Positions 1-61,740 of a DNA stretch of 61,740 nucleotides are shown one piece after another. The stretch spans positions 1 through 61,740 of the forward strand of contig JAVKGX010000010.1 in NCBI GenBank assembly GCA_031432545.1, written 5' to 3'. The translations under genes and the position numbers were made by a program. The stretch comes from Armatimonadota bacterium (GTDB lineage Bacteria > Sysuimicrobiota > Sysuimicrobiia > Sysuimicrobiales > Sysuimicrobiaceae). The notes beneath the pieces are model-generated. The model was not told where the DNA came from and did no database searches. It was given only the letters and a program-made list of their open reading frames with translations. Positions within the stretch are counted from its first letter, which is position 1. Each line of letters opens with the position of its first letter.

Positions 1-1
1 T

Positions 2-151
2 TTGGCGAATTGCGAAAAGTGGGCGCAAGAACGTCAGATTGTTCTTGTTATGGCAGAAGACTTGCCTCAACTACCTGATATTCTCAGGAAAATTGTAACA
101 GGCGATAAGAATGCCGAACCAAAGCACATACCTTGTTATGCAAGAATCTAG
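2..151 (+). CDS. C-terminal 49 residues of an unidentified cassette ORF
   Basis: Frame 2 is open from the first base of the window to a TAG at 149-151, ending in the residues PCYARI. The fragment is AT-richer than the chromosome and stops 11 bases before attC1, exactly where a cassette gene should end. It has no recognisable motif in this short piece. The start lies outside the window, so size and family cannot be given. Confidence 0.5.
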   Translation: MANCEKWAQERQIVLVMAEDLPQLPDILRKIVTGDKNAEPKHIPCYARI

Positions 152-162
152 CCGAGAACGCA

Positions 163-229
163 GGCTAACAACGGGTTGCAGCCGACACGCTTCGCTTCGC
201 TCCGCGTGCGGCTGAACCCTATCGTAGGC
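163..229 (+). other. attC recombination site 1
   Basis: Left box GGCTAAC (163-169), right box ending GTAGGC (224-229). The left arm gggttGcagccgAcacgc pairs with the right arm gcgtgcggctgaaccc, leaving the capitalised G and A unpaired. The terminal loop is TC-rich. The right box departs from GTTAGGC, so this site may recombine poorly. Confidence 0.75.
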
Positions 230-358
230 GGACGCATACAAACGAGGACAAGATGTGACTCAGAATCCTGAGATGCGCGCTTCGGCGGCCCTGGGCTGCA
301 GCGCGGCAGATGCCGTCGAGGTGTTGGTCGTCAATCTCGGCGTCCGGGCGGTGATCCA

Positions 359-1165
359 GTGACCATGGCTGGGATCGCAGAGCGGTTCGACGTTACCTCC
401 CGCGACGGCACGAAACTGGTCATGTGGGTGCGGGGTGCCGGCCCCGCGCTCGTCCTCGTCCACGGCTCGCTCATGGACCATCGCCGCTGGGATCCAGTCG
501 TCGCTGAGTTCGACAGCTCGGTCAGCACCTTCGCAATGGACCGCCGAGGTTTCGGGGCTAGCGGCGACGCCCCAGGCTACGACATCGAGCGCGAGTTCGA
601 CGATGTCGCTGCCGTTGTCGATGCCGTCGCCGCGCGGACCGGTGGGCCCGTCGCTCTGTGGGGGCACTCCTACGGCGCCAACTGCGCCATGGGCGGTGCC
701 GCCCGCTCGGCGAACGTGGGACGCCTCATTCTCTACGAACCGAGCCTTGGGCTCACCTACCCGCCGGGCACGCTCGACGCCATCGAGCAGGCCCTCGCGG
801 GCGGCGACCCCGAGCGGGCCATCGTCCTGCTTTTGACCGACGTGCTCGGCATGAGCGACGCTGAGGTGGCCGCCATGAAGGCCAGCCCGCTCTGGGAGGC
901 CCGCCTGGCAACCGCTCCGACCGTCGCCCGAGAAGGCCGCGCCGAGGAGGGCTGGGTGTGGAGGCCGGGCCAGTTCACGACGATCACTGCGCCAACGCTG
1001 ATGCTCGCCGGCACCGAATCCCCGTCTCCGATCGCGCGATGCACGCAGCTCGCCGCCGACGCCATACCGAACGTGCGCATCCACACACTTTTTGGACATG
1101 GCCATCTCGCCCATGTCACCCACCCATCGATGATCGCCACTCTGGTCCAGGAGTTCATCACATGA
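359..1165 (+). CDS. Alpha/beta-hydrolase fold protein (integron cassette gene)
   Basis: This 268-residue protein has the standard alpha/beta-hydrolase layout. A strand ending in VHGS (oxyanion-hole HG, about residues 35-36) comes first. The nucleophile elbow GHSYG has Ser104. A late GHGHLAH segment supplies the likely catalytic His near residue 249, and an acid is plausible in AGTESPSP. No signal peptide or membrane segment is seen, so it should be cytosolic. Start is GTG 359, with ATG 365 as an alternative. Its stop overlaps the start of the SnoaL-like gene (ATGA), so the two form one bicistronic cassette between attC1 and attC2. Substrate cannot be read from sequence; esterases, haloperoxidase-like enzymes and lactonases share this fold. 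Confidence 0.85.
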   Translation: MTMAGIAERFDVTSRDGTKLVMWVRGAGPALVLVHGSLMDHRRWDPVVAEFDSSVSTFAMDRRGFGASGDAPGYDIEREFDDVAAVVDAVAARTGGPVALWGHSYGANCAMGGAARSANVGRLILYEPSLGLTYPPGTLDAIEQALAGGDPERAIVLLLTDVLGMSDAEVAAMKASPLWEARLATAPTVAREGRAEEGWVWRPGQFTTITAPTLMLAGTESPSPIARCTQLAADAIPNVRIHTLFGHGHLAHVTHPSMIATLVQEFIT

Positions 1166-1545
1166 CCCCCACCGAGGTTCTCCGCATCGTCTTCGAGCGT
1201 TTCCGAGCCGGCGACCGCGACGGCGCCGTCGCCCTCTTCCACAAAGACGCCACGTTCATCTACGATGGGCCCGGAGGCCTCCATGGAACATACGTCGGCC
1301 ACGACGCCATCCAGCGATTCTGGGCAAACCAGGACCGCCTCTCCGGCGGGTTCGTGCCTGAACTCCTCGATCTCGGCGAGAGCGACCGCCACGCGTTCCT
1401 TCTCGTCCGAATCGGCAAGCCGCCCGGCCCGTCGTTCCTGCGCGTGGTCGTATACGAGGTCCATGATGGGCTCATCACCGCGGCGCGGGTCTTCGAGGAC
1501 GATCCGGCGGCAGCGCAGCAGTTCTTCGCATCCAACACGTCATGA
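1162..1545 (+). CDS. SnoaL-like / NTF2-fold small protein (integron cassette gene)
   Basis: This 127-residue protein fits the SnoaL/NTF2-like fold. It opens with an N-terminal helix (VLRIVFERFRAGD), then the common segment AVALFHKDATFIYDGP, a GHDAIQRFW helix and a terminal beta-sheet with VVVYEVHDGLITAARVF. Family members are cone-shaped dimers acting as isomerases, cyclases or ligand binders; activity here cannot be assigned. The ATG at 1162 overlaps the hydrolase stop (ATGA), implying translational coupling and possibly a shared pathway. It lies 11 bases before attC2, typical of tightly packed cassettes. Confidence 0.8.
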   Translation: MTPTEVLRIVFERFRAGDRDGAVALFHKDATFIYDGPGGLHGTYVGHDAIQRFWANQDRLSGGFVPELLDLGESDRHAFLLVRIGKPPGPSFLRVVVYEVHDGLITAARVFEDDPAAAQQFFASNTS

Positions 1546-1555
1546 CCGGACGGCC

Positions 1556-1619
1556 GCCCAACAACAGCATGCAGCGGACGGTCCGCTGCGCGGCCCGCCG
1601 CTGAACCGGAGCGTTAGGC
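1556..1619 (+). other. attC recombination site 2
   Basis: Left box GCCCAAC (1556-1562) and right box GTTAGGC (1613-1619) match the RYYYAAC and GTTRRRY patterns. The arm Gcagcgg-A-cgg pairs with the segment around ccgccgctg, again leaving G and A unpaired as in the other two sites. Confidence 0.8.
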
Positions 1620-1638
1620 TTCAGGGAGAGAAAACGTC

Positions 1639-2400
1639 ATGTGTGAGTTGCTTGGACTCAATTTCAACCAACCTGTTCGACCCACGCTGTCTTTTAGAGG
1701 GTTTCGTCACCGGGGCAAGGATAACCCACACGGATGGGGGATAGCCAGATTTGATGGACGAGCCTGTCAGGTATTTAAGGAGCCGATCAAAGCTTTGAAC
1801 AGCAAGTTGGCCACGTTTCTTCGCGACTATGAGTATTTCGTGAGCAAGATTTTCATTGGTCATGTGCGTCGCGCTAGTAAAGGCAACCACACGCTTCAGA
1901 ACACCCACCCCTTTGTGCGCACTTTTCGGTCTCGGGAAGTAGCACTTGCCCACAACGGCACTTTGGACCCAGTTATACCAAAGTCTGCATTGAAGTTTCA
2001 CCCTGTGGGCGAAACTGATTCCGAGTACCTATTTTGCGCGTTTCTCACGAGATTGTCCGACGAGGGAATTCGCTTCACAGATTTTCAGAGAATTGAGGCT
2101 CTCCTTCGTGAATTCAACAGATTCGGCACCATGAATCTTCTTTTTTCGGAGGGGGATCATCTTTACAGTTATTGCGACCAATGTGGCTATAACAGCCTTT
2201 GCATGACTGAGCGGACTGCGCCATTTGATAGAGTATCTCTGCGGGACGAAGACTGGGAGGTTGATTTGGCTGAGGAGAAGCGCCCGGATCAAAGAGGTTT
2301 TGTGATAGCGACTCGCCCTTTGACGGATGAAAAGTGGAATGATCTGCCGCGAGGCTCCCTGCGTGTTTTCAAGGATGGGCAGTGCGTTTATGGTGCCTAA
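1639..2400 (+). CDS. Class II glutamine amidotransferase (YafJ/EgtC-like), integron cassette gene
   Basis: This 253-residue protein starts MCELLG, so Cys2 becomes the N-terminal nucleophile after Met removal, as in Ntn-type class II amidotransferases. Other family marks are FRHRGKDNPHGWGIA, FIGHVRRAS, the LAHNGTL segment and GETDSEYLF, matching the glutaminase site of YafJ/EgtC-like proteins. No synthetase domain is attached, so it either releases ammonia for a partner or hydrolyses a gamma-glutamyl amide. The gene is clearly AT-richer than the chromosome and has different codon use, supporting acquisition as a cassette. The ATG follows an AGGGAGA-type ribosome site. The TAA stop lies inside the left box of attC3. 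Confidence 0.9.
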   Translation: MCELLGLNFNQPVRPTLSFRGFRHRGKDNPHGWGIARFDGRACQVFKEPIKALNSKLATFLRDYEYFVSKIFIGHVRRASKGNHTLQNTHPFVRTFRSREVALAHNGTLDPVIPKSALKFHPVGETDSEYLFCAFLTRLSDEGIRFTDFQRIEALLREFNRFGTMNLLFSEGDHLYSYCDQCGYNSLCMTERTAPFDRVSLRDEDWEVDLAEEKRPDQRGFVIATRPLTDEKWNDLPRGSLRVFKDGQCVYGA

Positions 2401-2466
2401 CAAGGCGCTGCACCGGACGGCAATTCCGCTGCGCTCCATTGCCGCCGGTGAGCTTAATCGTTAGCC
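2395..2466 (+). other. attC recombination site 3
   Basis: Left box GCCTAAC (2395-2401), right box GTTAGCC (2460-2466). The arm gctGcaccggAcggcaa pairs perfectly with ttgccgccggtgagc except for the bulged G and A. It is the cleanest hairpin of the three and the last attC in the window. The stop codon of the upstream cassette gene is part of its left box. Confidence 0.85.
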
Positions 2467-3213
2467 ACACCGCGACCTCCTTGTCCGTCCCTGACTCACC
2501 GATCTCGTCCGCCGGGCACAGACGCGAAACCTGCTCTTCCTGTCGGCCGACGCCGGCTACGACAAGACCAGCCTGCTGCTGCTAGAGCGGCGCGGCCCCG
2601 AGGCCGTGCGCAGGCCGCACCGACGCGCCGCGGCGCAGCTGAAAACCGAGGGTCTGCCCGAGCAGGTAGTCCGCCACTGCATCGCGGCCGCCCTGTATGA
2701 GGAAGCCGAGCGGGTGATGAAGCCCATCCTCAGGGCACGACTCGCGGCCCGGGAGGCTGCGGGCGCCACCGGCATGCGGTCGCAGGTGTGAAGGCCGAGG
2801 TTGACAATCAAAGTCCAGCACTGCGGATCTACCAGATGTTCGAACACAACAAGTCGGCATTCCGGGCCCCGCCTGCGCGATCACGCTGTCCGGGTCACGG
2901 GGAAGTGCGGCTTCGAATCGTCGCTATGTCGCACCGCCCCGCTCGAGGTCATGCGTCACGCCTCGCGCGGGCTTTCGCCGCTTTGCGGGCCGTCTCCGAG
3001 GCCGGCCAGCTCCGCCGGGCACACGTCGGCTACCCATAGCCGGTCAGGCCTGCTGCCCAAACTGTCGCCTCACTCGATCAGGTGCCGCGGCAGGCCGGCC
3101 GGTTTCGTAAGGGCGTGCAACCCCAGAACATCCCAGCAGGCGAGGCCAGGCCGCTGCGAATTCCTTCCTGGCGGCCGTTCAGTCCCTTGGAGAGGTTGGG
3201 CGAGGAGGCGACT
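2467..3213. other. Gene-poor boundary between cassette array and chromosome, with an ORF remnant
   Basis: No confident gene is seen. The longest plausible piece is an open plus frame from about 2495 to 2791 without a good start; it includes the residues NLLFLSADAGYDKT and later YEEAERVMKPILRARLA. The DAGYD segment is reminiscent of transposase cores, but too little is left to name a family. A TTGACA hexamer at about 2800 has no matching -10 box. Codon periodicity is poor elsewhere. The stretch is best read as decayed DNA between the last attC and yifB. Confidence 0.4.
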
Positions 3214-4734
3214 GTGCTGGCCAAGGCGATGTCGGTGGCGGTGCTCGGCCTGGATGCGTACCCCGTGAACGTCGAGGTGGACGTGGCGACCGGGTTGCCC
3301 GCGTTCACGATCGTCGGACTGCCGGATGCCGCGGTCCAGGAAGCCAAAGAGCGCGTCCGCGCCGCGATCAAGAACGCGAACTTCGAGGTCCCGGCCCGCC
3401 GGATCACGGTGAACCTGGCCCCCGCGGATGTGCGAAAGGAGGGTCCTGCCTTCGACCTGCCGATGGCCGTCGCGGTGCTGGCGGCCACCGGACAGATTCC
3501 GGCCGAAGGCTGCGCCGATGCGCTGTTTTTGGGGGAGTTGAGCCTCGACGGCAGCGTCCGGCCGGTCGCGGGCGTGCTGTCGGCGGCGCTGGCCGCGGCT
3601 CGGATGGGTCTGCGGCGGATCGTGGTGCCGGCGGACAACGCCGAGGAGGCGGCGATCGTGCCGGACATCGAGGCGTATCCGGTCTCCCACCTCCTCCAGG
3701 CTGCGCGGTTCCTCGCCGGTGAGGTCGCGATCCAGCCCGCGCGCCGCAACGGAGCACACGCAGACGGCGCTGACTGGGACGTCGACTTCGCCGAGGTGCG
3801 CGGCCAGGAGCACGCCCGGCGTGCGCTGGAGATCGCCGCAGCGGGCGGCCACAATGTGCTGCTCGTCGGGCCGCCGGGATCGGGCAAGACGATGCTGGCG
3901 CGCCGGTTGCCGACGATCCTGCCGCCGCTGGCGTGGGACGAATCGGTGGAGGTGACGCGCATCTACAGCGCCGCCGGAGCCCTGCCGGCGCGCGGTGCAC
4001 TGATCACACGCAGGCCGTTCCGCGCGCCGCACCACACCAGCAGCTACGCGGCCCTGCTGGGCGGCGGTACGGTGCCGCGGCCCGGAGAGGTGAGCCTGGC
4101 GCACCGGGGTGTGCTGTTCTTGGACGAGCTGGCCGAGTTCCACCGCGACGTCCTCGAGGCGCTGCGCCAGCCTCTGGAAGAAGGCCGCGTGACGCTGTCG
4201 CGGGCTGCCGCCACCCTGACGTTCCCGGCGTCGTTCATGCTCGTGGCCGCGATGAACCCTTGCCCGTGCGGTCACTTGGGCGACCGCGTGCGCGAGTGCC
4301 CGTGCACGCCCTCGCAGGTGCGGCGCTACCAGGCGAAGGCGTCGGGGCCGCTGCTGGACCGCATTGATCTGCACGTGGACATGCCGCGCGTGCCGGCCGA
4401 AACCGTCGTGGAGGGAGGAGCCGGCGAGCCGTCGAGCGCGATGCGCGCCCGTGTAGAGCGGGCGCGGCGGATCCAGCAGGAGCGGTACGCCCGCAGTGCG
4501 TTCCGCTGCAACGCCCACGTGCCGCCGCGCATCCTGCGCCGAGTGGCGGCCGCGGACGAGCCCGGCCGCGCGCTGCTGCGGGCGGCGATGGACCGGCTGG
4601 GGCTTTCGGCGCGTTCGCACGACCGCATCCTGCGGGTGGCGCGCACCATCGCGGACCTGGAGGGGTCCGAGGAGGTCAGGGCAGTGCACGTCGCGGAGGC
4701 GATCCAGTACCGGTCCCTCGATCGGAAGGGTTAG
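3214..4734 (+). CDS. yifB: YifB-family magnesium-chelatase-like AAA+ ATPase (ComM-like)
   Basis: The protein is 506 residues from GTG 3214, the usual family length. An open frame extends upstream to 3082, but GGAGG at 3204-3208 and the family N-terminus (AKAMSVAVLGLDA) favour this start. The N-terminal half is the Lon-protease-like domain with VDVATGLPAFTIVGLPD. The AAA+ module has Walker A GPPGSGKT near residue 220, a LDELAEF Walker B and the conserved NPCPCGH segment. Members include ComM, a helicase promoting branch migration of incoming DNA during natural transformation. The adjacent dprA gene fits such a role. It lies 23 bases before dprA. Confidence 0.93.
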   Translation: MLAKAMSVAVLGLDAYPVNVEVDVATGLPAFTIVGLPDAAVQEAKERVRAAIKNANFEVPARRITVNLAPADVRKEGPAFDLPMAVAVLAATGQIPAEGCADALFLGELSLDGSVRPVAGVLSAALAAARMGLRRIVVPADNAEEAAIVPDIEAYPVSHLLQAARFLAGEVAIQPARRNGAHADGADWDVDFAEVRGQEHARRALEIAAAGGHNVLLVGPPGSGKTMLARRLPTILPPLAWDESVEVTRIYSAAGALPARGALITRRPFRAPHHTSSYAALLGGGTVPRPGEVSLAHRGVLFLDELAEFHRDVLEALRQPLEEGRVTLSRAAATLTFPASFMLVAAMNPCPCGHLGDRVRECPCTPSQVRRYQAKASGPLLDRIDLHVDMPRVPAETVVEGGAGEPSSAMRARVERARRIQQERYARSAFRCNAHVPPRILRRVAAADEPGRALLRAAMDRLGLSARSHDRILRVARTIADLEGSEEVRAVHVAEAIQYRSLDRKG

Positions 4735-4757
4735 CCCTCAGGGAGCGCGATTGCATC

Positions 4758-5819
4758 ATGGGAATCGTCACGGAGCAGGACGCCTGGCTGTTGCTCAACG
4801 CCGTCACGGGGCTGTCTTTGCGCCGGAAACATGCCCTGGTCGCGCGGACCGGGGACCCGCGCGCCGTCCTGGCGCTTTCGGACGACCGTCTGGCGGAGCT
4901 GTGCGGCCCAAAGGCGGCTTCGAAGATCGCCGCCGCGCGCACGCACACGGCCGACGCGCTGCGCGCGCAAGCGCAGCGGCTCGGGCTGCGGATCCTGACG
5001 TTGGCTGATACGGACTACCCGGACTGCCTGCGGACCATCGTAGACCCCCCGCTCGCGGTGTACGTGCGCGGGCAGGTCCCGCCGGATCCGCGCGTCGGGG
5101 TCGTGGGGACCCGTCGGCCTTCTCACGAAGGGGAGGAGGTCGCATTCGGGATCGGCCGGGACCTGGCGCAAGCAGGGGTGTGCGTGGTCAGCGGTCTGGC
5201 GCGGGGCATCGACGCGGCGGCGCACCGGGGCGCGCTCGAAGCGAGCGGTCCCACCATCGCGGTGCTGGCGTGTGGCCTCGATCAGGTGTATCCACCGGAG
5301 CACCGCGACCTCGCCGATCGGATCGCCCACCGCGGCGGGCTGATCTCCGAGCATCCGCCCGGCACCCCGCCGCTGCCGCACCACTTCCCGGCGCGCAATC
5401 GCATCGTCAGCGGACTTGCCCGTGCGGTCGTCGTGGTTGAAGCGCGCCTGCGCAGCGGCGCGCTGATCACCGCCGACTTCGCCCTGGAGCAGGGACGTGA
5501 GGTGTTCGCGGTGCCGGGCTCGGTGCTGAATCCCCGTAGCCGCGGGCCCCACCGGTTGCTGCGGGACGGAGCCCACCTCGCGGAGTCCGCAGACGACGTC
5601 TTGGAACTGCTCGGAATCCCCCTCCCGGCGCGATCGGCCCCGCTCAGCGCCGACGACCGGGCGCTGCTGGACGTGCTGTCCCAACCCCGTCACCCAGACG
5701 AGATCGCCGGCTCGTGCCCCGGCGGTGCGGCGGCGCTGGGGGCGCTGCTGACGTCGTTGGAACTGCGAGGCGCAGTCCGCCGGCTCGCTGGCGGACGGTA
5801 CGTGCGGACGGTGCGCTGA
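4758..5819 (+). CDS. dprA: DNA-processing protein DprA/Smf
   Basis: This 353-residue protein carries an N-terminal helix-hairpin-like region, then a Rossmann-like DprA core with VGVVGTRRPS, VVSGLARGIDAAAH, the nucleotide-type loop around LACGLDQVYPPEH, and PARNRIVSGL. A C-terminal winged-helix segment ends the protein (DDRALLDVLSQPRHPDEIAG onward), as in full-length DprA. DprA binds incoming single-stranded DNA and loads RecA during transformation. Adjacency to yifB and topA is a conserved arrangement in Bacillota and relatives. No membrane DNA-uptake genes are in this window, so competence is only suggested. Confidence 0.95.
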   Translation: MGIVTEQDAWLLLNAVTGLSLRRKHALVARTGDPRAVLALSDDRLAELCGPKAASKIAAARTHTADALRAQAQRLGLRILTLADTDYPDCLRTIVDPPLAVYVRGQVPPDPRVGVVGTRRPSHEGEEVAFGIGRDLAQAGVCVVSGLARGIDAAAHRGALEASGPTIAVLACGLDQVYPPEHRDLADRIAHRGGLISEHPPGTPPLPHHFPARNRIVSGLARAVVVVEARLRSGALITADFALEQGREVFAVPGSVLNPRSRGPHRLLRDGAHLAESADDVLELLGIPLPARSAPLSADDRALLDVLSQPRHPDEIAGSCPGGAAALGALLTSLELRGAVRRLAGGRYVRTVR

Positions 5820-5872
5820 CTGCGCGGGACACTCCGGCAGGTGCGGCAGCGCGCGGCACGAATGCTCCCGGT

Positions 5873-6532
5873 GTGACGACTGCGTTGCCATCGGTGGCCG
5901 TGATCGGCGGTACCGGCAGGCAGGGATGGGGGCTGGCCGTCCGGTGGGCCGGCGCGGGTGTGCACGTGATCCTCGGATCGCGCGACGCGGCGAAGGCGCG
6001 TGCGGCCGTCGACAGAGCGCACCAGATACTCGGCGACGCGCCGATCGAAGGGGCGACGAACCCCCAGGCGGCAGCCGCCGCCGAGGCGGTGGTGCTCGCG
6101 ATTCCGTTTGCGGGCCAGGAAGCGATCCTCGCGGAGATCCGAGAGCCGGCCGCCGGCAAGGTCGTCATCGATACCACGGTGCCGCTGCGCACGTACGCGC
6201 CCGCAGAACTGGAGCAGATCACGGACGGCTCGTCGGCGCAGAGGATCCAGCGCCTGCTACCGGAGTCGCGCGTGGTTGCCGCGTTCCACACGGTGTCGGC
6301 GCACCGCCTGCGCCGGTTCGCCGAGGCGTTGGCAGAGGATACGCTCGTCTGTGGGGATGACGCAGCCGCCAGGCAGACCGCCACCGCGCTGGCCGCCCGG
6401 ATCGGTCTGCGCGGCCTCGAGGTCGGCGGTCTGGAGGCCTCAGCAGCCCTCGAGCACCTCGCGGTCGTGATCCTGCGGCTGAATTCCCGATATGGACGGA
6501 AGGCCATCGGCGTCCGCTTCGTCGGGCTGTAG
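5873..6532 (+). CDS. npdG: NADPH-dependent F420 reductase (F420:NADP oxidoreductase)
   Basis: This 219-residue Rossmann protein opens with VAVIGGTGRQGWGLA and HVILGSRDAAKA, the characteristic NADP-binding start of the NpdG family, and retains the AVVLAIPFAGQEAIL and VVIDTTVPL segments. The enzyme moves hydride between NADPH and coenzyme F420 in the cytosol. GTG 5873 is chosen because upstream codons do not match the family; no strong ribosome site is visible. It lies 53 bases after dprA and 2 bases before cofE, so the F420 genes form a small operon embedded in a DNA-metabolism cluster. A member acting with another nucleotide is possible but less likely beside cofE. Confidence 0.88.
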   Translation: MTTALPSVAVIGGTGRQGWGLAVRWAGAGVHVILGSRDAAKARAAVDRAHQILGDAPIEGATNPQAAAAAEAVVLAIPFAGQEAILAEIREPAAGKVVIDTTVPLRTYAPAELEQITDGSSAQRIQRLLPESRVVAAFHTVSAHRLRRFAEALAEDTLVCGDDAAARQTATALAARIGLRGLEVGGLEASAALEHLAVVILRLNSRYGRKAIGVRFVGL

Positions 6533-6534
6533 CG

Positions 6535-7290
6535 GTGACCATCGGCGAGATCCAAATCCGCGTCTTTCCGTTCCCCCGTGTGGAGCCGGGCGACGACGTC
6601 CCCGAACTCGTCGTTCGTTGCCTGCGCGCGCAGCACGTCGCGCTGCGGCCCTCGGACGTGCTGGTGGTCGCGCAGAAGATCGTATCGACCGGCGAGGGGC
6701 GGATCGTCCGGCTCGAGACCATCGAGCCGTCCGCCCGCGCCCTGGCGCTGGCCCGCGAGGTGGACAAGGATCCGCGGCTGGTCGAACTGGTGCTGCGCGA
6801 ATCGACGGCGATCGTCCGCCGGCGACCCGGCACCCTGATCGCGCGGCACCGGCTGGGGTTCGTGTGCGCGAACGCCGGGGTGGATCTCTCGAACGCCGGG
6901 CCGGGTTGCGCGGTGCTGCTGCCCGCTGACCCGGACGCATCGGCGCACCGCATCCGTGCTGCGATTGCCGATGCGTACGGGGTCTGGGTCGGGGTGATCG
7001 TCTCGGACACGCACGGACGCGCGCACCGCGAGGGTGCGGTCGGCGTGTGCGTCGGGGTGGCGGGGATCCGACCTCTGGCGGACCACCGGGGACGGCGGGA
7101 TCTGTTCGGTTACGAGCTCCGCAGCTCGGTCGAGGCGATCGCAGACGAGATCGCCTCGGCGGCGACGCCGCTGATGGGTCAGTCCGACGAGCAACACCCT
7201 CTGGCGCTGGCGCGTGGGTTTCCCGTGACCACCGGCGTCGGCAGTGCGGCGGAACTCGTTCGGCCGCGACGGCGCGATTTGTTTGAGTGA
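6535..7290 (+). CDS. cofE: Coenzyme F420-0:L-glutamate ligase
   Basis: This 251-residue protein has the CofE pattern. An early VEPGDDV segment precedes DVLVVAQKIVSTGEGR, then come NAGPGCAVLLPADPDASA, VGVIVSDTHGRAHREG (metal and GTP site) and GVAGIRPLADHRGRRD. CofE adds gamma-linked glutamates to F420-0 using GTP. The protein is the length of stand-alone archaeal-type CofE and lacks the C-terminal FMN domain found in mycobacterial FbiB. It begins 2 bases after npdG and ends 6 bases before an F420-type oxidoreductase. Other F420 synthesis genes (cofC, cofD, cofG/H) are not in the window. Confidence 0.93.
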   Translation: MTIGEIQIRVFPFPRVEPGDDVPELVVRCLRAQHVALRPSDVLVVAQKIVSTGEGRIVRLETIEPSARALALAREVDKDPRLVELVLRESTAIVRRRPGTLIARHRLGFVCANAGVDLSNAGPGCAVLLPADPDASAHRIRAAIADAYGVWVGVIVSDTHGRAHREGAVGVCVGVAGIRPLADHRGRRDLFGYELRSSVEAIADEIASAATPLMGQSDEQHPLALARGFPVTTGVGSAAELVRPRRRDLFE

Positions 7291-7296
7291 AACGAG

Positions 7297-8172
7297 GTGC
7301 CAGCGGTGCGCATCGGCGTGGTGTTCCCGCAGACGGAGATCGGCAACGATCCGGTGGCGATCCGGGACTACGCCCAGGCGGCGGAAGGCGCGGGATACGA
7401 CCACCTGCTCGTATACGACCACGTCTTGGGTGCACACCCCGATCGGTTCGCCGAACTGGGGATCCGCCCCCCGTACACCTACGAGGACGCGTTCCACGAA
7501 CCGATGGTGCTGTTCGGCTATCTGGCTGCGCTGACCCGTCGCCTGGAGCTGGTGACCGGGATCCTGATCCTGCCTCAGAGACAGACTGCGCTCGTGGCCA
7601 AGCAGGCCGCAGAAGTGGACGTGCTGTCCAGCGGGCGGTTGCGGCTGGGCGTCGGGTTGGGGTGGAACCCGGTGGAGTACGAGGCGCTGGGCGAGCGGTT
7701 TGCCGACCGGGGGCGGCGCATCGAAGAGCAGATCGCCTTGCTGCGCTCCCTGTGGACGAGCGAACTCGTGGACTTCGCCGGCCGCGATCATACGGTGCGC
7801 CGCGCCGGGATCAACCCGCTGCCGGTGCGCCGGCCGATCCCGATCTGGATGGGCGGCGCTGCGGAGGGGGCGCTGCGCCGCATCGCGCGGATCGCCGACG
7901 GGTGGTTCCCGCAGCTGCGCGCGGGCCCGCAGGCGGCGGAGGTCGTGGAACGGGTACGCTGCTACGTGCGAGAAGCGAGACGGCCGGTGGAGTTGTTCGG
8001 GATCGAGGGACGGATCAGCGCAGCGGGTGCGTCCGAGGCGGAGTGGATCGAGGCACTGGAGGCGTGGCGAAAGATGGGTGCTACGCACGTCTCGTTCAAC
8101 ACGATGCGCGGTGGACTGTCGCCGGCCGGTCACATCGAGGCCATCCGCCGGATCCGCGAGGCGATCGCCTGA
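7297..8172 (+). CDS. F420-dependent luciferase-like (LLM) oxidoreductase
   Basis: This 291-residue protein has a TIM-barrel luciferase-like pattern: IGVVFPQTEIG at the N-terminus, DHLLVYDHVLG, GILILPQRQTALVAKQ, SGRLRLGVGLGWN and the late IWMGG segment. Most relatives bind F420 rather than FMN, and the location immediately after npdG and cofE supports F420. It would accept hydride from reduced F420 for an unknown substrate. GTG 7297 has an upstream GAAACGAG site; GTG 7306 is an alternative. A short gap follows before topA. Confidence 0.85.
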   Translation: MPAVRIGVVFPQTEIGNDPVAIRDYAQAAEGAGYDHLLVYDHVLGAHPDRFAELGIRPPYTYEDAFHEPMVLFGYLAALTRRLELVTGILILPQRQTALVAKQAAEVDVLSSGRLRLGVGLGWNPVEYEALGERFADRGRRIEEQIALLRSLWTSELVDFAGRDHTVRRAGINPLPVRRPIPIWMGGAAEGALRRIARIADGWFPQLRAGPQAAEVVERVRCYVREARRPVELFGIEGRISAAGASEAEWIEALEAWRKMGATHVSFNTMRGGLSPAGHIEAIRRIREAIA

Positions 8173-8239
8173 CGGGGCGCGTTGACCTCGTATGCTAACA
8201 TGGGGCCGCGTGAGAAGCGCACAGGCGCTGGGGCTTGCC

Positions 8240-10348
8240 ATGACACAACCGAACTTGGTCATCGTCGAGTCGCCGACCAAGGCGCGCACACTGAAGAAGA
8301 TGCTCGACCGCCGTTATCGGGTCGTGGCGTCGATGGGACACGTACGCGACCTCCCCAAGTCCAGGCTCGGTGTCGACGTTGAGCGGGGCTTCGCCCCCCA
8401 CTACATCGTCATCAAGGGCAAAGGGCAGATCATCAAGGAACTCAAACAGGCCGCCAGGGAAGCCAAGACCGTTTACCTGGCGCCCGACCCCGACCGCGAA
8501 GGGGAGGCGATCTCCTGGCACCTGGCCTCGGTGCTCGACGGTGTGAACCGCAACATCCGCCGGATCGAGTTCCACGAGGTGACCCGCGAGGCGATCCGGC
8601 GGGCACTGCAGCATCCGCGCGACATCGACGCCAACCGGGTCAACGCGCAGCAGGCGCGGCGCATCCTCGACCGTCTGGTGGGCTACAAGCTCAGCCCGCT
8701 GCTGTGGAAGAAGGTGCGCGGCGGGTTGAGCGCAGGGCGCGTCCAGTCGGTCGCCGTGCGCCTGGTCTGCGACCGTGAACGCGAGATCGAGCAGTTCGTG
8801 CCGACGGAGTACTGGACGATCACGGCGCGGCTGTCCAAGCACGAGGCGGACGCGATCTTCGAGGCACGTCTGCACAGCCGCGGGACGGATCGGATCGAGA
8901 TCCCCGACGAGCAGACCGCCCGCCGCATCCTCGGAGACCTCGAGGAGGCCGCCTACGTCGTCGCCGACGTGCGGCGCAAGGACCAGCAACGCCACCCCTC
9001 ACCACCGTTCATCACGAGCACACTGCAGCAGGAAGCCAACCGGCGCCTGGGGTACACGGCGTCGCGCACCATGGCGATCGCCCAACAACTCTACGAAGGG
9101 CTGGACGTCGGCGAGGAAGGGACCGTGGGCCTGATCACCTACATGCGCACCGACTCGGTGCGCGTCGCTCCTTCGGCCCAGCAGGAGGCGCGGCGGTTCG
9201 TCGCCGAACGGTACGGGTCCGAGTACGTGCCGGCCCAGCCGAGGCGGTACGCGACGCGCCGCGGCGCCCAGGACGCGCACGAGGCGATCCGTCCCACATC
9301 CGTCTTCCGGACCCCGGAACGCGTCAAGCCCTACCTGCGGGCCGACCAGTTCAAGCTGTACAAGCTGATCTGGGAGCGCTTTATCGCCAGCCAGATGGCT
9401 TCCGCGGTGCTCGACACGCTGTCGGTGGACATCCGGGCCAAAGCGTATACCTTCCGCGCCACCGGCCAGCGGCTGAAGTTCCCGGGCTTCCTCAGTGTAT
9501 ACCGGGATGCGGCGGAGGCCGGCGAAGAGGAGCGCGAGGGGTGGCTGCCCGAACTGACCGTCGGCGAGGTCCTGCGCCTGGTCGCCCTGACGCCGCAGCA
9601 GCACTTCACGCAGCCGCCTCCTCGCTACACGGAAGCCACGCTCGTGCGTGCCCTGGAGGAGAAGGGCATTGGCCGCCCATCCACGTACGCGCCGACTCTG
9701 GAGACCATCAAGAAGCGGGGGTACGTGCGCGTCGAGGAGCGCAGGCTCGTGCCGACCGAACTGGGCCGCCTGGTCGATGACCTGCTGCGGGAGCACTTCC
9801 CCGAAGTCGTGGACGTCGGATTCACGGCCACCCTGGAAGCCGACCTCGACAAGGTGGAAGAGGGCAAGGCGGACTGGGTGGAGGTCGTGCGCGAGTTCTA
9901 CGACCCGTTCGAGCGCGACCTGCGCAGGGCGGAGGCGCTGATCGAGGAGGTCGATCTTAAACCCGAGCCCATCGGGGAAGCGTGCCCCCAGTGCGGGCGC
10001 GAGCTGGTGCGCAAGCAGGGGCGGTTCGGCGAGTTCATCGCCTGCACCGGATACCCCGAGTGCACCTATACGCGGCCGATCGGGATCGGGGTGGCATGTC
10101 CGAAGTGCGGCGGCGAGATCGTCGAGAGGCGGTCCCGCCGCGGTCGGATCTTCTACGGCTGCGCGAACTACCCCGGCTGCGACTTCACCGCCTGGGACCG
10201 GCCCACCGCACAGCGGTGCGAGGTCTGCGGCTATCCGATGGCGCACAAGCGTCCGCGGCGCGGGGGTGCGTACTACCGCTGTGTCAACCCGACCTGCAGG
10301 GCCGCCCGACGTGAGGAACACGAACGGATCCCCGTCGGAGCTCGGTGA
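8240..10348 (+). CDS. topA: DNA topoisomerase I (type IA)
   Basis: The enzyme is 702 residues from ATG 8240 (MTQPNLVIVESPTKA); an open frame upstream to 8192 does not resemble the family. It has the TOPRIM domain with LAPDPDREGEAISWH, the active-site segment LITYMRTDS with the catalytic tyrosine, and ALEEKGIGRPSTYAP. Three C-terminal four-cysteine zinc ribbons follow (CPQCG...CTGYPEC, CPKCG...CANYPGC, CEVCG...CVNPTC). It relaxes negative supercoils. The stop overlaps the next start (GTGA), as in the topA-codV neighbourhood of Bacillus. Confidence 0.97.
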   Translation: MTQPNLVIVESPTKARTLKKMLDRRYRVVASMGHVRDLPKSRLGVDVERGFAPHYIVIKGKGQIIKELKQAAREAKTVYLAPDPDREGEAISWHLASVLDGVNRNIRRIEFHEVTREAIRRALQHPRDIDANRVNAQQARRILDRLVGYKLSPLLWKKVRGGLSAGRVQSVAVRLVCDREREIEQFVPTEYWTITARLSKHEADAIFEARLHSRGTDRIEIPDEQTARRILGDLEEAAYVVADVRRKDQQRHPSPPFITSTLQQEANRRLGYTASRTMAIAQQLYEGLDVGEEGTVGLITYMRTDSVRVAPSAQQEARRFVAERYGSEYVPAQPRRYATRRGAQDAHEAIRPTSVFRTPERVKPYLRADQFKLYKLIWERFIASQMASAVLDTLSVDIRAKAYTFRATGQRLKFPGFLSVYRDAAEAGEEEREGWLPELTVGEVLRLVALTPQQHFTQPPPRYTEATLVRALEEKGIGRPSTYAPTLETIKKRGYVRVEERRLVPTELGRLVDDLLREHFPEVVDVGFTATLEADLDKVEEGKADWVEVVREFYDPFERDLRRAEALIEEVDLKPEPIGEACPQCGRELVRKQGRFGEFIACTGYPECTYTRPIGIGVACPKCGGEIVERRSRRGRIFYGCANYPGCDFTAWDRPTAQRCEVCGYPMAHKRPRRGGAYYRCVNPTCRAARREEHERIPVGAR

Positions 10349-11232
10349 CCGACATGCGGCGCGAGATCGAACGGTTCGTGCGGACTCTGGAAAGCGAACG
10401 GGGTCTGTCGGCGCATACGCTGCGCGCGTACGGGCACGACCTGCGGCACTTCCACGCCTTCCTGCAGGGCGAAGGCGTGACGGACTGGGCGGCGGTCGAC
10501 GCCGGGACCGTGCGCCGGTACCTCTCGCGCCGGGTCGCCCAGGGATCCCGCGCGACGGTGGCGCGACGACTCAGCGCGCTGCGGGCGTTCTTCCGGTTCC
10601 TGGCGCGGGAAGGGAGGGTGGGCGGCAATCCGGTCGCTGCGATCCGGACGCCGCGACGGGGCCGGCGCCTGCCGAAGTTCCTGACGCCCGAGCAGGTGCG
10701 CGCGCTGCTGGAAGCACCTGACCCCGCCACACCGGAAGGGCTGCGTGATCGGGCCATCCTCGAGCTGCTATACGGCAGCGGGCTGCGGGTCAGCGAACTG
10801 GCGGGGTTGAGTGTTGCCGACGCTGCGGGCGGACGCGAGATGCGCGTTACGGGCAAGGGGCGCAGGGACCGCGTCGTGGTGCTGACCGCCGCAGCACGTG
10901 CCGCTCTCGACGCCTACCTGGAGCGCGGCCGCCCTGCGCTGGCCCACCCACAGACCCGGGCGCTGTTCGTGAACGCCCGTGGCGGCGCGCTGTCGGTGCG
11001 CGGGGTGCAGTACCGTCTTGCGCTGTGGATCCGACGGGCGGCGGCCGGATTGCGCTGCAGCCCACACACCCTGCGGCATACGTTCGCCACCCACCTGCTG
11101 GAGGGGGGTGCCGACCTGCGCGTCGTCCAGGAGCTGTTGGGCCACAGCAACCTCGCGACGACCCAGGTCTATACCCACGTGACCCGATCACGGCTGAAGG
11201 AAGTGTACGACCGCGCGCATCCGAGGGCGTAG
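10345..11232 (+). CDS. xerC: Tyrosine recombinase XerC/CodV-like
   Basis: This 295-residue site-specific recombinase has an N-terminal SAM-like DNA-binding domain ([21 protein letters not shown]). In the catalytic domain the residues are Arg in GSGLRVSEL, Lys in [32 protein letters not shown] with the final His and nucleophilic Tyr. Xer proteins resolve chromosome dimers at dif. Position between topA and hslV matches codV of B. subtilis, so this is the chromosomal housekeeping enzyme and not an integron integrase; it lacks the extra helix region of IntI. GTG 10345 overlaps the topA stop by four bases. Confidence 0.93.
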
Positions 11233-11234
11233 GC

Positions 11235-11756
11235 ATGCGCTCCACGACCATCCTCGCCGTACTCCGCGACGGACGCGCCGCGCTGGCCGGCGACGGCCAG
11301 GTGACGTTCGGCCAGACCGTAGTCAAGCACGGCGCGACGAAGATCCGGCGCATCGGCGACCGGGTGCTGGCTGGCTTTGCGGGCAGCGCCGCCGACGGCC
11401 TCACCCTGTTCGAGAAGTTCGAGGCGAAGCTGACAGAGCACCGCGGCAACCTTCCCCGCGCGGCGGTCGAACTCGCCAAGGAGTGGCGGACCGACAGGGT
11501 GCTGCGGCGCCTGGAGGCGATGCTCGTGGTGTGCGACCGCGAGCACCTGTTGCTGATCTCCGGAGCCGGAGACGTCGTCGAACCGGACGACGGCGTGGCG
11601 GCCGTCGGATCAGGGGGTCCATACGCTCAGGCCGCCGCGCGCGCGCTGCTGCGACACACCGATCTGCCCGTGGACCGGGTTGTTCGGGAGGCGATGCGGA
11701 TCGCAGCCGAGATCTGCATCTACACCAACGAGCAGATCACCGTCGAGACGCTCTGA
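11235..11756 (+). CDS. hslV: ATP-dependent protease peptidase subunit HslV (ClpQ)
   Basis: This 173-residue protein begins [13 protein letters not shown]. Processing to the threonine would give the N-terminal nucleophile, unlike the serine used by B. subtilis CodW. Conserved HslV segments include [55 protein letters not shown] and the C-terminal sodium-site region [12 protein letters not shown]. It forms a double hexameric peptidase chamber capped by HslU. The ATG is 2 bases past the xerC stop, and hslU begins 23 bases later, so the pair is co-expressed. Confidence 0.95.
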
Positions 11757-11779
11757 GCGGGTGGTGCGAGGCCCCAAAC

Positions 11780-13180
11780 ATGCCGATCCCAATGGAAGAG
11801 CTTACGCCGCGGCGGATCGTCGCCGAACTCGACCGGCACATCGTCGGCCAGGCCGCGGCCAAGCGTGCGGTCGCCATCGCCCTGCGCAACCGGTACCGGC
11901 GCAGCCGGCTTCCAGAAGAGATCCGGCGCGACGTGATTCCCAAGAACATCCTGATGATCGGCCCCACGGGGGTCGGCAAGACGGAGATCGCACGCCGCGT
12001 GGCACGCCTGGTCGACGCTCCGCTCGTCAAAGTCGAGGCGACGAAGTTCACGGAAGTCGGCTACGTCGGTCGTGACGTGGATTCGATTATCCGCGATCTG
12101 GTGGAAGTGTCCGTCCAAATGGTCCGTGCGGAGCGGATTGCCGCGGTGCAGGATGAAGCCCGGCGGCTGGCGCGCGAACGCATCCTGTACGCGCTCGTGC
12201 CCGAGCCGCAGCGTCCGGCGGCCAACCCGCTGGAAGCACTGTTCGGCGCCCGCGGCGTCGAACCCGCGACCGAGGGAGCAGCGCGCCGGGACGCGGAGGA
12301 AGCGAGCGCGCGCCGTGAGGCGCTGCGCGTCCCGCTGGAGCGCGGCGACTTGGACCGGGAAGTCGTGGAGATCGAGGTCGAAGAGCAGGGTTTGCCGATG
12401 ATCGAGGTCTTCAGCGGTCAGGGCGTGGAAGAGATGGGCGTCAACCTCCAGGACGTGCTCGGCGGCCTGCTGCCCAGACGCCGCAAGAAGCGCCGCGTCA
12501 CGGTCGCCGAGGGACTGCGGTTGTTGGCCGCCGAGGAAGCACAGAAGCTGATCGACCAGGAGCAGGCGCAGCGCGAGGGCGTGCGGCGAGCCGAGGAGAT
12601 GGGGATCGTCTTCATCGACGAGATCGACAAGATCGCGGGTCCGCCCGCCGCCTCCGGTCCCGACGTCTCGCGGGAGGGCGTCCAGCGGGACCTGCTTCCG
12701 ATCATCGAGGGGTCGACCGTGGGCACCAAGTACGGGCCGGTTCGCACCGACCACATCCTGTTCCTGTGCGCCGGGGCGTTCCACGCGAGCAAGCCGTCCG
12801 ACCTCATCCCTGAACTGCAGGGCCGGCTCCCGATCCGTGTCGAGCTGGAGCCGCTGACCAGGGCCGACTTCCTGCGGATTTTGACCGAGCCGGAGAACGC
12901 GCTTACCAAGCAGTACCGCGCGCTGCTCGCCACCGAAGGAGTGGACGTCGTATTCACGCCCGACGGAGTTGAGGCGATCGCGGAGATCGCCGCGGAGATC
13001 AACGAGCGCAGCGAGGACATCGGCGCCCGGCGCCTGCACACCGTCCTGGAGAAAGTCACCGAGGAGATCTCGTTCGCCGCTCCCGACGGGCCGCGCCGCG
13101 TGGAGATCGACGGCGCCTACGTCCGGGATCGGCTGCGCGACGTACTGCGGGATCGCGATCTCAGCCGCTACATCCTCTGA
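11780..13180 (+). CDS. hslU: HslU AAA+ unfoldase subunit (ClpY)
   Basis: The protein is 466 residues from ATG 11780, with ATG 11792 an alternative. Walker [10 protein letters not shown] is at about residues 61-69, followed by the [16 protein letters not shown] pore-loop region. A long charged insertion (I-domain) contains the LEALFG and [17 protein letters not shown] stretches. Walker B is [11 protein letters not shown], and the sensor and C-terminal regions ([16 protein letters not shown]) are present. The C-terminus SRYIL is the type that docks into HslV. It unfolds proteins for the HslV chamber. The order xerC-hslV-hslU-codY matches B. subtilis codV-clpQ-clpY-codY. Confidence 0.97.
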
Positions 13181-13256
13181 GCTGCGTTCCGTCCTCCGCG
13201 TACGCCGGGCCCAGGTCACGGGAATCGGAACCGCACGGTGCGCCCCATCCGTAGGA

Positions 13257-13270
13257 AGAGTGACAACTCT
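13257..13270. promoter_or_regulatory. Short inverted repeat upstream of codY
   Basis: AGAGT-gaca-ACTCT is a perfect 5-bp inverted repeat 53 bases before the codY start in the 143-base hslU-codY gap. It could be an operator or chance. It does not resemble the AT-rich CodY box of low-GC Bacillota. Confidence 0.2.
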
Positions 13271-13323
13271 CTTCATCGGGGCGTCGGGCCCGACGGGGTC
13301 GCGGCGCCGCGGGGGAGTCTGTG

Positions 13324-14061
13324 ATGGTGGAGCTGCTGGAACGGGCCAGGAGGATCGTTCGAACGGTCGGTACGACGGCGGAACGCCACTGCGCCCGCGA
13401 CGTGCTGTCGACGTTGGCGGAGATGATCCGGGCCGGTGTCGTCCTGGTGGACGCGGAAGGACAAATCCGGGCGGCGGCGGGTCGGGGCGTTGGCGATCGG
13501 CTGGCGGTGGGGACCCACATCCCGGCCGACGCGCGGCGGCAGTTCGCTGCCCCGCAGGCACCGCGCCAGGGTCTGAGCGAAGGCCCGGTGGCCTCGCTGT
13601 TCTCGCCCGGAGGGAAGGTCAGCGCCGTGCCCCTGCGCGCGTTCGGCCGCCGCGTCGGCACGCTGTTGATCGTGCGGGACGCCCCGCCCGACGACCGGGA
13701 CCGCGTGCTGATCGAGTACACGGGTGCGCTGCTGGCGCTCGACCTGGCTTCAGGAGGGGATGGCGACCGCGATGGAGCCTCGACGGAACGGCTACGGGCG
13801 GCTCTGCGTGTGCTGTCGTACTTGGAGGTCGAGGCGGTGTGGTACGTCCTCGCAGAACTCGAAGGTGACGAGGGGATCGTCGTCGCCAGCCGCGTGGCGG
13901 ACCGAGTCGGCATCACCCGCTCGGTGATCGTCAACGCGCTGCGCAAGCTCGAGGGTGGACAGGTCCTCCGGACCCGGTCCCTCGGAATGAAAGGAACCCA
14001 CATCCAGGTCCTCCACCCGTCGCTGCGCGGGGAACTGGAGCGGCTGCGCTCCCGCTGCTGA
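13324..14061 (+). CDS. codY: GTP-sensing pleiotropic transcriptional regulator CodY
   Basis: This 245-residue protein is close to the B. subtilis length of 259. It has an N-terminal GAF-like effector domain, a linker helix, and a C-terminal winged helix with SRVADRVGITRSVIVNALRKL followed by SLGMKGTHIQVL, nearly diagnostic for CodY. CodY binds branched-chain amino acids and GTP and represses stationary-phase genes during nutrient plenty. ATG 13324 is preferred over GTG 13321 because GGGGGAG ends 6 bases before it. The position after hslVU and before rpsB is the same as in Bacillus, supporting vertical inheritance. The GAF half is diverged, so its ligand should not be assumed. Confidence 0.92.
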   Translation: MVELLERARRIVRTVGTTAERHCARDVLSTLAEMIRAGVVLVDAEGQIRAAAGRGVGDRLAVGTHIPADARRQFAAPQAPRQGLSEGPVASLFSPGGKVSAVPLRAFGRRVGTLLIVRDAPPDDRDRVLIEYTGALLALDLASGGDGDRDGASTERLRAALRVLSYLEVEAVWYVLAELEGDEGIVVASRVADRVGITRSVIVNALRKLEGGQVLRTRSLGMKGTHIQVLHPSLRGELERLRSRC

Positions 14062-14238
14062 CCGCGGCCCTGCCGGTTTTCTGCTATACTACGTCGGGCG
14101 CGCCGGTGGCTCCGGGTCGACCGGGGGAGACGGCCGCACTTCCGCACGCGCGACGGCAGGCGAGGGGTCTCGAACACGGATTCGGGCCTTGCGGGCTCCC
14201 CGGAGAGCACATCGCGCGGAGGCAAACCAGGAGGCAGG
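14062..14238 (+). promoter_or_regulatory. rpsB promoter (extended -10) and 5' leader
   Basis: TGC-TATACT at 14082-14090 is an extended -10 element (TGN before a near-consensus hexamer); the -35 region is poor (a CTGACC-like sequence too far upstream). A leader of about 140 GC-rich bases follows, ending in AGGAGG at 14230-14235 before the rpsB ATG. The length would allow autogenous control by S2, but no named leader motif was recognised. Confidence 0.5.
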
Positions 14239-15054
14239 ATGCCCGTCGTCAGCATGAAGCAACTGCTCGAATCGGGAGTCCACTTCGGGCACCAAACCCG
14301 GCGGTGGAACCCGAAGATGGCCCGGTTCATCTTCACCGAACGGAACGGCATCCACATCATCGACCTCCAGAAGTCCGTTCCCCTGATGGAGGAGGCGTAC
14401 CGTTTCGTCCGGGACACCGTCGCGCAGAGCGGACTGGTGCTGTTTGTGGGGACGAAGAAGCAGGCACAGGACGCCATCCGCGAGGAAGCCCAGCGTGCCG
14501 GCATGCCCTACGTCAATCAGCGGTGGTTGGGCGGCATGCTGACCAACTTTCAGACCATCCGACGCCGGGTCGACCGGCTCCGCGAGATCGAGCAGCTGCG
14601 CGAGATGGGCCAGTTGGAGATGCTCACCAAGAAGGAACAGGCCCGGGTCCTCGAAGAGCATGCGCGGCTGGAGAAGTACTTGGGCGGGATCAAGATGATG
14701 AATCGGCTACCGTCCGCAGTCTACGTCGTGGACACGCGGAAGGAGCACATCGCGGTCGCCGAGGCCCGCAAGCTGGGGATTCCGATCGTCGCGATCGTGG
14801 ACACCAACTGCGATCCCGACGAGGTCGACTACCCGATGCCGGGCAACGACGACGCGATTCGGGCGGTGCGTCTGATCACCAGCCGGATCGCCGACGCCTG
14901 CATCGAAGGGGCCGAGGAACGGCGCAAGCACGCGGCCGAGGAACCGGTGCCCGTCCCGGAACCCGTGCCGCTGGACGGGGAGGTAGACGGACAACCGATG
15001 ACGGCGGAGGCGTACGAGCGCAGCGAGAGCGAAGAGGAGGAAGCAGAGGTCTGA
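14239..15054 (+). CDS. rpsB: 30S ribosomal protein S2
   Basis: This 271-residue S2 starts [19 protein letters not shown], then has [39 protein letters not shown] and [27 protein letters not shown], all strongly conserved. The C-terminus carries an acidic low-complexity tail (about 30 Glu-rich residues) beyond the core, common in high-GC phyla. AGGAGG lies just before the ATG. The stop overlaps the tsf start by one base (TGATG). Confidence 0.98.
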
Positions 15055-15659
15055 TGGCGGCGACGGCAGAACTCGTGAAGGAACTGCGGGCACGCACCGG
15101 CGCGGGCATGATGGATTGCAAGGGCGCTTTGGAGGAGGCCGGCGGAAACCTCGACAAAGCCGTGGAGCTGCTGCGCAAAAAGGGGCTTGCGAGTGCGGCC
15201 AAGCGAGCGGGGCGCGCGGCCAGCCAGGGTTTGGTGGATGCGTACATCCACGGCGGCGGGACGCTGGGCGTGCTGATCGAGGTCAACTGCGAGACGGACT
15301 TCGTTGCCCGCACGGAAGAGTTTCGGGCCCTGGTGCGGAACCTGGCGATGCAGGTGGCCGCCACCGACCCCCAGTACGTCTCGGAGGCGGAGATCCCAGC
15401 CGAGGTCCTGCACCGGGAACGGGAGATCGCGCGCGCGCAGCTGCAACAGACGATGCGCGATCGCCCTCCAGCCGCGCTGGAGAAGGCGGTGGAGGGCAAG
15501 CTGCGCAAGTGGGTCGAGACGGTCGTGTTGCTTGAGCAGCCCTACATCCGCGACGAGAAGAAGAAGGTTTCGGAGATCGTCCAGGAGACGATCGCCCGGA
15601 CCGGCGAGAACATCGTCGTGCGGCGCTTTGCGCGGTTCCGGCTGGGAGAAGCGACCTGA
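15054..15659 (+). CDS. tsf: Elongation factor Ts
   Basis: At 201 residues this is the short EF-Ts type, as in thermophiles, cyanobacteria and mitochondria, and not the approximately 290-residue form. ELVKELRARTGAGMMDCKGAL is the UBA-like N-terminal motif that contacts EF-Tu. The core then has GVLIEVNCETDFVARTEEF, followed by a reduced C-terminal part ending in IVVRRFARFRLGE. It catalyses GDP release from EF-Tu. The ATG overlaps the rpsB TGA by one base. Confidence 0.97.
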   Translation: MAATAELVKELRARTGAGMMDCKGALEEAGGNLDKAVELLRKKGLASAAKRAGRAASQGLVDAYIHGGGTLGVLIEVNCETDFVARTEEFRALVRNLAMQVAATDPQYVSEAEIPAEVLHREREIARAQLQQTMRDRPPAALEKAVEGKLRKWVETVVLLEQPYIRDEKKKVSEIVQETIARTGENIVVRRFARFRLGEAT

Positions 15660-15684
15660 GGTCCGCAGCCGACCACCCGCTCCG

Positions 15685-16413
15685 ATGCTACAGGCGCGCT
15701 ACCAGCGCATCGTCCTCAAGATCAGCGGCGAGGAGCTGAGCGGCCCCGAGCCAGCCACCCTGGACCCCGAGGTCCTGCGGCTGATCGCGCGCGAGGTGCG
15801 GGCGGTGCAGGAGCTCGGCACCCAGATCGCTCTCGTCGTCGGAGGCGGCAACATCGTGCGGGGCGCAGAATTCAGCCGCAAACTCGGCATCGACAAGGTG
15901 ACCGCTGACTACATGGGGATGCTGGCCACCGTCATCAACGCGCTGGCGCTGCAGGAGGTGCTCGAGAGCCACGGCCTGCAGACCCGGGTGCAGAGCGCGA
16001 TCGCCATGCACGAGATCGCCGAACCGTTCATCCGACGCCGTGCCGTCCGCCACCTCGAGAAGGGCCGGGTGGTGCTGTTCGCGGCCGGAACGGGCAGCCC
16101 GTACTTTACGACCGACACGACCGCGGCGCTGCGCGCAATCGAGATCGAAGCCGGCGCGGTGCTGATCGCCAAGAACCGTGTGCCCGGCGTCTTCGACAAG
16201 GATCCCAACCGCTACGCCGACGCGGTGATGTTCGACCGGCTGACCTATCTCGACTACATCAACCGCGGCCTGCAGGTCATGGACACGACGACGGTGTCGC
16301 TGTGCATGGACAACGGTTTGGACATCTGGGTGTTCAACCTGCAGGAACCCGGCAACCTCGCGCGGATCGTCCGCGGCGAACACGTCGGCACGCTGATCGG
16401 AGGCGTGCGATGA
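15685..16413 (+). CDS. pyrH: UMP kinase
   Basis: This 242-residue amino-acid-kinase-fold enzyme opens with YQRIVLKISGEELSG, then has IALVVGGGNIVRG, DYMGMLATVINALALQ, FAAGTGSPYFTTDTTAALRA and KNRVPGVFDKDPN. It phosphorylates UMP to UDP with ATP, feeding pyrimidine nucleotides, and is regulated by UTP and GTP in most bacteria. The ATG at 15685 is 25 bases after tsf. The stop overlaps the frr start by four bases (ATGA). Confidence 0.97.
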   Translation: MLQARYQRIVLKISGEELSGPEPATLDPEVLRLIAREVRAVQELGTQIALVVGGGNIVRGAEFSRKLGIDKVTADYMGMLATVINALALQEVLESHGLQTRVQSAIAMHEIAEPFIRRRAVRHLEKGRVVLFAAGTGSPYFTTDTTAALRAIEIEAGAVLIAKNRVPGVFDKDPNRYADAVMFDRLTYLDYINRGLQVMDTTTVSLCMDNGLDIWVFNLQEPGNLARIVRGEHVGTLIGGVR

Positions 16414-16967
16414 TCGCCGACATCCTCCGGGACGCCCGTCAGAGGATGCAGAAAGCCGTGGAGGCCACGCAGCGGGAGTTCGGCGGACTGCGCACCGGGC
16501 GCGCGAGTCCGGCGTTGGTCGAGCACATCCGCATCGACTACTATGGCACCCCAACGCCGCTCAACCGGATCGCCACGATCTCGGTGCCCGAGCCGCGCCT
16601 GCTCGTGGTCCAGCCGTGGGACAAGAACGCGCTCAAGGCGATCGAGAAGGCGATCCTGCAGAGCGAACTCGGACTCGTGCCCAGCTCCGACGGCGCGGTG
16701 CTCCGCATCCCGATTCCTCCGCTGACGGAGGAGAGACGGCGCGATCTCGTCAAGGTGGCGCGGCGGCACGCCGAGGAGGGGCGTGTGGCCGTGCGCAACA
16801 TCCGCCGCGAGGCCAAGGAGATGATCGAGGAGCTGGAAGACGCCCACGAGATCTCGGAGGACGAGGCCAAGCGGGCGCAGGACGAACTGCAAAAACTCAC
16901 CGACAAATTCATTGCGGAGATCGACGCCCTGCTCGAGAAGAAGGAAGCGGAGATCCTGACGCCGTAA
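16410..16967 (+). CDS. frr: Ribosome recycling factor
   Basis: This 185-residue protein has the RRF signature: a long three-helix bundle with FGGLRTGRASPALVEHIRIDYYG, then TPLNRIATISVPEPRLLVVQPWD, IPPLTEERRRDLVK and the C-terminal DELQKLTDKFIAEIDALLEKKE helix. With EF-G it splits post-termination ribosomes. The start overlaps pyrH and the stop overlaps the next small ORF (TAATG), so pyrH, frr and the PASTA-like gene are translationally coupled. Confidence 0.98.
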   Translation: MIADILRDARQRMQKAVEATQREFGGLRTGRASPALVEHIRIDYYGTPTPLNRIATISVPEPRLLVVQPWDKNALKAIEKAILQSELGLVPSSDGAVLRIPIPPLTEERRRDLVKVARRHAEEGRVAVRNIRREAKEMIEELEDAHEISEDEAKRAQDELQKLTDKFIAEIDALLEKKEAEILTP

Positions 16968-17182
16968 TGACGCCCGACGTCGTCGGCTACCCGCTCGACG
17001 AGGCGCGCGCGCTGCTGGATGCGCGCACCGTGGAGCTCCGCCTGACCGCGCCGCCTCGCGCGACCGGTCGGGGCCGACAGAGGGTGGTTCGCCAGCGCGA
17101 GATCGAAGGTCGCGTGGAGCTCGTCGTGGTCTGGGAGCAGTATGAGCGCGCGTCCCGCCCATCGCGGCCCTCACGTGGCTGA
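16967..17182 (+). CDS. Stand-alone single-PASTA-domain-like small protein
   Basis: This 71-residue ORF starts inside the frr stop (TAATG). The residues PDVVGYPLDEARALLDAR, followed by a TAPP segment, RVVRQR and a final VELVVVWE strand, resemble one PASTA domain (V-P-x-V-G-x-x-x-x-x-A, then a strand ending in a hydrophobic run). PASTA domains normally occur in tandem on penicillin-binding proteins or Ser/Thr kinases. No signal or membrane segment is present here. It overlaps the uppS start by 41 bases. The family call is by pattern only; the ORF is supported by its coupling and gap-filling position. Confidence 0.6.
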   Translation: MTPDVVGYPLDEARALLDARTVELRLTAPPRATGRGRQRVVRQREIEGRVELVVVWEQYERASRPSRPSRG

Positions 17183-17981
17183 GCCACCTGCCATACGCCC
17201 CGGGGACCCCTCACCGACGACCGAGGCTGCACTCCCCCACGATGAGGGGCTGCGCCGCCTGGGGCTGGATCCCCGAAGGATTCCCGCGCACGTCGCGATC
17301 ATCATGGACGGCAACGGCCGCTGGGCCACCTCGCGCGGGCTGCCGCGCATCGAGGGTCACCGGGCGGGGCGGGAGGCGATCCGGGAAGCGGTGCGCGCCG
17401 CGCGCGAGTTCGGGATCCGTGTTCTGACGCTGTACGCCTTCAGCACCGAGAACTGGCGCCGGCCGCGCGAGGAGGTCGAAGCGCTGTGCGCCTTGTACGA
17501 GCAAGTGCTTCGCGAGGAGACGCAGGAGCTGGCGCGCGAGGGCGTACGGATCCGCATCATCGGCGACCGGGAAGCCTTCCCACCTGGCTTGCGCGAGGCG
17601 ATCCGCTACGCGGAGGAGGCGACTGCCCACAACCAGGACCTGGACCTTGTTGGGGCGTTGAACTACGGCGGCCGCGCGGAGGTGGTGCGGGCGGCACGGG
17701 CGCTGGTGGAATCCGGCGTGAGGGGGATGCTGCGGCCGGAGCAGGTGGACGAGGACGCATTCGTACAGTGCCTGCAGACGTACCCCCTGCCCGATCCGGA
17801 TCTGCTGATCCGGACCGGGGGGGAGCAACGCATCAGCAACTTCTTGATCTGGCAGTGCGCATACGCGGAGATGTACTTCACTCCCGTGCTGTGGCCGCAA
17901 TTCACCCGTCAGACGCTGCTCGATGCCCTGCGGAACTACCAAGCGCGGGTCCGCCGGTTCGGTGGTCTCGATGCTGACTAG
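17142..17981 (+). CDS. uppS: Undecaprenyl diphosphate synthase (cis-prenyltransferase)
   Basis: The protein is 279 residues from ATG 17142, which has GGGAG 8 bases upstream; GTG 17175 is an alternative and would remove a poorly conserved Pro-rich lead. The family marks are HVAIIMDGNGRWA (catalytic Asp), RIEGHRAGREAIR, TLYAFSTENWRRP, and the C-terminal PDPDLLIRTGGEQRISNFLIWQCAYAE, shown here only in part. It condenses isopentenyl diphosphates onto farnesyl diphosphate to make the peptidoglycan lipid carrier. The stop overlaps the cdsA start. Confidence 0.96.
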   Translation: MSARPAHRGPHVAEPPAIRPGDPSPTTEAALPHDEGLRRLGLDPRRIPAHVAIIMDGNGRWATSRGLPRIEGHRAGREAIREAVRAAREFGIRVLTLYAFSTENWRRPREEVEALCALYEQVLREETQELAREGVRIRIIGDREAFPPGLREAIRYAEEATAHNQDLDLVGALNYGGRAEVVRAARALVESGVRGMLRPEQVDEDAFVQCLQTYPLPDPDLLIRTGGEQRISNFLIWQCAYAEMYFTPVLWPQFTRQTLLDALRNYQARVRRFGGLDAD

Positions 17982-18762
17982 ACGCCTGTTGACCGCAATG
18001 GTCGGCGTGCCCCTCGCCGTCGCGGGGATCTGGGTGGGCGGGTGGTTTTTCGCCGCGCTGGTGTGCATGGTGGTCGCGTTCGGAACATGGGAGTTCTATG
18101 CGCTGATGAACCGCGCGGGATACGTGCCGAGTCGGGAGGCGGGCATGGTCGCTGCCGTGGCCTTCGTGGTCCTCGCGCACGTCGGCGAGCACCGCTGGAT
18201 CCCGACGCTGCTGGCGGGCCTGCTGCTGTACGCGCTGTCGGCGCAGCTCGCCGAACGGCGAGGCCGCGCCCTGCCCAACGCCGCGGGCACCGCGCTGGGT
18301 GCGCTGTACGTCGGCTACTTCGCCGCCCACCTCCTCCTGCTCCGTCGGCTGCCCGACGGCGTTGCACTGACGCTGCTTGTGCTTGGAGCGGTGTGGGTTG
18401 GCGACAGCGCCGCCTACTTCGTCGGGCGCAGAATCGGGCGCCGCAAGCTGCTGCCCGAGGTGAGTCCGGCCAAGACGATCGAGGGTGCCGTCGGCGGCCT
18501 GGGGGGTGCCCTGGTCGCGGCGTTGGGGGTAGGATGGGCCGCCGGCCTGCCGGCGGCGTTCGCGGTGGTCGGCGGCCTGGCCTGCGGCGTGGCGTCGCAG
18601 GTGGGTGACCTGTGGGAGTCGGCGATCAAACGCGAAGCGCGGGTGAAAGACTCAGGCAACCTCCTGCCCGGACACGGTGGTTTCCTGGACCGGTTCGACG
18701 GGCTGTTGTTCGCGGGTGTGATCGCTTACTACGCGTTCGGGCTGTGGACGGGGGCGATCTGA
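17971..18762 (+). CDS. cdsA: Phosphatidate cytidylyltransferase
   Basis: The protein is 263 residues from ATG 17971, overlapping uppS by 11 bases. It is rich in hydrophobic segments (about seven predicted). It ends with the CDP-diglyceride synthetase signature: SQVGDLWESAIKREARVKDSG, then PGHGGFLDRFDGLL. It makes CDP-diacylglycerol in the inner membrane from phosphatidate and CTP. The order frr-uppS-cdsA-dxr-rseP is conserved across many phyla. Confidence 0.95.
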   Translation: MLTRRLLTAMVGVPLAVAGIWVGGWFFAALVCMVVAFGTWEFYALMNRAGYVPSREAGMVAAVAFVVLAHVGEHRWIPTLLAGLLLYALSAQLAERRGRALPNAAGTALGALYVGYFAAHLLLLRRLPDGVALTLLVLGAVWVGDSAAYFVGRRIGRRKLLPEVSPAKTIEGAVGGLGGALVAALGVGWAAGLPAAFAVVGGLACGVASQVGDLWESAIKREARVKDSGNLLPGHGGFLDRFDGLLFAGVIAYYAFGLWTGAI

Positions 18763-18778
18763 GCACGGTCACCATCGG

Positions 18779-19921
18779 ATGAAACGTCTCGCCATCCTCG
18801 GATCCACCGGATCGATCGGGCAACAGGCGCTGCAGGTCGCCGATGCGCTCGCCGACCGCGTACGCGTCGTCGCGCTGGCGGCCAGGCGGGACGTCGACAC
18901 GCTGGCTGAGCAGATCCGCCGCTGGCGACCCGAGGCGGTAGCCGTCTGGGAACCCGCCGCCGCGGCGGCGCTGGCCGACCGCGTCGCCGGGTGGCGGGGC
19001 GAGTTGTTCGCGGGGCCGCCCGGCCTCGAACGTGTGGCGGGGTGGCCGTCGGCGAATGTGGTGCTCGTCTGCGTGGTGGGCATCGCTGGTCTGGTGCCGA
19101 CCCTCGCGGCGATCGCCGCCGGCAAGGACGTGGCGCTGGCCAACAAGGAAGCCCTCGTCGCCGGCGGCCCGCTCGTCCGGCGCGCGGTCGCCGAGCACGG
19201 CGTCCGGCTCATTCCGGTCGACGGCGAACACAGCGCGATCTACCAGTGCCTGCGCGCGGGACACCGCGACCAGGTGGCGCGCATCGTGATCACCGCTTCG
19301 GGCGGTCCCTTCCTGCGCCGCTCACTCGAAGGGATGGAGTGCGTCACGCCGCAAGAAGCGCTGGCCCACCCGACCTGGCGGATGGGGCCGAAGATCACCG
19401 TGGACTCTGCCACGCTGATGAACAAGGCGCTCGAGGTGATCGAGGCGCGGTGGCTGTTCGACCTACCCCCCAGCCGGATCCAGGTCGTGATCCACCCGCA
19501 GAGCATCGTACACGGTATGGTGGAGTTCGCCGACGGGTCCGTGGTGGCCCACCTGAGCCCCCCCGACATGCGCCTGTTCATCCAGTACGCGCTGACCGAC
19601 CCCGACCGCACGCCCCCGGCCCACACACCGATGGACTGGACGGTACATCACACGCTCACCTTCGAGCCGCCCGACCTGCGCCGGTTCCCGTCTTTGAGCT
19701 ACGCGTACGAGGCGCTGGCCGTCGGTGGCACGATGCCAGCGGTCCTCAACGCTGCCAATGAGGCCGCGGTCCACAGGTTCCTGGCTGGCGAACTCGGCTT
19801 CGCGCACATCCCCCGGGCGGTCCGCGCCGCGATGGAGTTGCACGAAACCGTTGCAGACCCCAACCTGGAAGATATCCTGGAGGCGGACCGCTGGGCCCGG
19901 GCCGTGGTAAGGAGTCTGTGA
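18779..19921 (+). CDS. dxr: 1-deoxy-D-xylulose 5-phosphate reductoisomerase
   Basis: This 380-residue enzyme starts with the NADPH fold LAILGSTGSIGQQALQV, followed by ALANKEALVAGGPLV, IPVDGEHSAIYQCL, the substrate/metal loop ITASGGPFL and HPTWRMGPKITVDSATLMNKALEVIEA (quoted in part). It catalyses the second step of the non-mevalonate isoprenoid pathway, supplying precursors for UppS. ATG 18779 follows cdsA by 16 bases. The stop overlaps the rseP start. Confidence 0.97.
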   Translation: MKRLAILGSTGSIGQQALQVADALADRVRVVALAARRDVDTLAEQIRRWRPEAVAVWEPAAAAALADRVAGWRGELFAGPPGLERVAGWPSANVVLVCVVGIAGLVPTLAAIAAGKDVALANKEALVAGGPLVRRAVAEHGVRLIPVDGEHSAIYQCLRAGHRDQVARIVITASGGPFLRRSLEGMECVTPQEALAHPTWRMGPKITVDSATLMNKALEVIEARWLFDLPPSRIQVVIHPQSIVHGMVEFADGSVVAHLSPPDMRLFIQYALTDPDRTPPAHTPMDWTVHHTLTFEPPDLRRFPSLSYAYEALAVGGTMPAVLNAANEAAVHRFLAGELGFAHIPRAVRAAMELHETVADPNLEDILEADRWARAVVRSL

Positions 19922-20952
19922 TGCCGATCGTGCTCGCGATTTTGGCATTCGGCCTGATGATCCTGGCCCACGAGCTCGGCCACTTCCTCGTGGCCAAGCG
20001 CGTGGGCGTGACCGTGCACGCCTTCGCGGTGGGGTTCGGCCCGGCACTGTTTCGGTTCCGCCGGGGTAATACGCAGTACAGCCTCAATGCCCTCCCGCTG
20101 GGCGGCTACGTGCGTCTGGAGGGCGAGGACTTCGCAGACGGCGAGGGCCCGGGGTCGTTCCGCCAAAAGAGCGTGTGGGCACGCATCGCCGTCGTGGCGG
20201 CCGGTCCGGCGATGAACCTGGTGCTCGCCGCGCTGCTGTTTGCCGTCAGTGTGTGGGTGTACGGACTGCCCGAGCGTGTCACCAACGAGATCGCCGATCT
20301 GCGGCCCGGTTGGCCCGCCGCGCAGGCGGGGCTGCAGCGGGGTGATCGGATCGTCGCGATCGACGGGCAGACGATCACCGACGGTGAGGCGATGGTGCGT
20401 ACGATTCACCGCAACGCCGGCAACCCTCTGAGGTTGACCGTGCAGCGCGACAGCCGGACTTTCACGGTGACGGTGACGCCCCGGCTCGATCCGCGGCTGC
20501 AGGTGGGCGTGACGGGTATCACGCCCGGGGTGCAGCGGCGCTCCTTCGGGCTCGCAGGCGCCCTGGTCTGGGGTGCGCAGCAGACCGTGCGCGCGATGCG
20601 CGAGATCGTCGTGGGCATCGCGCGGCTGGTCACCACAGGCAGCTTTTTGGAGGAGCTGGCTGGCCCGGTGGGCGCGGTGCGGCTGCTGGGGGATGCCGCG
20701 CGGGTCGGCGTCGACGCCTACCTTTTCATGACCGCATTCTTGAGCATCATGATCGGCATGTTCAATCTGCTCCCCCTCCCGGCGCTGGACGGCGGGAGGC
20801 TGGGCTTCCTGCTCGTCGAGGCGATCCGGCGCCGGGGGATCGACCCGCGCCGAGAGGGCTACGCCCACCTGGTCGGGCTGGCGCTGCTGTTGATGCTGAT
20901 CCTTGCACTCACCTATCGTGACATCCTACGATGGGTGGGCACGAGTTACTAG
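19921..20952 (+). CDS. rseP: RseP/RasP-family site-2 intramembrane metalloprotease
   Basis: The protein is 343 residues from ATG 19921. AAGGAG sits 6 bases upstream and inside the end of dxr; GTG 19918 is less well spaced. The first membrane helix carries HELGH at residues 17-21 (zinc ligands and catalytic Glu). A central PDZ domain follows (PAAQAGLQRGDRIVAIDGQ), and a late helix has NLLPLPALDGGRL with the third zinc ligand. It cuts membrane-bound substrates such as anti-sigma factors within the bilayer. No anti-sigma factor gene is adjacent. Confidence 0.95.
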   Translation: MPIVLAILAFGLMILAHELGHFLVAKRVGVTVHAFAVGFGPALFRFRRGNTQYSLNALPLGGYVRLEGEDFADGEGPGSFRQKSVWARIAVVAAGPAMNLVLAALLFAVSVWVYGLPERVTNEIADLRPGWPAAQAGLQRGDRIVAIDGQTITDGEAMVRTIHRNAGNPLRLTVQRDSRTFTVTVTPRLDPRLQVGVTGITPGVQRRSFGLAGALVWGAQQTVRAMREIVVGIARLVTTGSFLEELAGPVGAVRLLGDAARVGVDAYLFMTAFLSIMIGMFNLLPLPALDGGRLGFLLVEAIRRRGIDPRREGYAHLVGLALLLMLILALTYRDILRWVGTSY

Positions 20953-20955
20953 CCC

Positions 20956-21612
20956 ATGATCGACACCTTCGAAATCGGCCTGCGCCTGCTTCTCGCGATC
21001 ATCCTCGGAGGGATCGTCGGCATCGAGCGCGAGGTCTTGGAGAAGCCGGCGGGGTTCCGGACACACATCCTCGTCACGCTGGGGGCGGCCACCTTCACGC
21101 TGGTCAGCCGTTACGGATTCTTCGGCAGCGGGGCTGACCCGGCCCGCATCGCGTCCAACATCGTCGTCGGAATCGGCTTCATCGGTGCCGGGACGATCTG
21201 GCGGCACGGGGCCGGTGTCGGTGGGCTCACCACGGCCGCCAGCCTCTGGACGGTGGCGGCGATCGGCATGGCCGCAGGTGCCGGGTTCTACGCGGGCGCA
21301 CTGCTGGCGACGGCGCTCGTGGTCGTCGTGCTCCACCTGTTCGCCCGGGTGGAGCGCCGCCTGCCGCGCCGGGTCGAGGGCGCGGGCATCCTGACGATGA
21401 CGACGGTCGATCGCCCCGGACAGCTGGGGAGGATCGGGTCGATCCTCGGGCGCTACCAGGCGAGCATCGAGGGCGTGGAGATGACCGAGAGGCTGGACGG
21501 CCGCGTGAACCTGCAACTGGCGGTGCGCCTGCCAAAGGCCGCCGACCGCGAGAAGGTGCTCTTGGCTGTGGCCGAAGCCGAGGGTGTGGACCAGGCCGCC
21601 TGGGAGCGGTAG
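20956..21612 (+). CDS. MgtC/SapB-family membrane protein with C-terminal ACT-like domain
   Basis: This 218-residue protein begins with the MgtC signature: a first helix followed by GGIVGIERE, then KPAGFRTHILVTLGAA, SNIVVGIGFIGAGTIW and GLTTAASLWTVAAIGMA. About four to five membrane helices are followed by a soluble region of about 80 residues (TMTTVDRPGQLGRIGSILGRY) resembling an ACT regulatory fold. Family members affect magnesium homeostasis or membrane energetics; the substrate is not known. It starts 3 bases after rseP. Confidence 0.88.
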   Translation: MIDTFEIGLRLLLAIILGGIVGIEREVLEKPAGFRTHILVTLGAATFTLVSRYGFFGSGADPARIASNIVVGIGFIGAGTIWRHGAGVGGLTTAASLWTVAAIGMAAGAGFYAGALLATALVVVVLHLFARVERRLPRRVEGAGILTMTTVDRPGQLGRIGSILGRYQASIEGVEMTERLDGRVNLQLAVRLPKAADREKVLLAVAEAEGVDQAAWER

Positions 21613-21624
21613 CCTGCCCCGACG

Positions 21625-22290
21625 ATGATCCCACTGCGCGACAGCGAGCCGTCTCGCCACACGCCCGCCGTCATGCTGTCGATCCTCGCAGCGAACGTGG
21701 CGGTGTTCCTGTACACCGTCTCCTTGCCGAACGAGGCCGCGATCGGGCGGTTGTTCCAGACATTTGGCCTCGTGCCGGCACGGATCGCCGGGCCGGAACC
21801 CCCGTACTACGCCTTCGTCACGTCGATGTTCCTGCACGGCGGCTGGCTGCACCTGATCGGCAACATGCTGTACCTGTGGATCTTCGGCAACAACGTCGAA
21901 GACGCGATGGGCCCGTTGCGCTTTGCGACCTTCTACATGCTGTGTGGGATCGCCGCAGCGCTGGCCCAGATCCTGATCGACCCGACCTCATCGGTGCCGA
22001 TGGTCGGTGCGAGCGGCGCGATCGCGGGCGTGCTGGGCGGCTACCTGATCCTGTATCCCAGGGCACGCATCCTCGCGCTGGTGCCCCTGGGGTTCTTCAC
22101 CCAGGTAGCAGAAGTGCCGGCGCTGCTGTTCTTGCCGATGTGGTTTCTGCTTCAGCTGCTGTACGGAGTCGCCTCCCTGGGGGTCCAGACCCAGGGCGGC
22201 GGCGTGGCGTTCTGGGCCCACGTCGGCGGGTTCGTCGCCGGGCTGATCCTCGTCCGGCTGTTCGCGCATCGCACGCACGCGTGGCGTTAG
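21625..22290 (+). CDS. Rhomboid-family intramembrane serine protease
   Basis: This 221-residue, six-helix membrane protein has the rhomboid landmarks HGGWLHLIGNMLYLWIFG in loop 1/helix 2, the catalytic Ser in GASGAIAGVLGGY, and the catalytic His in AHVGGFVAG near residue 200. It should cleave single-pass membrane proteins. It follows the site-2 protease and MgtC genes with a 12-base gap, so two intramembrane proteases lie in one transcription unit. Substrates are unknown. Confidence 0.93.
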   Translation: MIPLRDSEPSRHTPAVMLSILAANVAVFLYTVSLPNEAAIGRLFQTFGLVPARIAGPEPPYYAFVTSMFLHGGWLHLIGNMLYLWIFGNNVEDAMGPLRFATFYMLCGIAAALAQILIDPTSSVPMVGASGAIAGVLGGYLILYPRARILALVPLGFFTQVAEVPALLFLPMWFLLQLLYGVASLGVQTQGGGVAFWAHVGGFVAGLILVRLFAHRTHAWR

Positions 22291-22359
22291 CCACCTCCCC
22301 TTGCGGTGGGCACGGATGCTAGGATCGTCGAGTGGGAGACTGCCAGCGGAGGGAGATCG

Positions 22360-23565
22360 GTGACGCGCAACATCCTCGTGGAAGCACTGCCGGGCGTACC
22401 CGTTTCCGAACACCAGGTGGAGTTGGTGGAGCGCAAGGGCGTAGGGCATCCCGACTCCATCTGTGACGCCATCATGGAGCAGGTGTCGGTCGAACTCAGC
22501 CGCGCGTACCTGGAACGGGTGGGCACGATCCTGCACCACAACATCGACAAGGCCTTCCTGGTGGCGGGCGACGCCGAGGTCCGTCTGGGCGGCGGGGTGA
22601 TCCGCGAGCCGATGCGCTTGATCTTCGGAGACCGAGCCACCTACCGCCTGGGCGAGGTCGAGATCCCCATCGGCGAGATCGCGACCCAGACGGCCAAGCG
22701 GTGGATCCGCCGACACCTGCGATTCGTGGACCCGGATGAACACGTGACCTACGACATCCAGATCAAGCCCGGGTCCCCCGAGCTGGTGGACATCTTCCAC
22801 CGCACCGAGATCGGCGCCAACGATACCTCGGCCGCCGTCGGCTACGCACCGCTGACGGAGACCGAGCGCATCGTGCTGGAGACCGAACGGTACATGAACT
22901 CGGCGGCGTTCAAGAAGCAGTTCCCGGAGGCCGGCGAGGACATCAAGGTGATGGGGATCCGTACCGGCAGCGCGCTGCACCTGACCGTGGCGGTGGCATT
23001 TGTGGACAGGTTCATCGACAGCGAGCGGACGTACTTCCGGCGCAAGGCACAGATGCACGAAGCGGTCCTGCAGCACGTGCGCGCGCATTCGTCGATCGAG
23101 GACGTCGCGCTGCACCTCAACAACGCCGACGAGCCCGACCGGGGAATCGGGGGGATGTACCTGTCGGTCACCGGGACCTCGGCAGAGAGCGGCGACAGTG
23201 GGCAGGTCGGCCGCGGGAACAAGGTGAACGGCGTGATCGCCCTGAACCGTCCGATGGGCACCGAGGCGGCCGCCGGCAAGAACCCGGTATCGCACGTCGG
23301 CAAGATCTACACGATCCTCACGCACCGCATCGCGCAGAGAGTCTACGACGAGGTGGCCGGCGTGCGGGAGTGCTACATCTGGTTGTGCAGCCAGATCGGC
23401 GAACCGATCGATCGCCCCAGGGTGGCGGCGGCGCAGGTGATCCTGGAGCCCCGCGCGCGACGCAGCCGGGTGCTGCGCGGGGTTCGCGAAGTGCTCGACC
23501 GTGAGCTGGCGGACGTGCGCGCTCTGATCCAGGACCTGGCCGCCGGCAAGTACACGGTGGTGTGA
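22360..23565 (+). CDS. metK: S-adenosylmethionine synthetase, archaeal type
   Basis: The protein is 401 residues from GTG 22360, preceded by GGAGGGAG. Sequence features are those of the archaeal MAT family and not bacterial MetK: VEALPGVPVSEHQVELVERKG, GHPDSICDAIMEQVSVEL, HHNIDKAFLVAGDAEVRLGG, GIRTGSALHLTVAVAFV, and NPVSHVGKIYTILTHRIA (each a piece of a conserved block). It makes S-adenosylmethionine from methionine and ATP. Archaeal-type enzymes occur sporadically in bacteria. No bacterial-type metK is in the window. Its stop overlaps the next start. Confidence 0.93.
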   Translation: MTRNILVEALPGVPVSEHQVELVERKGVGHPDSICDAIMEQVSVELSRAYLERVGTILHHNIDKAFLVAGDAEVRLGGGVIREPMRLIFGDRATYRLGEVEIPIGEIATQTAKRWIRRHLRFVDPDEHVTYDIQIKPGSPELVDIFHRTEIGANDTSAAVGYAPLTETERIVLETERYMNSAAFKKQFPEAGEDIKVMGIRTGSALHLTVAVAFVDRFIDSERTYFRRKAQMHEAVLQHVRAHSSIEDVALHLNNADEPDRGIGGMYLSVTGTSAESGDSGQVGRGNKVNGVIALNRPMGTEAAAGKNPVSHVGKIYTILTHRIAQRVYDEVAGVRECYIWLCSQIGEPIDRPRVAAAQVILEPRARRSRVLRGVREVLDRELADVRALIQDLAAGKYTVV

Positions 23566-24614
23566 GACCACCTGCCAGAGGGTCGGCAACCCGCGCCGCC
23601 ACGGCCATCGTTGCCCTGGCGCTCGTTGCCTGCCAGGTCCAGTTCTCCCGCGTCCCCAAGCCCGAGCCGGTGGCCTCGCTGGAGGTGGTCCGTGTCGGTC
23701 GGATCACCGACCGTATGGCGATCAGCAACGCCAGCTGGTCCCCCGAAGGGGATCAGATCGCGTTCGGCACCCAGACCGGCGTCTTCGCGCTCACCCTCGC
23801 CACCGGGCAGGAGCGCCGGATCGTCGCCCTGCAGCCGGTCACCGGGTTGGACTGGTCGCCGAGCGCACTGTGGCTCGCAGCGATTGCCGGCGGTCGGCTG
23901 TTCGTGGTGGACGCGGCCCGTGGCACCGCCACACCTCTGCCCACCGAGGGGGTCGTGCGTGGGTTCCGCTGGGGCCCTGGAGGCGAGCGCGGCGTCGCGA
24001 TCGTCGAGCGCGACGGCTACCACGCCTGGCTGCTCAGCCGCGACGGCGGGGTGCGAAGGCCTCTGCTGTCGTCGCCCTCTGGGACGTGGATGGGCGACCT
24101 GGGCTGGTATCCCGACGGCGTGTATGCCTTTGTCCGGATCGAGGACGCCTCCGGCGCGACGCGGGCGCAGTGGCGGGTGCGCGTGGCCGGGGGGGACCGC
24201 GCTGCGGTGCCGCCGCCGGTAGGGGTCGTCGTCAGGTCGGTGCTGTCGGCAGACGGGCGGTGGATCGCCTACGTCCTCGGGCGGGAGGGCAGCATGTCAC
24301 TGTGGGTGGGGCGATCGGACGGCTCGTCTGTGCGCCGGATCGCCCACGCGGTGCGGATCACCGACGCGGCTTGGTCCCCTCAGTCCGACAAGGTCGCCTA
24401 CGCGGAGGTCGCCGGCGACGAGCAGGCGACGATCTGGATCGCCGATGCGGACGGCCGCAGCCGGCTGCACGTGACCGACTACCGTCCCGAACTGGCCGAC
24501 CACGGGTTCGAAGTCGCGCTGGCATGGAGTCCGACGGGGCGGGCGCTGGCATTCGGCACCAACACAGCGCACTCCGCAGGCCCGGTTTGGATCGCACACC
24601 TGGCACGCAGGTAG
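23562..24614 (+). CDS. Putative lipoprotein with TolB/WD40-like beta-propeller
   Basis: This 350-residue protein starts at GTG 23562, overlapping metK by four bases. An N-terminal basic and hydrophobic signal ends in LVAC, a lipobox with Cys near residue 24, predicting a lipid-anchored extracytoplasmic protein. The rest is repeats of the propeller type: NASWSPEGDQIAFGT, GLDWSPSALWLAAI, AAWSPQSDKVAYAE and LAWSPTGRALAFGT, each with a WSP-type turn. These resemble TolB and PD40 repeats. The Tol partners (TolA, Pal) are not nearby, so the role is unknown; it may bind another envelope protein or glycan. Confidence 0.75.
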   Translation: MRPPARGSATRAATAIVALALVACQVQFSRVPKPEPVASLEVVRVGRITDRMAISNASWSPEGDQIAFGTQTGVFALTLATGQERRIVALQPVTGLDWSPSALWLAAIAGGRLFVVDAARGTATPLPTEGVVRGFRWGPGGERGVAIVERDGYHAWLLSRDGGVRRPLLSSPSGTWMGDLGWYPDGVYAFVRIEDASGATRAQWRVRVAGGDRAAVPPPVGVVVRSVLSADGRWIAYVLGREGSMSLWVGRSDGSSVRRIAHAVRITDAAWSPQSDKVAYAEVAGDEQATIWIADADGRSRLHVTDYRPELADHGFEVALAWSPTGRALAFGTNTAHSAGPVWIAHLARR

Positions 24615-24713
24615 CCGCGGCGCGGGCGCCCGGCCGACGCCTCGGTTGACGGACAGGCGGCGGCGGGAGAAGAATGGAGGCAGTTCATCGTCGTATCCAT
24701 CGGAGGTCCGTAC

Positions 24714-24989
24714 GTGCCTGTCTACGAATATCGATGCCCACAGTGCGACAACCGGTTCGAGACGTTCCACGGAGTCGACGCCCAAGCGCCCCGGTGCCCG
24801 CGGTGCGGGGCGACACCGCGCCGCGTCTACGGATCCATCGGAATTGTCTTCCGCGGTTCGGGGTTTCACGTGACCGACTACCGACGCCGTGAGAAGTCGT
24901 CGGGCGACGGCGCGGCGTCGGAGGGCAAGACCTCGGCGAAGAGCGACGGTCCGGAGGCCCGAAAGGAGACGGCCAAGACTTCCGACTGA
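24714..24989 (+). CDS. FmdB-family zinc-ribbon regulatory protein
   Basis: This 91-residue protein starts at GTG 24714 after GGAGG (7 bases). The N-terminus MPVYEYRCPQCDNRFE and CPRCGATPRRV form the four-cysteine zinc ribbon of the FmdB (CxxC_CXXC_SSSS) family. A conserved GSGFHVTDYRR stretch follows, and the tail is Lys/Glu/Ser-rich and probably disordered. Family members are small putative regulators, first noted beside formamidase genes; a function is not established. It is flanked by gaps of 99 and 27 bases. Confidence 0.9.
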   Translation: MPVYEYRCPQCDNRFETFHGVDAQAPRCPRCGATPRRVYGSIGIVFRGSGFHVTDYRRREKSSGDGAASEGKTSAKSDGPEARKETAKTSD

Positions 24990-25016
24990 GCGCCGCGGTG
25001 CGGCCCGTCATGCGGG

Positions 25017-26723
25017 ATGACGCCTCCGAGCATCACGGTACCGGCTGAGTCGGCGCGGTCAGGGATTGCGGCGGACCGGCGCACGGCGTTACGCCGTGCG
25101 CTGTTGTTTTTCACGGTCTTCGCAGGGACGCTTGCGCCGGCTGGACAGACTGCCGTGCAGGTCTCCGGCCGGCTCGGCTGGGACGGCTGGATCAAACCGG
25201 GAACGTGGAACCCGATCACGGTGACTTTGCGCTCTACGGGTACGCTTGAGGGTCGGCTGGTCGTGGACCTTCCGCAGGAGGCGGGGCGTCAGCACATTCG
25301 GGTCTCCCGCCCCGTGCAGGTCGGCGCAGGGGGGAGTCGCATCGTCCGGTTCCCCGCTCTCGTGCGCGACAGCCGACGCCCACCGGTCCTGTCGCTGATC
25401 CGGGGGCAGGTGGTCGTGGCGTCCGAGGAGCTGGCGGTCAGTCCGGCGCGCACCGCGGCGACGCTCCTGGCGGAGGTCGGCGACAGCACCGGGGGCGCGG
25501 GCCGACTCGCCGACCCCGTGCGCCGCCGGGCCGTCGCTCACTTGCGGGAGGAGGACCTGCCGGAGGACGCGGTGGCCTACGCCTCCCTGGACCTGTTGAT
25601 CGTCACCAACCTCAACGAGCGTATCCTCAACGAGCACCAGCGGTCGGCGCTGCGGGAGTGGGTGTTGCACGGAGGACGGGTCCTGGTCGCCGGCGCACTC
25701 CCCGATGGGCCGCTGGCGGCCTGGCTGTTGCCTGGCACGTACACCGGCCGCGAGAGCGTGGTGCGGGGCGTGCGGTCGCTGGGGGGCGGAGAGGTGACGA
25801 TTCGGCAGATCCAGCGCGATCCGGGAACGCAGCCGATCTGGGAAGGTGCGGTCCTGCTCGGCGTCACGGCCGCCCGCGGCCTGGGATCCGTGACGCTGTG
25901 GGCGCCCGAGCTGGTCGATGTGCCACCGGGCTCACCGTTGTGGCGGCTGGCGTTGCCTGCCCCGCCACAACCTCCTGAACTGGACGAGTTGGAGGTGGTA
26001 TCTCGCGCGGCGTTTGGGCCAGCCGCAGCGGGTCTGCTGGCGTACTGGATCCTATGGGTTGCGGCGGTGGCGCTCGCCGGCTTGGGCCGGGGGCGCTGGC
26101 TGGCCATTCCGCTGGTCGCGGCGCTCGCGACCGCCGGCCTGCGGCACATGTCCCAGCGTGCGCGCGAGATCTCCGGGTCTCCCCAGATCCAAGCGCTGAG
26201 CGTCGTCGTGGAAGGCGTCGAGTGGACGCGGGCTCGCGGGGTCCAGGTGTCGGCGTATGGGGGACGCTTCATCTACACACTGTCGGCGGGTTCCCATCCG
26301 GCCGTGGTCGGCGGCTTTCAGGACGCGGAGGTCGAAGTGCTGCCCGACCGTGTTCGCATAGAAGCTAAGCAGCGGGCCGGCGACCGCCTGTGGCTGTGGT
26401 GGGACGGCGTCGCACCCCGACGGCTGGAGGTGGAACTCAGCGCCGACGAGACCGAACTCCGCACGGTGGGTCCGCTGGCCGATTTGGGAGAGGGGACTTT
26501 GTTTTGGCAGGATCGGATGATCCCGCTCGGCCGTCTGCAGGGTCGCCACCGACTGGATACGGGCGCTTGGAGGCCCGTGGAAGCGCGCCACCCGGGCCTG
26601 AGAACGCTGCGGGCATGGATCCCTCAAGCAGGTACTATAATGAAGAACCATCCCGTCGTGGTGGTCGAGCGCGAGGGGTTCGGGGGCGGCTGGTGGGTCG
26701 TGATCCCGGGTCGGATCCGGTGA
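25017..26723 (+). CDS. Membrane-anchored protein of the MoxR/DUF58 operon, unknown family
   Basis: This 568-residue protein has an N-terminal hydrophobic segment (LLFFTVFAGTLAPAG) that probably directs export. A beta-rich region follows (LGWDGWIKPGTWNPITVTL), then a flavodoxin/GATase-like segment with LDLLIVTNLNERILNEHQ and LREWVLHGGRVLVAG. Two membrane helices lie around LLAYWILWVAAVALAG and LAIPLVAALATAGL, and a beta-rich C-terminal part ends the protein. Such proteins commonly sit in clusters with an ABC-2 permease, MoxR and DUF58. No catalytic motif is evident. Its TGA overlaps the GTG of the next gene, so it is the first gene of a tightly coupled operon. Confidence 0.6.
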   Translation: MTPPSITVPAESARSGIAADRRTALRRALLFFTVFAGTLAPAGQTAVQVSGRLGWDGWIKPGTWNPITVTLRSTGTLEGRLVVDLPQEAGRQHIRVSRPVQVGAGGSRIVRFPALVRDSRRPPVLSLIRGQVVVASEELAVSPARTAATLLAEVGDSTGGAGRLADPVRRRAVAHLREEDLPEDAVAYASLDLLIVTNLNERILNEHQRSALREWVLHGGRVLVAGALPDGPLAAWLLPGTYTGRESVVRGVRSLGGGEVTIRQIQRDPGTQPIWEGAVLLGVTAARGLGSVTLWAPELVDVPPGSPLWRLALPAPPQPPELDELEVVSRAAFGPAAAGLLAYWILWVAAVALAGLGRGRWLAIPLVAALATAGLRHMSQRAREISGSPQIQALSVVVEGVEWTRARGVQVSAYGGRFIYTLSAGSHPAVVGGFQDAEVEVLPDRVRIEAKQRAGDRLWLWWDGVAPRRLEVELSADETELRTVGPLADLGEGTLFWQDRMIPLGRLQGRHRLDTGAWRPVEARHPGLRTLRAWIPQAGTIMKNHPVVVVEREGFGGGWWVVIPGRIR

Positions 26724-27415
26724 ACGAGCTGGCCGTCGTCCGCGGCGACCTGAGGGCTCGGTTCGGGACGGGCAAAGGCGTGGGCGTGCAGGCGGTGTTC
26801 GCCCTCCTGGTTTGCCTAGCGACACTGCTGGGGCTGTCGCCCGACGCCGACGGTGCGACGCCCAGCCAGGTCGTCGGCGGGGTCTCGATCGCGATCCTCG
26901 TGGCGGCCGCCTATGTGGCGGTGGCCATCAGCAGCGGCGAGATTGCCATCCCGGGTGAGAAGACCTTGCCGGACCTCGTGATGTCCCCCTTCTCGGCCGG
27001 CGAGATCGTGCGCGGCAAGGCGATCACCTCCGCCGTATTCGCAGCCCACTTGGCGCTGGCCACCTGGCCGGCGTTCTACTTTCTGAACGCGCTGCGCGAC
27101 GGCAGCCCCTGGGTGGCTGCGGCGCAGGCAGGGGTTGTGGCCGCCGTGGTCTGGGGGTTTGCCGCGATTGGGACGTGGTTGTCCGGCGCCGTCGAAGGAG
27201 ACCTGGTGCGGTCGTTGGCCGCGTGGGGCCTGTTGGCGGGCGTGTTCGGTCTGTTGCCTCTGCTCGGCTTTCCGTCGTTCCAACCGGTGCGGGCCGTGCA
27301 TCCGGGGGTGGCGGGCGAACTGCGCGCGATGTGTGCGCTGTTCTCGACGGTGATCGGTGCGCTGGCGTTCTGGGGTTCGGCCCGGCGCATCCCCTACCTA
27401 CGAGCGGAGACGTGA
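26720..27415 (+). CDS. ABC-2-type integral membrane permease-like protein
   Basis: The protein is 231 residues from GTG 26720, overlapping the previous stop (GTGA). It has about six hydrophobic helices. The cytoplasmic segment GEIAIPGEKTLPDLVMSPFS followed by AGEIVRGKAITSAVF is typical of ABC-2 permeases, whose loop after helix 2 commonly reads ER..GTLD.LL.sP.s. A cognate ATPase would normally be encoded alongside, but none lies in this operon. It may use an ATPase encoded elsewhere or have lost that partner. Confidence 0.7.
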   Translation: MNELAVVRGDLRARFGTGKGVGVQAVFALLVCLATLLGLSPDADGATPSQVVGGVSIAILVAAAYVAVAISSGEIAIPGEKTLPDLVMSPFSAGEIVRGKAITSAVFAAHLALATWPAFYFLNALRDGSPWVAAAQAGVVAAVVWGFAAIGTWLSGAVEGDLVRSLAAWGLLAGVFGLLPLLGFPSFQPVRAVHPGVAGELRAMCALFSTVIGALAFWGSARRIPYLRAET

Positions 27416-28968
27416 ACGCGACCGTGCGACGACTGCTGCGCGACGCCCGGCTCCGGCTGGCCTGGAGGCGGGCCGTGGGCGCGGCGGCGCTGGCGGCCGT
27501 CCTCGCCCTGTCCGTGGGTCTGGGCGCGCAACTGCTTACCCTCCTCATGCCCTTCGAGGTGTCGGCCTGGTGGGTCCTGGGTGGCGCCGCCGCGGCGGCG
27601 GCGCTCGCGCTGGGCGCCGGGCGGCTGGTGCTCGTTCCGTCCGTCAGCCGGGCGGCGTTCGTGCTGGACCGACGCTGCGGCCTGGACGACCGGCTGACCA
27701 CGTGGCTGGCGGTGGAAAGCGGGCAGGCGAAGACGGCGCTGCGGGACTACCTCGAAGAGGACACCCTGCGGGCCGCCGCGCGCGTGAGGGTCCGCGACGC
27801 GATCGCGCTACGGCCGCCGGTTGCGGGTCGGCGCATCCTCGCGCTGGTGGCCGCCGTAGTGGTCTGGGAGTTCCTGTTGGCGGGTACGACCCTCCCCTAC
27901 ACACCCGCCCGCCGGACAGCGGAGGCGATCCGACAGGAAGGCCGGGCGCTGGAGGACACAGCCCACCGGATGGTCGCGACGGCGCGGGCGCGCCAGCTGC
28001 GCCGCCTCGGCGAGGCGGCTTCACGGACCGAGGAAGTCGGTCGTGCGCTGCAGACCGAGCGCATCGGACGGGGTGGTGCTCTCGGACGGCTGCAGCGGCT
28101 GGCCGAACACATCGAGCAGGCGCGCCAGCAGGCGCGCACCCAGATCCAGCAGCGGATGGGCGCACCCTCCTCGCCCCAGCCCGACCGCACCTCCCCACCG
28201 CCTGTGCCGAACGCCGAGGCGGTGGAGGCGCAGGCGAAGCAACTGCGCGAACTCGCCGAGCAGCTGGAGGAGATCACCCCTTCGCCCCAGGAGCTCGCTC
28301 GCATCCGCCAGGCACTGCGCAGCGTGTACGAGCAGTCGCGCGGAAACGCCTCGGTGCAGACCCGCCGCCACCTCGACGAAGCCCACCAGCGGCTGCGGCG
28401 CCACGATACCGCGGGCGCACGGCGGGCGATCCAGCAGGCGGAAGAAGACCTCCGCGACCTCCAGAGACTCCTGGAGGAAGAGGGCCTGCTGCAGCAGGCC
28501 GGTGAGCGGGTCCGCCGGTCGCACCAGCGGGTCGCGGAGGCGCCGAGGGGTGGTGTGGGTGAGCAGGCGGTGGGACGCGGCGAGGGGGACAGCGAGGGGG
28601 TCGGTCCCGGCGACGAACGGCTTGACGGCGGCACTGGCGAGGTGGGCGAAGATCCGGCGCCCGAGGGCCCGCGCCAGGGACGCCGGGCAGGCTCCGGGCA
28701 GGCGCCGGCGAATACCGGCCCGCCCACCGAACGGCTCGCGGGCGAGCGCCGCCGGGAAGCCCTCGCCGGACAGCAGGGCGGCGGCCCGACGTTCGGCGCC
28801 GAGGTCGAAGCAGAAGCCCGCCGCACGCAGGTACGGACCCAGACCGTCGCGATCTCGCCGCGCATCGTGCGCCAGGCGGACGAGACCATGCACAGCGCCC
28901 GCGTGCCGGGCAGCTACCGCGAGATCGTGCGCCGCTATTTCCTGCACTTGGCCCGACAGGGGCGGTGA
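27412..28968 (+). CDS. Membrane protein with long coiled coil (DUF4175-like), MoxR operon
   Basis: The protein is 518 residues from GTG 27412, overlapping the permease gene. Two early hydrophobic helices (ALAAVLALSVGLGAQLL and the following VLGGAAAAAALAL) and a third near residue 140 (ILALVAAVVVWEFLLAG) precede about 200 residues of charged coiled coil (repeats such as ARQQARTQIQQRMG and EDLRDLQRLLEEEGLL). A Gly-rich disordered stretch and a short conserved C-terminus (SYREIVRRYFLHLAR) follow. The C-terminal pattern YREIVRRYF resembles DUF4175-like proteins found beside MoxR/DUF58 genes. Possible scaffold; no enzyme motif is seen. Confidence 0.6.
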   Translation: MNATVRRLLRDARLRLAWRRAVGAAALAAVLALSVGLGAQLLTLLMPFEVSAWWVLGGAAAAAALALGAGRLVLVPSVSRAAFVLDRRCGLDDRLTTWLAVESGQAKTALRDYLEEDTLRAAARVRVRDAIALRPPVAGRRILALVAAVVVWEFLLAGTTLPYTPARRTAEAIRQEGRALEDTAHRMVATARARQLRRLGEAASRTEEVGRALQTERIGRGGALGRLQRLAEHIEQARQQARTQIQQRMGAPSSPQPDRTSPPPVPNAEAVEAQAKQLRELAEQLEEITPSPQELARIRQALRSVYEQSRGNASVQTRRHLDEAHQRLRRHDTAGARRAIQQAEEDLRDLQRLLEEEGLLQQAGERVRRSHQRVAEAPRGGVGEQAVGRGEGDSEGVGPGDERLDGGTGEVGEDPAPEGPRQGRRAGSGQAPANTGPPTERLAGERRREALAGQQGGGPTFGAEVEAEARRTQVRTQTVAISPRIVRQADETMHSARVPGSYREIVRRYFLHLARQGR

Positions 28969-29042
28969 CCGTGCCCGGCGATCGGCAAACGCACCGACCC
29001 GAGTGCGAATCCCCGGCACCGTCCGACGACTCGGAGGTTTTC

Positions 29043-30062
29043 ATGGACGTCGCCCGTTTCCAGCAGACCTACCACCGGGTCCGCGAGGAAGTGCAATCCG
29101 TCATCGTCGGCCACGCCGACGTCGTCGACCACGTGCTGCTGGCCGTCTTCGCCGGCGGACACGTGTTGCTCGAAGGTGTGCCGGGTGTGGGCAAGACACT
29201 GCTGGTGAAGACGCTGGCCAGGGCGCTGGACTTGCGGTTCGCGCGGATCCAGTTCACCCCGGACCTCATGCCGGCGGACATCGTCGGGACCAACGTGCTC
29301 ATGCAAGACGAGGAGGGCAGGAGATACTTCGCATTCCAGCGAGGTCCGATCTTCTCACAGATCGTTCTGGCGGACGAGATCAACCGGGCGACGCCCAAGA
29401 CGCAGTCCGCTTTGCTGGAGGCGATGCAGGAGTACGCGGTCACGGTCTCGGGCGTCCACTACCCACTGGACGTACCCTTCTTCGTGCTGGCGACGCAGAA
29501 TCCGATCGAGATGGAGGGCACCTATCCGTTGCCCGAAGCCCAGCTGGACCGCTTCCTGTTCAAGTTGCGTGTGCGCTACCCCGACGCCGACGCGGTCGTC
29601 GAGATCCTTGAGCGGACGACGGGCGCCCACGTCCCGGACGCGCGGGCAGCTGCCGACGCGGCGGTGGTGCGCGCGATGCAGGCGCTGGTCCGCGAGGTTG
29701 CGGTCGCGCCGCACCTGCGCGGTTACGTGGCGCGTCTGGTGGAGGCGACGCAACCGGAAGGTCCCCGTCCGGCGAGCGCGGCCCGGCGGTACGTGCGGTA
29801 CGGCGCCAGCCCGCGCGGAGCACAGGCCCTCCTGCTCGGTGCGAAGGCACGCGCGCTGGCCTCCGGGCGTGCGAACGTCAGCATCGACGACATCCGGTCG
29901 CTCGTCGGACCGGCGCTGCGCCACAGGATCCTGTTGAACTTCGAGGGGGAGGCCGAAGGCATCGACCCCGATGACATCCTGCACGAGGTGGTGCGCGAGA
30001 CGCCCGAGTTCGTGCCGAAGACGAAGATCGGCTCGCCGTCATCGGCCGACGGGGACTCGTAG
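29043..30062 (+). CDS. MoxR-family AAA+ ATPase
   Basis: The protein is 339 residues from ATG 29043, with GGAGG 5 bases upstream; GTG 28965, overlapping the previous gene, is possible but lacks family similarity. Landmarks are Walker A GVPGVGKT, RIQFTPDLMPADIVGT, GPIFSQIVLADEINRA (Walker B), ATQNPIEMEGTYPLPEAQLDRF and the lid region RYGASPRGAQAL. MoxR ATPases act as chaperones that help insert cofactors or metal ions into partner complexes, often VWA proteins. The DUF58 and two VWA genes follow directly. Confidence 0.95.
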   Translation: MDVARFQQTYHRVREEVQSVIVGHADVVDHVLLAVFAGGHVLLEGVPGVGKTLLVKTLARALDLRFARIQFTPDLMPADIVGTNVLMQDEEGRRYFAFQRGPIFSQIVLADEINRATPKTQSALLEAMQEYAVTVSGVHYPLDVPFFVLATQNPIEMEGTYPLPEAQLDRFLFKLRVRYPDADAVVEILERTTGAHVPDARAAADAAVVRAMQALVREVAVAPHLRGYVARLVEATQPEGPRPASAARRYVRYGASPRGAQALLLGAKARALASGRANVSIDDIRSLVGPALRHRILLNFEGEAEGIDPDDILHEVVRETPEFVPKTKIGSPSSADGDS

Positions 30063-30080
30063 CGGGGCGGGCACGTTCTC

Positions 30081-30956
30081 ATGCCGTTGCTCGACAGCGA
30101 GTTCCTGCGCAGCCTGGAGCAGCTGAGCCTGCTGGCGCGACGCCGCGTGCGCGGCGGCACGTACGGCGAGCGGCGCAGCTTCACGCTGGGGCGCGGCGTC
30201 GAGTTCGCCGACTACCGCTCCTACCAGGTGGGAGACGACACCCGCTACGTGGACTGGAACGTCCTCTCGCGCCTGGACAGGCTGTTCGTCAAGCTCTTCC
30301 GAGAGGAAGAAGACCTCGACGTCCATCTGATCGTCGACGCCAGTGCCTCGATGCGGTTCGGCAACCCCAGCAAGCTCGATCACGCCAGGCGCCTGGCCGC
30401 CGCGCTCGGCTACGTAGCGCTGGCGAACCTCGACCGCGTCGGTGCGGTGTTTGTGCGCGACGGTGCCGGTCGGGCTCTGCCGCCGCGGCGCGGCCGTCAC
30501 CACGCGCTGCACCTGTTCTCCTTCTTGGAATCAGAGGGGGCGCACGGCGGCACCTCGCTGGCGGGCGCGATCCGCGATTACACCCAGCGCACGCGCCGCC
30601 GCGGGATGGCGGTGTTGATCACCGATCTGTTCGATCTGTCGGGATTCGAGGCCCCGCTCAAGATGTTGCGCTACCGTCGGTTCGAGACGTTCCTGGTGCA
30701 GGTGCTCTCCGACGAGGAGATCGCTCCGGCGCTGCAGGGCGACCTGCGGCTGGTGGACAGCGAGACCGGCGACGCCGTGGACGTGACCGCGGACGGCGTC
30801 GCCCTGGAGGCGTTCGAGCGCGCGCGCGACGCGTTCTTCGCGGACGTGGAGCGGTTCTGTTTCCGCCACGGCATCGAGTACCTGCGGACGACGACGAGCG
30901 TACCGGTGCGCGACCTGGTGCTGCGCTACATGCGGATGGGCGGACTCGTTAGGTAA
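30081..30956 (+). CDS. DUF58 (VWA-like) protein
   Basis: This 291-residue protein matches DUF58: RRRVRGGTYGERRS near the N-terminus, the signature DYRSYQVGDDTRYVDWNVLSR, then a VWA-like core with DVHLIVDASASMRFG (DxSxS metal site retained as DASAS). DUF58 proteins are the usual partners of MoxR ATPases. No membrane segment is seen, so it should be cytoplasmic or peripheral. It lies 18 bases after moxR and 12 before the next gene. Confidence 0.93.
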   Translation: MPLLDSEFLRSLEQLSLLARRRVRGGTYGERRSFTLGRGVEFADYRSYQVGDDTRYVDWNVLSRLDRLFVKLFREEEDLDVHLIVDASASMRFGNPSKLDHARRLAAALGYVALANLDRVGAVFVRDGAGRALPPRRGRHHALHLFSFLESEGAHGGTSLAGAIRDYTQRTRRRGMAVLITDLFDLSGFEAPLKMLRYRRFETFLVQVLSDEEIAPALQGDLRLVDSETGDAVDVTADGVALEAFERARDAFFADVERFCFRHGIEYLRTTTSVPVRDLVLRYMRMGGLVR

Positions 30957-30968
30957 CGGGTCGCGGCA

Positions 30969-32750
30969 GTGTACTTCTTGAATCCCTCGGCGTGGTGGTG
31001 GCTGGCGGCGATCCCGCTGCTGGTCCTGCTGTACCTGCTGCGGGCCCGCCGCACCGAGGTCACCGTCCCCAGCCTGTTTTTGTGGAGGGCGGCGCGCCGC
31101 GATCGTCTCGCGCACCGGCCTTTGCGGCAACTCGAGCGCAACCTGCTGTTGGTGCTCCAGATCCTTGCGGTCGCTGCCGCGACGTTCGCGCTGGCGAGGC
31201 CACAGATCCCCACCACCGGCACAGCGGGCGACGACGTGGTGATCGTCGTCGACCTGTCGGCAGGGATGCAGAGCACCGATGTCCGGCCGACGCGGTTCGA
31301 GGCGGCGCGCCGCGCGGCCATCGCTCTCGCTTCAGGGCTGGGCCGGGGCCAGCAGATCGCCGTGGTGGGCGCCGCACGCTCCCCCCGCATGGTCGTTCCC
31401 CTGACCTCCAGGCGGCAGGACGCGGTGGCGGCGTTGCGATCGCTGCGGCCGACCGACGGCGCGGCCGATCTGGATGCCGCCGTCCGTCTAGCCCGCGCGC
31501 AGGCACGACCCGGCAGGCACCTGCACGTGCACCTGTTCTCCGACCGAGCGGCAGCCGGCGCCATGGCGCATCGGTTCGCAGGCCGCCCCCGGAACTTCGG
31601 CATCGCCGGTCTGGTGGTCGCGCCGGCGGGCGACGGGCAGTTGCGCGCGGTCGTGCGGGTCCGCAACGACACCGACGCGGCGGAGCAGGTGCCGCTGCAG
31701 CTGAGTGTCGACGGCCGCGCGACGGCGTCGACGGCCGTGGTCGTCCCGGCCGGGCAGGAGGCCACGGCGGCGGTCGCGATCCCCCAGGGGGAGGTCGTCG
31801 AAGCGGCCATCCCCCTGCGCGACGACCTGGGTGTGGACAACCGCATGGCCGCCCTCGCCTCGCGTCCGATGCCGTCGGTCCTCGTCGTCGGGCGGGTGAA
31901 CCCTTTTTTGGACGGGCTGCTGGAGACGCTGCCGCTGGCGCGCCGCGATCGGGCCCGCGAGGTGGATCCGACCCGCTGGGGTGTCTACGACGTCGTCATC
32001 CTGGACCGGACCCCTCCCGCCGCGCTGCCCGCGGGCAGCTATCTGCTCTTCCGCACGCTGCCGACCAACGTACCGATCGAGGCGTCGCGCGAGCTGCGGC
32101 GGCCGGAGATCTTACGGTGGAAGCACACGCACCCGGTGACGCGGTTCGTGGACTGGAGCGAGGTGCGCATCACCGACGCGCTCGCCCTGGAGAGCCGGTC
32201 CGGAGAGGCCCTGGTGGAAGGCGAGTTTCCCCTGGTCTGGGGATACGAGGATCGGGACCGGCGACTGATCGTCGTCGCGTTCGACCTGGAGCGATCCGAC
32301 TTCGCGCTGCGGCCTGCGTTCCCCGTGTTCTTCGTCAACGCGCTGGAGTGGCTGTCGGGCGCGTCGGCGCTGACGGTGGAGGCGGGAGACCGGCTGACGA
32401 TGCCGGCGGGGTCGGCCCGCGAGGCGCTGCTGCAGGGGCCGGACGGAGAGGTCACACTGCGCGCGCAAGACAGGCGATTCGTCACGCCGCCGCTGGACCG
32501 CGCGGGCCTCTACACGCTGCGCTCGGGCGACCGCGTGCGGAGGTTCGTGGTCCGCCCGTCGTCGCTGAGCCCGGTTCCGGCGGCTTTGCCGGTCGCACCG
32601 CCGACTGGCGTCGACGGGCGATCCGGCGCGCGCGAGGTGGCGTCCGTCGGGCTGCTCTGCCTGCTCGCTTTGCTCGTGGTTGAGTGGTGGGCGTATGCGC
32701 GCCCCAACGTCCGGCGTCCGCTGCGTGCCGTGCGTACGGTGAAGCCGTGA
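30969..32750 (+). CDS. BatA-like membrane protein with VWA domain
   Basis: This 593-residue protein begins with the BatA-type N-terminus (FLNPSAWWWLAAIPLLVLLY), a basic stretch (LFLWRAARRDR) and a second helix (LLLVLQILAVAAATFALARPQ). A VWA domain follows, with metal-binding motif DLSAG where DxSxS is expected; the last serine is replaced, so metal binding may be weakened. A beta-rich middle and a C-terminal helix (LLCLLALLVVEWWAYA) complete it. In related operons such proteins form envelope complexes with MoxR. GTG 30969 follows DUF58 by 12 bases; the stop overlaps the next start. Confidence 0.85.
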   Translation: MYFLNPSAWWWLAAIPLLVLLYLLRARRTEVTVPSLFLWRAARRDRLAHRPLRQLERNLLLVLQILAVAAATFALARPQIPTTGTAGDDVVIVVDLSAGMQSTDVRPTRFEAARRAAIALASGLGRGQQIAVVGAARSPRMVVPLTSRRQDAVAALRSLRPTDGAADLDAAVRLARAQARPGRHLHVHLFSDRAAAGAMAHRFAGRPRNFGIAGLVVAPAGDGQLRAVVRVRNDTDAAEQVPLQLSVDGRATASTAVVVPAGQEATAAVAIPQGEVVEAAIPLRDDLGVDNRMAALASRPMPSVLVVGRVNPFLDGLLETLPLARRDRAREVDPTRWGVYDVVILDRTPPAALPAGSYLLFRTLPTNVPIEASRELRRPEILRWKHTHPVTRFVDWSEVRITDALALESRSGEALVEGEFPLVWGYEDRDRRLIVVAFDLERSDFALRPAFPVFFVNALEWLSGASALTVEAGDRLTMPAGSAREALLQGPDGEVTLRAQDRRFVTPPLDRAGLYTLRSGDRVRRFVVRPSSLSPVPAALPVAPPTGVDGRSGAREVASVGLLCLLALLVVEWWAYARPNVRRPLRAVRTVKP

Positions 32751-35416
32751 TCCGGTTCGAAGCGCCCTGGGCGCTGATCTTGTTGGTGTTGCTGCCCGTG
32801 CTTTGGCGGGCGGCGCGCGCGGCCCGCACCCCGCCTAGGTACCTCCCACTTCGGCTTGCGGCGGTCGCGCTCGTAGTGGGTGCGCTCGCCGGACCGCAGG
32901 TCGTCGCCCGCTCCCCGCGCCTGACCGTCGTCTTCGCGCTCGATCGGTCTGACAGCATCGACGCCAACCAGGCTGCCACGGCCGAGCGGTTTGTGGCGGA
33001 GGCGGCCGCAGCGCGGCGGCCGGGCGACCGGGTGGGGCTGGTGACGTTCGGCGGGACGGCGGTCGTCGAACAGGCGCCGTCGGACTCATTCGATCCCAGA
33101 CCTTCGCAGCGGCCGCGCCCGATGGAGACCGACATCGGTGCGGCGATCGACGCCGCGGTCGGTGCACTGCCGCCGACCGGCGGGCGCCGGATCGTCGTGA
33201 TCAGCGACGGCCTGGACCACGGCGGCCGGGCACTGGAGGCGGCGCGGTCCGCCTGGGCCGCCGGCATCGAGGTGTCCGTCGTGCCGCTGCCCCGCCGGCG
33301 CACCCGCGAGGTACTGGCGGAGGAGATTGTCGTCCCGCCTCAGGTGCGTGCCGGTGAGCGTTTCGTCGCCCGGGTCCTCGTGCGGTCGAACTGGGGGCAG
33401 ATGGCGGAGGTGGAACTGCGCGCCCAGGGCGAGGTGATCCGCCGGCGGCGCGCGCACGTCCCGGTGGGCCTCAGCGCCGTCGCGTTCCCCGTACAGGCCC
33501 GCTCGGGCGGCTGGCTCGAGCTCGTGGCGACTGTGATTCCGGACCGGGACACCGTCTGGGAGAACAACCGCGCGCAGGCGGTCGTGCGGGTGGCGGGGCC
33601 GCCGTCCGTTTTGTACGTGGGCCAAGGCGGCCTGCCCGAGGTGCTGCGTGCCCAGGGGCTGGGGGTGCGCCGTACGTCCGCCGAACGCTTGCCGGCGCGC
33701 CCGTCCGCGCTGGCGGGCTACGACGCCGTCGTGCTCGAAGACGTCACGGCCACGGTGCTGTCGCGCGCGCAGATGGAGGCGCTGCGCGACTACGTGCGGG
33801 ACCTGGGCGGCGGTCTGGTGGCGGTCGGCGGCCCGCGGTCCTACGGCGTCGGTGGATATGCCAAAACGCCCCTGGAGGAAGCGCTCCCCGTGACCATGGA
33901 CGTGCGCCACCGCGTGGCGCTGCCGAGCATGGCGATCGTCCTGGTCCTCGACACCTCCGGCAGCATGGCCGGGCTGGGCGCCGAAACCGCCAAGGTGGAA
34001 CTCGCCAAGGAGACCGCGCAGTCGGTGATCGATCTGCTTGCAGAACGCGATCTGATCGGTGTGATCCAGTTCGATCAGGAGTACCGCTGGCTCGTGCCGC
34101 TGACCGAGGCGCGCCACCGGGAACGGATCATCGACCAGGTCGCGCGGCTGCGCGCCGGCGGGGGCACCAACATGTGGCCGCCGCTTGCCGGTGCGCGCGA
34201 GGCGCTGGCCGGCGTCGACGTCAAGGTCAAGCACGTCATCGTGCTCTCCGACGGACACACCGACCCGGGCGACTTCGAGCGACTGGCCCGGCAGATGCGC
34301 TCCGAGAGGATGACGGTCAGCACCGTATCTGTGGGCAAGGACGCCGACGTGAAGTTCATGACCTCCCTCGCGGCCTGGGGTGGGGGTCGGCACTACGTGG
34401 CCCGCGATGTCTACAGCATCCCGCAAATCTTCGTCGCGGAAGCGATGGTCGCCACGCGCGCCTACCTCGTGGAAGAGCGGTTCGTGCCGCGCCGCGAGGC
34501 CACCGACCTGCTGGCTGGACTGGGGGAGGTCCCCGCTCTGCGGGGCTACGTCGCGACGTCGCCGAAGCCCTCGGCGGAAGTACACCTGCGGTCGGCGCAA
34601 CGGGATCCGATCCTGGCCACGTGGCGCTACGGGCTCGGGCGCGCGGTCGCGTTCACCTCCGACGCCGTTCCGCGCTGGTCGGTGGAGTGGCACCGTTGGC
34701 GGGAGTTCGCGCGCTTCTGGTCGCGGACGGTCCGATGGACGATGCGTCCCGTTGGGGGAACCCTCGACGTCCACACCGCGTGGGAAGGCGCCTCGCTGCA
34801 CGTGGCCGTCGATGCGCGCGACGCCGACGGCGACTACCTCGACGGACTGTCGGTGGGAGCCGTCGTCGCCGGGCGCGAGGCCACTGCGTTGCACCTGCGC
34901 CAGACTGGACCCGGATGGTACGAGGGGCGCGTGCCCCTGGACGGTCCAGGTCTGTATGCCCTCGCGGTCACGGCTCGCAGCGGCCCGCGCGTGATCGCGA
35001 CCGAGACCCTGCCCGTCGTGCTCTCTTACTCACCGGAACTGAGAGACGTGGGAGCGGACGGGTCCCTGTTGGCGCGGATCGCCGAGGTCGGTGGCGGATC
35101 GGTCCTGCTCCGCCCGGCGGATGCGATGCGGAGGGCTCGCGCCGGGCGGGACGTCCGCGAAACGTGGCCTTTGCTAGCCACAGCAGCACTGGGTCTGTTC
35201 CTACTGGAAGTCGCCGCGCGCCGTCTCCCGGTCGTCGGCGCCGTGGTCGGCGCCGCGGTCTTGCGCCTGCGCCGTCGCCTCGCGAGCCCGCAGGCCGACG
35301 CGGAGTACGCGCAGGCCGACCGCTGGATGGTGCCGGGTGCGCAGGGGCGGTCCGATGCGTCTGGCGAAGAGCTCGCCCGGCTATACATCGCCCGGCTCAA
35401 GCAGACCCGGCGCTAG
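32747..35416 (+). CDS. Large membrane protein with two VWA domains and a GATase-like domain
   Basis: The protein is 889 residues from GTG 32747, overlapping the previous gene. It has N-terminal helices (WALILLVLLPVLWRAARA and the following LRLAAVALVVGALAG), and a first VWA domain with intact DRSDS motif. A class-I-GATase-like fold follows (YDAVVLEDVTATVLSRAQM, GGGLVAVGGPRSYGVGGY), then a second VWA domain with DTSGS and GGGTNMWPPL. A C-terminal helix lies near residue 820, with a cytoplasmic tail. It is the last gene of the operon. The architecture is known from VWA proteins annotated as putative magnesium-chelatase-like or aerotolerance proteins; the biological role remains open. Confidence 0.85.
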   Translation: MIRFEAPWALILLVLLPVLWRAARAARTPPRYLPLRLAAVALVVGALAGPQVVARSPRLTVVFALDRSDSIDANQAATAERFVAEAAAARRPGDRVGLVTFGGTAVVEQAPSDSFDPRPSQRPRPMETDIGAAIDAAVGALPPTGGRRIVVISDGLDHGGRALEAARSAWAAGIEVSVVPLPRRRTREVLAEEIVVPPQVRAGERFVARVLVRSNWGQMAEVELRAQGEVIRRRRAHVPVGLSAVAFPVQARSGGWLELVATVIPDRDTVWENNRAQAVVRVAGPPSVLYVGQGGLPEVLRAQGLGVRRTSAERLPARPSALAGYDAVVLEDVTATVLSRAQMEALRDYVRDLGGGLVAVGGPRSYGVGGYAKTPLEEALPVTMDVRHRVALPSMAIVLVLDTSGSMAGLGAETAKVELAKETAQSVIDLLAERDLIGVIQFDQEYRWLVPLTEARHRERIIDQVARLRAGGGTNMWPPLAGAREALAGVDVKVKHVIVLSDGHTDPGDFERLARQMRSERMTVSTVSVGKDADVKFMTSLAAWGGGRHYVARDVYSIPQIFVAEAMVATRAYLVEERFVPRREATDLLAGLGEVPALRGYVATSPKPSAEVHLRSAQRDPILATWRYGLGRAVAFTSDAVPRWSVEWHRWREFARFWSRTVRWTMRPVGGTLDVHTAWEGASLHVAVDARDADGDYLDGLSVGAVVAGREATALHLRQTGPGWYEGRVPLDGPGLYALAVTARSGPRVIATETLPVVLSYSPELRDVGADGSLLARIAEVGGGSVLLRPADAMRRARAGRDVRETWPLLATAALGLFLLEVAARRLPVVGAVVGAAVLRLRRRLASPQADAEYAQADRWMVPGAQGRSDASGEELARLYIARLKQTRR

Positions 35417-35521
35417 GGGCACGTGCCACAACCGGCCGATCGGGCGGTGCGGATGGTAAACTGGCGGTGTTGCCGGTTCGCTGCCGCGCCGGCGCTCGAT
35501 CTTCCCCGAGGAGGGTTGCAC
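35417..35521 (+). promoter_or_regulatory. Possible promoter for the MTAP-family gene
   Basis: TGG-TAAACT at 35454-35462 fits an extended -10 element, and GAGGAGGG at 35507-35514 is a strong ribosome site 7 bases before the GTG. The -35 region is not recognisable. This is the first gap of about 100 bases after the VWA operon. Confidence 0.3.
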
Positions 35522-36325
35522 GTGCTGAACGCCGATGTGGGCGTCTTCGGCGGGTCGGGGTTTTACCGTCTGCTGGAGGACGTCTCCGAGCACAGGATCG
35601 ACACGCCGTACGGCCCTCCCAGCGACGCGATCACGATCGGAACCGTCGGTACGCACCGCGTGGCTTTCCTGCCGCGCCACGGACGGCACCACACGATTCC
35701 CCCCCACAGAATCCCGTTCCGGGCCAACCTGTGGGCGATGCGCGAGGTGGGCGTGCGGTGGCTGTTCGGTCCGTGTGCGGTGGGTAGTCTGCAGCCACAC
35801 GTGCGACCCGGTGACTTCGTCCTGTGTGACCAGTTCGTCGATCGCACGAGCGGGCGCACCGACACGTTCTACGACGGTCCGGTCACCACCCACGTCAGCG
35901 CGGCCGATCCGTACTGTCCGACGCTGCGGGCGTTGGTCGCGGACGTCGCGCGGTCCATGGGCCTGCCGCTGCACGAGCGCGGCACCGTCGTCGTGATCCA
36001 GGGGCCCCGCTTCTCGACTCGGGCCGAAAGCCGCTGGTTTCGGTCCCAGGGGTGGGAGGTCGTGAACATGACCCAGTACCCGGAGGCCTGGCTGGCGCGG
36101 GAACTGGCCTTGTGCTACGTGAACATCTCGCTGGTGACCGACTATGACGTTGGTGTTCCCACAGAACCCGACCGCGCGCCGGTGACGGCCGACGAGGTGA
36201 TGAAGCAGTTCGCCGCCAACAACGCCAAGCTGCGCGACCTGATCCTCGCGGCGATCGACCGTCTGCCGGAGCGCAACGACTGCCCGCTGTGCCCGCGTGC
36301 GCTGGACGGCGCGAGGGTCCAGTGA
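35522..36325 (+). CDS. MTAP/PNP-family purine nucleoside phosphorylase
   Basis: The protein is 267 residues from GTG 35522 (GAGGAGGG 7 bases upstream); the open frame from 35423 includes non-conserved leader codons. Family landmarks are VGVFGGSGFYRLL, FLPRHGRHHTIPPHRIPFRAN, VGSLQPHVRPGDFVLCDQF, VVIQGPRFSTRAESRWF and VNMTQYPEAWLARELALCY. The TxYPE and SxVTDYD pattern is typical of 5'-methylthioadenosine or related phosphorylases. It would cleave MTA, from polyamine or SAM metabolism, to adenine and methylthioribose-1-phosphate. The C-terminus adds a CPLCPR pair of cysteines. Inosine or guanosine use cannot be excluded. Confidence 0.9.
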   Translation: MLNADVGVFGGSGFYRLLEDVSEHRIDTPYGPPSDAITIGTVGTHRVAFLPRHGRHHTIPPHRIPFRANLWAMREVGVRWLFGPCAVGSLQPHVRPGDFVLCDQFVDRTSGRTDTFYDGPVTTHVSAADPYCPTLRALVADVARSMGLPLHERGTVVVIQGPRFSTRAESRWFRSQGWEVVNMTQYPEAWLARELALCYVNISLVTDYDVGVPTEPDRAPVTADEVMKQFAANNAKLRDLILAAIDRLPERNDCPLCPRALDGARVQ

Positions 36326-36428
36326 CCCGTCGCACAGGGGCCAGCCCTCCCGACTCCGCTTCTCGGTCTGGACGGCCCGAGACGTGCAGTGCAGGGCGAC
36401 ACGATCACGACAAAAGGAGGGAGCGAGG

Positions 36429-36731
36429 ATGACCTACAGGGCGTCGCCCACGCCGGATGCGTCCGGACGGATCTTGGGGATGGTCGTGTTCGTCGTGGGC
36501 GTGGCACTGCTGCTGTTGGTGTTCTACCTGGCCTACGGAGAGCTCACCGGGGGCATGCTGGGTGGACTCGCCGCAGCACCCACCGCGCAACAGGGACCCA
36601 ACCTCAACGTCGCGCTGGTCCTGGTGCTGAAGGCGATCTTCCTGTTCATCCTCGGCTACCTGGCCTCGGCGGTGGCGGGCCGCGGCATCGGCATGTACCA
36701 CGCGGCGCGCCTGACGGAAACACCAGAGTGA
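36429..36731 (+). CDS. Small two-helix membrane protein of unknown function
   Basis: The protein is 100 residues from ATG 36429, with AAAGGAGGG about 8 bases upstream. Two hydrophobic helices, LGMVVFVVGVALLLLVFYLAY and LVLVLKAIFLFILGYLASAVAG (each quoted in part), are joined by a Gly/Ala/Pro loop. The short tail reads GIGMYHAARL. No family is recognised. It is flanked by a 103-base gap upstream and by a hairpin with two T5 tracts downstream. Confidence 0.75.
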   Translation: MTYRASPTPDASGRILGMVVFVVGVALLLLVFYLAYGELTGGMLGGLAAAPTAQQGPNLNVALVLVLKAIFLFILGYLASAVAGRGIGMYHAARLTETPE

Positions 36732-36762
36732 ACGTCGGGCACGGACGCGAACAGTACGGTGG

Positions 36763-36791
36763 ATTTTTCTCGTGCGACGAGAAGGATTTTT
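36763..36791 (+). terminator. Hairpin with flanking T5 tracts, likely terminator of the small membrane protein gene
   Basis: TTCTCGT at 36767-36773 pairs perfectly with ACGAGAA at 36777-36783 around a GCG loop; TTTTT follows at 36787-36791 after GGA, and another TTTTT precedes the stem. It is 36 bases after the stop. Separation from the following peptide gene suggests that gene has its own promoter, or that this is an attenuator. Confidence 0.5.
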
Positions 36792-36844
36792 GCAGGCTGC
36801 CTTCGTATTTGTAGGACAAACCACAGGAAAGGAGGTACCGAGCC

Positions 36845-36928
36845 ATGGCGGCCAAGAGAAAGAAGGCAGCTGCCAAGAAGACCTCCGCCAAGAAGACGGC
36901 GAAGAAGACCGCCAAGAAGAAGCGGTAA
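36845..36928 (+). CDS. 27-residue Lys/Ala-rich basic peptide
   Basis: ATG 36845 opens a 28-codon frame ending at TAA 36928. The product begins MAAKRKK, contains three KKT motifs in the middle and ends KTAKKKR, with 14 Lys/Arg out of 27 residues and no acidic or aromatic residue. A near-perfect AAGGAGGT ribosome site lies at 36829-36836, 8 bases before the ATG. Composition resembles the C-terminal tails of histone H1-like or extended HU proteins, suggesting nucleic-acid binding. It is followed by a strong GC hairpin. It is too short for most gene callers. Confidence 0.65.
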   Translation: MAAKRKKAAAKKTSAKKTAKKTAKKKR

Positions 36929-36954
36929 CGCTTCTGCTGCCGTCCGAGGTACAT

Positions 36955-36980
36955 GAGGGCGTCGCAGATGCGGCGCCCTC
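36955..36980. terminator. GC-rich hairpin between convergent genes, possible bidirectional terminator
   Basis: GAGGGCGTCGC at 36955-36965 pairs with GCGGCGCCCTC at 36970-36980 (one G-T wobble) around an AGAT tetraloop. It lies between the stop of the plus-strand peptide gene and the stop of the minus-strand MCE gene. There is no long T tract, so termination strength is uncertain. Confidence 0.5.
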
Positions 36981-36996
36981 GTCGCTTCGAGGCTGC

Positions 36997-38361
36997 TCAG
37001 AAGCGGTACTGAACGCCGATGCCCCAGGAGCGATCGTAGAGGATGTCGCGCAGGTGCAGCGAGATGGCCCAGCTCGGCTGGAAGCTGTAGTACGTCGTGA
37101 GGTCCAGCGTGAGTCGGTTCAGATTGTACACATCCAGCATGGTCAGCCAGTTGTGCGCGATTTGGTAGTCGAGCCCTAGCCCGATGTGTGATTGGATGAG
37201 GCCCACCCGCCACCCCAACGTGTCGGACAGCCGGAACCCAGCCTGCAGGTTCAGGTAGTTGCCCCGGCCCACGTCGTGGAGGCCCAGCCGATAGTAGCGC
37301 GGCTGCCCGTGTGCCACCCACACGTCCAGGTCGTGGCGGAACGCCGTGGCGCTGTCGTACCAGAGCCCGTAGGAGAACCGCAGGCTCGGCAGCAGCGGGA
37401 CGGCCGCCTGGATCCCCTGCACGAAGCCGGTGACCGCGTCAACCCCACTGCTCACCTTGTCCAGCACCTCGCTGGCCTTTTGCACCGCAGTGCGCGCGTC
37501 CGCGATGATGCCGCGGACTTCTGCTACCTGGTCGGGGTTGACGAGTCCTTCCTGCAGCGTCCGGGCCATCTCGTCGATGCGGCGGGCCGTACGCTCGATC
37601 GAGATCATCGTCTGTCGGATTTGTGCTGCCAGTTGTCCGTCACCGGCGACGTCAAAGACGAAGGTCTGGACCTGCTCGGCGATACCCACCAGCTCCGACG
37701 ACACCGCGCGCAGGTTGCGCACGGTCTGTCGGGCGTCCGTCCCCACGGCCGCCACGAGACCATCCAGCCGCCTGGTGGCGGCTTCGACGTTCGTCGCGGC
37801 CTGGCGGAGCGAGGCGCGCAGCGCCGGATCGGTCACGACGTCGCGGACACCGAGGACCGTCAGGTTCAGGTTGTCGACGACCTGCTGGCTGCTGCGGACC
37901 ACGCTGCGCACCTCCTGCACCACCGCCCGTAGGTCCGCGGACAGCTCGTCGATCCTCTGGTAGATCGCGTCCAGGCTGAACGGCGGTTCCCCAGCCACCA
38001 CCTCCCCCGGGTCGATCGGGGGACCGACCTGCGCGGGCTCCACCGAGAGGTAGCGCTGACCCAGCAGCGTGCTGGTGGCGATGAAGAACCGGGAGCCGCG
38101 GGCGATTTCCACCCCGGGCCGGATGCGGACGCGCACCTCGGCGCGGTTGTCGGGCGTCAACGCCAGCGACTGCACGGTGCCGATCTGTACGCCGGCCATG
38201 CGGACGGCCGTCCCGGGGCTCAGGCCCTCCGCGTTGGTGAACCGAATCCGGATCTCATATCCGGGTTCGGCCAACAGTCCCCGGCCCAGAAAGGCCAGCA
38301 GTCCGACGAACAGGACGGCGGCCAGGACGACGATCAGTCCGACGCGCACCTCGGTCTTCAT
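36997..38361 (-). CDS. mlaD: MlaD-like MCE-domain protein with C-terminal barrel-like extension
   Basis: This 454-residue protein has an N-terminal membrane anchor (VGLIVVLAAVLFVGLLAFLG). One MCE domain follows, covering about residues 38-115 with FTNAEGLSPGTAVRMAGVQIG and an LGQRYLSVEPA end. About 190 residues of helical coiled coil follow (DDAIYQRIDELSADL-like heptads). The last 120 residues alternate polar and aromatic residues (LRFSYGLWYDSATAF, LTTYYSFQPSWAI) and end in VQYRF, the terminal-Phe pattern of outer-membrane strands. MCE proteins shuttle lipids between membranes. It is the last gene of a minus-strand mlaE-mlaF-mlaD operon. The barrel-like ending suggests direct contact with an outer membrane. 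Confidence 0.88.
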   Translation of the reverse strand: MKTEVRVGLIVVLAAVLFVGLLAFLGRGLLAEPGYEIRIRFTNAEGLSPGTAVRMAGVQIGTVQSLALTPDNRAEVRVRIRPGVEIARGSRFFIATSTLLGQRYLSVEPAQVGPPIDPGEVVAGEPPFSLDAIYQRIDELSADLRAVVQEVRSVVRSSQQVVDNLNLTVLGVRDVVTDPALRASLRQAATNVEAATRRLDGLVAAVGTDARQTVRNLRAVSSELVGIAEQVQTFVFDVAGDGQLAAQIRQTMISIERTARRIDEMARTLQEGLVNPDQVAEVRGIIADARTAVQKASEVLDKVSSGVDAVTGFVQGIQAAVPLLPSLRFSYGLWYDSATAFRHDLDVWVAHGQPRYYRLGLHDVGRGNYLNLQAGFRLSDTLGWRVGLIQSHIGLGLDYQIAHNWLTMLDVYNLNRLTLDLTTYYSFQPSWAISLHLRDILYDRSWGIGVQYRF

Positions 38362-38380
38362 GGATGGTCTCCGCGGACGG

Positions 38381-39151
38381 TCATCCGACCTCCGCCGCTG
38401 CGGGTGTGCCCAGCGCGCTGCTGCGCACGAACTCCGCTACGATCGGGTCGGACGAGGTGCGGATCTGCTGCGGTGTGCCGAGGGCGACGAACCGGCCCTC
38501 GTGCATTACCGCGATCCGCTGGGCCACCGCGAAGGCGGTGACCAGGTCATGGGTCACGACCACCGTGGTCGTGCGCATCTGCTCGTGCAGGCGGACCATC
38601 AGCCGGTCCACCGCCCGGGCGGTCACGGGGTCCAGTCCGGCGGTCGGCTCGTCGTACAGGACGATGACCGGATTGAGTGCGAGCGCGCGCGCGATTCCCA
38701 CCCGCTTGCGCATCCCGCCGCTGAGGTCGGACGGCATGAGGTCCTCTGTGCCTTCCATGCCTACGAGTCTTAGCTTTTCGGCGACGATCTCCTCTACTTC
38801 CTGGGATCGGAGGTTGCGGTGACGCCGCAGGGGAAACGCGACGTTTTCGCCGACGGAGAGCGAGTCGAACAGCGCCGCGCCCTGGAAGACCATACCGATC
38901 TGGGAACGGACGACTTGCAGTTCCTCCGAGGTCATCCGGTGCACCGGGACGCCGTTCAGCCGCACCTCCCCTGCGTCGGGAGTCAGCAGACCGACGACGT
39001 GCTTGAGCAAGACGCTCTTGCCGCAGCCGCTGGGGCCGAGGATGGCGACCGCCTCGGCCGGCTCGACGGAAAGCGAAATCCCGCGCAAGACCTCCTTGTG
39101 GCCGAAGGCCTTGCGCAACCCGACGACCTCGATCCGGCCGCTGATGCCCAA
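38381..39151 (-). CDS. mlaF: MlaF-like ABC transporter ATP-binding protein
   Basis: The protein is 256 residues from TTG at 39151 (complement). GGAGG at 39157-39161 on the minus strand lies 5 bases upstream, and the family N-terminus (IEVVGLRKAFGHKEVLRGI) begins just after. The open frame continues upstream to 39337 but reads as low-complexity Arg/Ser. The motifs are Walker A GPSGCGKS, Q-loop MVFQGAALFDSLSV, signature LSGGMRKRVGIARAL, Walker B VLYDEPTAGLDP and the switch TVVVTHDL. The FQ-ALFDSL pattern is typical of Mla/Ttg2 ATPases. It drives lipid transport with MlaE. Confidence 0.92.
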   Translation of the reverse strand: MGISGRIEVVGLRKAFGHKEVLRGISLSVEPAEAVAILGPSGCGKSVLLKHVVGLLTPDAGEVRLNGVPVHRMTSEELQVVRSQIGMVFQGAALFDSLSVGENVAFPLRRHRNLRSQEVEEIVAEKLRLVGMEGTEDLMPSDLSGGMRKRVGIARALALNPVIVLYDEPTAGLDPVTARAVDRLMVRLHEQMRTTTVVVTHDLVTAFAVAQRIAVMHEGRFVALGTPQQIRTSSDPIVAEFVRSSALGTPAAAEVG

Positions 39152-39248
39152 CCCGCCCTCCGCGTATAGTCTCCGGCCGGCGCGGACGCGACTGGCACCG
39201 CTCCGGTGGGCGCACCCTGCCGCTGCGTGCGACGGCTGGCAGCAAGCC

Positions 39249-40028
39249 TCAGAATAGCAGAATGTCCAAGAAGTAGTTGGCGACGAGGATGAGCGTGATC
39301 GCGGCCACGACCGCGCCTGTCGTCGACCGCCCGACACCGTCGGCGCCTCCGGTCGTGTGCAGCCCCCTGCGGCAGGAGACCATGGCGGTGAGCAGACCGA
39401 AGGCCGCTGCCTTGACCAGCCCTCCGGTCACGTCGCTGACCTTCAGGAACTGGCGGACCGACGAGAGGTAGACCGAGCCGGGCACCCCCGCCAGGATGCT
39501 GACCCCGTAACCGCCGAGGTATCCGATGACGTTCGCGAAGAGCACCAGCACCGGCAGCATCGTCACCAGGGCCAGCACGCGCGGCAGGACGAGGTAGCGG
39601 ATCGGGTCGGTGCCCATCACCCGGAGGGCGTCCACCTGCTCGGTGACGGCCATGGTGCCGATCTCGGCAGCAAACCCGGCGCCCACGCGGCCGGCGATCA
39701 CGATCGCCGTGAACACCGGGGCGGCTTCGCGGGCCATCGACACCGCGATCAACCCCCCTACGAAGCCCTCGCCGCCCAGCCGGAGCAGCTGGTTGGCCGT
39801 CTGGAACGCCAGCACCATCCCCGAAAACAGGCCGGTGAGCAGGATGATCGGGACGGAGTCCGCACCGGCACGCCCCATCTGGCGCAGGGTCTCCCTCGGC
39901 TCCCAGTTCAACCGGGCCACGTAACCGACCACGCGGCCGAGCATGATCGCCGCGTCCCCGATCTCCTCGAGGCGTCGCAAAGTGAACGCGCCCACCGCCC
40001 TCAGGCCCGCTTCGATCCGGACTCCCAT
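39249..40028 (-). CDS. mlaE: MlaE-like lipid ABC transporter permease
   Basis: This 259-residue integral membrane protein has the MlaE pattern: VPIILLTGLFSGMVLAFQTANQL, AVSMAREAAPVFTAIVIAGRVGAGFAAEIGTMAVTEQVDAL (quoted in pieces) and the segment RVMGTDPIRYLVLPRVLA. About five helices are present. It is the first gene of the minus-strand operon; the ATPase begins 97 bases downstream. Together with MlaF and the MCE protein it would form the core of a retrograde or anterograde phospholipid transporter. Confidence 0.93.
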   Translation of the reverse strand: MGVRIEAGLRAVGAFTLRRLEEIGDAAIMLGRVVGYVARLNWEPRETLRQMGRAGADSVPIILLTGLFSGMVLAFQTANQLLRLGGEGFVGGLIAVSMAREAAPVFTAIVIAGRVGAGFAAEIGTMAVTEQVDALRVMGTDPIRYLVLPRVLALVTMLPVLVLFANVIGYLGGYGVSILAGVPGSVYLSSVRQFLKVSDVTGGLVKAAAFGLLTAMVSCRRGLHTTGGADGVGRSTTGAVVAAITLILVANYFLDILLF

Positions 40029-40059
40029 GGCCCAGCCTCGTCCCGGCGTCCTACGCTCG

Positions 40060-40088
40060 TTGACCTCGACGACCGGTCGTGGTATCGT
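40060..40088 (+). promoter_or_regulatory. Sigma-70-type promoter of the infC-rpmI-rplT operon
   Basis: TTGACC at 40060-40065 (5 of 6 to consensus) and TATCGT at 40083-40088 (4 of 6) are separated by exactly 17 bases. Transcription from here would produce a leader of about 130 bases before the infC start. Confidence 0.7.
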
Positions 40089-40095
40089 GACAGGC

Positions 40096-40228
40096 GCTTG
40101 GACAAGCAGAAGCCTCGCTTCTCACCCGGCGGCGTGGTCTGCCAGCCGGGTCGGTCGAATCCCAGAGTCTTCGACTGCCACGGGCTTCTGTGCCCGTTTT
40201 TATTTTCCTCTCGCGAGGAGGCGATAGC
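40096..40228 (+). promoter_or_regulatory. Structured infC leader, candidate L20-type autoregulatory element
   Basis: Three hairpins precede the terminator: AGAAGC/GCTTCT (40108-40113 with 40117-40122), ACCCGGC/GCCGGGT (40124-40130 with 40145-40151) and GTCGAA/TTCGAC (40154-40159 with 40170-40175). The operon encodes L20, and in B. subtilis the equivalent leader is terminated early when L20 binds. The sequence match to the known L20 motif was not established here. Confidence 0.55.
40180..40206 (+). terminator. Leader terminator (attenuator) upstream of infC
   Basis: ACGGGC at 40180-40185 pairs with GCCCGT at 40192-40197 around TTCTGT, followed by a T-rich run TTTTTATTTT through 40206. It lies between promoter and gene, so it must act conditionally. 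The only GTG that could extend infC upstream (40190) sits in its loop. Confidence 0.75.
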
Positions 40229-40741
40229 ATAGAGCGGGAACCGCGCGTCAACGAGCGAATCCGGATCCGGGAAGTCCGCCTGATCGGTCCCGACGGGGAG
40301 CAGCTGGGCATCGTGCCCACCGCCGAAGCGCTGCAGCGGGCGCGGGATGCGGGCCTGGACCTGGTGGAAGTCGCGCCGACGGCGCATCCGCCGGTGGCCA
40401 AGATCATGGACTATGGGAAGTACAAGTACGAGCAGAGCAAACGCGACCGGCAGGCGCACCGTAAGGCACGCAGTTCGGACATCAAACGGATGCGGTTGAC
40501 GCCGAAGATCGGAGACCACGACTTCCAGACCAAGGCGAAGCTGATCTACTCCTTTCTGCAGGACGGGCACAAGGTCAAGGTGGAGCTGTGGTTTCGGGGA
40601 CGCGAGATGGCGCACCCGGAACTGGGACGCCTCATTTTGGACCGACTCGCTGAGTACGTCTCGGAGATCGCCTCGGTCGAGCGGTCCCCGACGATGGAAG
40701 GCCGGAACATGGTGATGGTGCTGAATCCCCTGAGGCGATAG
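40229..40741 (+). CDS. infC: Translation initiation factor IF-3, probable AUA start
   Basis: The protein is 170 residues if initiated at ATA 40229, which has GAGGAGG at 40215-40221, 7 bases upstream, and begins exactly at the family N-terminus (ERE-PRVNERIRIREV). The alternative GTG 40190 falls within the terminator hairpin. Family segments include LVEVAPTAHPPVAKIMDYGKYKYE, RLTPKIGDHDF and VKVELWFRGREMAHPELG (quoted in part). IF-3 rejects non-canonical starts, and rare start codons (AUU in E. coli and Bacillus) give autoregulation; AUA would serve the same purpose. It is the first gene of the infC-rpmI-rplT operon. Confidence 0.93.
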   Translation: MEREPRVNERIRIREVRLIGPDGEQLGIVPTAEALQRARDAGLDLVEVAPTAHPPVAKIMDYGKYKYEQSKRDRQAHRKARSSDIKRMRLTPKIGDHDFQTKAKLIYSFLQDGHKVKVELWFRGREMAHPELGRLILDRLAEYVSEIASVERSPTMEGRNMVMVLNPLRR

Positions 40742-40753
40742 GGAGGCGGGTCC

Positions 40754-40951
40754 GTGCCGAAGACGAAGACGCACCAAGGGCTACGCAAGCGCATTCGCGC
40801 CACCGGCGGGGGCAAGCTGATGCGCGGGCGCCAGGGTGGCGGCCACCTCAAGGAGAAGAAGAGCGCCCGTCGCCTGCGACGTCTGGACAGAGAAGTCCCC
40901 GTCGCGAAGGCGGACGCGAAGAGGCTGCGCCGGCTGCTGCCCTACGAGTAG
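40754..40951 (+). CDS. rpmI: 50S ribosomal protein L35
   Basis: This 65-residue protein has the L35 signature MPKTKTHQGLRKRIRATGGGK and KEKKSARRLRRL. Basic and compact, it belongs to the large ribosomal subunit. It starts at GTG 40754 with GGGAGG just upstream, 12 bases after infC. Confidence 0.97.
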   Translation: MPKTKTHQGLRKRIRATGGGKLMRGRQGGGHLKEKKSARRLRRLDREVPVAKADAKRLRRLLPYE

Positions 40952-40984
40952 CGACCGACCCCGCCCAGTTGGAGGTGATCCGCT

Positions 40985-41338
40985 GTGCCGAGAGTCAAAC
41001 GCGGGAAGACGACGCGCGCCCGTCACAAGAAGGTGTTGAAGCTCGCGAAGGGCTACTGGGGCAAGAAGAGCCGCTGGTTCAAGCTCGCCAACCAGTACGC
41101 GATCCGCGCGCTTGCGGCGGCCTACCGCGACCGTCGGCGCCGCAAGCGCGACTTCCGGCGGCTGTGGATCGTGCGCATCAACGCCGCGGCCCGACAGCAC
41201 GGTCTCACCTACAACCGGCTGATCCGGGGGCTGCGCCGCAACGGCGTGGCGATCAACCGCAAGCTCCTGGCGGACCTGGCCGTGCGCGACGAAGCGGCGT
41301 TCGCCGAGGTGGTCAGGCGGGCGCAGGAGAAGCACTGA
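40985..41338 (+). CDS. rplT: 50S ribosomal protein L20
   Basis: This 117-residue protein opens with [20 protein letters not shown] and carries [37 protein letters not shown] and the C-terminal globular part. GTG 40985 is preceded by GGAGGTGATC, almost full complementarity to the 16S tail. L20 is essential for early large-subunit assembly and is the known repressor of this operon in Bacillota and E. coli. Confidence 0.98.
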
Positions 41339-41377
41339 CGGTTCGGCGGCGCCCTCAGGCCGCAGGCACTGCCGCAG

Positions 41378-42211
41378 GTGCCCCACCCCGAGATGATCAC
41401 GAGCCTGCGCAACCCCCACGTCCTCGCCCTGCGCGCGCTGCTGCGCCCCCGCGAACGGGCCCGGCAGGGCCGCCTCGTCGTGACGGGGCTGCGTCTGATC
41501 GACGCCGCGCTGCGCTACGGCGCGCACGTTGAAGAGGTGCTCGTCGTACCCGGCGTATCCGGACTGGGCGGGTTGCGGGACCGTGCCGCGGCGGCGGGTG
41601 CCGCGGTGGTCTCGGTCTCCGAGCGGGTGATCCGAGCCCTCGCCGACGTCCAGACGCCTCAGCCCGTGGCGGCGGTGGTGCGGACGCCCCCACCGGTGGC
41701 GCTGGACAGCCTCACCTGGTCTCGCCTCGTGGTAGCCGATGGCCTGCAGGACCCCGGCAACCTCGGCAGCTTGATCCGCACCGCCCACGCCGCCGGTTTC
41801 GATGCCCTGGCCCTGACCGAAGGCACCGCAGACCCCTTCAACCCCAAGGCCGTCCGCGCCAGCGCCGGCTCGTGCTTCGCGCTGCCGATCGTGCGGACGG
41901 AGCCGGACGCGCTCCCGCGCGACGCCCACCTCTGGGTCGCGGACGCAAAGGGGGAGGAAGACTATCGGAGAGTTCGCTTCCGGCTTCCGCTGGTGTTCGT
42001 CTTCGGGAGCGAGGGGAGGGGCCCTGCGCATACCTGGGCACGCGCACGCCGCGTACGGATCCCGATCCGCCCCGGTTCGGAGTCGTTGAACGTCACGGCC
42101 GCAGCGGCGGTCTTGCTGTTCACCGCCACAGACGTCGACGCCCGAGGGGCCGGCGTTTACGGTCCGGAAGACCGCCTGCTATACTACGGCCACCGGTTGG
42201 ACCGATCGTGA
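41378..42211 (+). CDS. TrmH/SpoU-family RNA 2'-O-methyltransferase
   Basis: This 277-residue protein has an N-terminal L30e-like substrate-binding part (ITSLRNPHVLALRALLRPRERAR) and a SPOUT catalytic domain. The knot motifs are VVADGLQDPGNLGSLIRTAHAAG (motif 1, quoted in part), FVFGSEGRGP (motif 2) and IPIRPGSESLNVTAAAAVLLF (motif 3). It methylates ribose in rRNA or tRNA using SAM. The rplT-tsnR/ysgA-pheS order is known from Bacillus (ysgA). Start is GTG 41378, with ATG 41393 equally plausible. Confidence 0.93.
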   Translation: MPHPEMITSLRNPHVLALRALLRPRERARQGRLVVTGLRLIDAALRYGAHVEEVLVVPGVSGLGGLRDRAAAAGAAVVSVSERVIRALADVQTPQPVAAVVRTPPPVALDSLTWSRLVVADGLQDPGNLGSLIRTAHAAGFDALALTEGTADPFNPKAVRASAGSCFALPIVRTEPDALPRDAHLWVADAKGEEDYRRVRFRLPLVFVFGSEGRGPAHTWARARRVRIPIRPGSESLNVTAAAAVLLFTATDVDARGAGVYGPEDRLLYYGHRLDRS

Positions 42212-42230
42212 TGCCTGCCGAGGGTCACGG

Positions 42231-42350
42231 ATGATCTGGACCGCGGAGTTCTTCTGGAAGGTGTTCCAGGCGACCGGGGCGGCGTGGGCGTACGTTGTGT
42301 ACCGCCGGTTGCGGCGGGTGAGCCCGCACGGCACGGCGATCTGGAACTGA
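42231..42350 (+). CDS. 39-residue YqzL-like small protein
   Basis: The ATG at 42231 encodes 39 residues with the segment EFFWKVFQATGAAWAYVVYRRL. The W-KVF-xTG-xxxAY-xxY/xxx pattern resembles the YqzL family of very small proteins from Bacillota, whose function is unknown. Position between the rRNA methyltransferase and the pheS leader, and a frame that ends cleanly before the T-box, support it as a gene. The ribosome site is weak (AGGGTC). Confidence 0.5.
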   Translation: MIWTAEFFWKVFQATGAAWAYVVYRRLRRVSPHGTAIWN

Positions 42351-42409
42351 CGGAACCGGTCAGGTCGGCGGCCGACGGTCGAGGGTGTCTGGCGGCCGTG
42401 GGCCGACAG

Positions 42410-42700
42410 GCACGACGGCGACGACGGAGAGAGTACGCGGTCGGGCGTCGGCAGGGAGAGGGGTTGGCGACTGCGAGCCCCTTCGGCGTCCAGGTGCGGA
42501 AGTTCGCTCCCGAGCCGCGGGAGGAAGCCGGGTAGGCGGCCGGTGCCGCCCACGCGGTTGTAGAGCCCGCCGGGTTCGCCCGTGACAGCGAATCGAGAGC
42601 CGCGAACCGGGGAGGTGCAGGTTGTCGCCCGCACGGGTCGCGGAATCAGGGTGGTACCGCGGAGGCGCGCCTTCGCCCTTGAGGCGAAGGCGCGCCTTGT
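42410..42700 (+). promoter_or_regulatory. T-box riboswitch controlling pheST (phenylalanine specifier)
   Basis: The T-box core AGGGTGGTACCGCGG lies at 42648-42662. An AGTA element (42432-42435) and AGGGAG/GGTTGG features upstream resemble Stem I. A UUC triplet at 42503-42505 in GGAAG-TTC-GCTCC is a plausible Phe specifier. The terminator hairpin follows the T-box directly. Uncharged tRNA-Phe would stabilise the antiterminator and turn on pheST. Confidence 0.88.
42664..42699 (+). terminator. T-box terminator hairpin before pheS
   Basis: A perfect 14-bp inverted repeat: GGCGCGCCTTCGCC (42664-42677) and GGCGAAGGCGCGCC (42683-42696) around CTTGA. Only a short T tract (TTGT) follows, so termination may depend on stem strength. 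Confidence 0.75.
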
Positions 42701-42720
42701 CGTTGGGGGAGGAGACGGCG

Positions 42721-43719
42721 ATGGACACGACGGACGTTGCCGCCCGGGCGGAGGAGATCCGGCAGCGCGCCGCTGCAGAGATCGCCGGCGCAACGACGCC
42801 GGAGGCGCTGGAAGGGGTGCGGCGCCGCTACCTGGGGCGGCAGGGAGCGCTCACCGCGGAGCTGCGCGCGCTGCCCGGCCTCCCTCCGCGAGAGCGCGCG
42901 GCGGCCGGTGCCGCGCTGAACGGGGCGAAGGTCTGGATCGAAGCGCAGTTGGACGCGCGCCGCGCGCAGATCGCCGCCGAGGCCGCCGCGGCGCGCCTGC
43001 GTGGGGAGGCGATCGACGTGACGCTGCCCGGGCGCCGCCCGGTGCCCGGGCGCGAGCACGTCCTGGGCCGGATGATCGAGGAGATCAAGGAGATCTTCCG
43101 GTCCATGGGGTTCGAGATCGTCGAAGGGCCCGAGGTGGAGACCGAGGACCACAACTTCCGCCGGCTCAACATTCCCGACGACCATCCCTCCCGCGACGCG
43201 CAGGACTCCTTCTACCTCGATCGCGAGCACCTATTGAGGACTCAGTGCACCTCGGTCGACACGCGGGTGATGCTTCACCGCCGGCCTCCGATGCGCGTGG
43301 TGACCGTGGGACGCTGCTACCGCCGGGATCCGGTGGACGCCACCCACATGCCCGTCTTCCACCAGGTGGACGGCTTCATGGTCGGCGAGGGCATCCGCTT
43401 TTCCGACCTCAAGGGGGTGCTGGCTCAGTTCGCGCGCGAGCTATGGGGACCGGAGGCCCGGACGCGATTCCAGCCCTCGTACTTCCCGTTCACCGAGCCC
43501 AGCGCGGAGACCGCCGTGTGGTTCCGGGGCACCTGGCTGGAGATGGGTGGATGTGGGATGTTCCATCCTCGCGTCCTGGAGATGGCGGGCATCGACCCGG
43601 AGCGCTACACCGCGTTTGCTTGGGGCTGGGGCGTGGAGCGGCCGGCGATGGTCCGCTACGGGATCCCCGACCTCCGCGTGTTCTGGGAGAACGACATGAG
43701 GTTCTTGAGGCAGTTCTGA
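42721..43719 (+). CDS. pheS: Phenylalanyl-tRNA synthetase alpha subunit
   Basis: The protein is 332 residues from ATG 42721, with GGAGG 8 bases upstream. An N-terminal coiled-coil arm is followed by the class II catalytic core: HVLGRMIEEIKEIFRSMGFE, EDHNFRRLNIPDDHPSRD, then motif 2 region VTVGRCYRRDPVDATHMPVFHQV (quoted in part) and motif 3 with GWGVERPAMVRYGI. It charges tRNA-Phe as an alpha2-beta2 complex with PheT. The gene is under T-box control. Confidence 0.97.
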   Translation: MDTTDVAARAEEIRQRAAAEIAGATTPEALEGVRRRYLGRQGALTAELRALPGLPPRERAAAGAALNGAKVWIEAQLDARRAQIAAEAAAARLRGEAIDVTLPGRRPVPGREHVLGRMIEEIKEIFRSMGFEIVEGPEVETEDHNFRRLNIPDDHPSRDAQDSFYLDREHLLRTQCTSVDTRVMLHRRPPMRVVTVGRCYRRDPVDATHMPVFHQVDGFMVGEGIRFSDLKGVLAQFARELWGPEARTRFQPSYFPFTEPSAETAVWFRGTWLEMGGCGMFHPRVLEMAGIDPERYTAFAWGWGVERPAMVRYGIPDLRVFWENDMRFLRQF

Positions 43720-43756
43720 ACGCCGGTGTGGATCGTCTGGCCGATCGGAGGTGCCG

Positions 43757-45832
43757 ATGCGGTTTCCCTGGAGCTGGCTGCTGGACTACGCCGACATCCC
43801 CCCCGATGCGCAGGACGCGGAGATCTGGCGGGATCGATTCCCGATGCTCGGGCTGGGCGTGGAGTCCGTCGAGCGCATCGGCGACGACTGGATCTTCGAC
43901 TTGGAGACGACAGCCAACCGCCCGGACTGGATGAGCGTGGTGGGCATCGCGCGGGAGGTGGCGGCCTCCGCCCGAGGCACCCTCCGCCTGCCGTCCTTCG
44001 AGGTCGTACAGAGCGATCCGCCTGCCTCGGACCTGGCCGCCGTGGAGATCGCCGATCCCTCTCTGTGTCACCGCTACGTCGGCCGCCTAATCGTCGACGT
44101 CACGGTGGGGCCGTCTCCGGCGTGGATGGTAGATCGGCTGGAGAAGTGCGGCGTGCGCAGCATCAACAACGTCGTCGACGTCACGAACTACGTGATGCTG
44201 GAACTCGGCCAGCCGCTGCACGCCTTCGACTACGATCTGCTGGCCGGTGAGCGGGTCATCGTGCGGGCGGCGCGCAGCGGCGAGCGGCTCGTGACGCTGG
44301 ACGGGCGTGAGCACGCGATGTTCGAAGGCGCGCTGGTCATCGCTGACTCCCACGGCCCGGTGGCCCTGGGAGGCATCATGGGCGGTGCCGCGACGGAGAT
44401 CCGGCCGACCACGCGACGCGTGCTGCTGGAGTCGGCGTGGTTTTCGGGTCCGGCGGTCCGTCAGACCGCCCGCGCCCTGGGGCTGCGCACCGAGGGCAGC
44501 GCCCGTCACGAGCGCGGCGGCGATCCCGAGCGCGTGCGCTACGCGGCGGCCCGGGCGGCGCAGCTGATGCGCGAACTGTGCGGCGGGCGGGTGCTGCGAG
44601 GTGAGATCGACGTCTACCCGCAGCCCGATCCCCCGCGCCGCGTTTCGCTCCGCCTGCCCCGCCTGGGGCACGTGCTGGGCACGGAAGTCCCCGAAGCCGA
44701 CGTCGAGGAGATCCTGAGCCGTCTGGGATTCCGGCCGACCCGGCAGGGTGAGCGGATCGTGGTCGAGGTGCCAAGCCACCGGCGGGACGTGGAGCGGGAG
44801 GAGGACCTAATCGAAGAGGTGGCGCGGCTGTGGGGGTACCACCGGATCCCCGAGACGCTGCCCACGGAGGCGATGGCCGTCGGCCACGTGGCGCCTGAGG
44901 TGGAAGGCGAAGCGATCGTTCGGGAGGCCCTGCTGCGTGCGGGGCTGACCGAAGTACTGACCGTCTCGCTGACGCATCCCCGCGACCTCGACCGCATCAG
45001 GGTCCCACCGGACGACCCCCTACGCAACCTGGTGGCGCTGCAGAACCCGCTCACCGAAGAGCACACCCACCTGCGCAGCACCCTGGTCCCCTCCTTGCTT
45101 GCGGTCCTGCAGACGAACCGGACCCGCGGGAACGCAGACGTCCACATCTTCGAGATCGGCCGCGTCTTCCGTAAGGGCGAGCCCGACTGGGGCGAGCGCA
45201 AGATGATCGGGATCGCGCGCATCGGTGGCGTGATCGAGGGGCGGTGGAATCTGCCGCCGGACGTCGTGCAATCGGACTTCTACCACCTGAAGGGATCGGT
45301 CGAAGCCCTGATGGAGGCGTTGAGCCTGCGAGGATGGTTGGTGCGCGCGGAGGCCAGGCCCTGGTTGCACCCGCACCGCGCTGGCTCGCTGTGGATCGAC
45401 GGCGAGCGGGTGGGCTGGCTGGGGGAGGTGCACCCGGAGGTGGCCGAGCGCTACGACCTTCGCGGGCGGGCGTACGTCGCGGAGATCGCGCTGGCGCCAC
45501 TGCTCGCGCGCACGGACCGCAGCCCCCAGTACCGGCCGCTGCCCCGGTACCCGGCGGTGGTCCGCGACCTGGCAGTCGTCGTCGGGGAGTCTGTTCCGTC
45601 GGGCGAGATCCAGCGCATCGTCGCGCAGACGGCGGGGCCGCTGCTGGAAGCCTGCGAGCCGTTCGACGTGTACGTCGGTCACCCGGTGCCCCCCGGCCAC
45701 AGGAGCGTGGCGTTCTCCCTGCGCTTTCGGGATCCTCACCGGACGTTGGAGGCCGCAGAGGTCGACGGCGTGATGGAGCGCATCCGAAAAGCGCTGCGAT
45801 CCTCGCTCGGAGCCCAGATCCGGGGAGCTTGA
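43757..45832 (+). CDS. pheT: Phenylalanyl-tRNA synthetase beta subunit, lacking the N-terminal tRNA-binding OB domain
   Basis: The protein is 691 residues from ATG 43757 (GGAGG 5 bases upstream), versus about 800 in most bacteria. The opening PWSWLLDYADIPPDAQ and LGLGVESVERIG run directly into FDLETTANRPDWMSVVGIARE, skipping the roughly 110-residue EMAP-like OB fold that normally lies between. The B3/B4 editing domain, B5 (RRDVEREEDLIEEVARLWGY) and the C-terminal anticodon-binding FDX-ACB domain (RYPAVVRDLAVVV) are present. Catalysis resides in PheS, so activity is probably retained. It lies 37 bases after pheS. Confidence 0.95.
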   Translation: MRFPWSWLLDYADIPPDAQDAEIWRDRFPMLGLGVESVERIGDDWIFDLETTANRPDWMSVVGIAREVAASARGTLRLPSFEVVQSDPPASDLAAVEIADPSLCHRYVGRLIVDVTVGPSPAWMVDRLEKCGVRSINNVVDVTNYVMLELGQPLHAFDYDLLAGERVIVRAARSGERLVTLDGREHAMFEGALVIADSHGPVALGGIMGGAATEIRPTTRRVLLESAWFSGPAVRQTARALGLRTEGSARHERGGDPERVRYAAARAAQLMRELCGGRVLRGEIDVYPQPDPPRRVSLRLPRLGHVLGTEVPEADVEEILSRLGFRPTRQGERIVVEVPSHRRDVEREEDLIEEVARLWGYHRIPETLPTEAMAVGHVAPEVEGEAIVREALLRAGLTEVLTVSLTHPRDLDRIRVPPDDPLRNLVALQNPLTEEHTHLRSTLVPSLLAVLQTNRTRGNADVHIFEIGRVFRKGEPDWGERKMIGIARIGGVIEGRWNLPPDVVQSDFYHLKGSVEALMEALSLRGWLVRAEARPWLHPHRAGSLWIDGERVGWLGEVHPEVAERYDLRGRAYVAEIALAPLLARTDRSPQYRPLPRYPAVVRDLAVVVGESVPSGEIQRIVAQTAGPLLEACEPFDVYVGHPVPPGHRSVAFSLRFRDPHRTLEAAEVDGVMERIRKALRSSLGAQIRGA

Positions 45833-45904
45833 CAGGCCGCAGGAGCCCGGGGTCTTAGCGAGAAGACTAGACGGACGCCGGTCCAACGGGGAGGCCAGAG
45901 TCGG

Positions 45905-46417
45905 ATGACCTGGATCGACTGGGTCGTTGTGGGACTGGTCTTGCTGATGATCCTGTCCGGGCTCCAGCGCGGACCCGTGCGCGCCTTGCTGGAGAGCGTC
46001 TTCCTCCTGCTGGCGTTTACGGTCACCTCGCTCGTCTACAAGCCCGTCACCCAAGCCCTGTTCACGACGGAGTTTCCCTGGCCGGACTGGGCGGCGATGT
46101 TCACGTTCGCCGGGCTGTTGGTGGTCCTCGTGATCGTGGGCAACTTCCTCACGGCCGCGATCGCAGGGCGGAAGGCGGCGACCGGCGTGAACATCCTGCT
46201 GGGCGGGATCGTCGGCGCCGCCAAGGGCGTGCTGTGGGGCATGGTGTTCTTGGTGTTCGTGCTGGCGGCACCGTTTGCGCCCGCGGTCCGCCAGGACGTC
46301 GAGCGCTCCACCTTCGCATCGTATCTGGCGGACTGGCAGCGCGGCCTGCACCAAGCGGTGGACTCGCTGCTGCCGATCGACGTCCCGGCCCTGGGGCCGG
46401 GCGGGGAGAAGTTCTGA
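45905..46417 (+). CDS. cvpA: CvpA-family membrane protein
   Basis: This 170-residue protein with about four helices starts MTWIDWVVVGLVLLMILSG, then GLQRGPVRALLESVFLLLAF and the later helix LLGGIVGAAKGVLWGMVFLVF, the usual CvpA layout. CvpA proteins were linked to colicin V production and to envelope stress or bile resistance; the role is not defined. Position between pheT and polX is the same as in Bacillus (yshB). Confidence 0.88.
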   Translation: MTWIDWVVVGLVLLMILSGLQRGPVRALLESVFLLLAFTVTSLVYKPVTQALFTTEFPWPDWAAMFTFAGLLVVLVIVGNFLTAAIAGRKAATGVNILLGGIVGAAKGVLWGMVFLVFVLAAPFAPAVRQDVERSTFASYLADWQRGLHQAVDSLLPIDVPALGPGGEKF

Positions 46418-46446
46418 GATGCCGCCCGTCGGCCGGACCGTCGAAC

Positions 46447-48174
46447 ATGAAGAACCTCGAGCTCGCGGCGCTGTTCAATGAGATCGCCGACCTCCTGGAG
46501 ATCAAGGGGGAGTCCACGTTTCGCGTCAACGCATACCGGCGAGCCGCGCGCGCGATGGAAACACTGGGGGAGGACATCGAGGTCCTCGCCGACCGCGGCG
46601 AACTCGAGGAGATCCCGGGCGTAGGCAAGAGCATCGCCGAGAAGATCAACGAGTACCTGCGGACCGGCAAGGTCGCCTACCACCTGGAACTGCTCCGCGA
46701 GCTGCCGCCGAGTCTGCCCAGCCTGATGCGCGTGCCGGGGCTGGGGCCCAAGACCGCGCTGGTCGTCTACGAGAGACTGGGCATCACCACCCTCGACGAA
46801 CTGGAACGGGCGGCGCGCGAGGGGCGGCTGCGGGACCTTCCCCGCATGGGCCCCAAGACCGAGGAGAACATCCTGCGCGGCGTTGAGCAGGTCAAGCGTG
46901 CGGGCACGCGGACGCTGCTGGGCACGGCGCTGCCCCACGCGCAGGAGATCACCGCGCAGCTGCGTCGGCGTCGCGAGGTGCGCGACGTGATGGTGGCGGG
47001 GAGCCTGCGGCGCATGCGCGAGACGATCGGCGACATTGACGTCCTCGTGACCAGCCGCGACCCCGAGGCGACGATGGATGCGTTCGTCGCGCTCCCCGAA
47101 GTCGGGCAGGTGCTGTCCAAGGGTCCGACGCGCAGCAGCGTGATCTTGCGAATCGGCTTGCAGGCCGACCTGCGAGTCGTCGAGCCGGAGGCATTCGGTG
47201 CGGCGCTGCAGTACTTCACCGGCTCGAAGGACCACAACGTCCGGATCCGCGAACGCGCCGTGCGGATGGGCCTGAAACTGAACGAGTACGGCGTCTTTCG
47301 CGTGCGCGACAACAAGCGGATCGCCGGGCGCACCGAGGAGGAGGTCTACGCGGCGGTGAGGCTGCCGTGGATCCCGCCCGAGATGCGCGAGGCCCAAGGT
47401 GAGATCGAAGCCGCCGAGCGGGGGACGCTGCCGGTGCCCGTGTCGCGCGAGGACATCCGGGGCGACCTGCACATGCACACGAAGTGGAGCGACGGCCGGC
47501 ACACCGCCCGGGAGATGGCACAGGCCGCCCAGCGTCTGGGCTACGAGTACATCTGCATCACCGACCACTCGCAGTCGCTGAAGTTCGCCGGTGGGGTCAC
47601 GGTCGCGGACCTCCGCGCGCACGTCGCCGAGGTCCGGGAACTGTCCGACCGCATGGACGGCATCACGGTGCTGATCGGTTCGGAGGTCGACATCCTGCCC
47701 GACGGCGGACTCGATTACCCGGACGACGTCCTGGCCGAACTGGACGTGGTCATCGCCTCGGTGCACAGCCGCTTCAAGATGACCGTGAAGGAGATGACCG
47801 ACCGCATCGTGCGCGCCATGCACAACCCATACGTCACGATCATCGGGCACCCTACGGGACGGTTGATCGGCAGGCGCGACCCCTATGAGGTCGACGTCGA
47901 CCGGTTGATCGAGGCGGCGCGCAAGACGGCTACGATCCTAGAACTCAACGCACAGCCCGACCGGCTCGACCTCCGCGACGCCTACGTGCGGACGGCCTCC
48001 GAGCGCGGCGTCAAGATCGCCATCGGCACCGATGCGCACAGTACGTCGGAGCTTGCGTTCATGGAGTTCGGAGTCGGGACGGCACGCCGGGGCTGGCTGC
48101 GGGCGTCCGACGTGGTGAACACCCTGCCGCTTGGGCACCTGCTCCGCCAGATCCGGCAGAAGCGCGAGGGGTGA
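46447..48174 (+). CDS. polX: Family X DNA polymerase with PHP exonuclease domain
   Basis: The protein is 575 residues from ATG 46447. Helix-hairpin-helix motifs occur in the 8-kDa and fingers region (EIPGVGKSIAEKINEYL; RVPGLGPKTALVVYERL). The nucleotidyltransferase site has VAGSLRRMRETIGDIDVLV (metal-binding Asp pair), and EYGVFRVRDNKRIAG is present. The C-terminal PHP domain begins GDLHMHTKWSDGRHT and includes ITDHSQSLKFA, SVHSRFKM and GTDAHSTSELAF, with the metal ligands expected for 3'-5' exonuclease or AP-endonuclease activity. It functions in gap-filling base-excision repair. The adjacent alkyladenine glycosylase gene fits that pathway. Confidence 0.96.
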   Translation: MKNLELAALFNEIADLLEIKGESTFRVNAYRRAARAMETLGEDIEVLADRGELEEIPGVGKSIAEKINEYLRTGKVAYHLELLRELPPSLPSLMRVPGLGPKTALVVYERLGITTLDELERAAREGRLRDLPRMGPKTEENILRGVEQVKRAGTRTLLGTALPHAQEITAQLRRRREVRDVMVAGSLRRMRETIGDIDVLVTSRDPEATMDAFVALPEVGQVLSKGPTRSSVILRIGLQADLRVVEPEAFGAALQYFTGSKDHNVRIRERAVRMGLKLNEYGVFRVRDNKRIAGRTEEEVYAAVRLPWIPPEMREAQGEIEAAERGTLPVPVSREDIRGDLHMHTKWSDGRHTAREMAQAAQRLGYEYICITDHSQSLKFAGGVTVADLRAHVAEVRELSDRMDGITVLIGSEVDILPDGGLDYPDDVLAELDVVIASVHSRFKMTVKEMTDRIVRAMHNPYVTIIGHPTGRLIGRRDPYEVDVDRLIEAARKTATILELNAQPDRLDLRDAYVRTASERGVKIAIGTDAHSTSELAFMEFGVGTARRGWLRASDVVNTLPLGHLLRQIRQKREG

Positions 48175-48178
48175 GGGC

Positions 48179-48805
48179 GTGTCTGGGGTCCGCAATGCGG
48201 GTGTGCCGGTCATCCTGCGGGTTTTGCCGAGCGCGCTGCAGAGGTCGTTCTTCGCCCGACCGACGCTCGAGGTGGCGCGCGACCTGGTCGGGGCGCTGCT
48301 CATCCGGCAGCTGCCCGATGCCCGGGCTGTCGTGCGAGTGGTGGAGGTCGAGGCGTACCTGGGCCCCGCCGACCCCGCCAGCCACGCGTTTCGCCGTACG
48401 CGTCGCAGCGAGGTGATGTGGGGCCCGCCGGGCACGGCCTACGTGTACTTCTCGTACGGGAACCACTTCTGCCTCAACGTCGTGACCGAGCGCGAGGGCA
48501 CGGCGGGTGCGGTGCTGTTGCGCGCCGGCCAGCCCCTGGCAGGATTGGAGGTCATGGTCCGCTTGCGCGGCACGACCGAGGTGCACCAGCTGTGCAGCGG
48601 ACCCGGCCGTCTGACCCAGGCGCTGGCTATCGACGGATCGTTCAACCGCGCGGATCTCACGCGTCGCGGCGCCCTGTATTTGGCGCGCGGCACGCCGCCG
48701 CATCGCGTGGCGACGTCCCCCCGGATCGGCATCCGCCGCGCCGCCGATCGGCCGTGGCGGTTCTTCGACCCGGACAGTCCGTTTGTGTCGCGGCGGAGGA
48801 CGTGA
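48179..48805 (+). CDS. 3-methyladenine DNA glycosylase (AAG/MPG family)
   Basis: The protein is 208 residues from GTG 48179; the open frame from 48131 would overlap polX. The fold marks are LPSALQRSFFARPTLEVARDLVGALL, VEVEAYLGPADPASHAF (active-site EAY with catalytic Glu), PPGTAYVYFSYGNHFCLNVV and SGPGRLTQALAI. The enzyme removes alkylated purines, making abasic sites for downstream repair. It lies 4 bases after polX and overlaps the next gene by 4 bases. Confidence 0.94.
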   Translation: MSGVRNAGVPVILRVLPSALQRSFFARPTLEVARDLVGALLIRQLPDARAVVRVVEVEAYLGPADPASHAFRRTRRSEVMWGPPGTAYVYFSYGNHFCLNVVTEREGTAGAVLLRAGQPLAGLEVMVRLRGTTEVHQLCSGPGRLTQALAIDGSFNRADLTRRGALYLARGTPPHRVATSPRIGIRRAADRPWRFFDPDSPFVSRRRT

Positions 48806-49755
48806 ACCGCACCCGCGTCCTGCTTTGGTTCGTCGACGGGCTGGGGGTCGGGGAGTGCGATCCCCGGGTGAATCCTGTGGTCCGGGCGCGCACCCCCGGT
48901 CTGGACCGGATGCTGGCCGGGAGGCTGTGCTGGGCCACCCTTCCGGTCCGCAATGGCGGCTGCTGGGCGACCGCCGTGGACGCGACGCTCGGCGTGGTGG
49001 GCCTGCCACAGAGCGCCACGGGGCAGACGGCCCTGCTGACGGGCATCAACGCGGCCGCCCTCCAAGGGCGGCACGTCACCGCGTACCCCACGCGCGCCCT
49101 ACGGGCGCTGCTGGACGAGCACAGCCTGTTCCACCGCGCCCGGCGGGCTGGGTTGCGCGTCGCGTTCGCCAACGCGTTCACCGACGACTACTTCGCGGAA
49201 GTCGAGGGCCGGCGGCGGCACGCGGCGTTCACCTACGCGGCGATATCAGCCGGAATTCCCCTGTGCACGATGGACGCCCTGCGCAGCGGCCGGGCCGCGG
49301 CGATGGACCTGACGAATCAACGGTTCCGCGCGATGGGCCACGACGTACCGCAAGTCGAGCCCGAGGACGCAGGCCGCGCGCTTGCCCGCCTTGCCCGCGA
49401 CTACGATCTGACGGTCTTCGAGTTCTTCCTGACCGACATGGCTGGCCACCGGCGCTGGAACCTCGACCCGGTGGCGGTGGTCGAACGGTTGGATCGTGCC
49501 TTTGGCGCTTCGGTGGAGGCGAGCGACCTCGCCGAGACGCTGATCGTCCTGACGAGCGATCACGGCAACATCGAAGACGGCACCACGGACGTCCACACGC
49601 ACAACCCCGTGCCCCTGGTCGCCGTGGGTGCGCGCGCGGAGCAGGTCGCATCCTCGGTGCGGTCGATCGCCGACGTATCCCCCGCGATCCTGGCGGTCCT
49701 CGAAGCGGGGCAGTCTGCGCCGATCCGTCGCCCCCCGACCGCCGGCGCCTGCTAA
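48802..49755 (+). CDS. Alkaline-phosphatase-superfamily metalloenzyme
   Basis: The protein is 317 residues from GTG 48802, overlapping the glycosylase stop. The N-terminal LLWFVDGLGVGECDP has the first metal-binding Asp. A probable nucleophile region lies in QSATGQTALLTGINAA, TDMAGHRR gives another metal site, and ILTSDHGNIEDGTTDVHTHNPVPL supplies the C-terminal Asp-His-...-His set. This layout matches phosphopentomutase/iPGM-like metalloenzymes annotated as peptidase or metalloenzyme proteins. No cap domain of iPGM size is present, so glycolytic mutase function is unlikely. Confidence 0.85.
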   Translation: MNRTRVLLWFVDGLGVGECDPRVNPVVRARTPGLDRMLAGRLCWATLPVRNGGCWATAVDATLGVVGLPQSATGQTALLTGINAAALQGRHVTAYPTRALRALLDEHSLFHRARRAGLRVAFANAFTDDYFAEVEGRRRHAAFTYAAISAGIPLCTMDALRSGRAAAMDLTNQRFRAMGHDVPQVEPEDAGRALARLARDYDLTVFEFFLTDMAGHRRWNLDPVAVVERLDRAFGASVEASDLAETLIVLTSDHGNIEDGTTDVHTHNPVPLVAVGARAEQVASSVRSIADVSPAILAVLEAGQSAPIRRPPTAGAC

Positions 49756-49764
49756 TCTGAACAC

Positions 49765-52095
49765 ATGGACGAACGCACGCTGCGCGTGCTGGAGTTCTTC
49801 CGGGTCCGCCAGCGGCTGGCGGCTGCGACGGCGAGCCCCCTGGGCGAGGAGGTCGCCTCCGCGCTGCTGCCGTCCGGCGACCGCGCCACGGTCGAGGAGT
49901 GGCTCCAGGAGACAACCGAGGCGCGGCTGCTGCTCGCCGCGGGCGAAGTGCCCCTGCGCGCGCTGCCGGACGTCCGTCCCGTGCTCCACCGCGCCCGCAT
50001 CGGCGCGGTGCTTCGGGCCGAAGAACTGCTGGAGATCCTCCACGTGCTGCGCGCAGCCCGCCTGACGAAGGCCTACGTCCTCGAACGCGCAGACAGAGTC
50101 CCCCACTTCGCTGCGGCCGTGCGGGAGGTCCCGTCGTTCGAGCTGCTGGAAGCGGCGATCGAGCGGGCGATCTCCGAAGACGGCAGCGTGCTGGACTCCG
50201 CCAGTGCCGAGCTGGCGCGGATCCGGCGGGACATCCGGGCGACGCAGGAGAGGCTGCGGGCCAAGCTCGAGGAGATCGTCCGGTCAGAGCGCTGGGGACG
50301 GATGTTGCAGGACCCGGTCGTCACCGTCCGCGGCGACCGGTACGTCGTGCCCGTCAAGCAGGCCTACGTGTCCCAGTTCCCCGGCATCCTGCACGACCAG
50401 TCCGCCAGCGGCGCCACCGCGTTCATGGAACCCCTGGTCGCCGTACAGATGGGCAACCGGCTGCGGGAACTGGAGGGAGCACAGGCGCGGGAGGTCGAGC
50501 GCGTGCTGGCGGCGCTGTCCTCGCGTGTGGGCGAACGCGCCGACGAGGCTCAGACGACGGTCGCGATCCTCGGCAGAGTGGACTTCGCGTTGGCGAAAGC
50601 ACGCCTGGCCGAGGAGCTGGATGCGGTGCAGCCTGTCCTGCAAGACGCCCCCGCGCTGGACTTCCGGCGGGCGCGCCACCCTCTGCTGATCCCGCGCCGC
50701 GGCGAGCCGCGCACCGTCGTGCCCATCGACGTCCGGCTGGGGGATGACTTCCGGACGCTGGTCATAACCGGTCCCAACACCGGAGGCAAGACGGTCACCC
50801 TGAAGACCATCGGTCTGCTCACGCTGATGGCCCAGGCCGGGCTGCACATCCCGGTGGATCTGGGCAGCCGCGCGGGCCTGTTCGAAGAGGTGTTCGCGGA
50901 CATCGGGGACGAGCAGAGCATCGAGCATTCGCTGTCGACGTTCTCCTCCCACATGACGGCGATCGTGCGCATCCTCGACCGGGCTTCGCCGACCTCGCTT
51001 GTTTTGCTGGACGAAATCGGAGCGGGCACCGACCCGACCGAGGGATCGGCGCTGGCCCGGGCGATCATCGAGACGCTGCACGAACGAGGCGCGCGCACCG
51101 TCGTCACGACCCACTACGGCGAGCTGAAGGCGCTCGCCTACCAGACGCCGGGCATCGAAAACGCTTCGGTGGAGTTCGACGTCGAGACGCTGCGCCCCAC
51201 GTACCGGTTGCGGATCGGGACCCCGGGCCGGAGCAACGCATTCGTCATCGCCTCGCGCCTGGGGCTGGCCGACGAGGTCGTCTCGCGGGCGAAGTCGTAC
51301 CTGGCGGCGGAGTTGCTGGCCGTGGACGACGTCCTGGCCGGCATCGAGCGCGATCAGAGGACCGTCGCCTCGGAACGTGCGCGGGCGGCCGAGCTGCGTC
51401 GGGACCTGGAAGAACTGCGCGCACGTTACGAACAGCGCCTGCGCAGTCTGGAGGTCGAGCGCGACCAGGTCCTCGAACGTGCTCGTTCCCAGGCGCGGCA
51501 AATCGTCGAGCAGGCCCGCGCCGAAGTGGACGCGATCCTGGTGTCGCTGAGGGCCGAGCGCGCGGAACGGGCCGCGGAGGCCGCGCGCCGGCGCCTTCGG
51601 ACGATCGAGGAATCCCTGCGGCCCGCCCCCGGCGTCCCGCGGCCGCCCCCGCCTTCGGTGGAGCCGGGTGCGCCGGTGCACGTCGCGTCGCTGAACGCCG
51701 GCGGCACCGTGGCGGCATTGGGCGAGCGCGACGTGGAAGTGCAGATCGGACCGGTGAAGGTCCGGGTTCAGCGGGAGGACCTACGTGCGGCGCAGCCTGC
51801 CGCACCGGCGGGGAGGGCACCGATGCCGACGGGCACGGCGGAAGCAGCGGTCGTCCCATCGAGGCTGGACCTGCGGGGGCAGACCGCCGAAGAGGCGGCC
51901 TCGGCCCTGGAGAAATACCTCGACAGCGCGCTGCTGGCCGGATTGCCGCGGGCCGTGATCGTGCACGGCAAGGGCACCGGCGCACTGCGGCGGGCGGTGC
52001 ACCAGACGCTTTCCGCCCATCCCGAGGTCCGCTTCCGCCTGGCGCCGCCCCACGAGGGCGGGGAGGGTGCCACGATCGTGGAGTTCGTGACGTGA
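49765..52095 (+). CDS. mutS2: MutS2 with C-terminal Smr endonuclease domain
   Basis: This 776-residue protein lacks the MutS mismatch-recognition domain. It has the MutS2 core and clamp helices, Walker A GPNTGGKT, SLSTFSSHMTAIVRIL, Walker B LVLLDEIGAGTDP and THYGELKALAY. A long coiled coil follows (about residues 510-620, rich in RAxxLRRDLEEL-type heptads). The last 85 residues form the Smr nuclease domain (LDLRGQTAEEAASALEKYLD and IVHGKGTGALRRAV). MutS2 limits recombination and, in Bacillus, rescues collided ribosomes. Confidence 0.96.
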   Translation: MDERTLRVLEFFRVRQRLAAATASPLGEEVASALLPSGDRATVEEWLQETTEARLLLAAGEVPLRALPDVRPVLHRARIGAVLRAEELLEILHVLRAARLTKAYVLERADRVPHFAAAVREVPSFELLEAAIERAISEDGSVLDSASAELARIRRDIRATQERLRAKLEEIVRSERWGRMLQDPVVTVRGDRYVVPVKQAYVSQFPGILHDQSASGATAFMEPLVAVQMGNRLRELEGAQAREVERVLAALSSRVGERADEAQTTVAILGRVDFALAKARLAEELDAVQPVLQDAPALDFRRARHPLLIPRRGEPRTVVPIDVRLGDDFRTLVITGPNTGGKTVTLKTIGLLTLMAQAGLHIPVDLGSRAGLFEEVFADIGDEQSIEHSLSTFSSHMTAIVRILDRASPTSLVLLDEIGAGTDPTEGSALARAIIETLHERGARTVVTTHYGELKALAYQTPGIENASVEFDVETLRPTYRLRIGTPGRSNAFVIASRLGLADEVVSRAKSYLAAELLAVDDVLAGIERDQRTVASERARAAELRRDLEELRARYEQRLRSLEVERDQVLERARSQARQIVEQARAEVDAILVSLRAERAERAAEAARRRLRTIEESLRPAPGVPRPPPPSVEPGAPVHVASLNAGGTVAALGERDVEVQIGPVKVRVQREDLRAAQPAAPAGRAPMPTGTAEAAVVPSRLDLRGQTAEEAASALEKYLDSALLAGLPRAVIVHGKGTGALRRAVHQTLSAHPEVRFRLAPPHEGGEGATIVEFVT

Positions 52096-52550
52096 AAGGC
52101 ACGCTGGTCCGCGTGGCGTCCCGACCGGATCTGATTCCGGTCCTGCGGCGCCTGCCCGCATACGCGCGCCTGGCGTACCGTCTGGTCCGCGACGCGCGGG
52201 TCGGGCGGTGGGAGAAGGCGCTGCTGTGGGGCGGTGTGGGTTACCTGGTATCGCCGGTCGACCTGATCCCCGGCGTCGTGCCGGTGATCGGCCAGCTCGA
52301 CGACCTGACCGTCGCGCTGTGGGCGCTGCGCAGGGCATTGCGGAGGATCCCCGCCGAAGTCGCCGACGAGCACCTGCGCGCCGTCGGCGTCACGGCTGAC
52401 CAGATCGACGCCGACAGCCGGCGGGCCGCGGCCGCGACGGCGATCCTCGCGGGTGTGGCGCTGTCCGTCGCACGCAGGGGTCTGGGGTGGGCGGGCACCG
52501 CCGCGCTGCAGAGCGCCGGATCGCTGTGGCGCCTGTGGCGGAAGCGATGA
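52092..52550 (+). CDS. DUF1232 (YkvA-like) membrane-associated protein
   Basis: The protein is 152 residues from GTG 52092, overlapping mutS2 by four bases. It carries the DUF1232 signature YLVSPVDLIPGVVPVIGQLDDL, in which SPxDLIPD-like residues are followed by a lDD pair. A second hydrophobic stretch (TAILAGVALSVARRGLGW) follows. Function unknown; relatives are small proteins predicted to associate with membranes. It is the last gene of the polX-to-DUF1232 run. Confidence 0.85.
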   Translation: MKGTLVRVASRPDLIPVLRRLPAYARLAYRLVRDARVGRWEKALLWGGVGYLVSPVDLIPGVVPVIGQLDDLTVALWALRRALRRIPAEVADEHLRAVGVTADQIDADSRRAAAATAILAGVALSVARRGLGWAGTAALQSAGSLWRLWRKR

Positions 52551-52614
52551 CGTTCGATCGTACCTACGGCACCTGACTTGTTGCGGGTGGCCGGAAGTCG
52601 CGGAGGCACAGACG

Positions 52615-53478
52615 ATGAAACTGGCGCGGGTGCGGGACGGATCGCACGAAGGCGTGGCGGTGGTCGTGCGGGAGTGGGCCATCCTCCTGGAGGGTGTGCG
52701 CAGCGTGGTCGACGTCCTCCGGCACCGAGATGTGCTTGCACGCATGGAGGAGCTGGTCGCGCGCATGGAGGCCATCCCCGCTGCAGACGAGGTGGAAGGC
52801 CAGGTACGGCCGCTGGACGCCGTGACCCTGCTGGCGCCCATTCCGCGTCCGCCGAAGATCGTGGCGCTGGGCCGTAACTACGCCGCCCACGCGCGCGAGA
52901 TGGGCAACATCCCCAGCGAGGAACCGACGATCTTCTTCAAGCCCCCCAGTTCGGTCATCGGTCCCGACGAACCGATCCTGCTGCCGCCGGAGTCGCACGA
53001 GGTGCACCACGAGATCGAAATCGGCGTGGTGATCGCCGCACACGGCGTCCGCGTCCCCGCCGAGCGTGCGTACGAGATCGTCGGCGGCTACACGGTGCTC
53101 AACGACCTGACCGCGCGGGACATCCAGAGGGAGGACATCCGCCGCGCGCAGCCGTTCGACCGCGCCAAGTCCTTCGACACCTTCTGTCCGATGGGGCCGT
53201 TCGTCGTGACGAAGGCGTCCCTGCCCAACCCCCAAGACGTCCGGCTCGTGCTGCGGGTGAACGGGGAGGTCCGCCAGGACTCGTCGACCGCGGACATGAT
53301 CCTGTCGATTCCGCGCGCGATCGCCTACATCACCCGCTACATGTCGCTCGAACCGGGCGATGTGATCGCGACCGGGACGCCGGAGGGCGTGGGGCCGCTG
53401 CGGCCCGGCGACGTCGTGGAAGCGGAGATCGGCGGGATCGGCGTGCTGCGCAACCCGGTCATCGCCCTCACCGCGTAG
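52615..53478 (+). CDS. Fumarylacetoacetate hydrolase (FAH)-family protein
   Basis: The protein is 287 residues from ATG 52615, with GGAGG 9 bases upstream. The FAH domain has IVALGRNYAAHAREMG, IFFKPPSSVIGPDEPI, HHEIEIGVVIAAHG (metal-binding Glu pair), VLNDLTARDIQRED (metal-binding Asp) and IATGTPEGVGPL. Members hydrolyse or decarboxylate 2-oxo acids (fumarylpyruvate, 5-oxopent-3-ene-dioate, oxaloacetate); the substrate here is not determinable. The N-terminal 70 residues are a variable lid. Confidence 0.92.
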   Translation: MKLARVRDGSHEGVAVVVREWAILLEGVRSVVDVLRHRDVLARMEELVARMEAIPAADEVEGQVRPLDAVTLLAPIPRPPKIVALGRNYAAHAREMGNIPSEEPTIFFKPPSSVIGPDEPILLPPESHEVHHEIEIGVVIAAHGVRVPAERAYEIVGGYTVLNDLTARDIQREDIRRAQPFDRAKSFDTFCPMGPFVVTKASLPNPQDVRLVLRVNGEVRQDSSTADMILSIPRAIAYITRYMSLEPGDVIATGTPEGVGPLRPGDVVEAEIGGIGVLRNPVIALTA

Positions 53479-53526
53479 GCGAGGGGACCGCTGCCGGAGC
53501 CCGGTGGCCGCTATGCTGGAGGAAAG

Positions 53527-54009
53527 ATGACAGCCGACGTGCGGACCCTCACCCGCGCCGCCGTTATCGCCGCAGCGTACGCCGCGATCACGGTTTCGCT
53601 GGGCGATCTGGGATACGGGCCGGTGCAGGTGCGGGTCTCCGAGGCGCTCGCGGTGCTGCCGTTTTTGGACCCGGTCGGGGGCACGCTGGGCGTGACGGTG
53701 GGCGTCCTGTTGGCCAACGTCCTGGGTCCGTACGGCCTGCCCGACATCGTGGGCGGGACGCTGCTTACGTTGACCGCGGCGCTGCTGACGGCGCGCATGC
53801 CCAAGCCGTGGCTGGCGCCGCTGCCGCCGGTGGTCGTGAACGCGGTGGGTGTACCGCTGTACCTCACCGCCTTGCTGGGCATCCCGTACTGGCCCACCGT
53901 CGGAGCGGTCCTGGCTGGACAGACGGTCGCGTGCTACGCGCTCGGCTACCCGCTGTTGCTGGCCCTGCGCAACCGGCCGCAGCTGTTGGGCCTTCCGCGC
54001 CGACCGTAG
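53527..54009 (+). CDS. queT: QueT-like ECF transporter substrate-binding membrane protein
   Basis: This 160-residue, roughly six-helix membrane protein shows the QueT/DUF988 pattern: ITVSLGDLGYGPVQVRVSEALAVLPFL (quoted in part), a loop with GTLGVTVGVLLANVLGPYG and a final basic tail. QueT is the substrate-specificity component of an energy-coupling-factor transporter for queuosine precursors. The AGGAAAG site is 4 bases before the ATG. No ECF ATPases or T-component are nearby, so it would use shared ones encoded elsewhere. No preQ1 riboswitch was recognised in the 48-base upstream gap. Confidence 0.75.
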   Translation: MTADVRTLTRAAVIAAAYAAITVSLGDLGYGPVQVRVSEALAVLPFLDPVGGTLGVTVGVLLANVLGPYGLPDIVGGTLLTLTAALLTARMPKPWLAPLPPVVVNAVGVPLYLTALLGIPYWPTVGAVLAGQTVACYALGYPLLLALRNRPQLLGLPRRP

Positions 54010-54060
54010 GCGCGGGGTACGGACGATGCACACCCGCCGACGATCGAACGGAGGTCGACG

Positions 54061-55287
54061 TTGCCGGTAACGCTGTCCCCCGAAGAACAGTTGGAACGGC
54101 TGCGGCGCGGGGCCGTCGAGATCATCACCGAGGAGGAGCTGCTGGCCAAGCTGCGCAAAGGACGCCCCCTGCGCGTCAAGCTCGGCCTGGATCCCACCGC
54201 CCCGGACATCCACATCGGGTTCGCGGTCGTGCTGCGCAAGCTCCGACAGTTCCAGGACCTCGGGCACGAGGCCATCATCGTCATCGGCGACTTTACGGGC
54301 CTGATCGGGGATCCCAGCGGCAAGAAGCAGACCCGCCCGATGCTCACGCGCGAAGAGATCGAGCGCAACGCCGCGACCTACCGCGATCAGTACGGCCGCA
54401 TCCTCGATCCCGACAGGACGCGCGTCGTGTTCAACAGCCAGTGGCTAGCCCCGCAGACGTTCGCGGACGTGGTCCGGCTGTGCAGCCGCGTGACCGTGGC
54501 GAGGGTACTGGAGCGCGACGACTTCGCGACCCGGTGGCGGGAGGGCAGCGCGATCGGCCTCCACGAGTTGCTGTACCCGCTGTGCCAAGCGTACGACTCC
54601 GTGGCGTTGCAGGCTGACGTCGAGCTCGGCGGCACCGACCAGAAGTTCAACAACCTGATGGGCCGAGACCTCCAGCGCGAGTTCGGACAGCCACCGCAGG
54701 TCGTGCTGCTGACGCCGCTGCTGCCGGGGCTGGACGGCGTCGAGAAGATGAGCAAGTCGCTGGGCAACTACATCGGGATCACCGAACCGCCGTCGGAGAT
54801 GTACGGCAAGGTGATGTCGGTGCCCGACCACGTCATGCCCGACTACTTCGAGCTGTGCACCGACGTGCCGACCGAAGAGGTCCGCACGATCGTGGCGGGT
54901 CTGGCCGACGGATCGGTGCACCCGCGGGACGCCAAGCGCCGCCTGGCCCGCGAGATCGTCGCCGTATGGCACGGCCCCGCCGCGGCGGAACAAGCCGAGC
55001 GGGAGTTCGACCGCGTGTTCGCGCGCGACGAGCTTCCCAGCGAGATCCCCGAAGTGCACGTCCGCCGCGCAGATCTGGACGGGGAGGACGGGATCGACGT
55101 CGTCCGCCTGCTCCGGCTGGCAGGACTCGTCGACTCGAACAGCGAGGCGCGCCGCCTGATCGCCCAGGGCGGCGTGCGCCTCGACGGCCGCCGTGTGGAA
55201 GCGGCGGACGTCCGGGTGGCGGTCGGAGACGGAGCCGTCGTCCAGGTAGGCAAGCGCCGCTTCGCCAGGATACGGATCATGGAGTAG
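54061..55287 (+). CDS. tyrS: Tyrosyl-tRNA synthetase
   Basis: The protein is 408 residues from TTG 54061, with GGAGGT 5 bases upstream. The class I motifs are DPTAPDIHIGFAVVLRKL (HIGH-like HIGF) and VEKMSKSLGN (KMSKS). LGGTDQKFN and VLLTPLLPGLDGVEKM (quoted in part) are TyrRS-specific. The C-terminus carries an S4 RNA-binding domain (LLRLAGLVDSNSEARRLIAQ). The TyrZ-like length and features indicate the dimeric enzyme that charges tRNA-Tyr. Confidence 0.96.
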   Translation: MPVTLSPEEQLERLRRGAVEIITEEELLAKLRKGRPLRVKLGLDPTAPDIHIGFAVVLRKLRQFQDLGHEAIIVIGDFTGLIGDPSGKKQTRPMLTREEIERNAATYRDQYGRILDPDRTRVVFNSQWLAPQTFADVVRLCSRVTVARVLERDDFATRWREGSAIGLHELLYPLCQAYDSVALQADVELGGTDQKFNNLMGRDLQREFGQPPQVVLLTPLLPGLDGVEKMSKSLGNYIGITEPPSEMYGKVMSVPDHVMPDYFELCTDVPTEEVRTIVAGLADGSVHPRDAKRRLAREIVAVWHGPAAAEQAEREFDRVFARDELPSEIPEVHVRRADLDGEDGIDVVRLLRLAGLVDSNSEARRLIAQGGVRLDGRRVEAADVRVAVGDGAVVQVGKRRFARIRIME

Positions 55288-55313
55288 CCGCCGGCGCGGT
55301 CGGTGAGACCCGT

Positions 55314-56120
55314 ATGATCCGCACCCGGCGCACGAACGATCGTCCGACCCCCGCGCCGGCCGCACTCTGGATCGGTACCTGCGGATTCGACTATCCGCAC
55401 TGGGTGAACGTGTTCTATCCTCGCGATCTGCCCCGGCGCGAGTGGTTTGCGTACTACGCCCGCCACTTCGACACCGTGGAGCTGAACGTCACCTTCTACC
55501 GCCTGCCGCACCGCAGGACGTTTGAGGCGTGGGCACGCCAGGCGCCCGAAGGATTTTGCTTCGCCCTCAAGGGGAGTCGGTTCATCACCCACGTCAAGCG
55601 CCTGCGCGACGCAGCGGGCGCCGTGGCGAACTTCTTCGAGAACGCCCAGCTGCTGGGAGGCCGGCTGCGCTGCGTCCTGTGGCAGCTCCCGGCGCGGTTT
55701 GCGGCCGACGCGAACCGGCTGCGCGAATTCTTGCGCGCGCTGCCCGGCCGGACGCTTCACGCGTTCGAGTTCCGCGACAGGTCGTGGTTTACCGACGACG
55801 TGTTCGCCGCGCTGCGCGAGACCAACGCCGCGATCGCCGCCGCGGACTGGCCGTTCCAGGTTCTCCTGCCCGGCATGCGGCCCCGCCGGATCGCACGGCA
55901 GGCCGTCCGTGTTCCGGCGACGGCCGACTGGGCCTACCTCCGGCGTCACGGCCCCGGCGATCGCTACGGCGGCGCGTACACCTTGGCGATGCTGCGATCG
56001 GACGCCGAGTGGATCCGCAGCCGGCACCCGGCATTCCGCGAGGTGTTCGTGTACTTCAACAACGACCCATCCGGCCACGCCGTCCGCAACGCGCTGCGCC
56101 TGCGCCGTCTGGTCGAGTAA
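55314..56120 (+). CDS. DUF72 family protein
   Basis: The protein is 268 residues from ATG 55314. The start IGTCGFDYPHWVNVFYP, followed by the HFDTVELNVTFYRLP and FALKGSRFITHVKRL segments and the end VFVYFNNDPSGHAVRNALRL, define DUF72 (YecE-like TIM barrel). Biochemical role unknown. It is the last intact core-type gene before the accessory island, 26 bases after tyrS. A weak GC hairpin (CCCGCC/GGCGGG, 56143-56163) follows. Confidence 0.92.
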   Translation: MIRTRRTNDRPTPAPAALWIGTCGFDYPHWVNVFYPRDLPRREWFAYYARHFDTVELNVTFYRLPHRRTFEAWARQAPEGFCFALKGSRFITHVKRLRDAAGAVANFFENAQLLGGRLRCVLWQLPARFAADANRLREFLRALPGRTLHAFEFRDRSWFTDDVFAALRETNAAIAAADWPFQVLLPGMRPRRIARQAVRVPATADWAYLRRHGPGDRYGGAYTLAMLRSDAEWIRSRHPAFREVFVYFNNDPSGHAVRNALRLRRLVE

Positions 56121-56450
56121 CTGCACTCAGGAGGCCTTTCCGCCCGCCGCGCGCCCTGGCGGGGTGGAGGATTCTGATCCGGTCGGCGCGGGTCTTTCGG
56201 TCGTCCGGTCGAACCCAGTCACCTCCTCGCCCGACGAACAAGAGATCGGTATAATGCGGGTCAAACCGGGGAGTGAGATCGTCCATTGGCGAAAGACAAT
56301 CGCATCAGTACCGTTCCTCAGAATGGTGCCATGGTCGGGTATGGTGGCTTGGTCCGCCTCGTCGCGTTCAGCGGTGGGAAGGCAGAAAGGGTCCAAGCGA
56401 ACACATGTACGCAACCTAGTTATCCTCGTGGATAGTGTAGTGCAATTTGT
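56121..56450. other. Intergenic region at the left edge of the accessory island
   Basis: No family-matching gene. A consensus -10 hexamer TATAAT lies at 56250-56255 with no good -35. A 73-codon frame from ATG 56254 to 56475 is open but resembles nothing and overlaps the next gene start; it may be non-coding. The imperfect palindrome TATCC-tcgt-GGATA at 56421-56434, 17 bases before the toxin start, could be the operator of the toxin-antitoxin pair. Base composition becomes less GC-rich from about 56260. Confidence 0.45.
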
Positions 56451-56718
56451 ATGCAGCCTAAAGTCCACGAGCTAACTTGGGACGACGAGACGGTGGAAAA
56501 GCTCTCGGGGGAAGCACCGTGTTCGACCTTGGGAAGTGGAACAGGTGGTCTTTGAGGACGAGGAGGCGGAGTTCAGGTGGTCCCGGGACCGCCGGCACGG
56601 CAGGCGGTTACTGGTCCGGGGCCGCACGGCTGGGGGCCGGCGCTTGCTGATCATCCTGAGGCCGGTGGATCCGGAAGGAGGGTTGTGGAGATGCGCAAGG
56701 GCGTGGGACGACGAGTGA
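56451..56718 (+). pseudogene. BrnT-like toxin gene with one-base frameshift
   Basis: From ATG 56451 the frame reads HELTWDDETVEKLSG, then continues one frame over as KHRVRPWEVEQVVFEDEEA and ends at TGA 56718. The shift coincides with a run of five Gs at 56507-56511; removing one G restores an 88-residue protein. The pattern (WDDETVEKL, KHxVxPWEVEQVVF, GRTAGGRRLL) resembles BrnT/DUF4258-type RNase toxins. The antitoxin-like RHH gene starts at the toxin stop (GTGA overlap). Either a true inactivating mutation or a sequencing error; the neighbouring decay favours the former. Confidence 0.6.
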
Positions 56719-57152
56719 GGGGAAATGACGAGATGACGAAGGAGGAACCCCAGCGCCTGTGGGAGACGGCGCAGCCTGTGGAAGTGGAGCGCCGGCGGAG
56801 GGAGAGCAGTGTGCTCTCGGTCCGCCTACCCTCCCATGTCTTCGACGAACTGGTGTGGGAGGCCCAGCGCCAGGGTAAGGGACCGGCCACGCTTGCACGA
56901 GAGCTGATCGAGGACGGGCTTACCCGAAAGGAAGCAGCCCCACTTGCCCTGCTCTTTGAGCGCTTGGCCCAGCGTTTGAGGGAACTCCAATGGAAGGCGC
57001 CTTCTGTACACTTTAGCGAAACGCCCTTCGGATCTGTGATAAAGCCTGAAAGGAGCACGCTCTGTACCTATTTCTCGGCTGCACGCACAGCGGCACTTCT
57101 AGGTCAGCCCAGTACAGGGCCAGCGGAGGAGGTCAAGGTGAGGGTGAAGTAG
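56715..57152 (+). CDS. Ribbon-helix-helix protein, probable antitoxin partner
   Basis: The protein is 145 residues if started at GTG 56715, which overlaps the toxin stop; ATG 56733 is an alternative with a GAGGGG upstream. The residues SSVLSVRLPSHVFDELVWEA and the following TLARELIEDGL form an RHH (CopG/Arc-like) DNA-binding fold. The C-terminal 80 residues are unique and basic. Order toxin-then-antitoxin is as in BrnT-BrnA. It probably represses its own operon through the palindrome near 56421. Confidence 0.65.
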   Translation: MRGNDEMTKEEPQRLWETAQPVEVERRRRESSVLSVRLPSHVFDELVWEAQRQGKGPATLARELIEDGLTRKEAAPLALLFERLAQRLRELQWKAPSVHFSETPFGSVIKPERSTLCTYFSAARTAALLGQPSTGPAEEVKVRVK

Positions 57153-57593
57153 GTGAACACGCACGAGGTGCTGACAGATCAGTGGCGGGTCACCGTCCTT
57201 CTCTGTGACTTCGCGCAGGTCGCGGCTGGCAAGCTTTACCTGCTCGGCGGAGGCTGGAGCCTGTGCGGCCCGGGGCCCTTCCAGCACGGGCTGGCCATCA
57301 AAGTGGAGGTCCCGTGGACCGAGGCGAACCGGCCCCACGTCCTGGAGGGCGTCCTCAAGGATGCGGACGAGCGGTCTGTAAGAGTCGGGGACCCTCCCAA
57401 CGAGGTCCGGTTCAGAGCGGAGTTCGAGGTGGGCCGCCCGCCGGGCCTGCCGGCTGGCACCGCCCTGGACGTCCCGCTCGCGGTGAACTTCGGCCCCCTG
57501 GAACTTCCTCCGGGGGCCGCCTACTTCTGGTCCATAAGCGTGGATGGTAAGGAGCTCCAGCGGGTGAGGTTCAGGACGAGGAGCCGGGGATGA
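57153..57593 (+). CDS. DUF6941-like protein
   Basis: The protein is 146 residues from GTG 57153, immediately after the preceding TAG. WRVTVLLCDFAQVAAGKLYLLGGGW (quoted in part) and IKVEVPWTEANRPHVL match the DUF6941 pattern, a small beta-rich family of unknown function often found in accessory regions. No catalytic motif or membrane segment is visible. Intact reading frame and ribosome coupling suggest it is still expressed. Confidence 0.7.
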   Translation: MNTHEVLTDQWRVTVLLCDFAQVAAGKLYLLGGGWSLCGPGPFQHGLAIKVEVPWTEANRPHVLEGVLKDADERSVRVGDPPNEVRFRAEFEVGRPPGLPAGTALDVPLAVNFGPLELPPGAAYFWSISVDGKELQRVRFRTRSRG

Positions 57594-57649
57594 TGGGGGC
57601 TTGGCCCGTACGTTGAAACCCGTAGTTGCGGGGAAAGGTGAACCCTGCG

Positions 57650-58670
57650 ATGCCCAGGACTTGGTCCTCCTCCACGACCCAACTCAACAGCGCCACGGTG
57701 GGCTACGAGGCCGAACTGTGGCGCATGGCCGACGCCCTGCGCGGCTCGATGGACGCCGCCGAGTACAAGCACGTGGTCTTGGGCCTGATCTTCCTGAAGT
57801 ACATCTCCGACGCCTTCGAGGAGCACCGCCAGCGACTCGCGCAGGAGCCCTACGCAGACCCCGAAGACCCGGACGAGTACCGCGCCGCAAACGTCTTCTG
57901 GGTGCCGCCCGAGTCCCGCTGGGAGCGGCTTCGCCGGAACGCCCGCCAACCCACCATTGACCAGCTCGTGGACGAGGCCATGAAGGCCGTGGAACGGGAC
58001 AACCCAGCGCTGAAGGGTGTGCTGCCCAAGGACTACGCTCGCCCCCGCCCTGGACAAAGCCCGCTTGGGCCAGCTCATCGACCTCATCACCAACATTCCG
58101 GTGGGCAACGCCGACGCCCGTTCCCGCGACGTCCTGGGCCGGGTCTACGAGTACTTCCTCGGCCAGTTCGCCAGCGCCGAGGGCAAGAAGGGCGGCGAGT
58201 TCTACACGCCGCGCTGCGTAGTGCGCCTCCTGGTGGAAATGCTGGAGCCCTTCCAAGGGCGTGTCTACGACCCCTGCTGCGGCTCTTCAGGGATGTTCGT
58301 CCAGTCCGTAGAGTTCATCGAGGCCCATGCCACGGGCAAGGGCAACGGCGGCCGGGCTCGTTCCCAGATCAGCATTTACGGCCAGGAACTTAACTACACC
58401 ACCTGGCGCCTGGCTAAAATGAACCTGGCGATTCGGGGCATTGATGGCCTCATCGAGCAAGGGGACACCTTCCTGAGCGACCGTTTCCCTGACCTCAAGG
58501 CCGACTATATCCTGGCCAATCCACCCTTCAACATGAAGGAGTGGGGCGGCGACCGCCTGCGCGACGACAAACGGTGGAAGTTCGGCGCGCCCCCCGTGCG
58601 GAACGCCAATTTCGCCTGGGTCCAGCACATCGACAGTTGGCTCCAGCATCATCGTTGGGAGGAAGGATGA
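57650..58670 (+). pseudogene. hsdM: Type I restriction-modification methyltransferase HsdM, frameshifted and truncated
   Basis: The ATG at 57650 begins an HsdM N-terminal domain ([35 protein letters not shown]). At a run of five Cs (58042-58046) the frame shifts; the rest continues as [56 protein letters not shown] (SAM site) and [12 protein letters not shown] (catalytic NPPF). After NFAWVQH the protein diverges and stops at 58670, losing the C-terminal ~150 residues. No hsdS is found beside it. Confidence 0.85.
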
Positions 58671-59300
58671 AGCCAGGTTCTGTCGTCCGCTTTCGCAACC
58701 GAGACTGGGTATTGCTGCCCAGCGACCAGGGGGATGTCGCCCTCCTGTGGCCCCTCAGGGGCACGAGCGACGATGTGGTGGCGGCGCACCGTCGGCTGAC
58801 AGACCTGGTGGGCTACAGTCTCCCTACCGAACGCATCTCGCTCTCTGGGTTCCCACCGCCGTCTGCCCACTCGGTCGCGGACGCCCAGAGCCTGCACCTG
58901 CTTTGGCAGGCGGCCCGGCTGTCGCTCCGGGAGGGGGCCGCGCCCTTCCGCTCGCTGGGGCGCATCTCCATCCGCCCCCGCACGTACCAGCTGGTCCCCT
59001 CATGATGGCACTCCGTCTGGACCCCGTGCGCCTGCTCGTCGCCGACGTGGAGCCTCCCCTTGAACCTGAACTGTCTGGAACAGAGGGAAGGTCGAGTGGA
59101 CCGCTACGAGCAGCCGTCTCCCATCGTCAAGGCCGTGCGCTACTACGGCAGGGACAACCCCGTGGACGGGGCTGTCATCCGCGTACTGCTCGACAAGGTC
59201 CGGGAGATCCGCCAGACGCTGGGGACCCACGTGCCGGTGCCCGGGGAGGAGGAAAGCGTCACACAAGCGGCGTTGGAAGCCCTGCTTCTCTTTGGATGCC
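58667..59300 (+). pseudogene. SNF2/DrmD-like helicase, frameshifted with large internal deletion
   Basis: The ATG at 58667 (overlapping the hsdM remnant by four bases) starts [20 protein letters not shown], then continues with HRRLTDLVGYSLPTERI and LGRISIRPRTYQLVP. A missing C in the CCCC run at 58996-58999 causes TGA 59003. In the next frame MMALRLDPVRLLVAD continues the family, but Walker A should follow; instead the sequence jumps to LNLNCLEQREGRVDRYEQ, helicase motif VI. Motifs I to V are gone, a loss of several hundred residues. The N-terminus resembles defence-associated SNF2 helicases such as DISARM DrmD. Confidence 0.7.
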
Positions 59301-59526
59301 GGGGTTCCGGGAGCAACTCGTCCTACTCACGGCCGGGCAATGGATCGAGCTTCCGATCGCCAAAGATTCCAAACGAGACGGGGTGTGGCAGTCGAGTCTC
59401 GACCCCTCAAGTCTTGATGCTGCGCCTGAGCTCATTCGTCTGGTCCATCCGGACCATTTGTTGCTCGCTACTCACACTCGCTCATCCATTCGGGCAACCG
59501 CGTTTTTCATCTGGAAGGTAGCCTAG
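59292..59526 (+). pseudogene. C-terminal fragment of an unidentified protein
   Basis: From about 59292 a frame different from the helicase tail reads GFREQLVLLTAGQWIELPIAKDSKRD (quoted in part) and later LIRLVHPDHLLLATHTR to TAG 59526. Amino acid use looks protein-like, but there is no start or recognisable family. It is probably a fragment joined to the helicase remnant by deletion. Confidence 0.35.
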
Positions 59527-59594
59527 ATCTCGGAGAAGAAGGCAGAACAAGAGTAATTTGCAGCCCCAAAATAGGGACGCGGGGACAAGAGAAT

Positions 59595-60583
59595 ATGGCA
59601 CGGAATGAAGCCGACACTCGAGCACAACTTGTTGAGCCTAAACTGAAAGCCGCGCAATGGACGGCACAAGCGATCGCGCGAGAGTTCTGTTACAGCACCA
59701 ATCACCAATACGCTCCGGGCAAGATCATCCTCGTAGGGACGGGGTGCAACGAGGGAAACCCAAAAGGCTGGATTATCCTTTGCGCTATACCGATGGATTC
59801 CCCATTGCCGTGGTGGAGGCGGAACCGGAAAGTAGGCAGCCCGAGGCTGGCTTAGAGCAGGCCAAACGCTATGCCCAGGATCTTGGCCTGGCTTTCGCCT
59901 ATGCCACCAATGGTCACAAGACACTCGAGTACGACTTCTTCACCCACACCAGCCGCGAGCTTTCTACCTTTCCCACCCCTCAGGAGCTGTGGGAGTGCTG
60001 GAAGGACAACACCGGTTTGGAACAACCTACTGCTGGGATGATCTCAAAAGCACCTGCCGTCTACGGCGTCGGCGGAGAGCCCGCGAATGCGATCCTCTAC
60101 CCCTACTACCCAGAAAGCCAGTGCGGCAAGCGCCCATACTACTTTCAAGAGCAGGCCATTCGCAAGGTGACCCTGCGCATCATGCGTGGGAAAGAGCGGA
60201 TTCTCCTGACGATGGCGACGGGAATAGGCAAAACCTTCGTCGCCTTCCAAGTAGTTTGGAAAGTCCTCAAGTCCGGATGGCTGGAAAGGTGGCACCCCGA
60301 ACGCCCAGTGCGCGTACTCTTTTTAGCCGACCGCGTGGTGCTTCGCAATCAGGCGTATAAGACCTTCTCCCCTTTGGCGACCGGCACCAGCGACCCGCGG
60401 TGTCTCATCGAAGGGCAACCACCTAATTTGAACCGAGACCTGTATTTTGGCATCTATCAAACCCTATGAAGTCCGGACGAGGCTGGTGAACGCCTCTTTG
60501 AGAAGTTTCCACGAAACTTCTTCGGCCTCGTCATTATTGACGAGTGCCACCGCTCCGGCTGGGGCACCTGGCGATGCGGTTGA
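59595..60583 (+). pseudogene. hsdR: Type I restriction endonuclease subunit HsdR, multiply disrupted and truncated
   Basis: The ATG at 59595 starts MARNEADTRAQLVEPKLKAA, typical of HsdR. A missing G near 59736-59738 shifts the frame; the next frame continues RGKPKRLDYPLRYTDGFPIAVVEAEPES with nuclease-type residues (Asp and Glu-x-Glu). Further on are YYFQEQAIRKVTLRIM and Walker A MATGIGKTFVAF. An in-frame TGA lies at 60467-60469, followed by SPDEAGERLFEKFP and the DECH box (VIIDECHRSGWGTWR) before a final TGA at 60583. The motor's second half and C-terminus are missing. Confidence 0.85.
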
Positions 60584-60616
60584 GGTCACTAGGCTGCAAT
60601 AGTGGTCATGAACGCC

Positions 60617-60658
60617 TATAATGTGACTACAATACTCAACTTCGCATCGGGAGGGACG
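60617..60658 (+). promoter_or_regulatory. Likely promoter of the phd-vapC pair
   Basis: A consensus -10 TATAAT lies at 60617-60622, with a CTGCAA-like -35 about 17 bases upstream. Transcription would begin near 60629, giving a short leader with GGGAGGG just before GTG 60659. Confidence 0.5.
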
Positions 60659-60928
60659 GTGGACACGGTCAGCGTGCGGGAGCTGAAGGCGCGTCTCAGC
60701 CACTATTTGCGCCGCGTCCGCCAGGGGCGGCGTATCGTCGTGACCGCCCGCCGGCGACCCGTCGCGATCCTGGGCCCCACTGTCGGGGGGCCGGAAGACG
60801 AACGGCTCGATACGATGCTCCGGGATGGGACGGCGGCGTGGGGCGGCGGCGTCCCCAGGGGCAGCTCGCACCCCGCACGCGTCGTCGGGGCGCCGGTGGC
60901 CGCGGCGGTGGTTGAGGACCGGCGGTGA
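60659..60928 (+). CDS. Phd/YefM-family antitoxin
   Basis: The protein is 89 residues from GTG 60659 (GGGAGGG upstream). VSVRELKARLSHYLRRVRQGRRIVVTARRRPVAIL, quoted here only as family landmarks VRELKARLS and RPVAIL, is the Phd/YefM DNA-binding half. The C-terminal tail is short and flexible, as expected for toxin binding. The stop overlaps the vapC start (GTGA). Confidence 0.85.
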   Translation: MDTVSVRELKARLSHYLRRVRQGRRIVVTARRRPVAILGPTVGGPEDERLDTMLRDGTAAWGGGVPRGSSHPARVVGAPVAAAVVEDRR

Positions 60929-61383
60929 ACCTCTACCTGGACACGAGCGCGCTGGTCAAGCTGTATGTAGCTGAGGAAGCCTCTCCGGTCGTCCGCGGGG
61001 CCGTTCAGACGGCGCGCCTGGTGGCCACCTCGATTCTGGCCTACGTGGAAGCCCGGGCGGCCTTCGCCCGGCGGCAGCGGGAAGGAGGCATGTCTCGAGG
61101 GGATCACCGGCGGATCCAGCGGGACCTCGATCGTGACTGGGAGCACTACGTGCGGCTCCAGGTGTCCGAGCTCCTCGTCCGGTCAGCGGCCCGGCTTGCC
61201 GAGCGGGAGCGCTTGCGCGCATACGACGCGCTCCACCTGGCCTCGGCCCTGACCCTCAAGCAGCGGCTGGCCGCGCCGGTGGTGTTCGCGTGCTGGGACG
61301 CACGGCTTCACACAGCCGCCCGTCGGGTCCACCTGTCAGTCCTGCCGGCGTCGCCGTCCCCGCCTGCACCATCTGGGACCTGA
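60925..61383 (+). CDS. VapC-like PIN-domain ribonuclease toxin
   Basis: This 152-residue PIN-domain protein has the acidic residues in place: LDTSALVKLY (first Asp), SILAYVEARAAF (Glu), RAYDALHLASAL (Asp) and FACWDARLHTAA (last Asp). VapC toxins cleave tRNA or rRNA when free of antitoxin. GTG 60925 overlaps the antitoxin stop by four bases, typical of TA operons. It is intact, unlike its upstream neighbours. Confidence 0.88.
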   Translation: MNLYLDTSALVKLYVAEEASPVVRGAVQTARLVATSILAYVEARAAFARRQREGGMSRGDHRRIQRDLDRDWEHYVRLQVSELLVRSAARLAERERLRAYDALHLASALTLKQRLAAPVVFACWDARLHTAARRVHLSVLPASPSPPAPSGT

Positions 61384-61402
61384 TCGCCGCAGGCCGTCTC
61401 TG

Positions 61403-61558
61403 ATGGGGCGTCAGAACAGCGTGGCCAGGGCCATCACGATGCTGGAGAACGCCTACGGCGACCTCAAGCGCGGCACCGGCGACATGCGCGGGGCGCTGGC
61501 CGGGTTGCGCCGGCCCTCGCATGCATCATCGGACGCCTTGGCGGAATACCCGAGATGA
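61403..61558 (+). CDS. Uncertain 51-residue ORF
   Basis: The ATG at 61403 opens a 51-codon frame containing RAITMLENAYGDLKRGTGDMRG. No family or good ribosome site is recognised, and it may be a remnant of a longer gene. The remaining bases to 61740 show no recognisable gene. Confidence 0.2.
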   Translation: MGRQNSVARAITMLENAYGDLKRGTGDMRGALAGLRRPSHASSDALAEYPR

Positions 61559-61740
61559 AGTCGCCGCTGTTTGCGGGCACGTAGCCGGAGGATCACTGTT
61601 GGCTGGAGCTGGACACGGTGAAGGAGCTTCCCGAGGTCAGCCGGTCACGTCGGCGGTGCGAACGCCTCTCAGACGCGAGAAGCCTTTGAGTGCCATGCCC
61701 CTACCCTGCTGCCCAGACCCTGCGGACCTGCGGTCCTGCC
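61559..61740. other. Window end without recognised genes
   Basis: Short frames in all phases, no RNA gene or repeat recognised. A gene may begin beyond the window. Confidence 0.4.

Follow-up and report, generated by a model that had tools for sequence, protein, structure and literature searches.

A lysine-rich mini-gene next to mlaD

The window, i.e., the whole stretch of 61,740 nucleotides that we analyzed, comes from a genome (G000), probably of hot-spring origin, of the Sysuimicrobiota (CSP1-3), a phylum that has been described previously (PMC11604079). In the genome set used for comparison, the phylum was represented by a single order. On the forward strand, the window carries a very short open reading frame (ORF) that is followed by a hairpin and by a convergent mlaD-like gene (Table 1). 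Its product consists of 12 Lys and 2 Arg residues out of 27 (52% basic), without a single acidic or aromatic residue, so that the original prediction, made from the letters alone, of a Lys-rich peptide with over half Lys/Arg was accurate. The ribosome site had been described as excellent; it sits inside a leader, GGAAAGGAGGTA(N)CCGAGCCATGGC, that is invariant in the family (see below). The mlaD-like gene was named from the earlier label and the gene order, and its 3′ end flags the mini-gene locus in four families. The predicted placement between MTAP and mlaD holds only on the mlaD side; the immediate neighbor upstream is not MTAP but the ORF of a small membrane protein. The latter adjoins the mini-gene in family f3 too, and in the other genera of the window's own family (f1), a threonine-aldolase gene is found between them.

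Table 1. Features of the mini-gene locus, in window coordinates
Feature	Position	Strand	Remarks
Small membrane-protein ORF	36429..36731	+	100 aa; immediately upstream of the mini-gene
Promoter-like element AGGATTT-N14-CGTA	36783..36807	+	From the alignment of seven f1 upstream regions; counterpart of the motif
Shine-Dalgarno site AAAGGAGGT	36828..36836	+	8 nt ahead of the mini-gene ATG
Mini-gene	36845..36928	+	27 codons plus TAA; product MAAKRKKAAAKKTSAKKTAKKTAKKKR; orthologues in the family, counterparts in other families
Hairpin, probable terminator	36953..36982	.	13 bp; between the convergent mini-gene and mlaD
mlaD-like gene	36997..38361	-	Convergent neighbor

The strong downstream hairpin, also anticipated, is well supported: the 75 nt that were folded have a z of -3.95, no shuffled version folds equally well, and in relatives the stem is preserved with compensatory changes. 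In the window, there is no T run after it on the forward strand, while relatives have GCTTT or GTTTT at this point. Since the mlaD-like gene is convergent, the hairpin is probably a terminator common to both genes. No further ORF of 10 to 60 codons led by a Shine-Dalgarno (SD) site and with at least 40% Lys was found on either strand of the window or of a 700-kb sample of G000 and G020. The product had no match in Pfam or NCBIfam at an E value of ≤1 (its low complexity weakens such searches), no relative in PHROGs, and no match at an E value of ≤10 in the PDB, which includes many ribosomal chains, when the G005 form of the peptide was searched with phmmer. Rfam gave no match to the mini-gene either (two scores were far below threshold), and we found no description of such a mini-gene in the literature that we searched.

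Conservation within the family and across the order

We compared the window genome with six other genomes of family f1. The mini-gene is found at the same place in all six, and the frame, the leader, and the position are preserved in 7/7 genomes, the leader GGAAAGGAGGTA(N)CCGAGCCATGGCGGC being identical throughout. Lack of conservation of the frame and of the ribosome site in close relatives had been named beforehand as what would refute the original prediction, but both are present in every one of the six. The mini-genes are 27, 29, or 30 codons long, and the changes in length are in frame (+6 or +9 nt). With such a rare composition, and with frame, leader, and position kept in the family, the ORF is confirmed by sequence comparison as a real gene, beyond what chance would produce.

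Single-protein and profile searches recovered no copy outside f1, and the more distant ones were recovered by reading the DNA that adjoins mlaD together with the pattern of Lys codons. In this way, Lys-rich mini-genes of 11 to 30 codons were found beside mlaD in three more families (f3, f4, and f5), so that products of 11 to 30 residues occur in at least four families of the order, and the mini-gene evidently predates family f1. The mlaD-linked products are MAAKATAKKAAAKKAPAKKAAAKKATKKKK in G009 (f4), and MAKKAKKAKKKGK, MAKKAKKAAKKKGK, and MAKKAKKGKKK in G017, G020, and G035 (f5), respectively. In G008 (f3), the product begins GAAAGGAGGAACCGAGCCATGGCG, but the frame is lost from about codon 11 onward; in a run of C, this copy (L019) is one base shorter than the others, which could be either an error of the metagenome-assembled genome (MAG) or a real lesion. 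Every intact mini-gene product has 40 to 64% Lys and no acidic residue.

Family f5 has a second locus, in which a mini-gene is located between genes that look by eye like an acyl-CoA dehydrogenase and an SLH protein. Five genomes encode MAKKAKKAAKKKGK there, and G026 encodes MAKKATKKKAGGKKKGR. This locus was seen in G010, G017, G020, G023, G032, and G026 (L094, L104, L087, L096, L095, and L105); the mini-gene has 14 to 17 codons there and a GTG start, and in several genomes the leader contains a conserved GACGGC...GCCGTC hairpin. In G010, G023, and G029, no mini-gene was found at the mlaD place, where threonine aldolase abuts mlaD, but G010 and G023 retain the copy at the second locus.

In a screen of 386 genomes for an SD site followed by a MAKK-type start, all matches were in f5, except for a single TTG site of low complexity in a genome that is not related. 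K-rich matches in unrelated genomes (L082 and L085) were rejected as relatives, as they are segments of longer H1-like proteins. The leader pattern also matches one Streptomyces site (L041). In family f2, an SD-led ORF encoding MAKKKKKMKM and followed by a terminator-like hairpin (G013:C276, L123, around 1504) is a lone hint of a possible distant counterpart. No mini-gene was seen in those f7 genomes that have the clearest HU motif (see below), and no convincing one in f2. The peptide is thus not required by HU everywhere, which counts against the role proposed below.

A promoter class shared with HU

The motif AGGA[AG][AT][ATC]-N13/14-CG[AT]A is located upstream of 17 of the 18 mini-genes; the copy in the window deviates from it at a single letter. 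It should be noted that the motif was derived from the mini-genes, so its presence there is partly circular, which is not the case for the matches at HU. Among 30 HU loci of the order, the strict motif precedes HU in nine (families f4, f5, and f7) and a looser form does so in 12 more; given that these loci are mutually related, the nine strict matches amount to perhaps four independent cases. In samples of two genomes (700 kb), the background was 3 matches in 800 kb of strand DNA and 6 matches in 600 kb, a level near chance, as the reversed motif used as a control gave 2 and 2 matches. At this rate, a strict match in a 125-nt upstream region has a chance of ca. 0.001. No strict match occurs in the window. 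At the HU genes of f1, the spacing between the two elements is 2 nt shorter. A scan for sigma-70 promoters upstream of the mini-gene found nothing. A HU-type motif is also found 46 nt ahead of a lipoprotein-like gene starting VRALSIGRLAAALAAALVVSSCGSG (G000 C1, L153, minus strand, 1789), which is possibly a further member of the promoter class.

As for the factor that reads this promoter, sigma-H is a lead. Its consensus is RNAGGAWWW at -35 and RNNGAATWW at -10 (PMC8510167). The former is matched in G000, G001, G003, G008, G017, G020, and G035, and most other genomes have G at one of the W positions. The GAAT core is found in the -10 element of the mlaD-linked mini-genes of f4 and f5, and AGAAT is found upstream of most f1 HU genes and some f5 ones. 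However, the -10 element of the f1 and f3 mini-genes is CGTA, which is not the sigma-H core, and CGAAC is found at the second f5 locus. The genome of the window encodes a sigma-H homologue (TIGR02859; 347.8 bits against a cut-off of 294.8), and this family scores above its curated cut-off in 36/43 genomes of the order and in 1/14 control genomes; in G000 the homologue lies at C1:694823-695416. All this suggests, rather weakly, that a sigma-H-type RNA polymerase might read the promoter of the mini-genes and HU.

Possible roles of the peptide

The mini-gene product has no HU domain (PF00216) and resembles the Lys/Ala-rich tails of actinobacterial HU and of histone H1. It contains repeats of the PAKK/KAAK type (KKAAAKK and AKKTAKK in the window, KKAPAKKAAAKK in G009), and mycobacterial HupB depends on its PAKK/KAAK tail to associate with the nucleoid (PMC5676037). 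Like the tails of the actinobacterial HupB and HupS, it is rich in Lys and Ala and looks like a disordered polycation, but whereas those tails are fused to HU (PMC5676037), here the mini-gene is separate, has 11 to 30 codons, and is associated with HU through a common promoter class. HU itself is tailless, a long K-rich tail being absent from all 30 HU loci of the order examined. Similarities also extend to Hc1 and Hc2 of Chlamydia and BpH1 of Bordetella, with Lys/Ala/Thr/Pro-rich repeats, variable length, and presumed binding of DNA or RNA by charge, Hc2 being a charge-repeat binder of both (PMC2848022). However, these proteins are far longer (165 to 237 aa for Hc2), Hc1 has an N-terminal dimerization domain (PMC2848022), and homology to the mini-gene is undetectable. 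The AlgP protein of Pseudomonas has a comparable H1-like, K/A/P-rich, low-complexity tail, and KPAA peptides of this type bind DNA; unlike the mini-gene product, which is tail only, AlgP combines a helical N-terminal domain with a 154-aa repeat tail (PMC9239181).

With moderate confidence, we propose that this conserved single-gene transcription unit encodes a free polycation similar to the tails of H1 or HU that, read from a rare HU-type promoter, most likely coats DNA. The original prediction had suggested a nucleoid-compacting or RNA-binding peptide resembling an isolated H1 or HU tail, and this reading is now the best supported one, because the mini-genes and the tailless HU of the same order have a rare promoter class in common. 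Driven by the same type of promoter, the peptide and HU would be made together. The peptide would then coat DNA, and possibly RNA too, by charge, neutralizing the backbone, and would act as a tail in trans that helps the tailless HU to compact the nucleoid. Judging from the composition and the co-regulation, binding of DNA or RNA by charge is the most likely activity; expression and a partnership with HU are likewise inferred. We put forward much more tentatively a split HU system, in which a tailless HU would be complemented by a histone-like tail supplied in trans from one or two mini-genes of 11 to 30 codons under the same dedicated promoter class. With the tail and HU encoded by separate genes, such a split would allow the cell to set the ratio between the two. 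Composition alone does not separate DNA binding from RNA, ribosome, or polyphosphate binding, and other roles were weighed.

One of them is that the functional molecule is the transcript, either as a small RNA or as a dual-function RNA that happens to contain a short ORF, the peptide being secondary. The leader is strongly constrained, and across three genera 8/11 fourfold-degenerate sites of the mini-gene are invariant, compared to 6/32 in HU and 25/106 in mlaD of the same genomes (Fisher's test, P ≈ 0.001; the numbers are small, with the mini-gene codons taken from L001 to L006 and L008). This seems to be more than codon preference, since specific codons such as ACG GCG are retained at fixed positions, and it leaves room for a role at the RNA level; a simple peptide acting by charge only does not predict it, which counts against our best explanation. 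RNA-level function, extreme expression, or some other factor may be the cause. On the other hand, the length changes in f1 are multiples of three, the SD site and the start codon are preserved, and across the other families the charge pattern survives while the nucleotide sequence does not. Rfam provides no support, and the predicted pairs within the ORF scarcely vary, so that support from covariation is absent. On balance, a primarily RNA-based function appears unlikely.

We also find it unlikely that the product is a small basic protein that stabilizes ribosomes, as bTHX, bL37, or Sra. In size and charge, the product is similar to bTHX and to other ribosomal proteins that are basic and very small, the ribosome site is strong, and isolate names point to hot environments as the probable source of some related MAGs. 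The product is nonetheless not expected to have a folded core, and in f1 no aromatic, Gly-rich, or folded core is present; none of the searched collections, ribosomal chains of the PDB included, gave a match, products in f5 are as short as 11 to 14 residues, and the promoter class is that of HU. A role as counter-ion for another polyanion, e.g., in polyphosphate granules, is quite improbable. It has been proposed for the AlgP tail, as AlgP associates with these granules in starvation (PMC9239181), a timing that a sigma-H-like promoter would fit, but we saw no link to polyphosphate genes, and the HU-like promoter points to DNA instead. A regulatory leader peptide or attenuator, suggested by a hairpin that comes after a short Lys-rich ORF, was rejected because no gene follows in the same direction (both the window and the related mlaD-linked loci have mlaD in convergent orientation), and a chance ORF within a conserved intergenic element, however short and low in complexity this one is, has an equally negligible probability and is refuted in practice by its conservation, i.e., its recurrence across the order at the same place with an SD site and promoter, with nothing comparable in the 700-kb sample.

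Beyond the original prediction, the comparison adds a gene that spans the order, with paralogues, and a promoter class in common with HU. H1-like Lys tails are known in bacteria as parts of larger proteins, while here the gene encodes only the tail, down to 11 residues. Similar genes can be found through their locus and promoter, as protein homology fails at such lengths. The mini-gene would make it directly testable whether a tail must be attached to HU. If the DNA-coating role is correct, these peptides would be a minimal component of the nucleoid that gene callers overlook.
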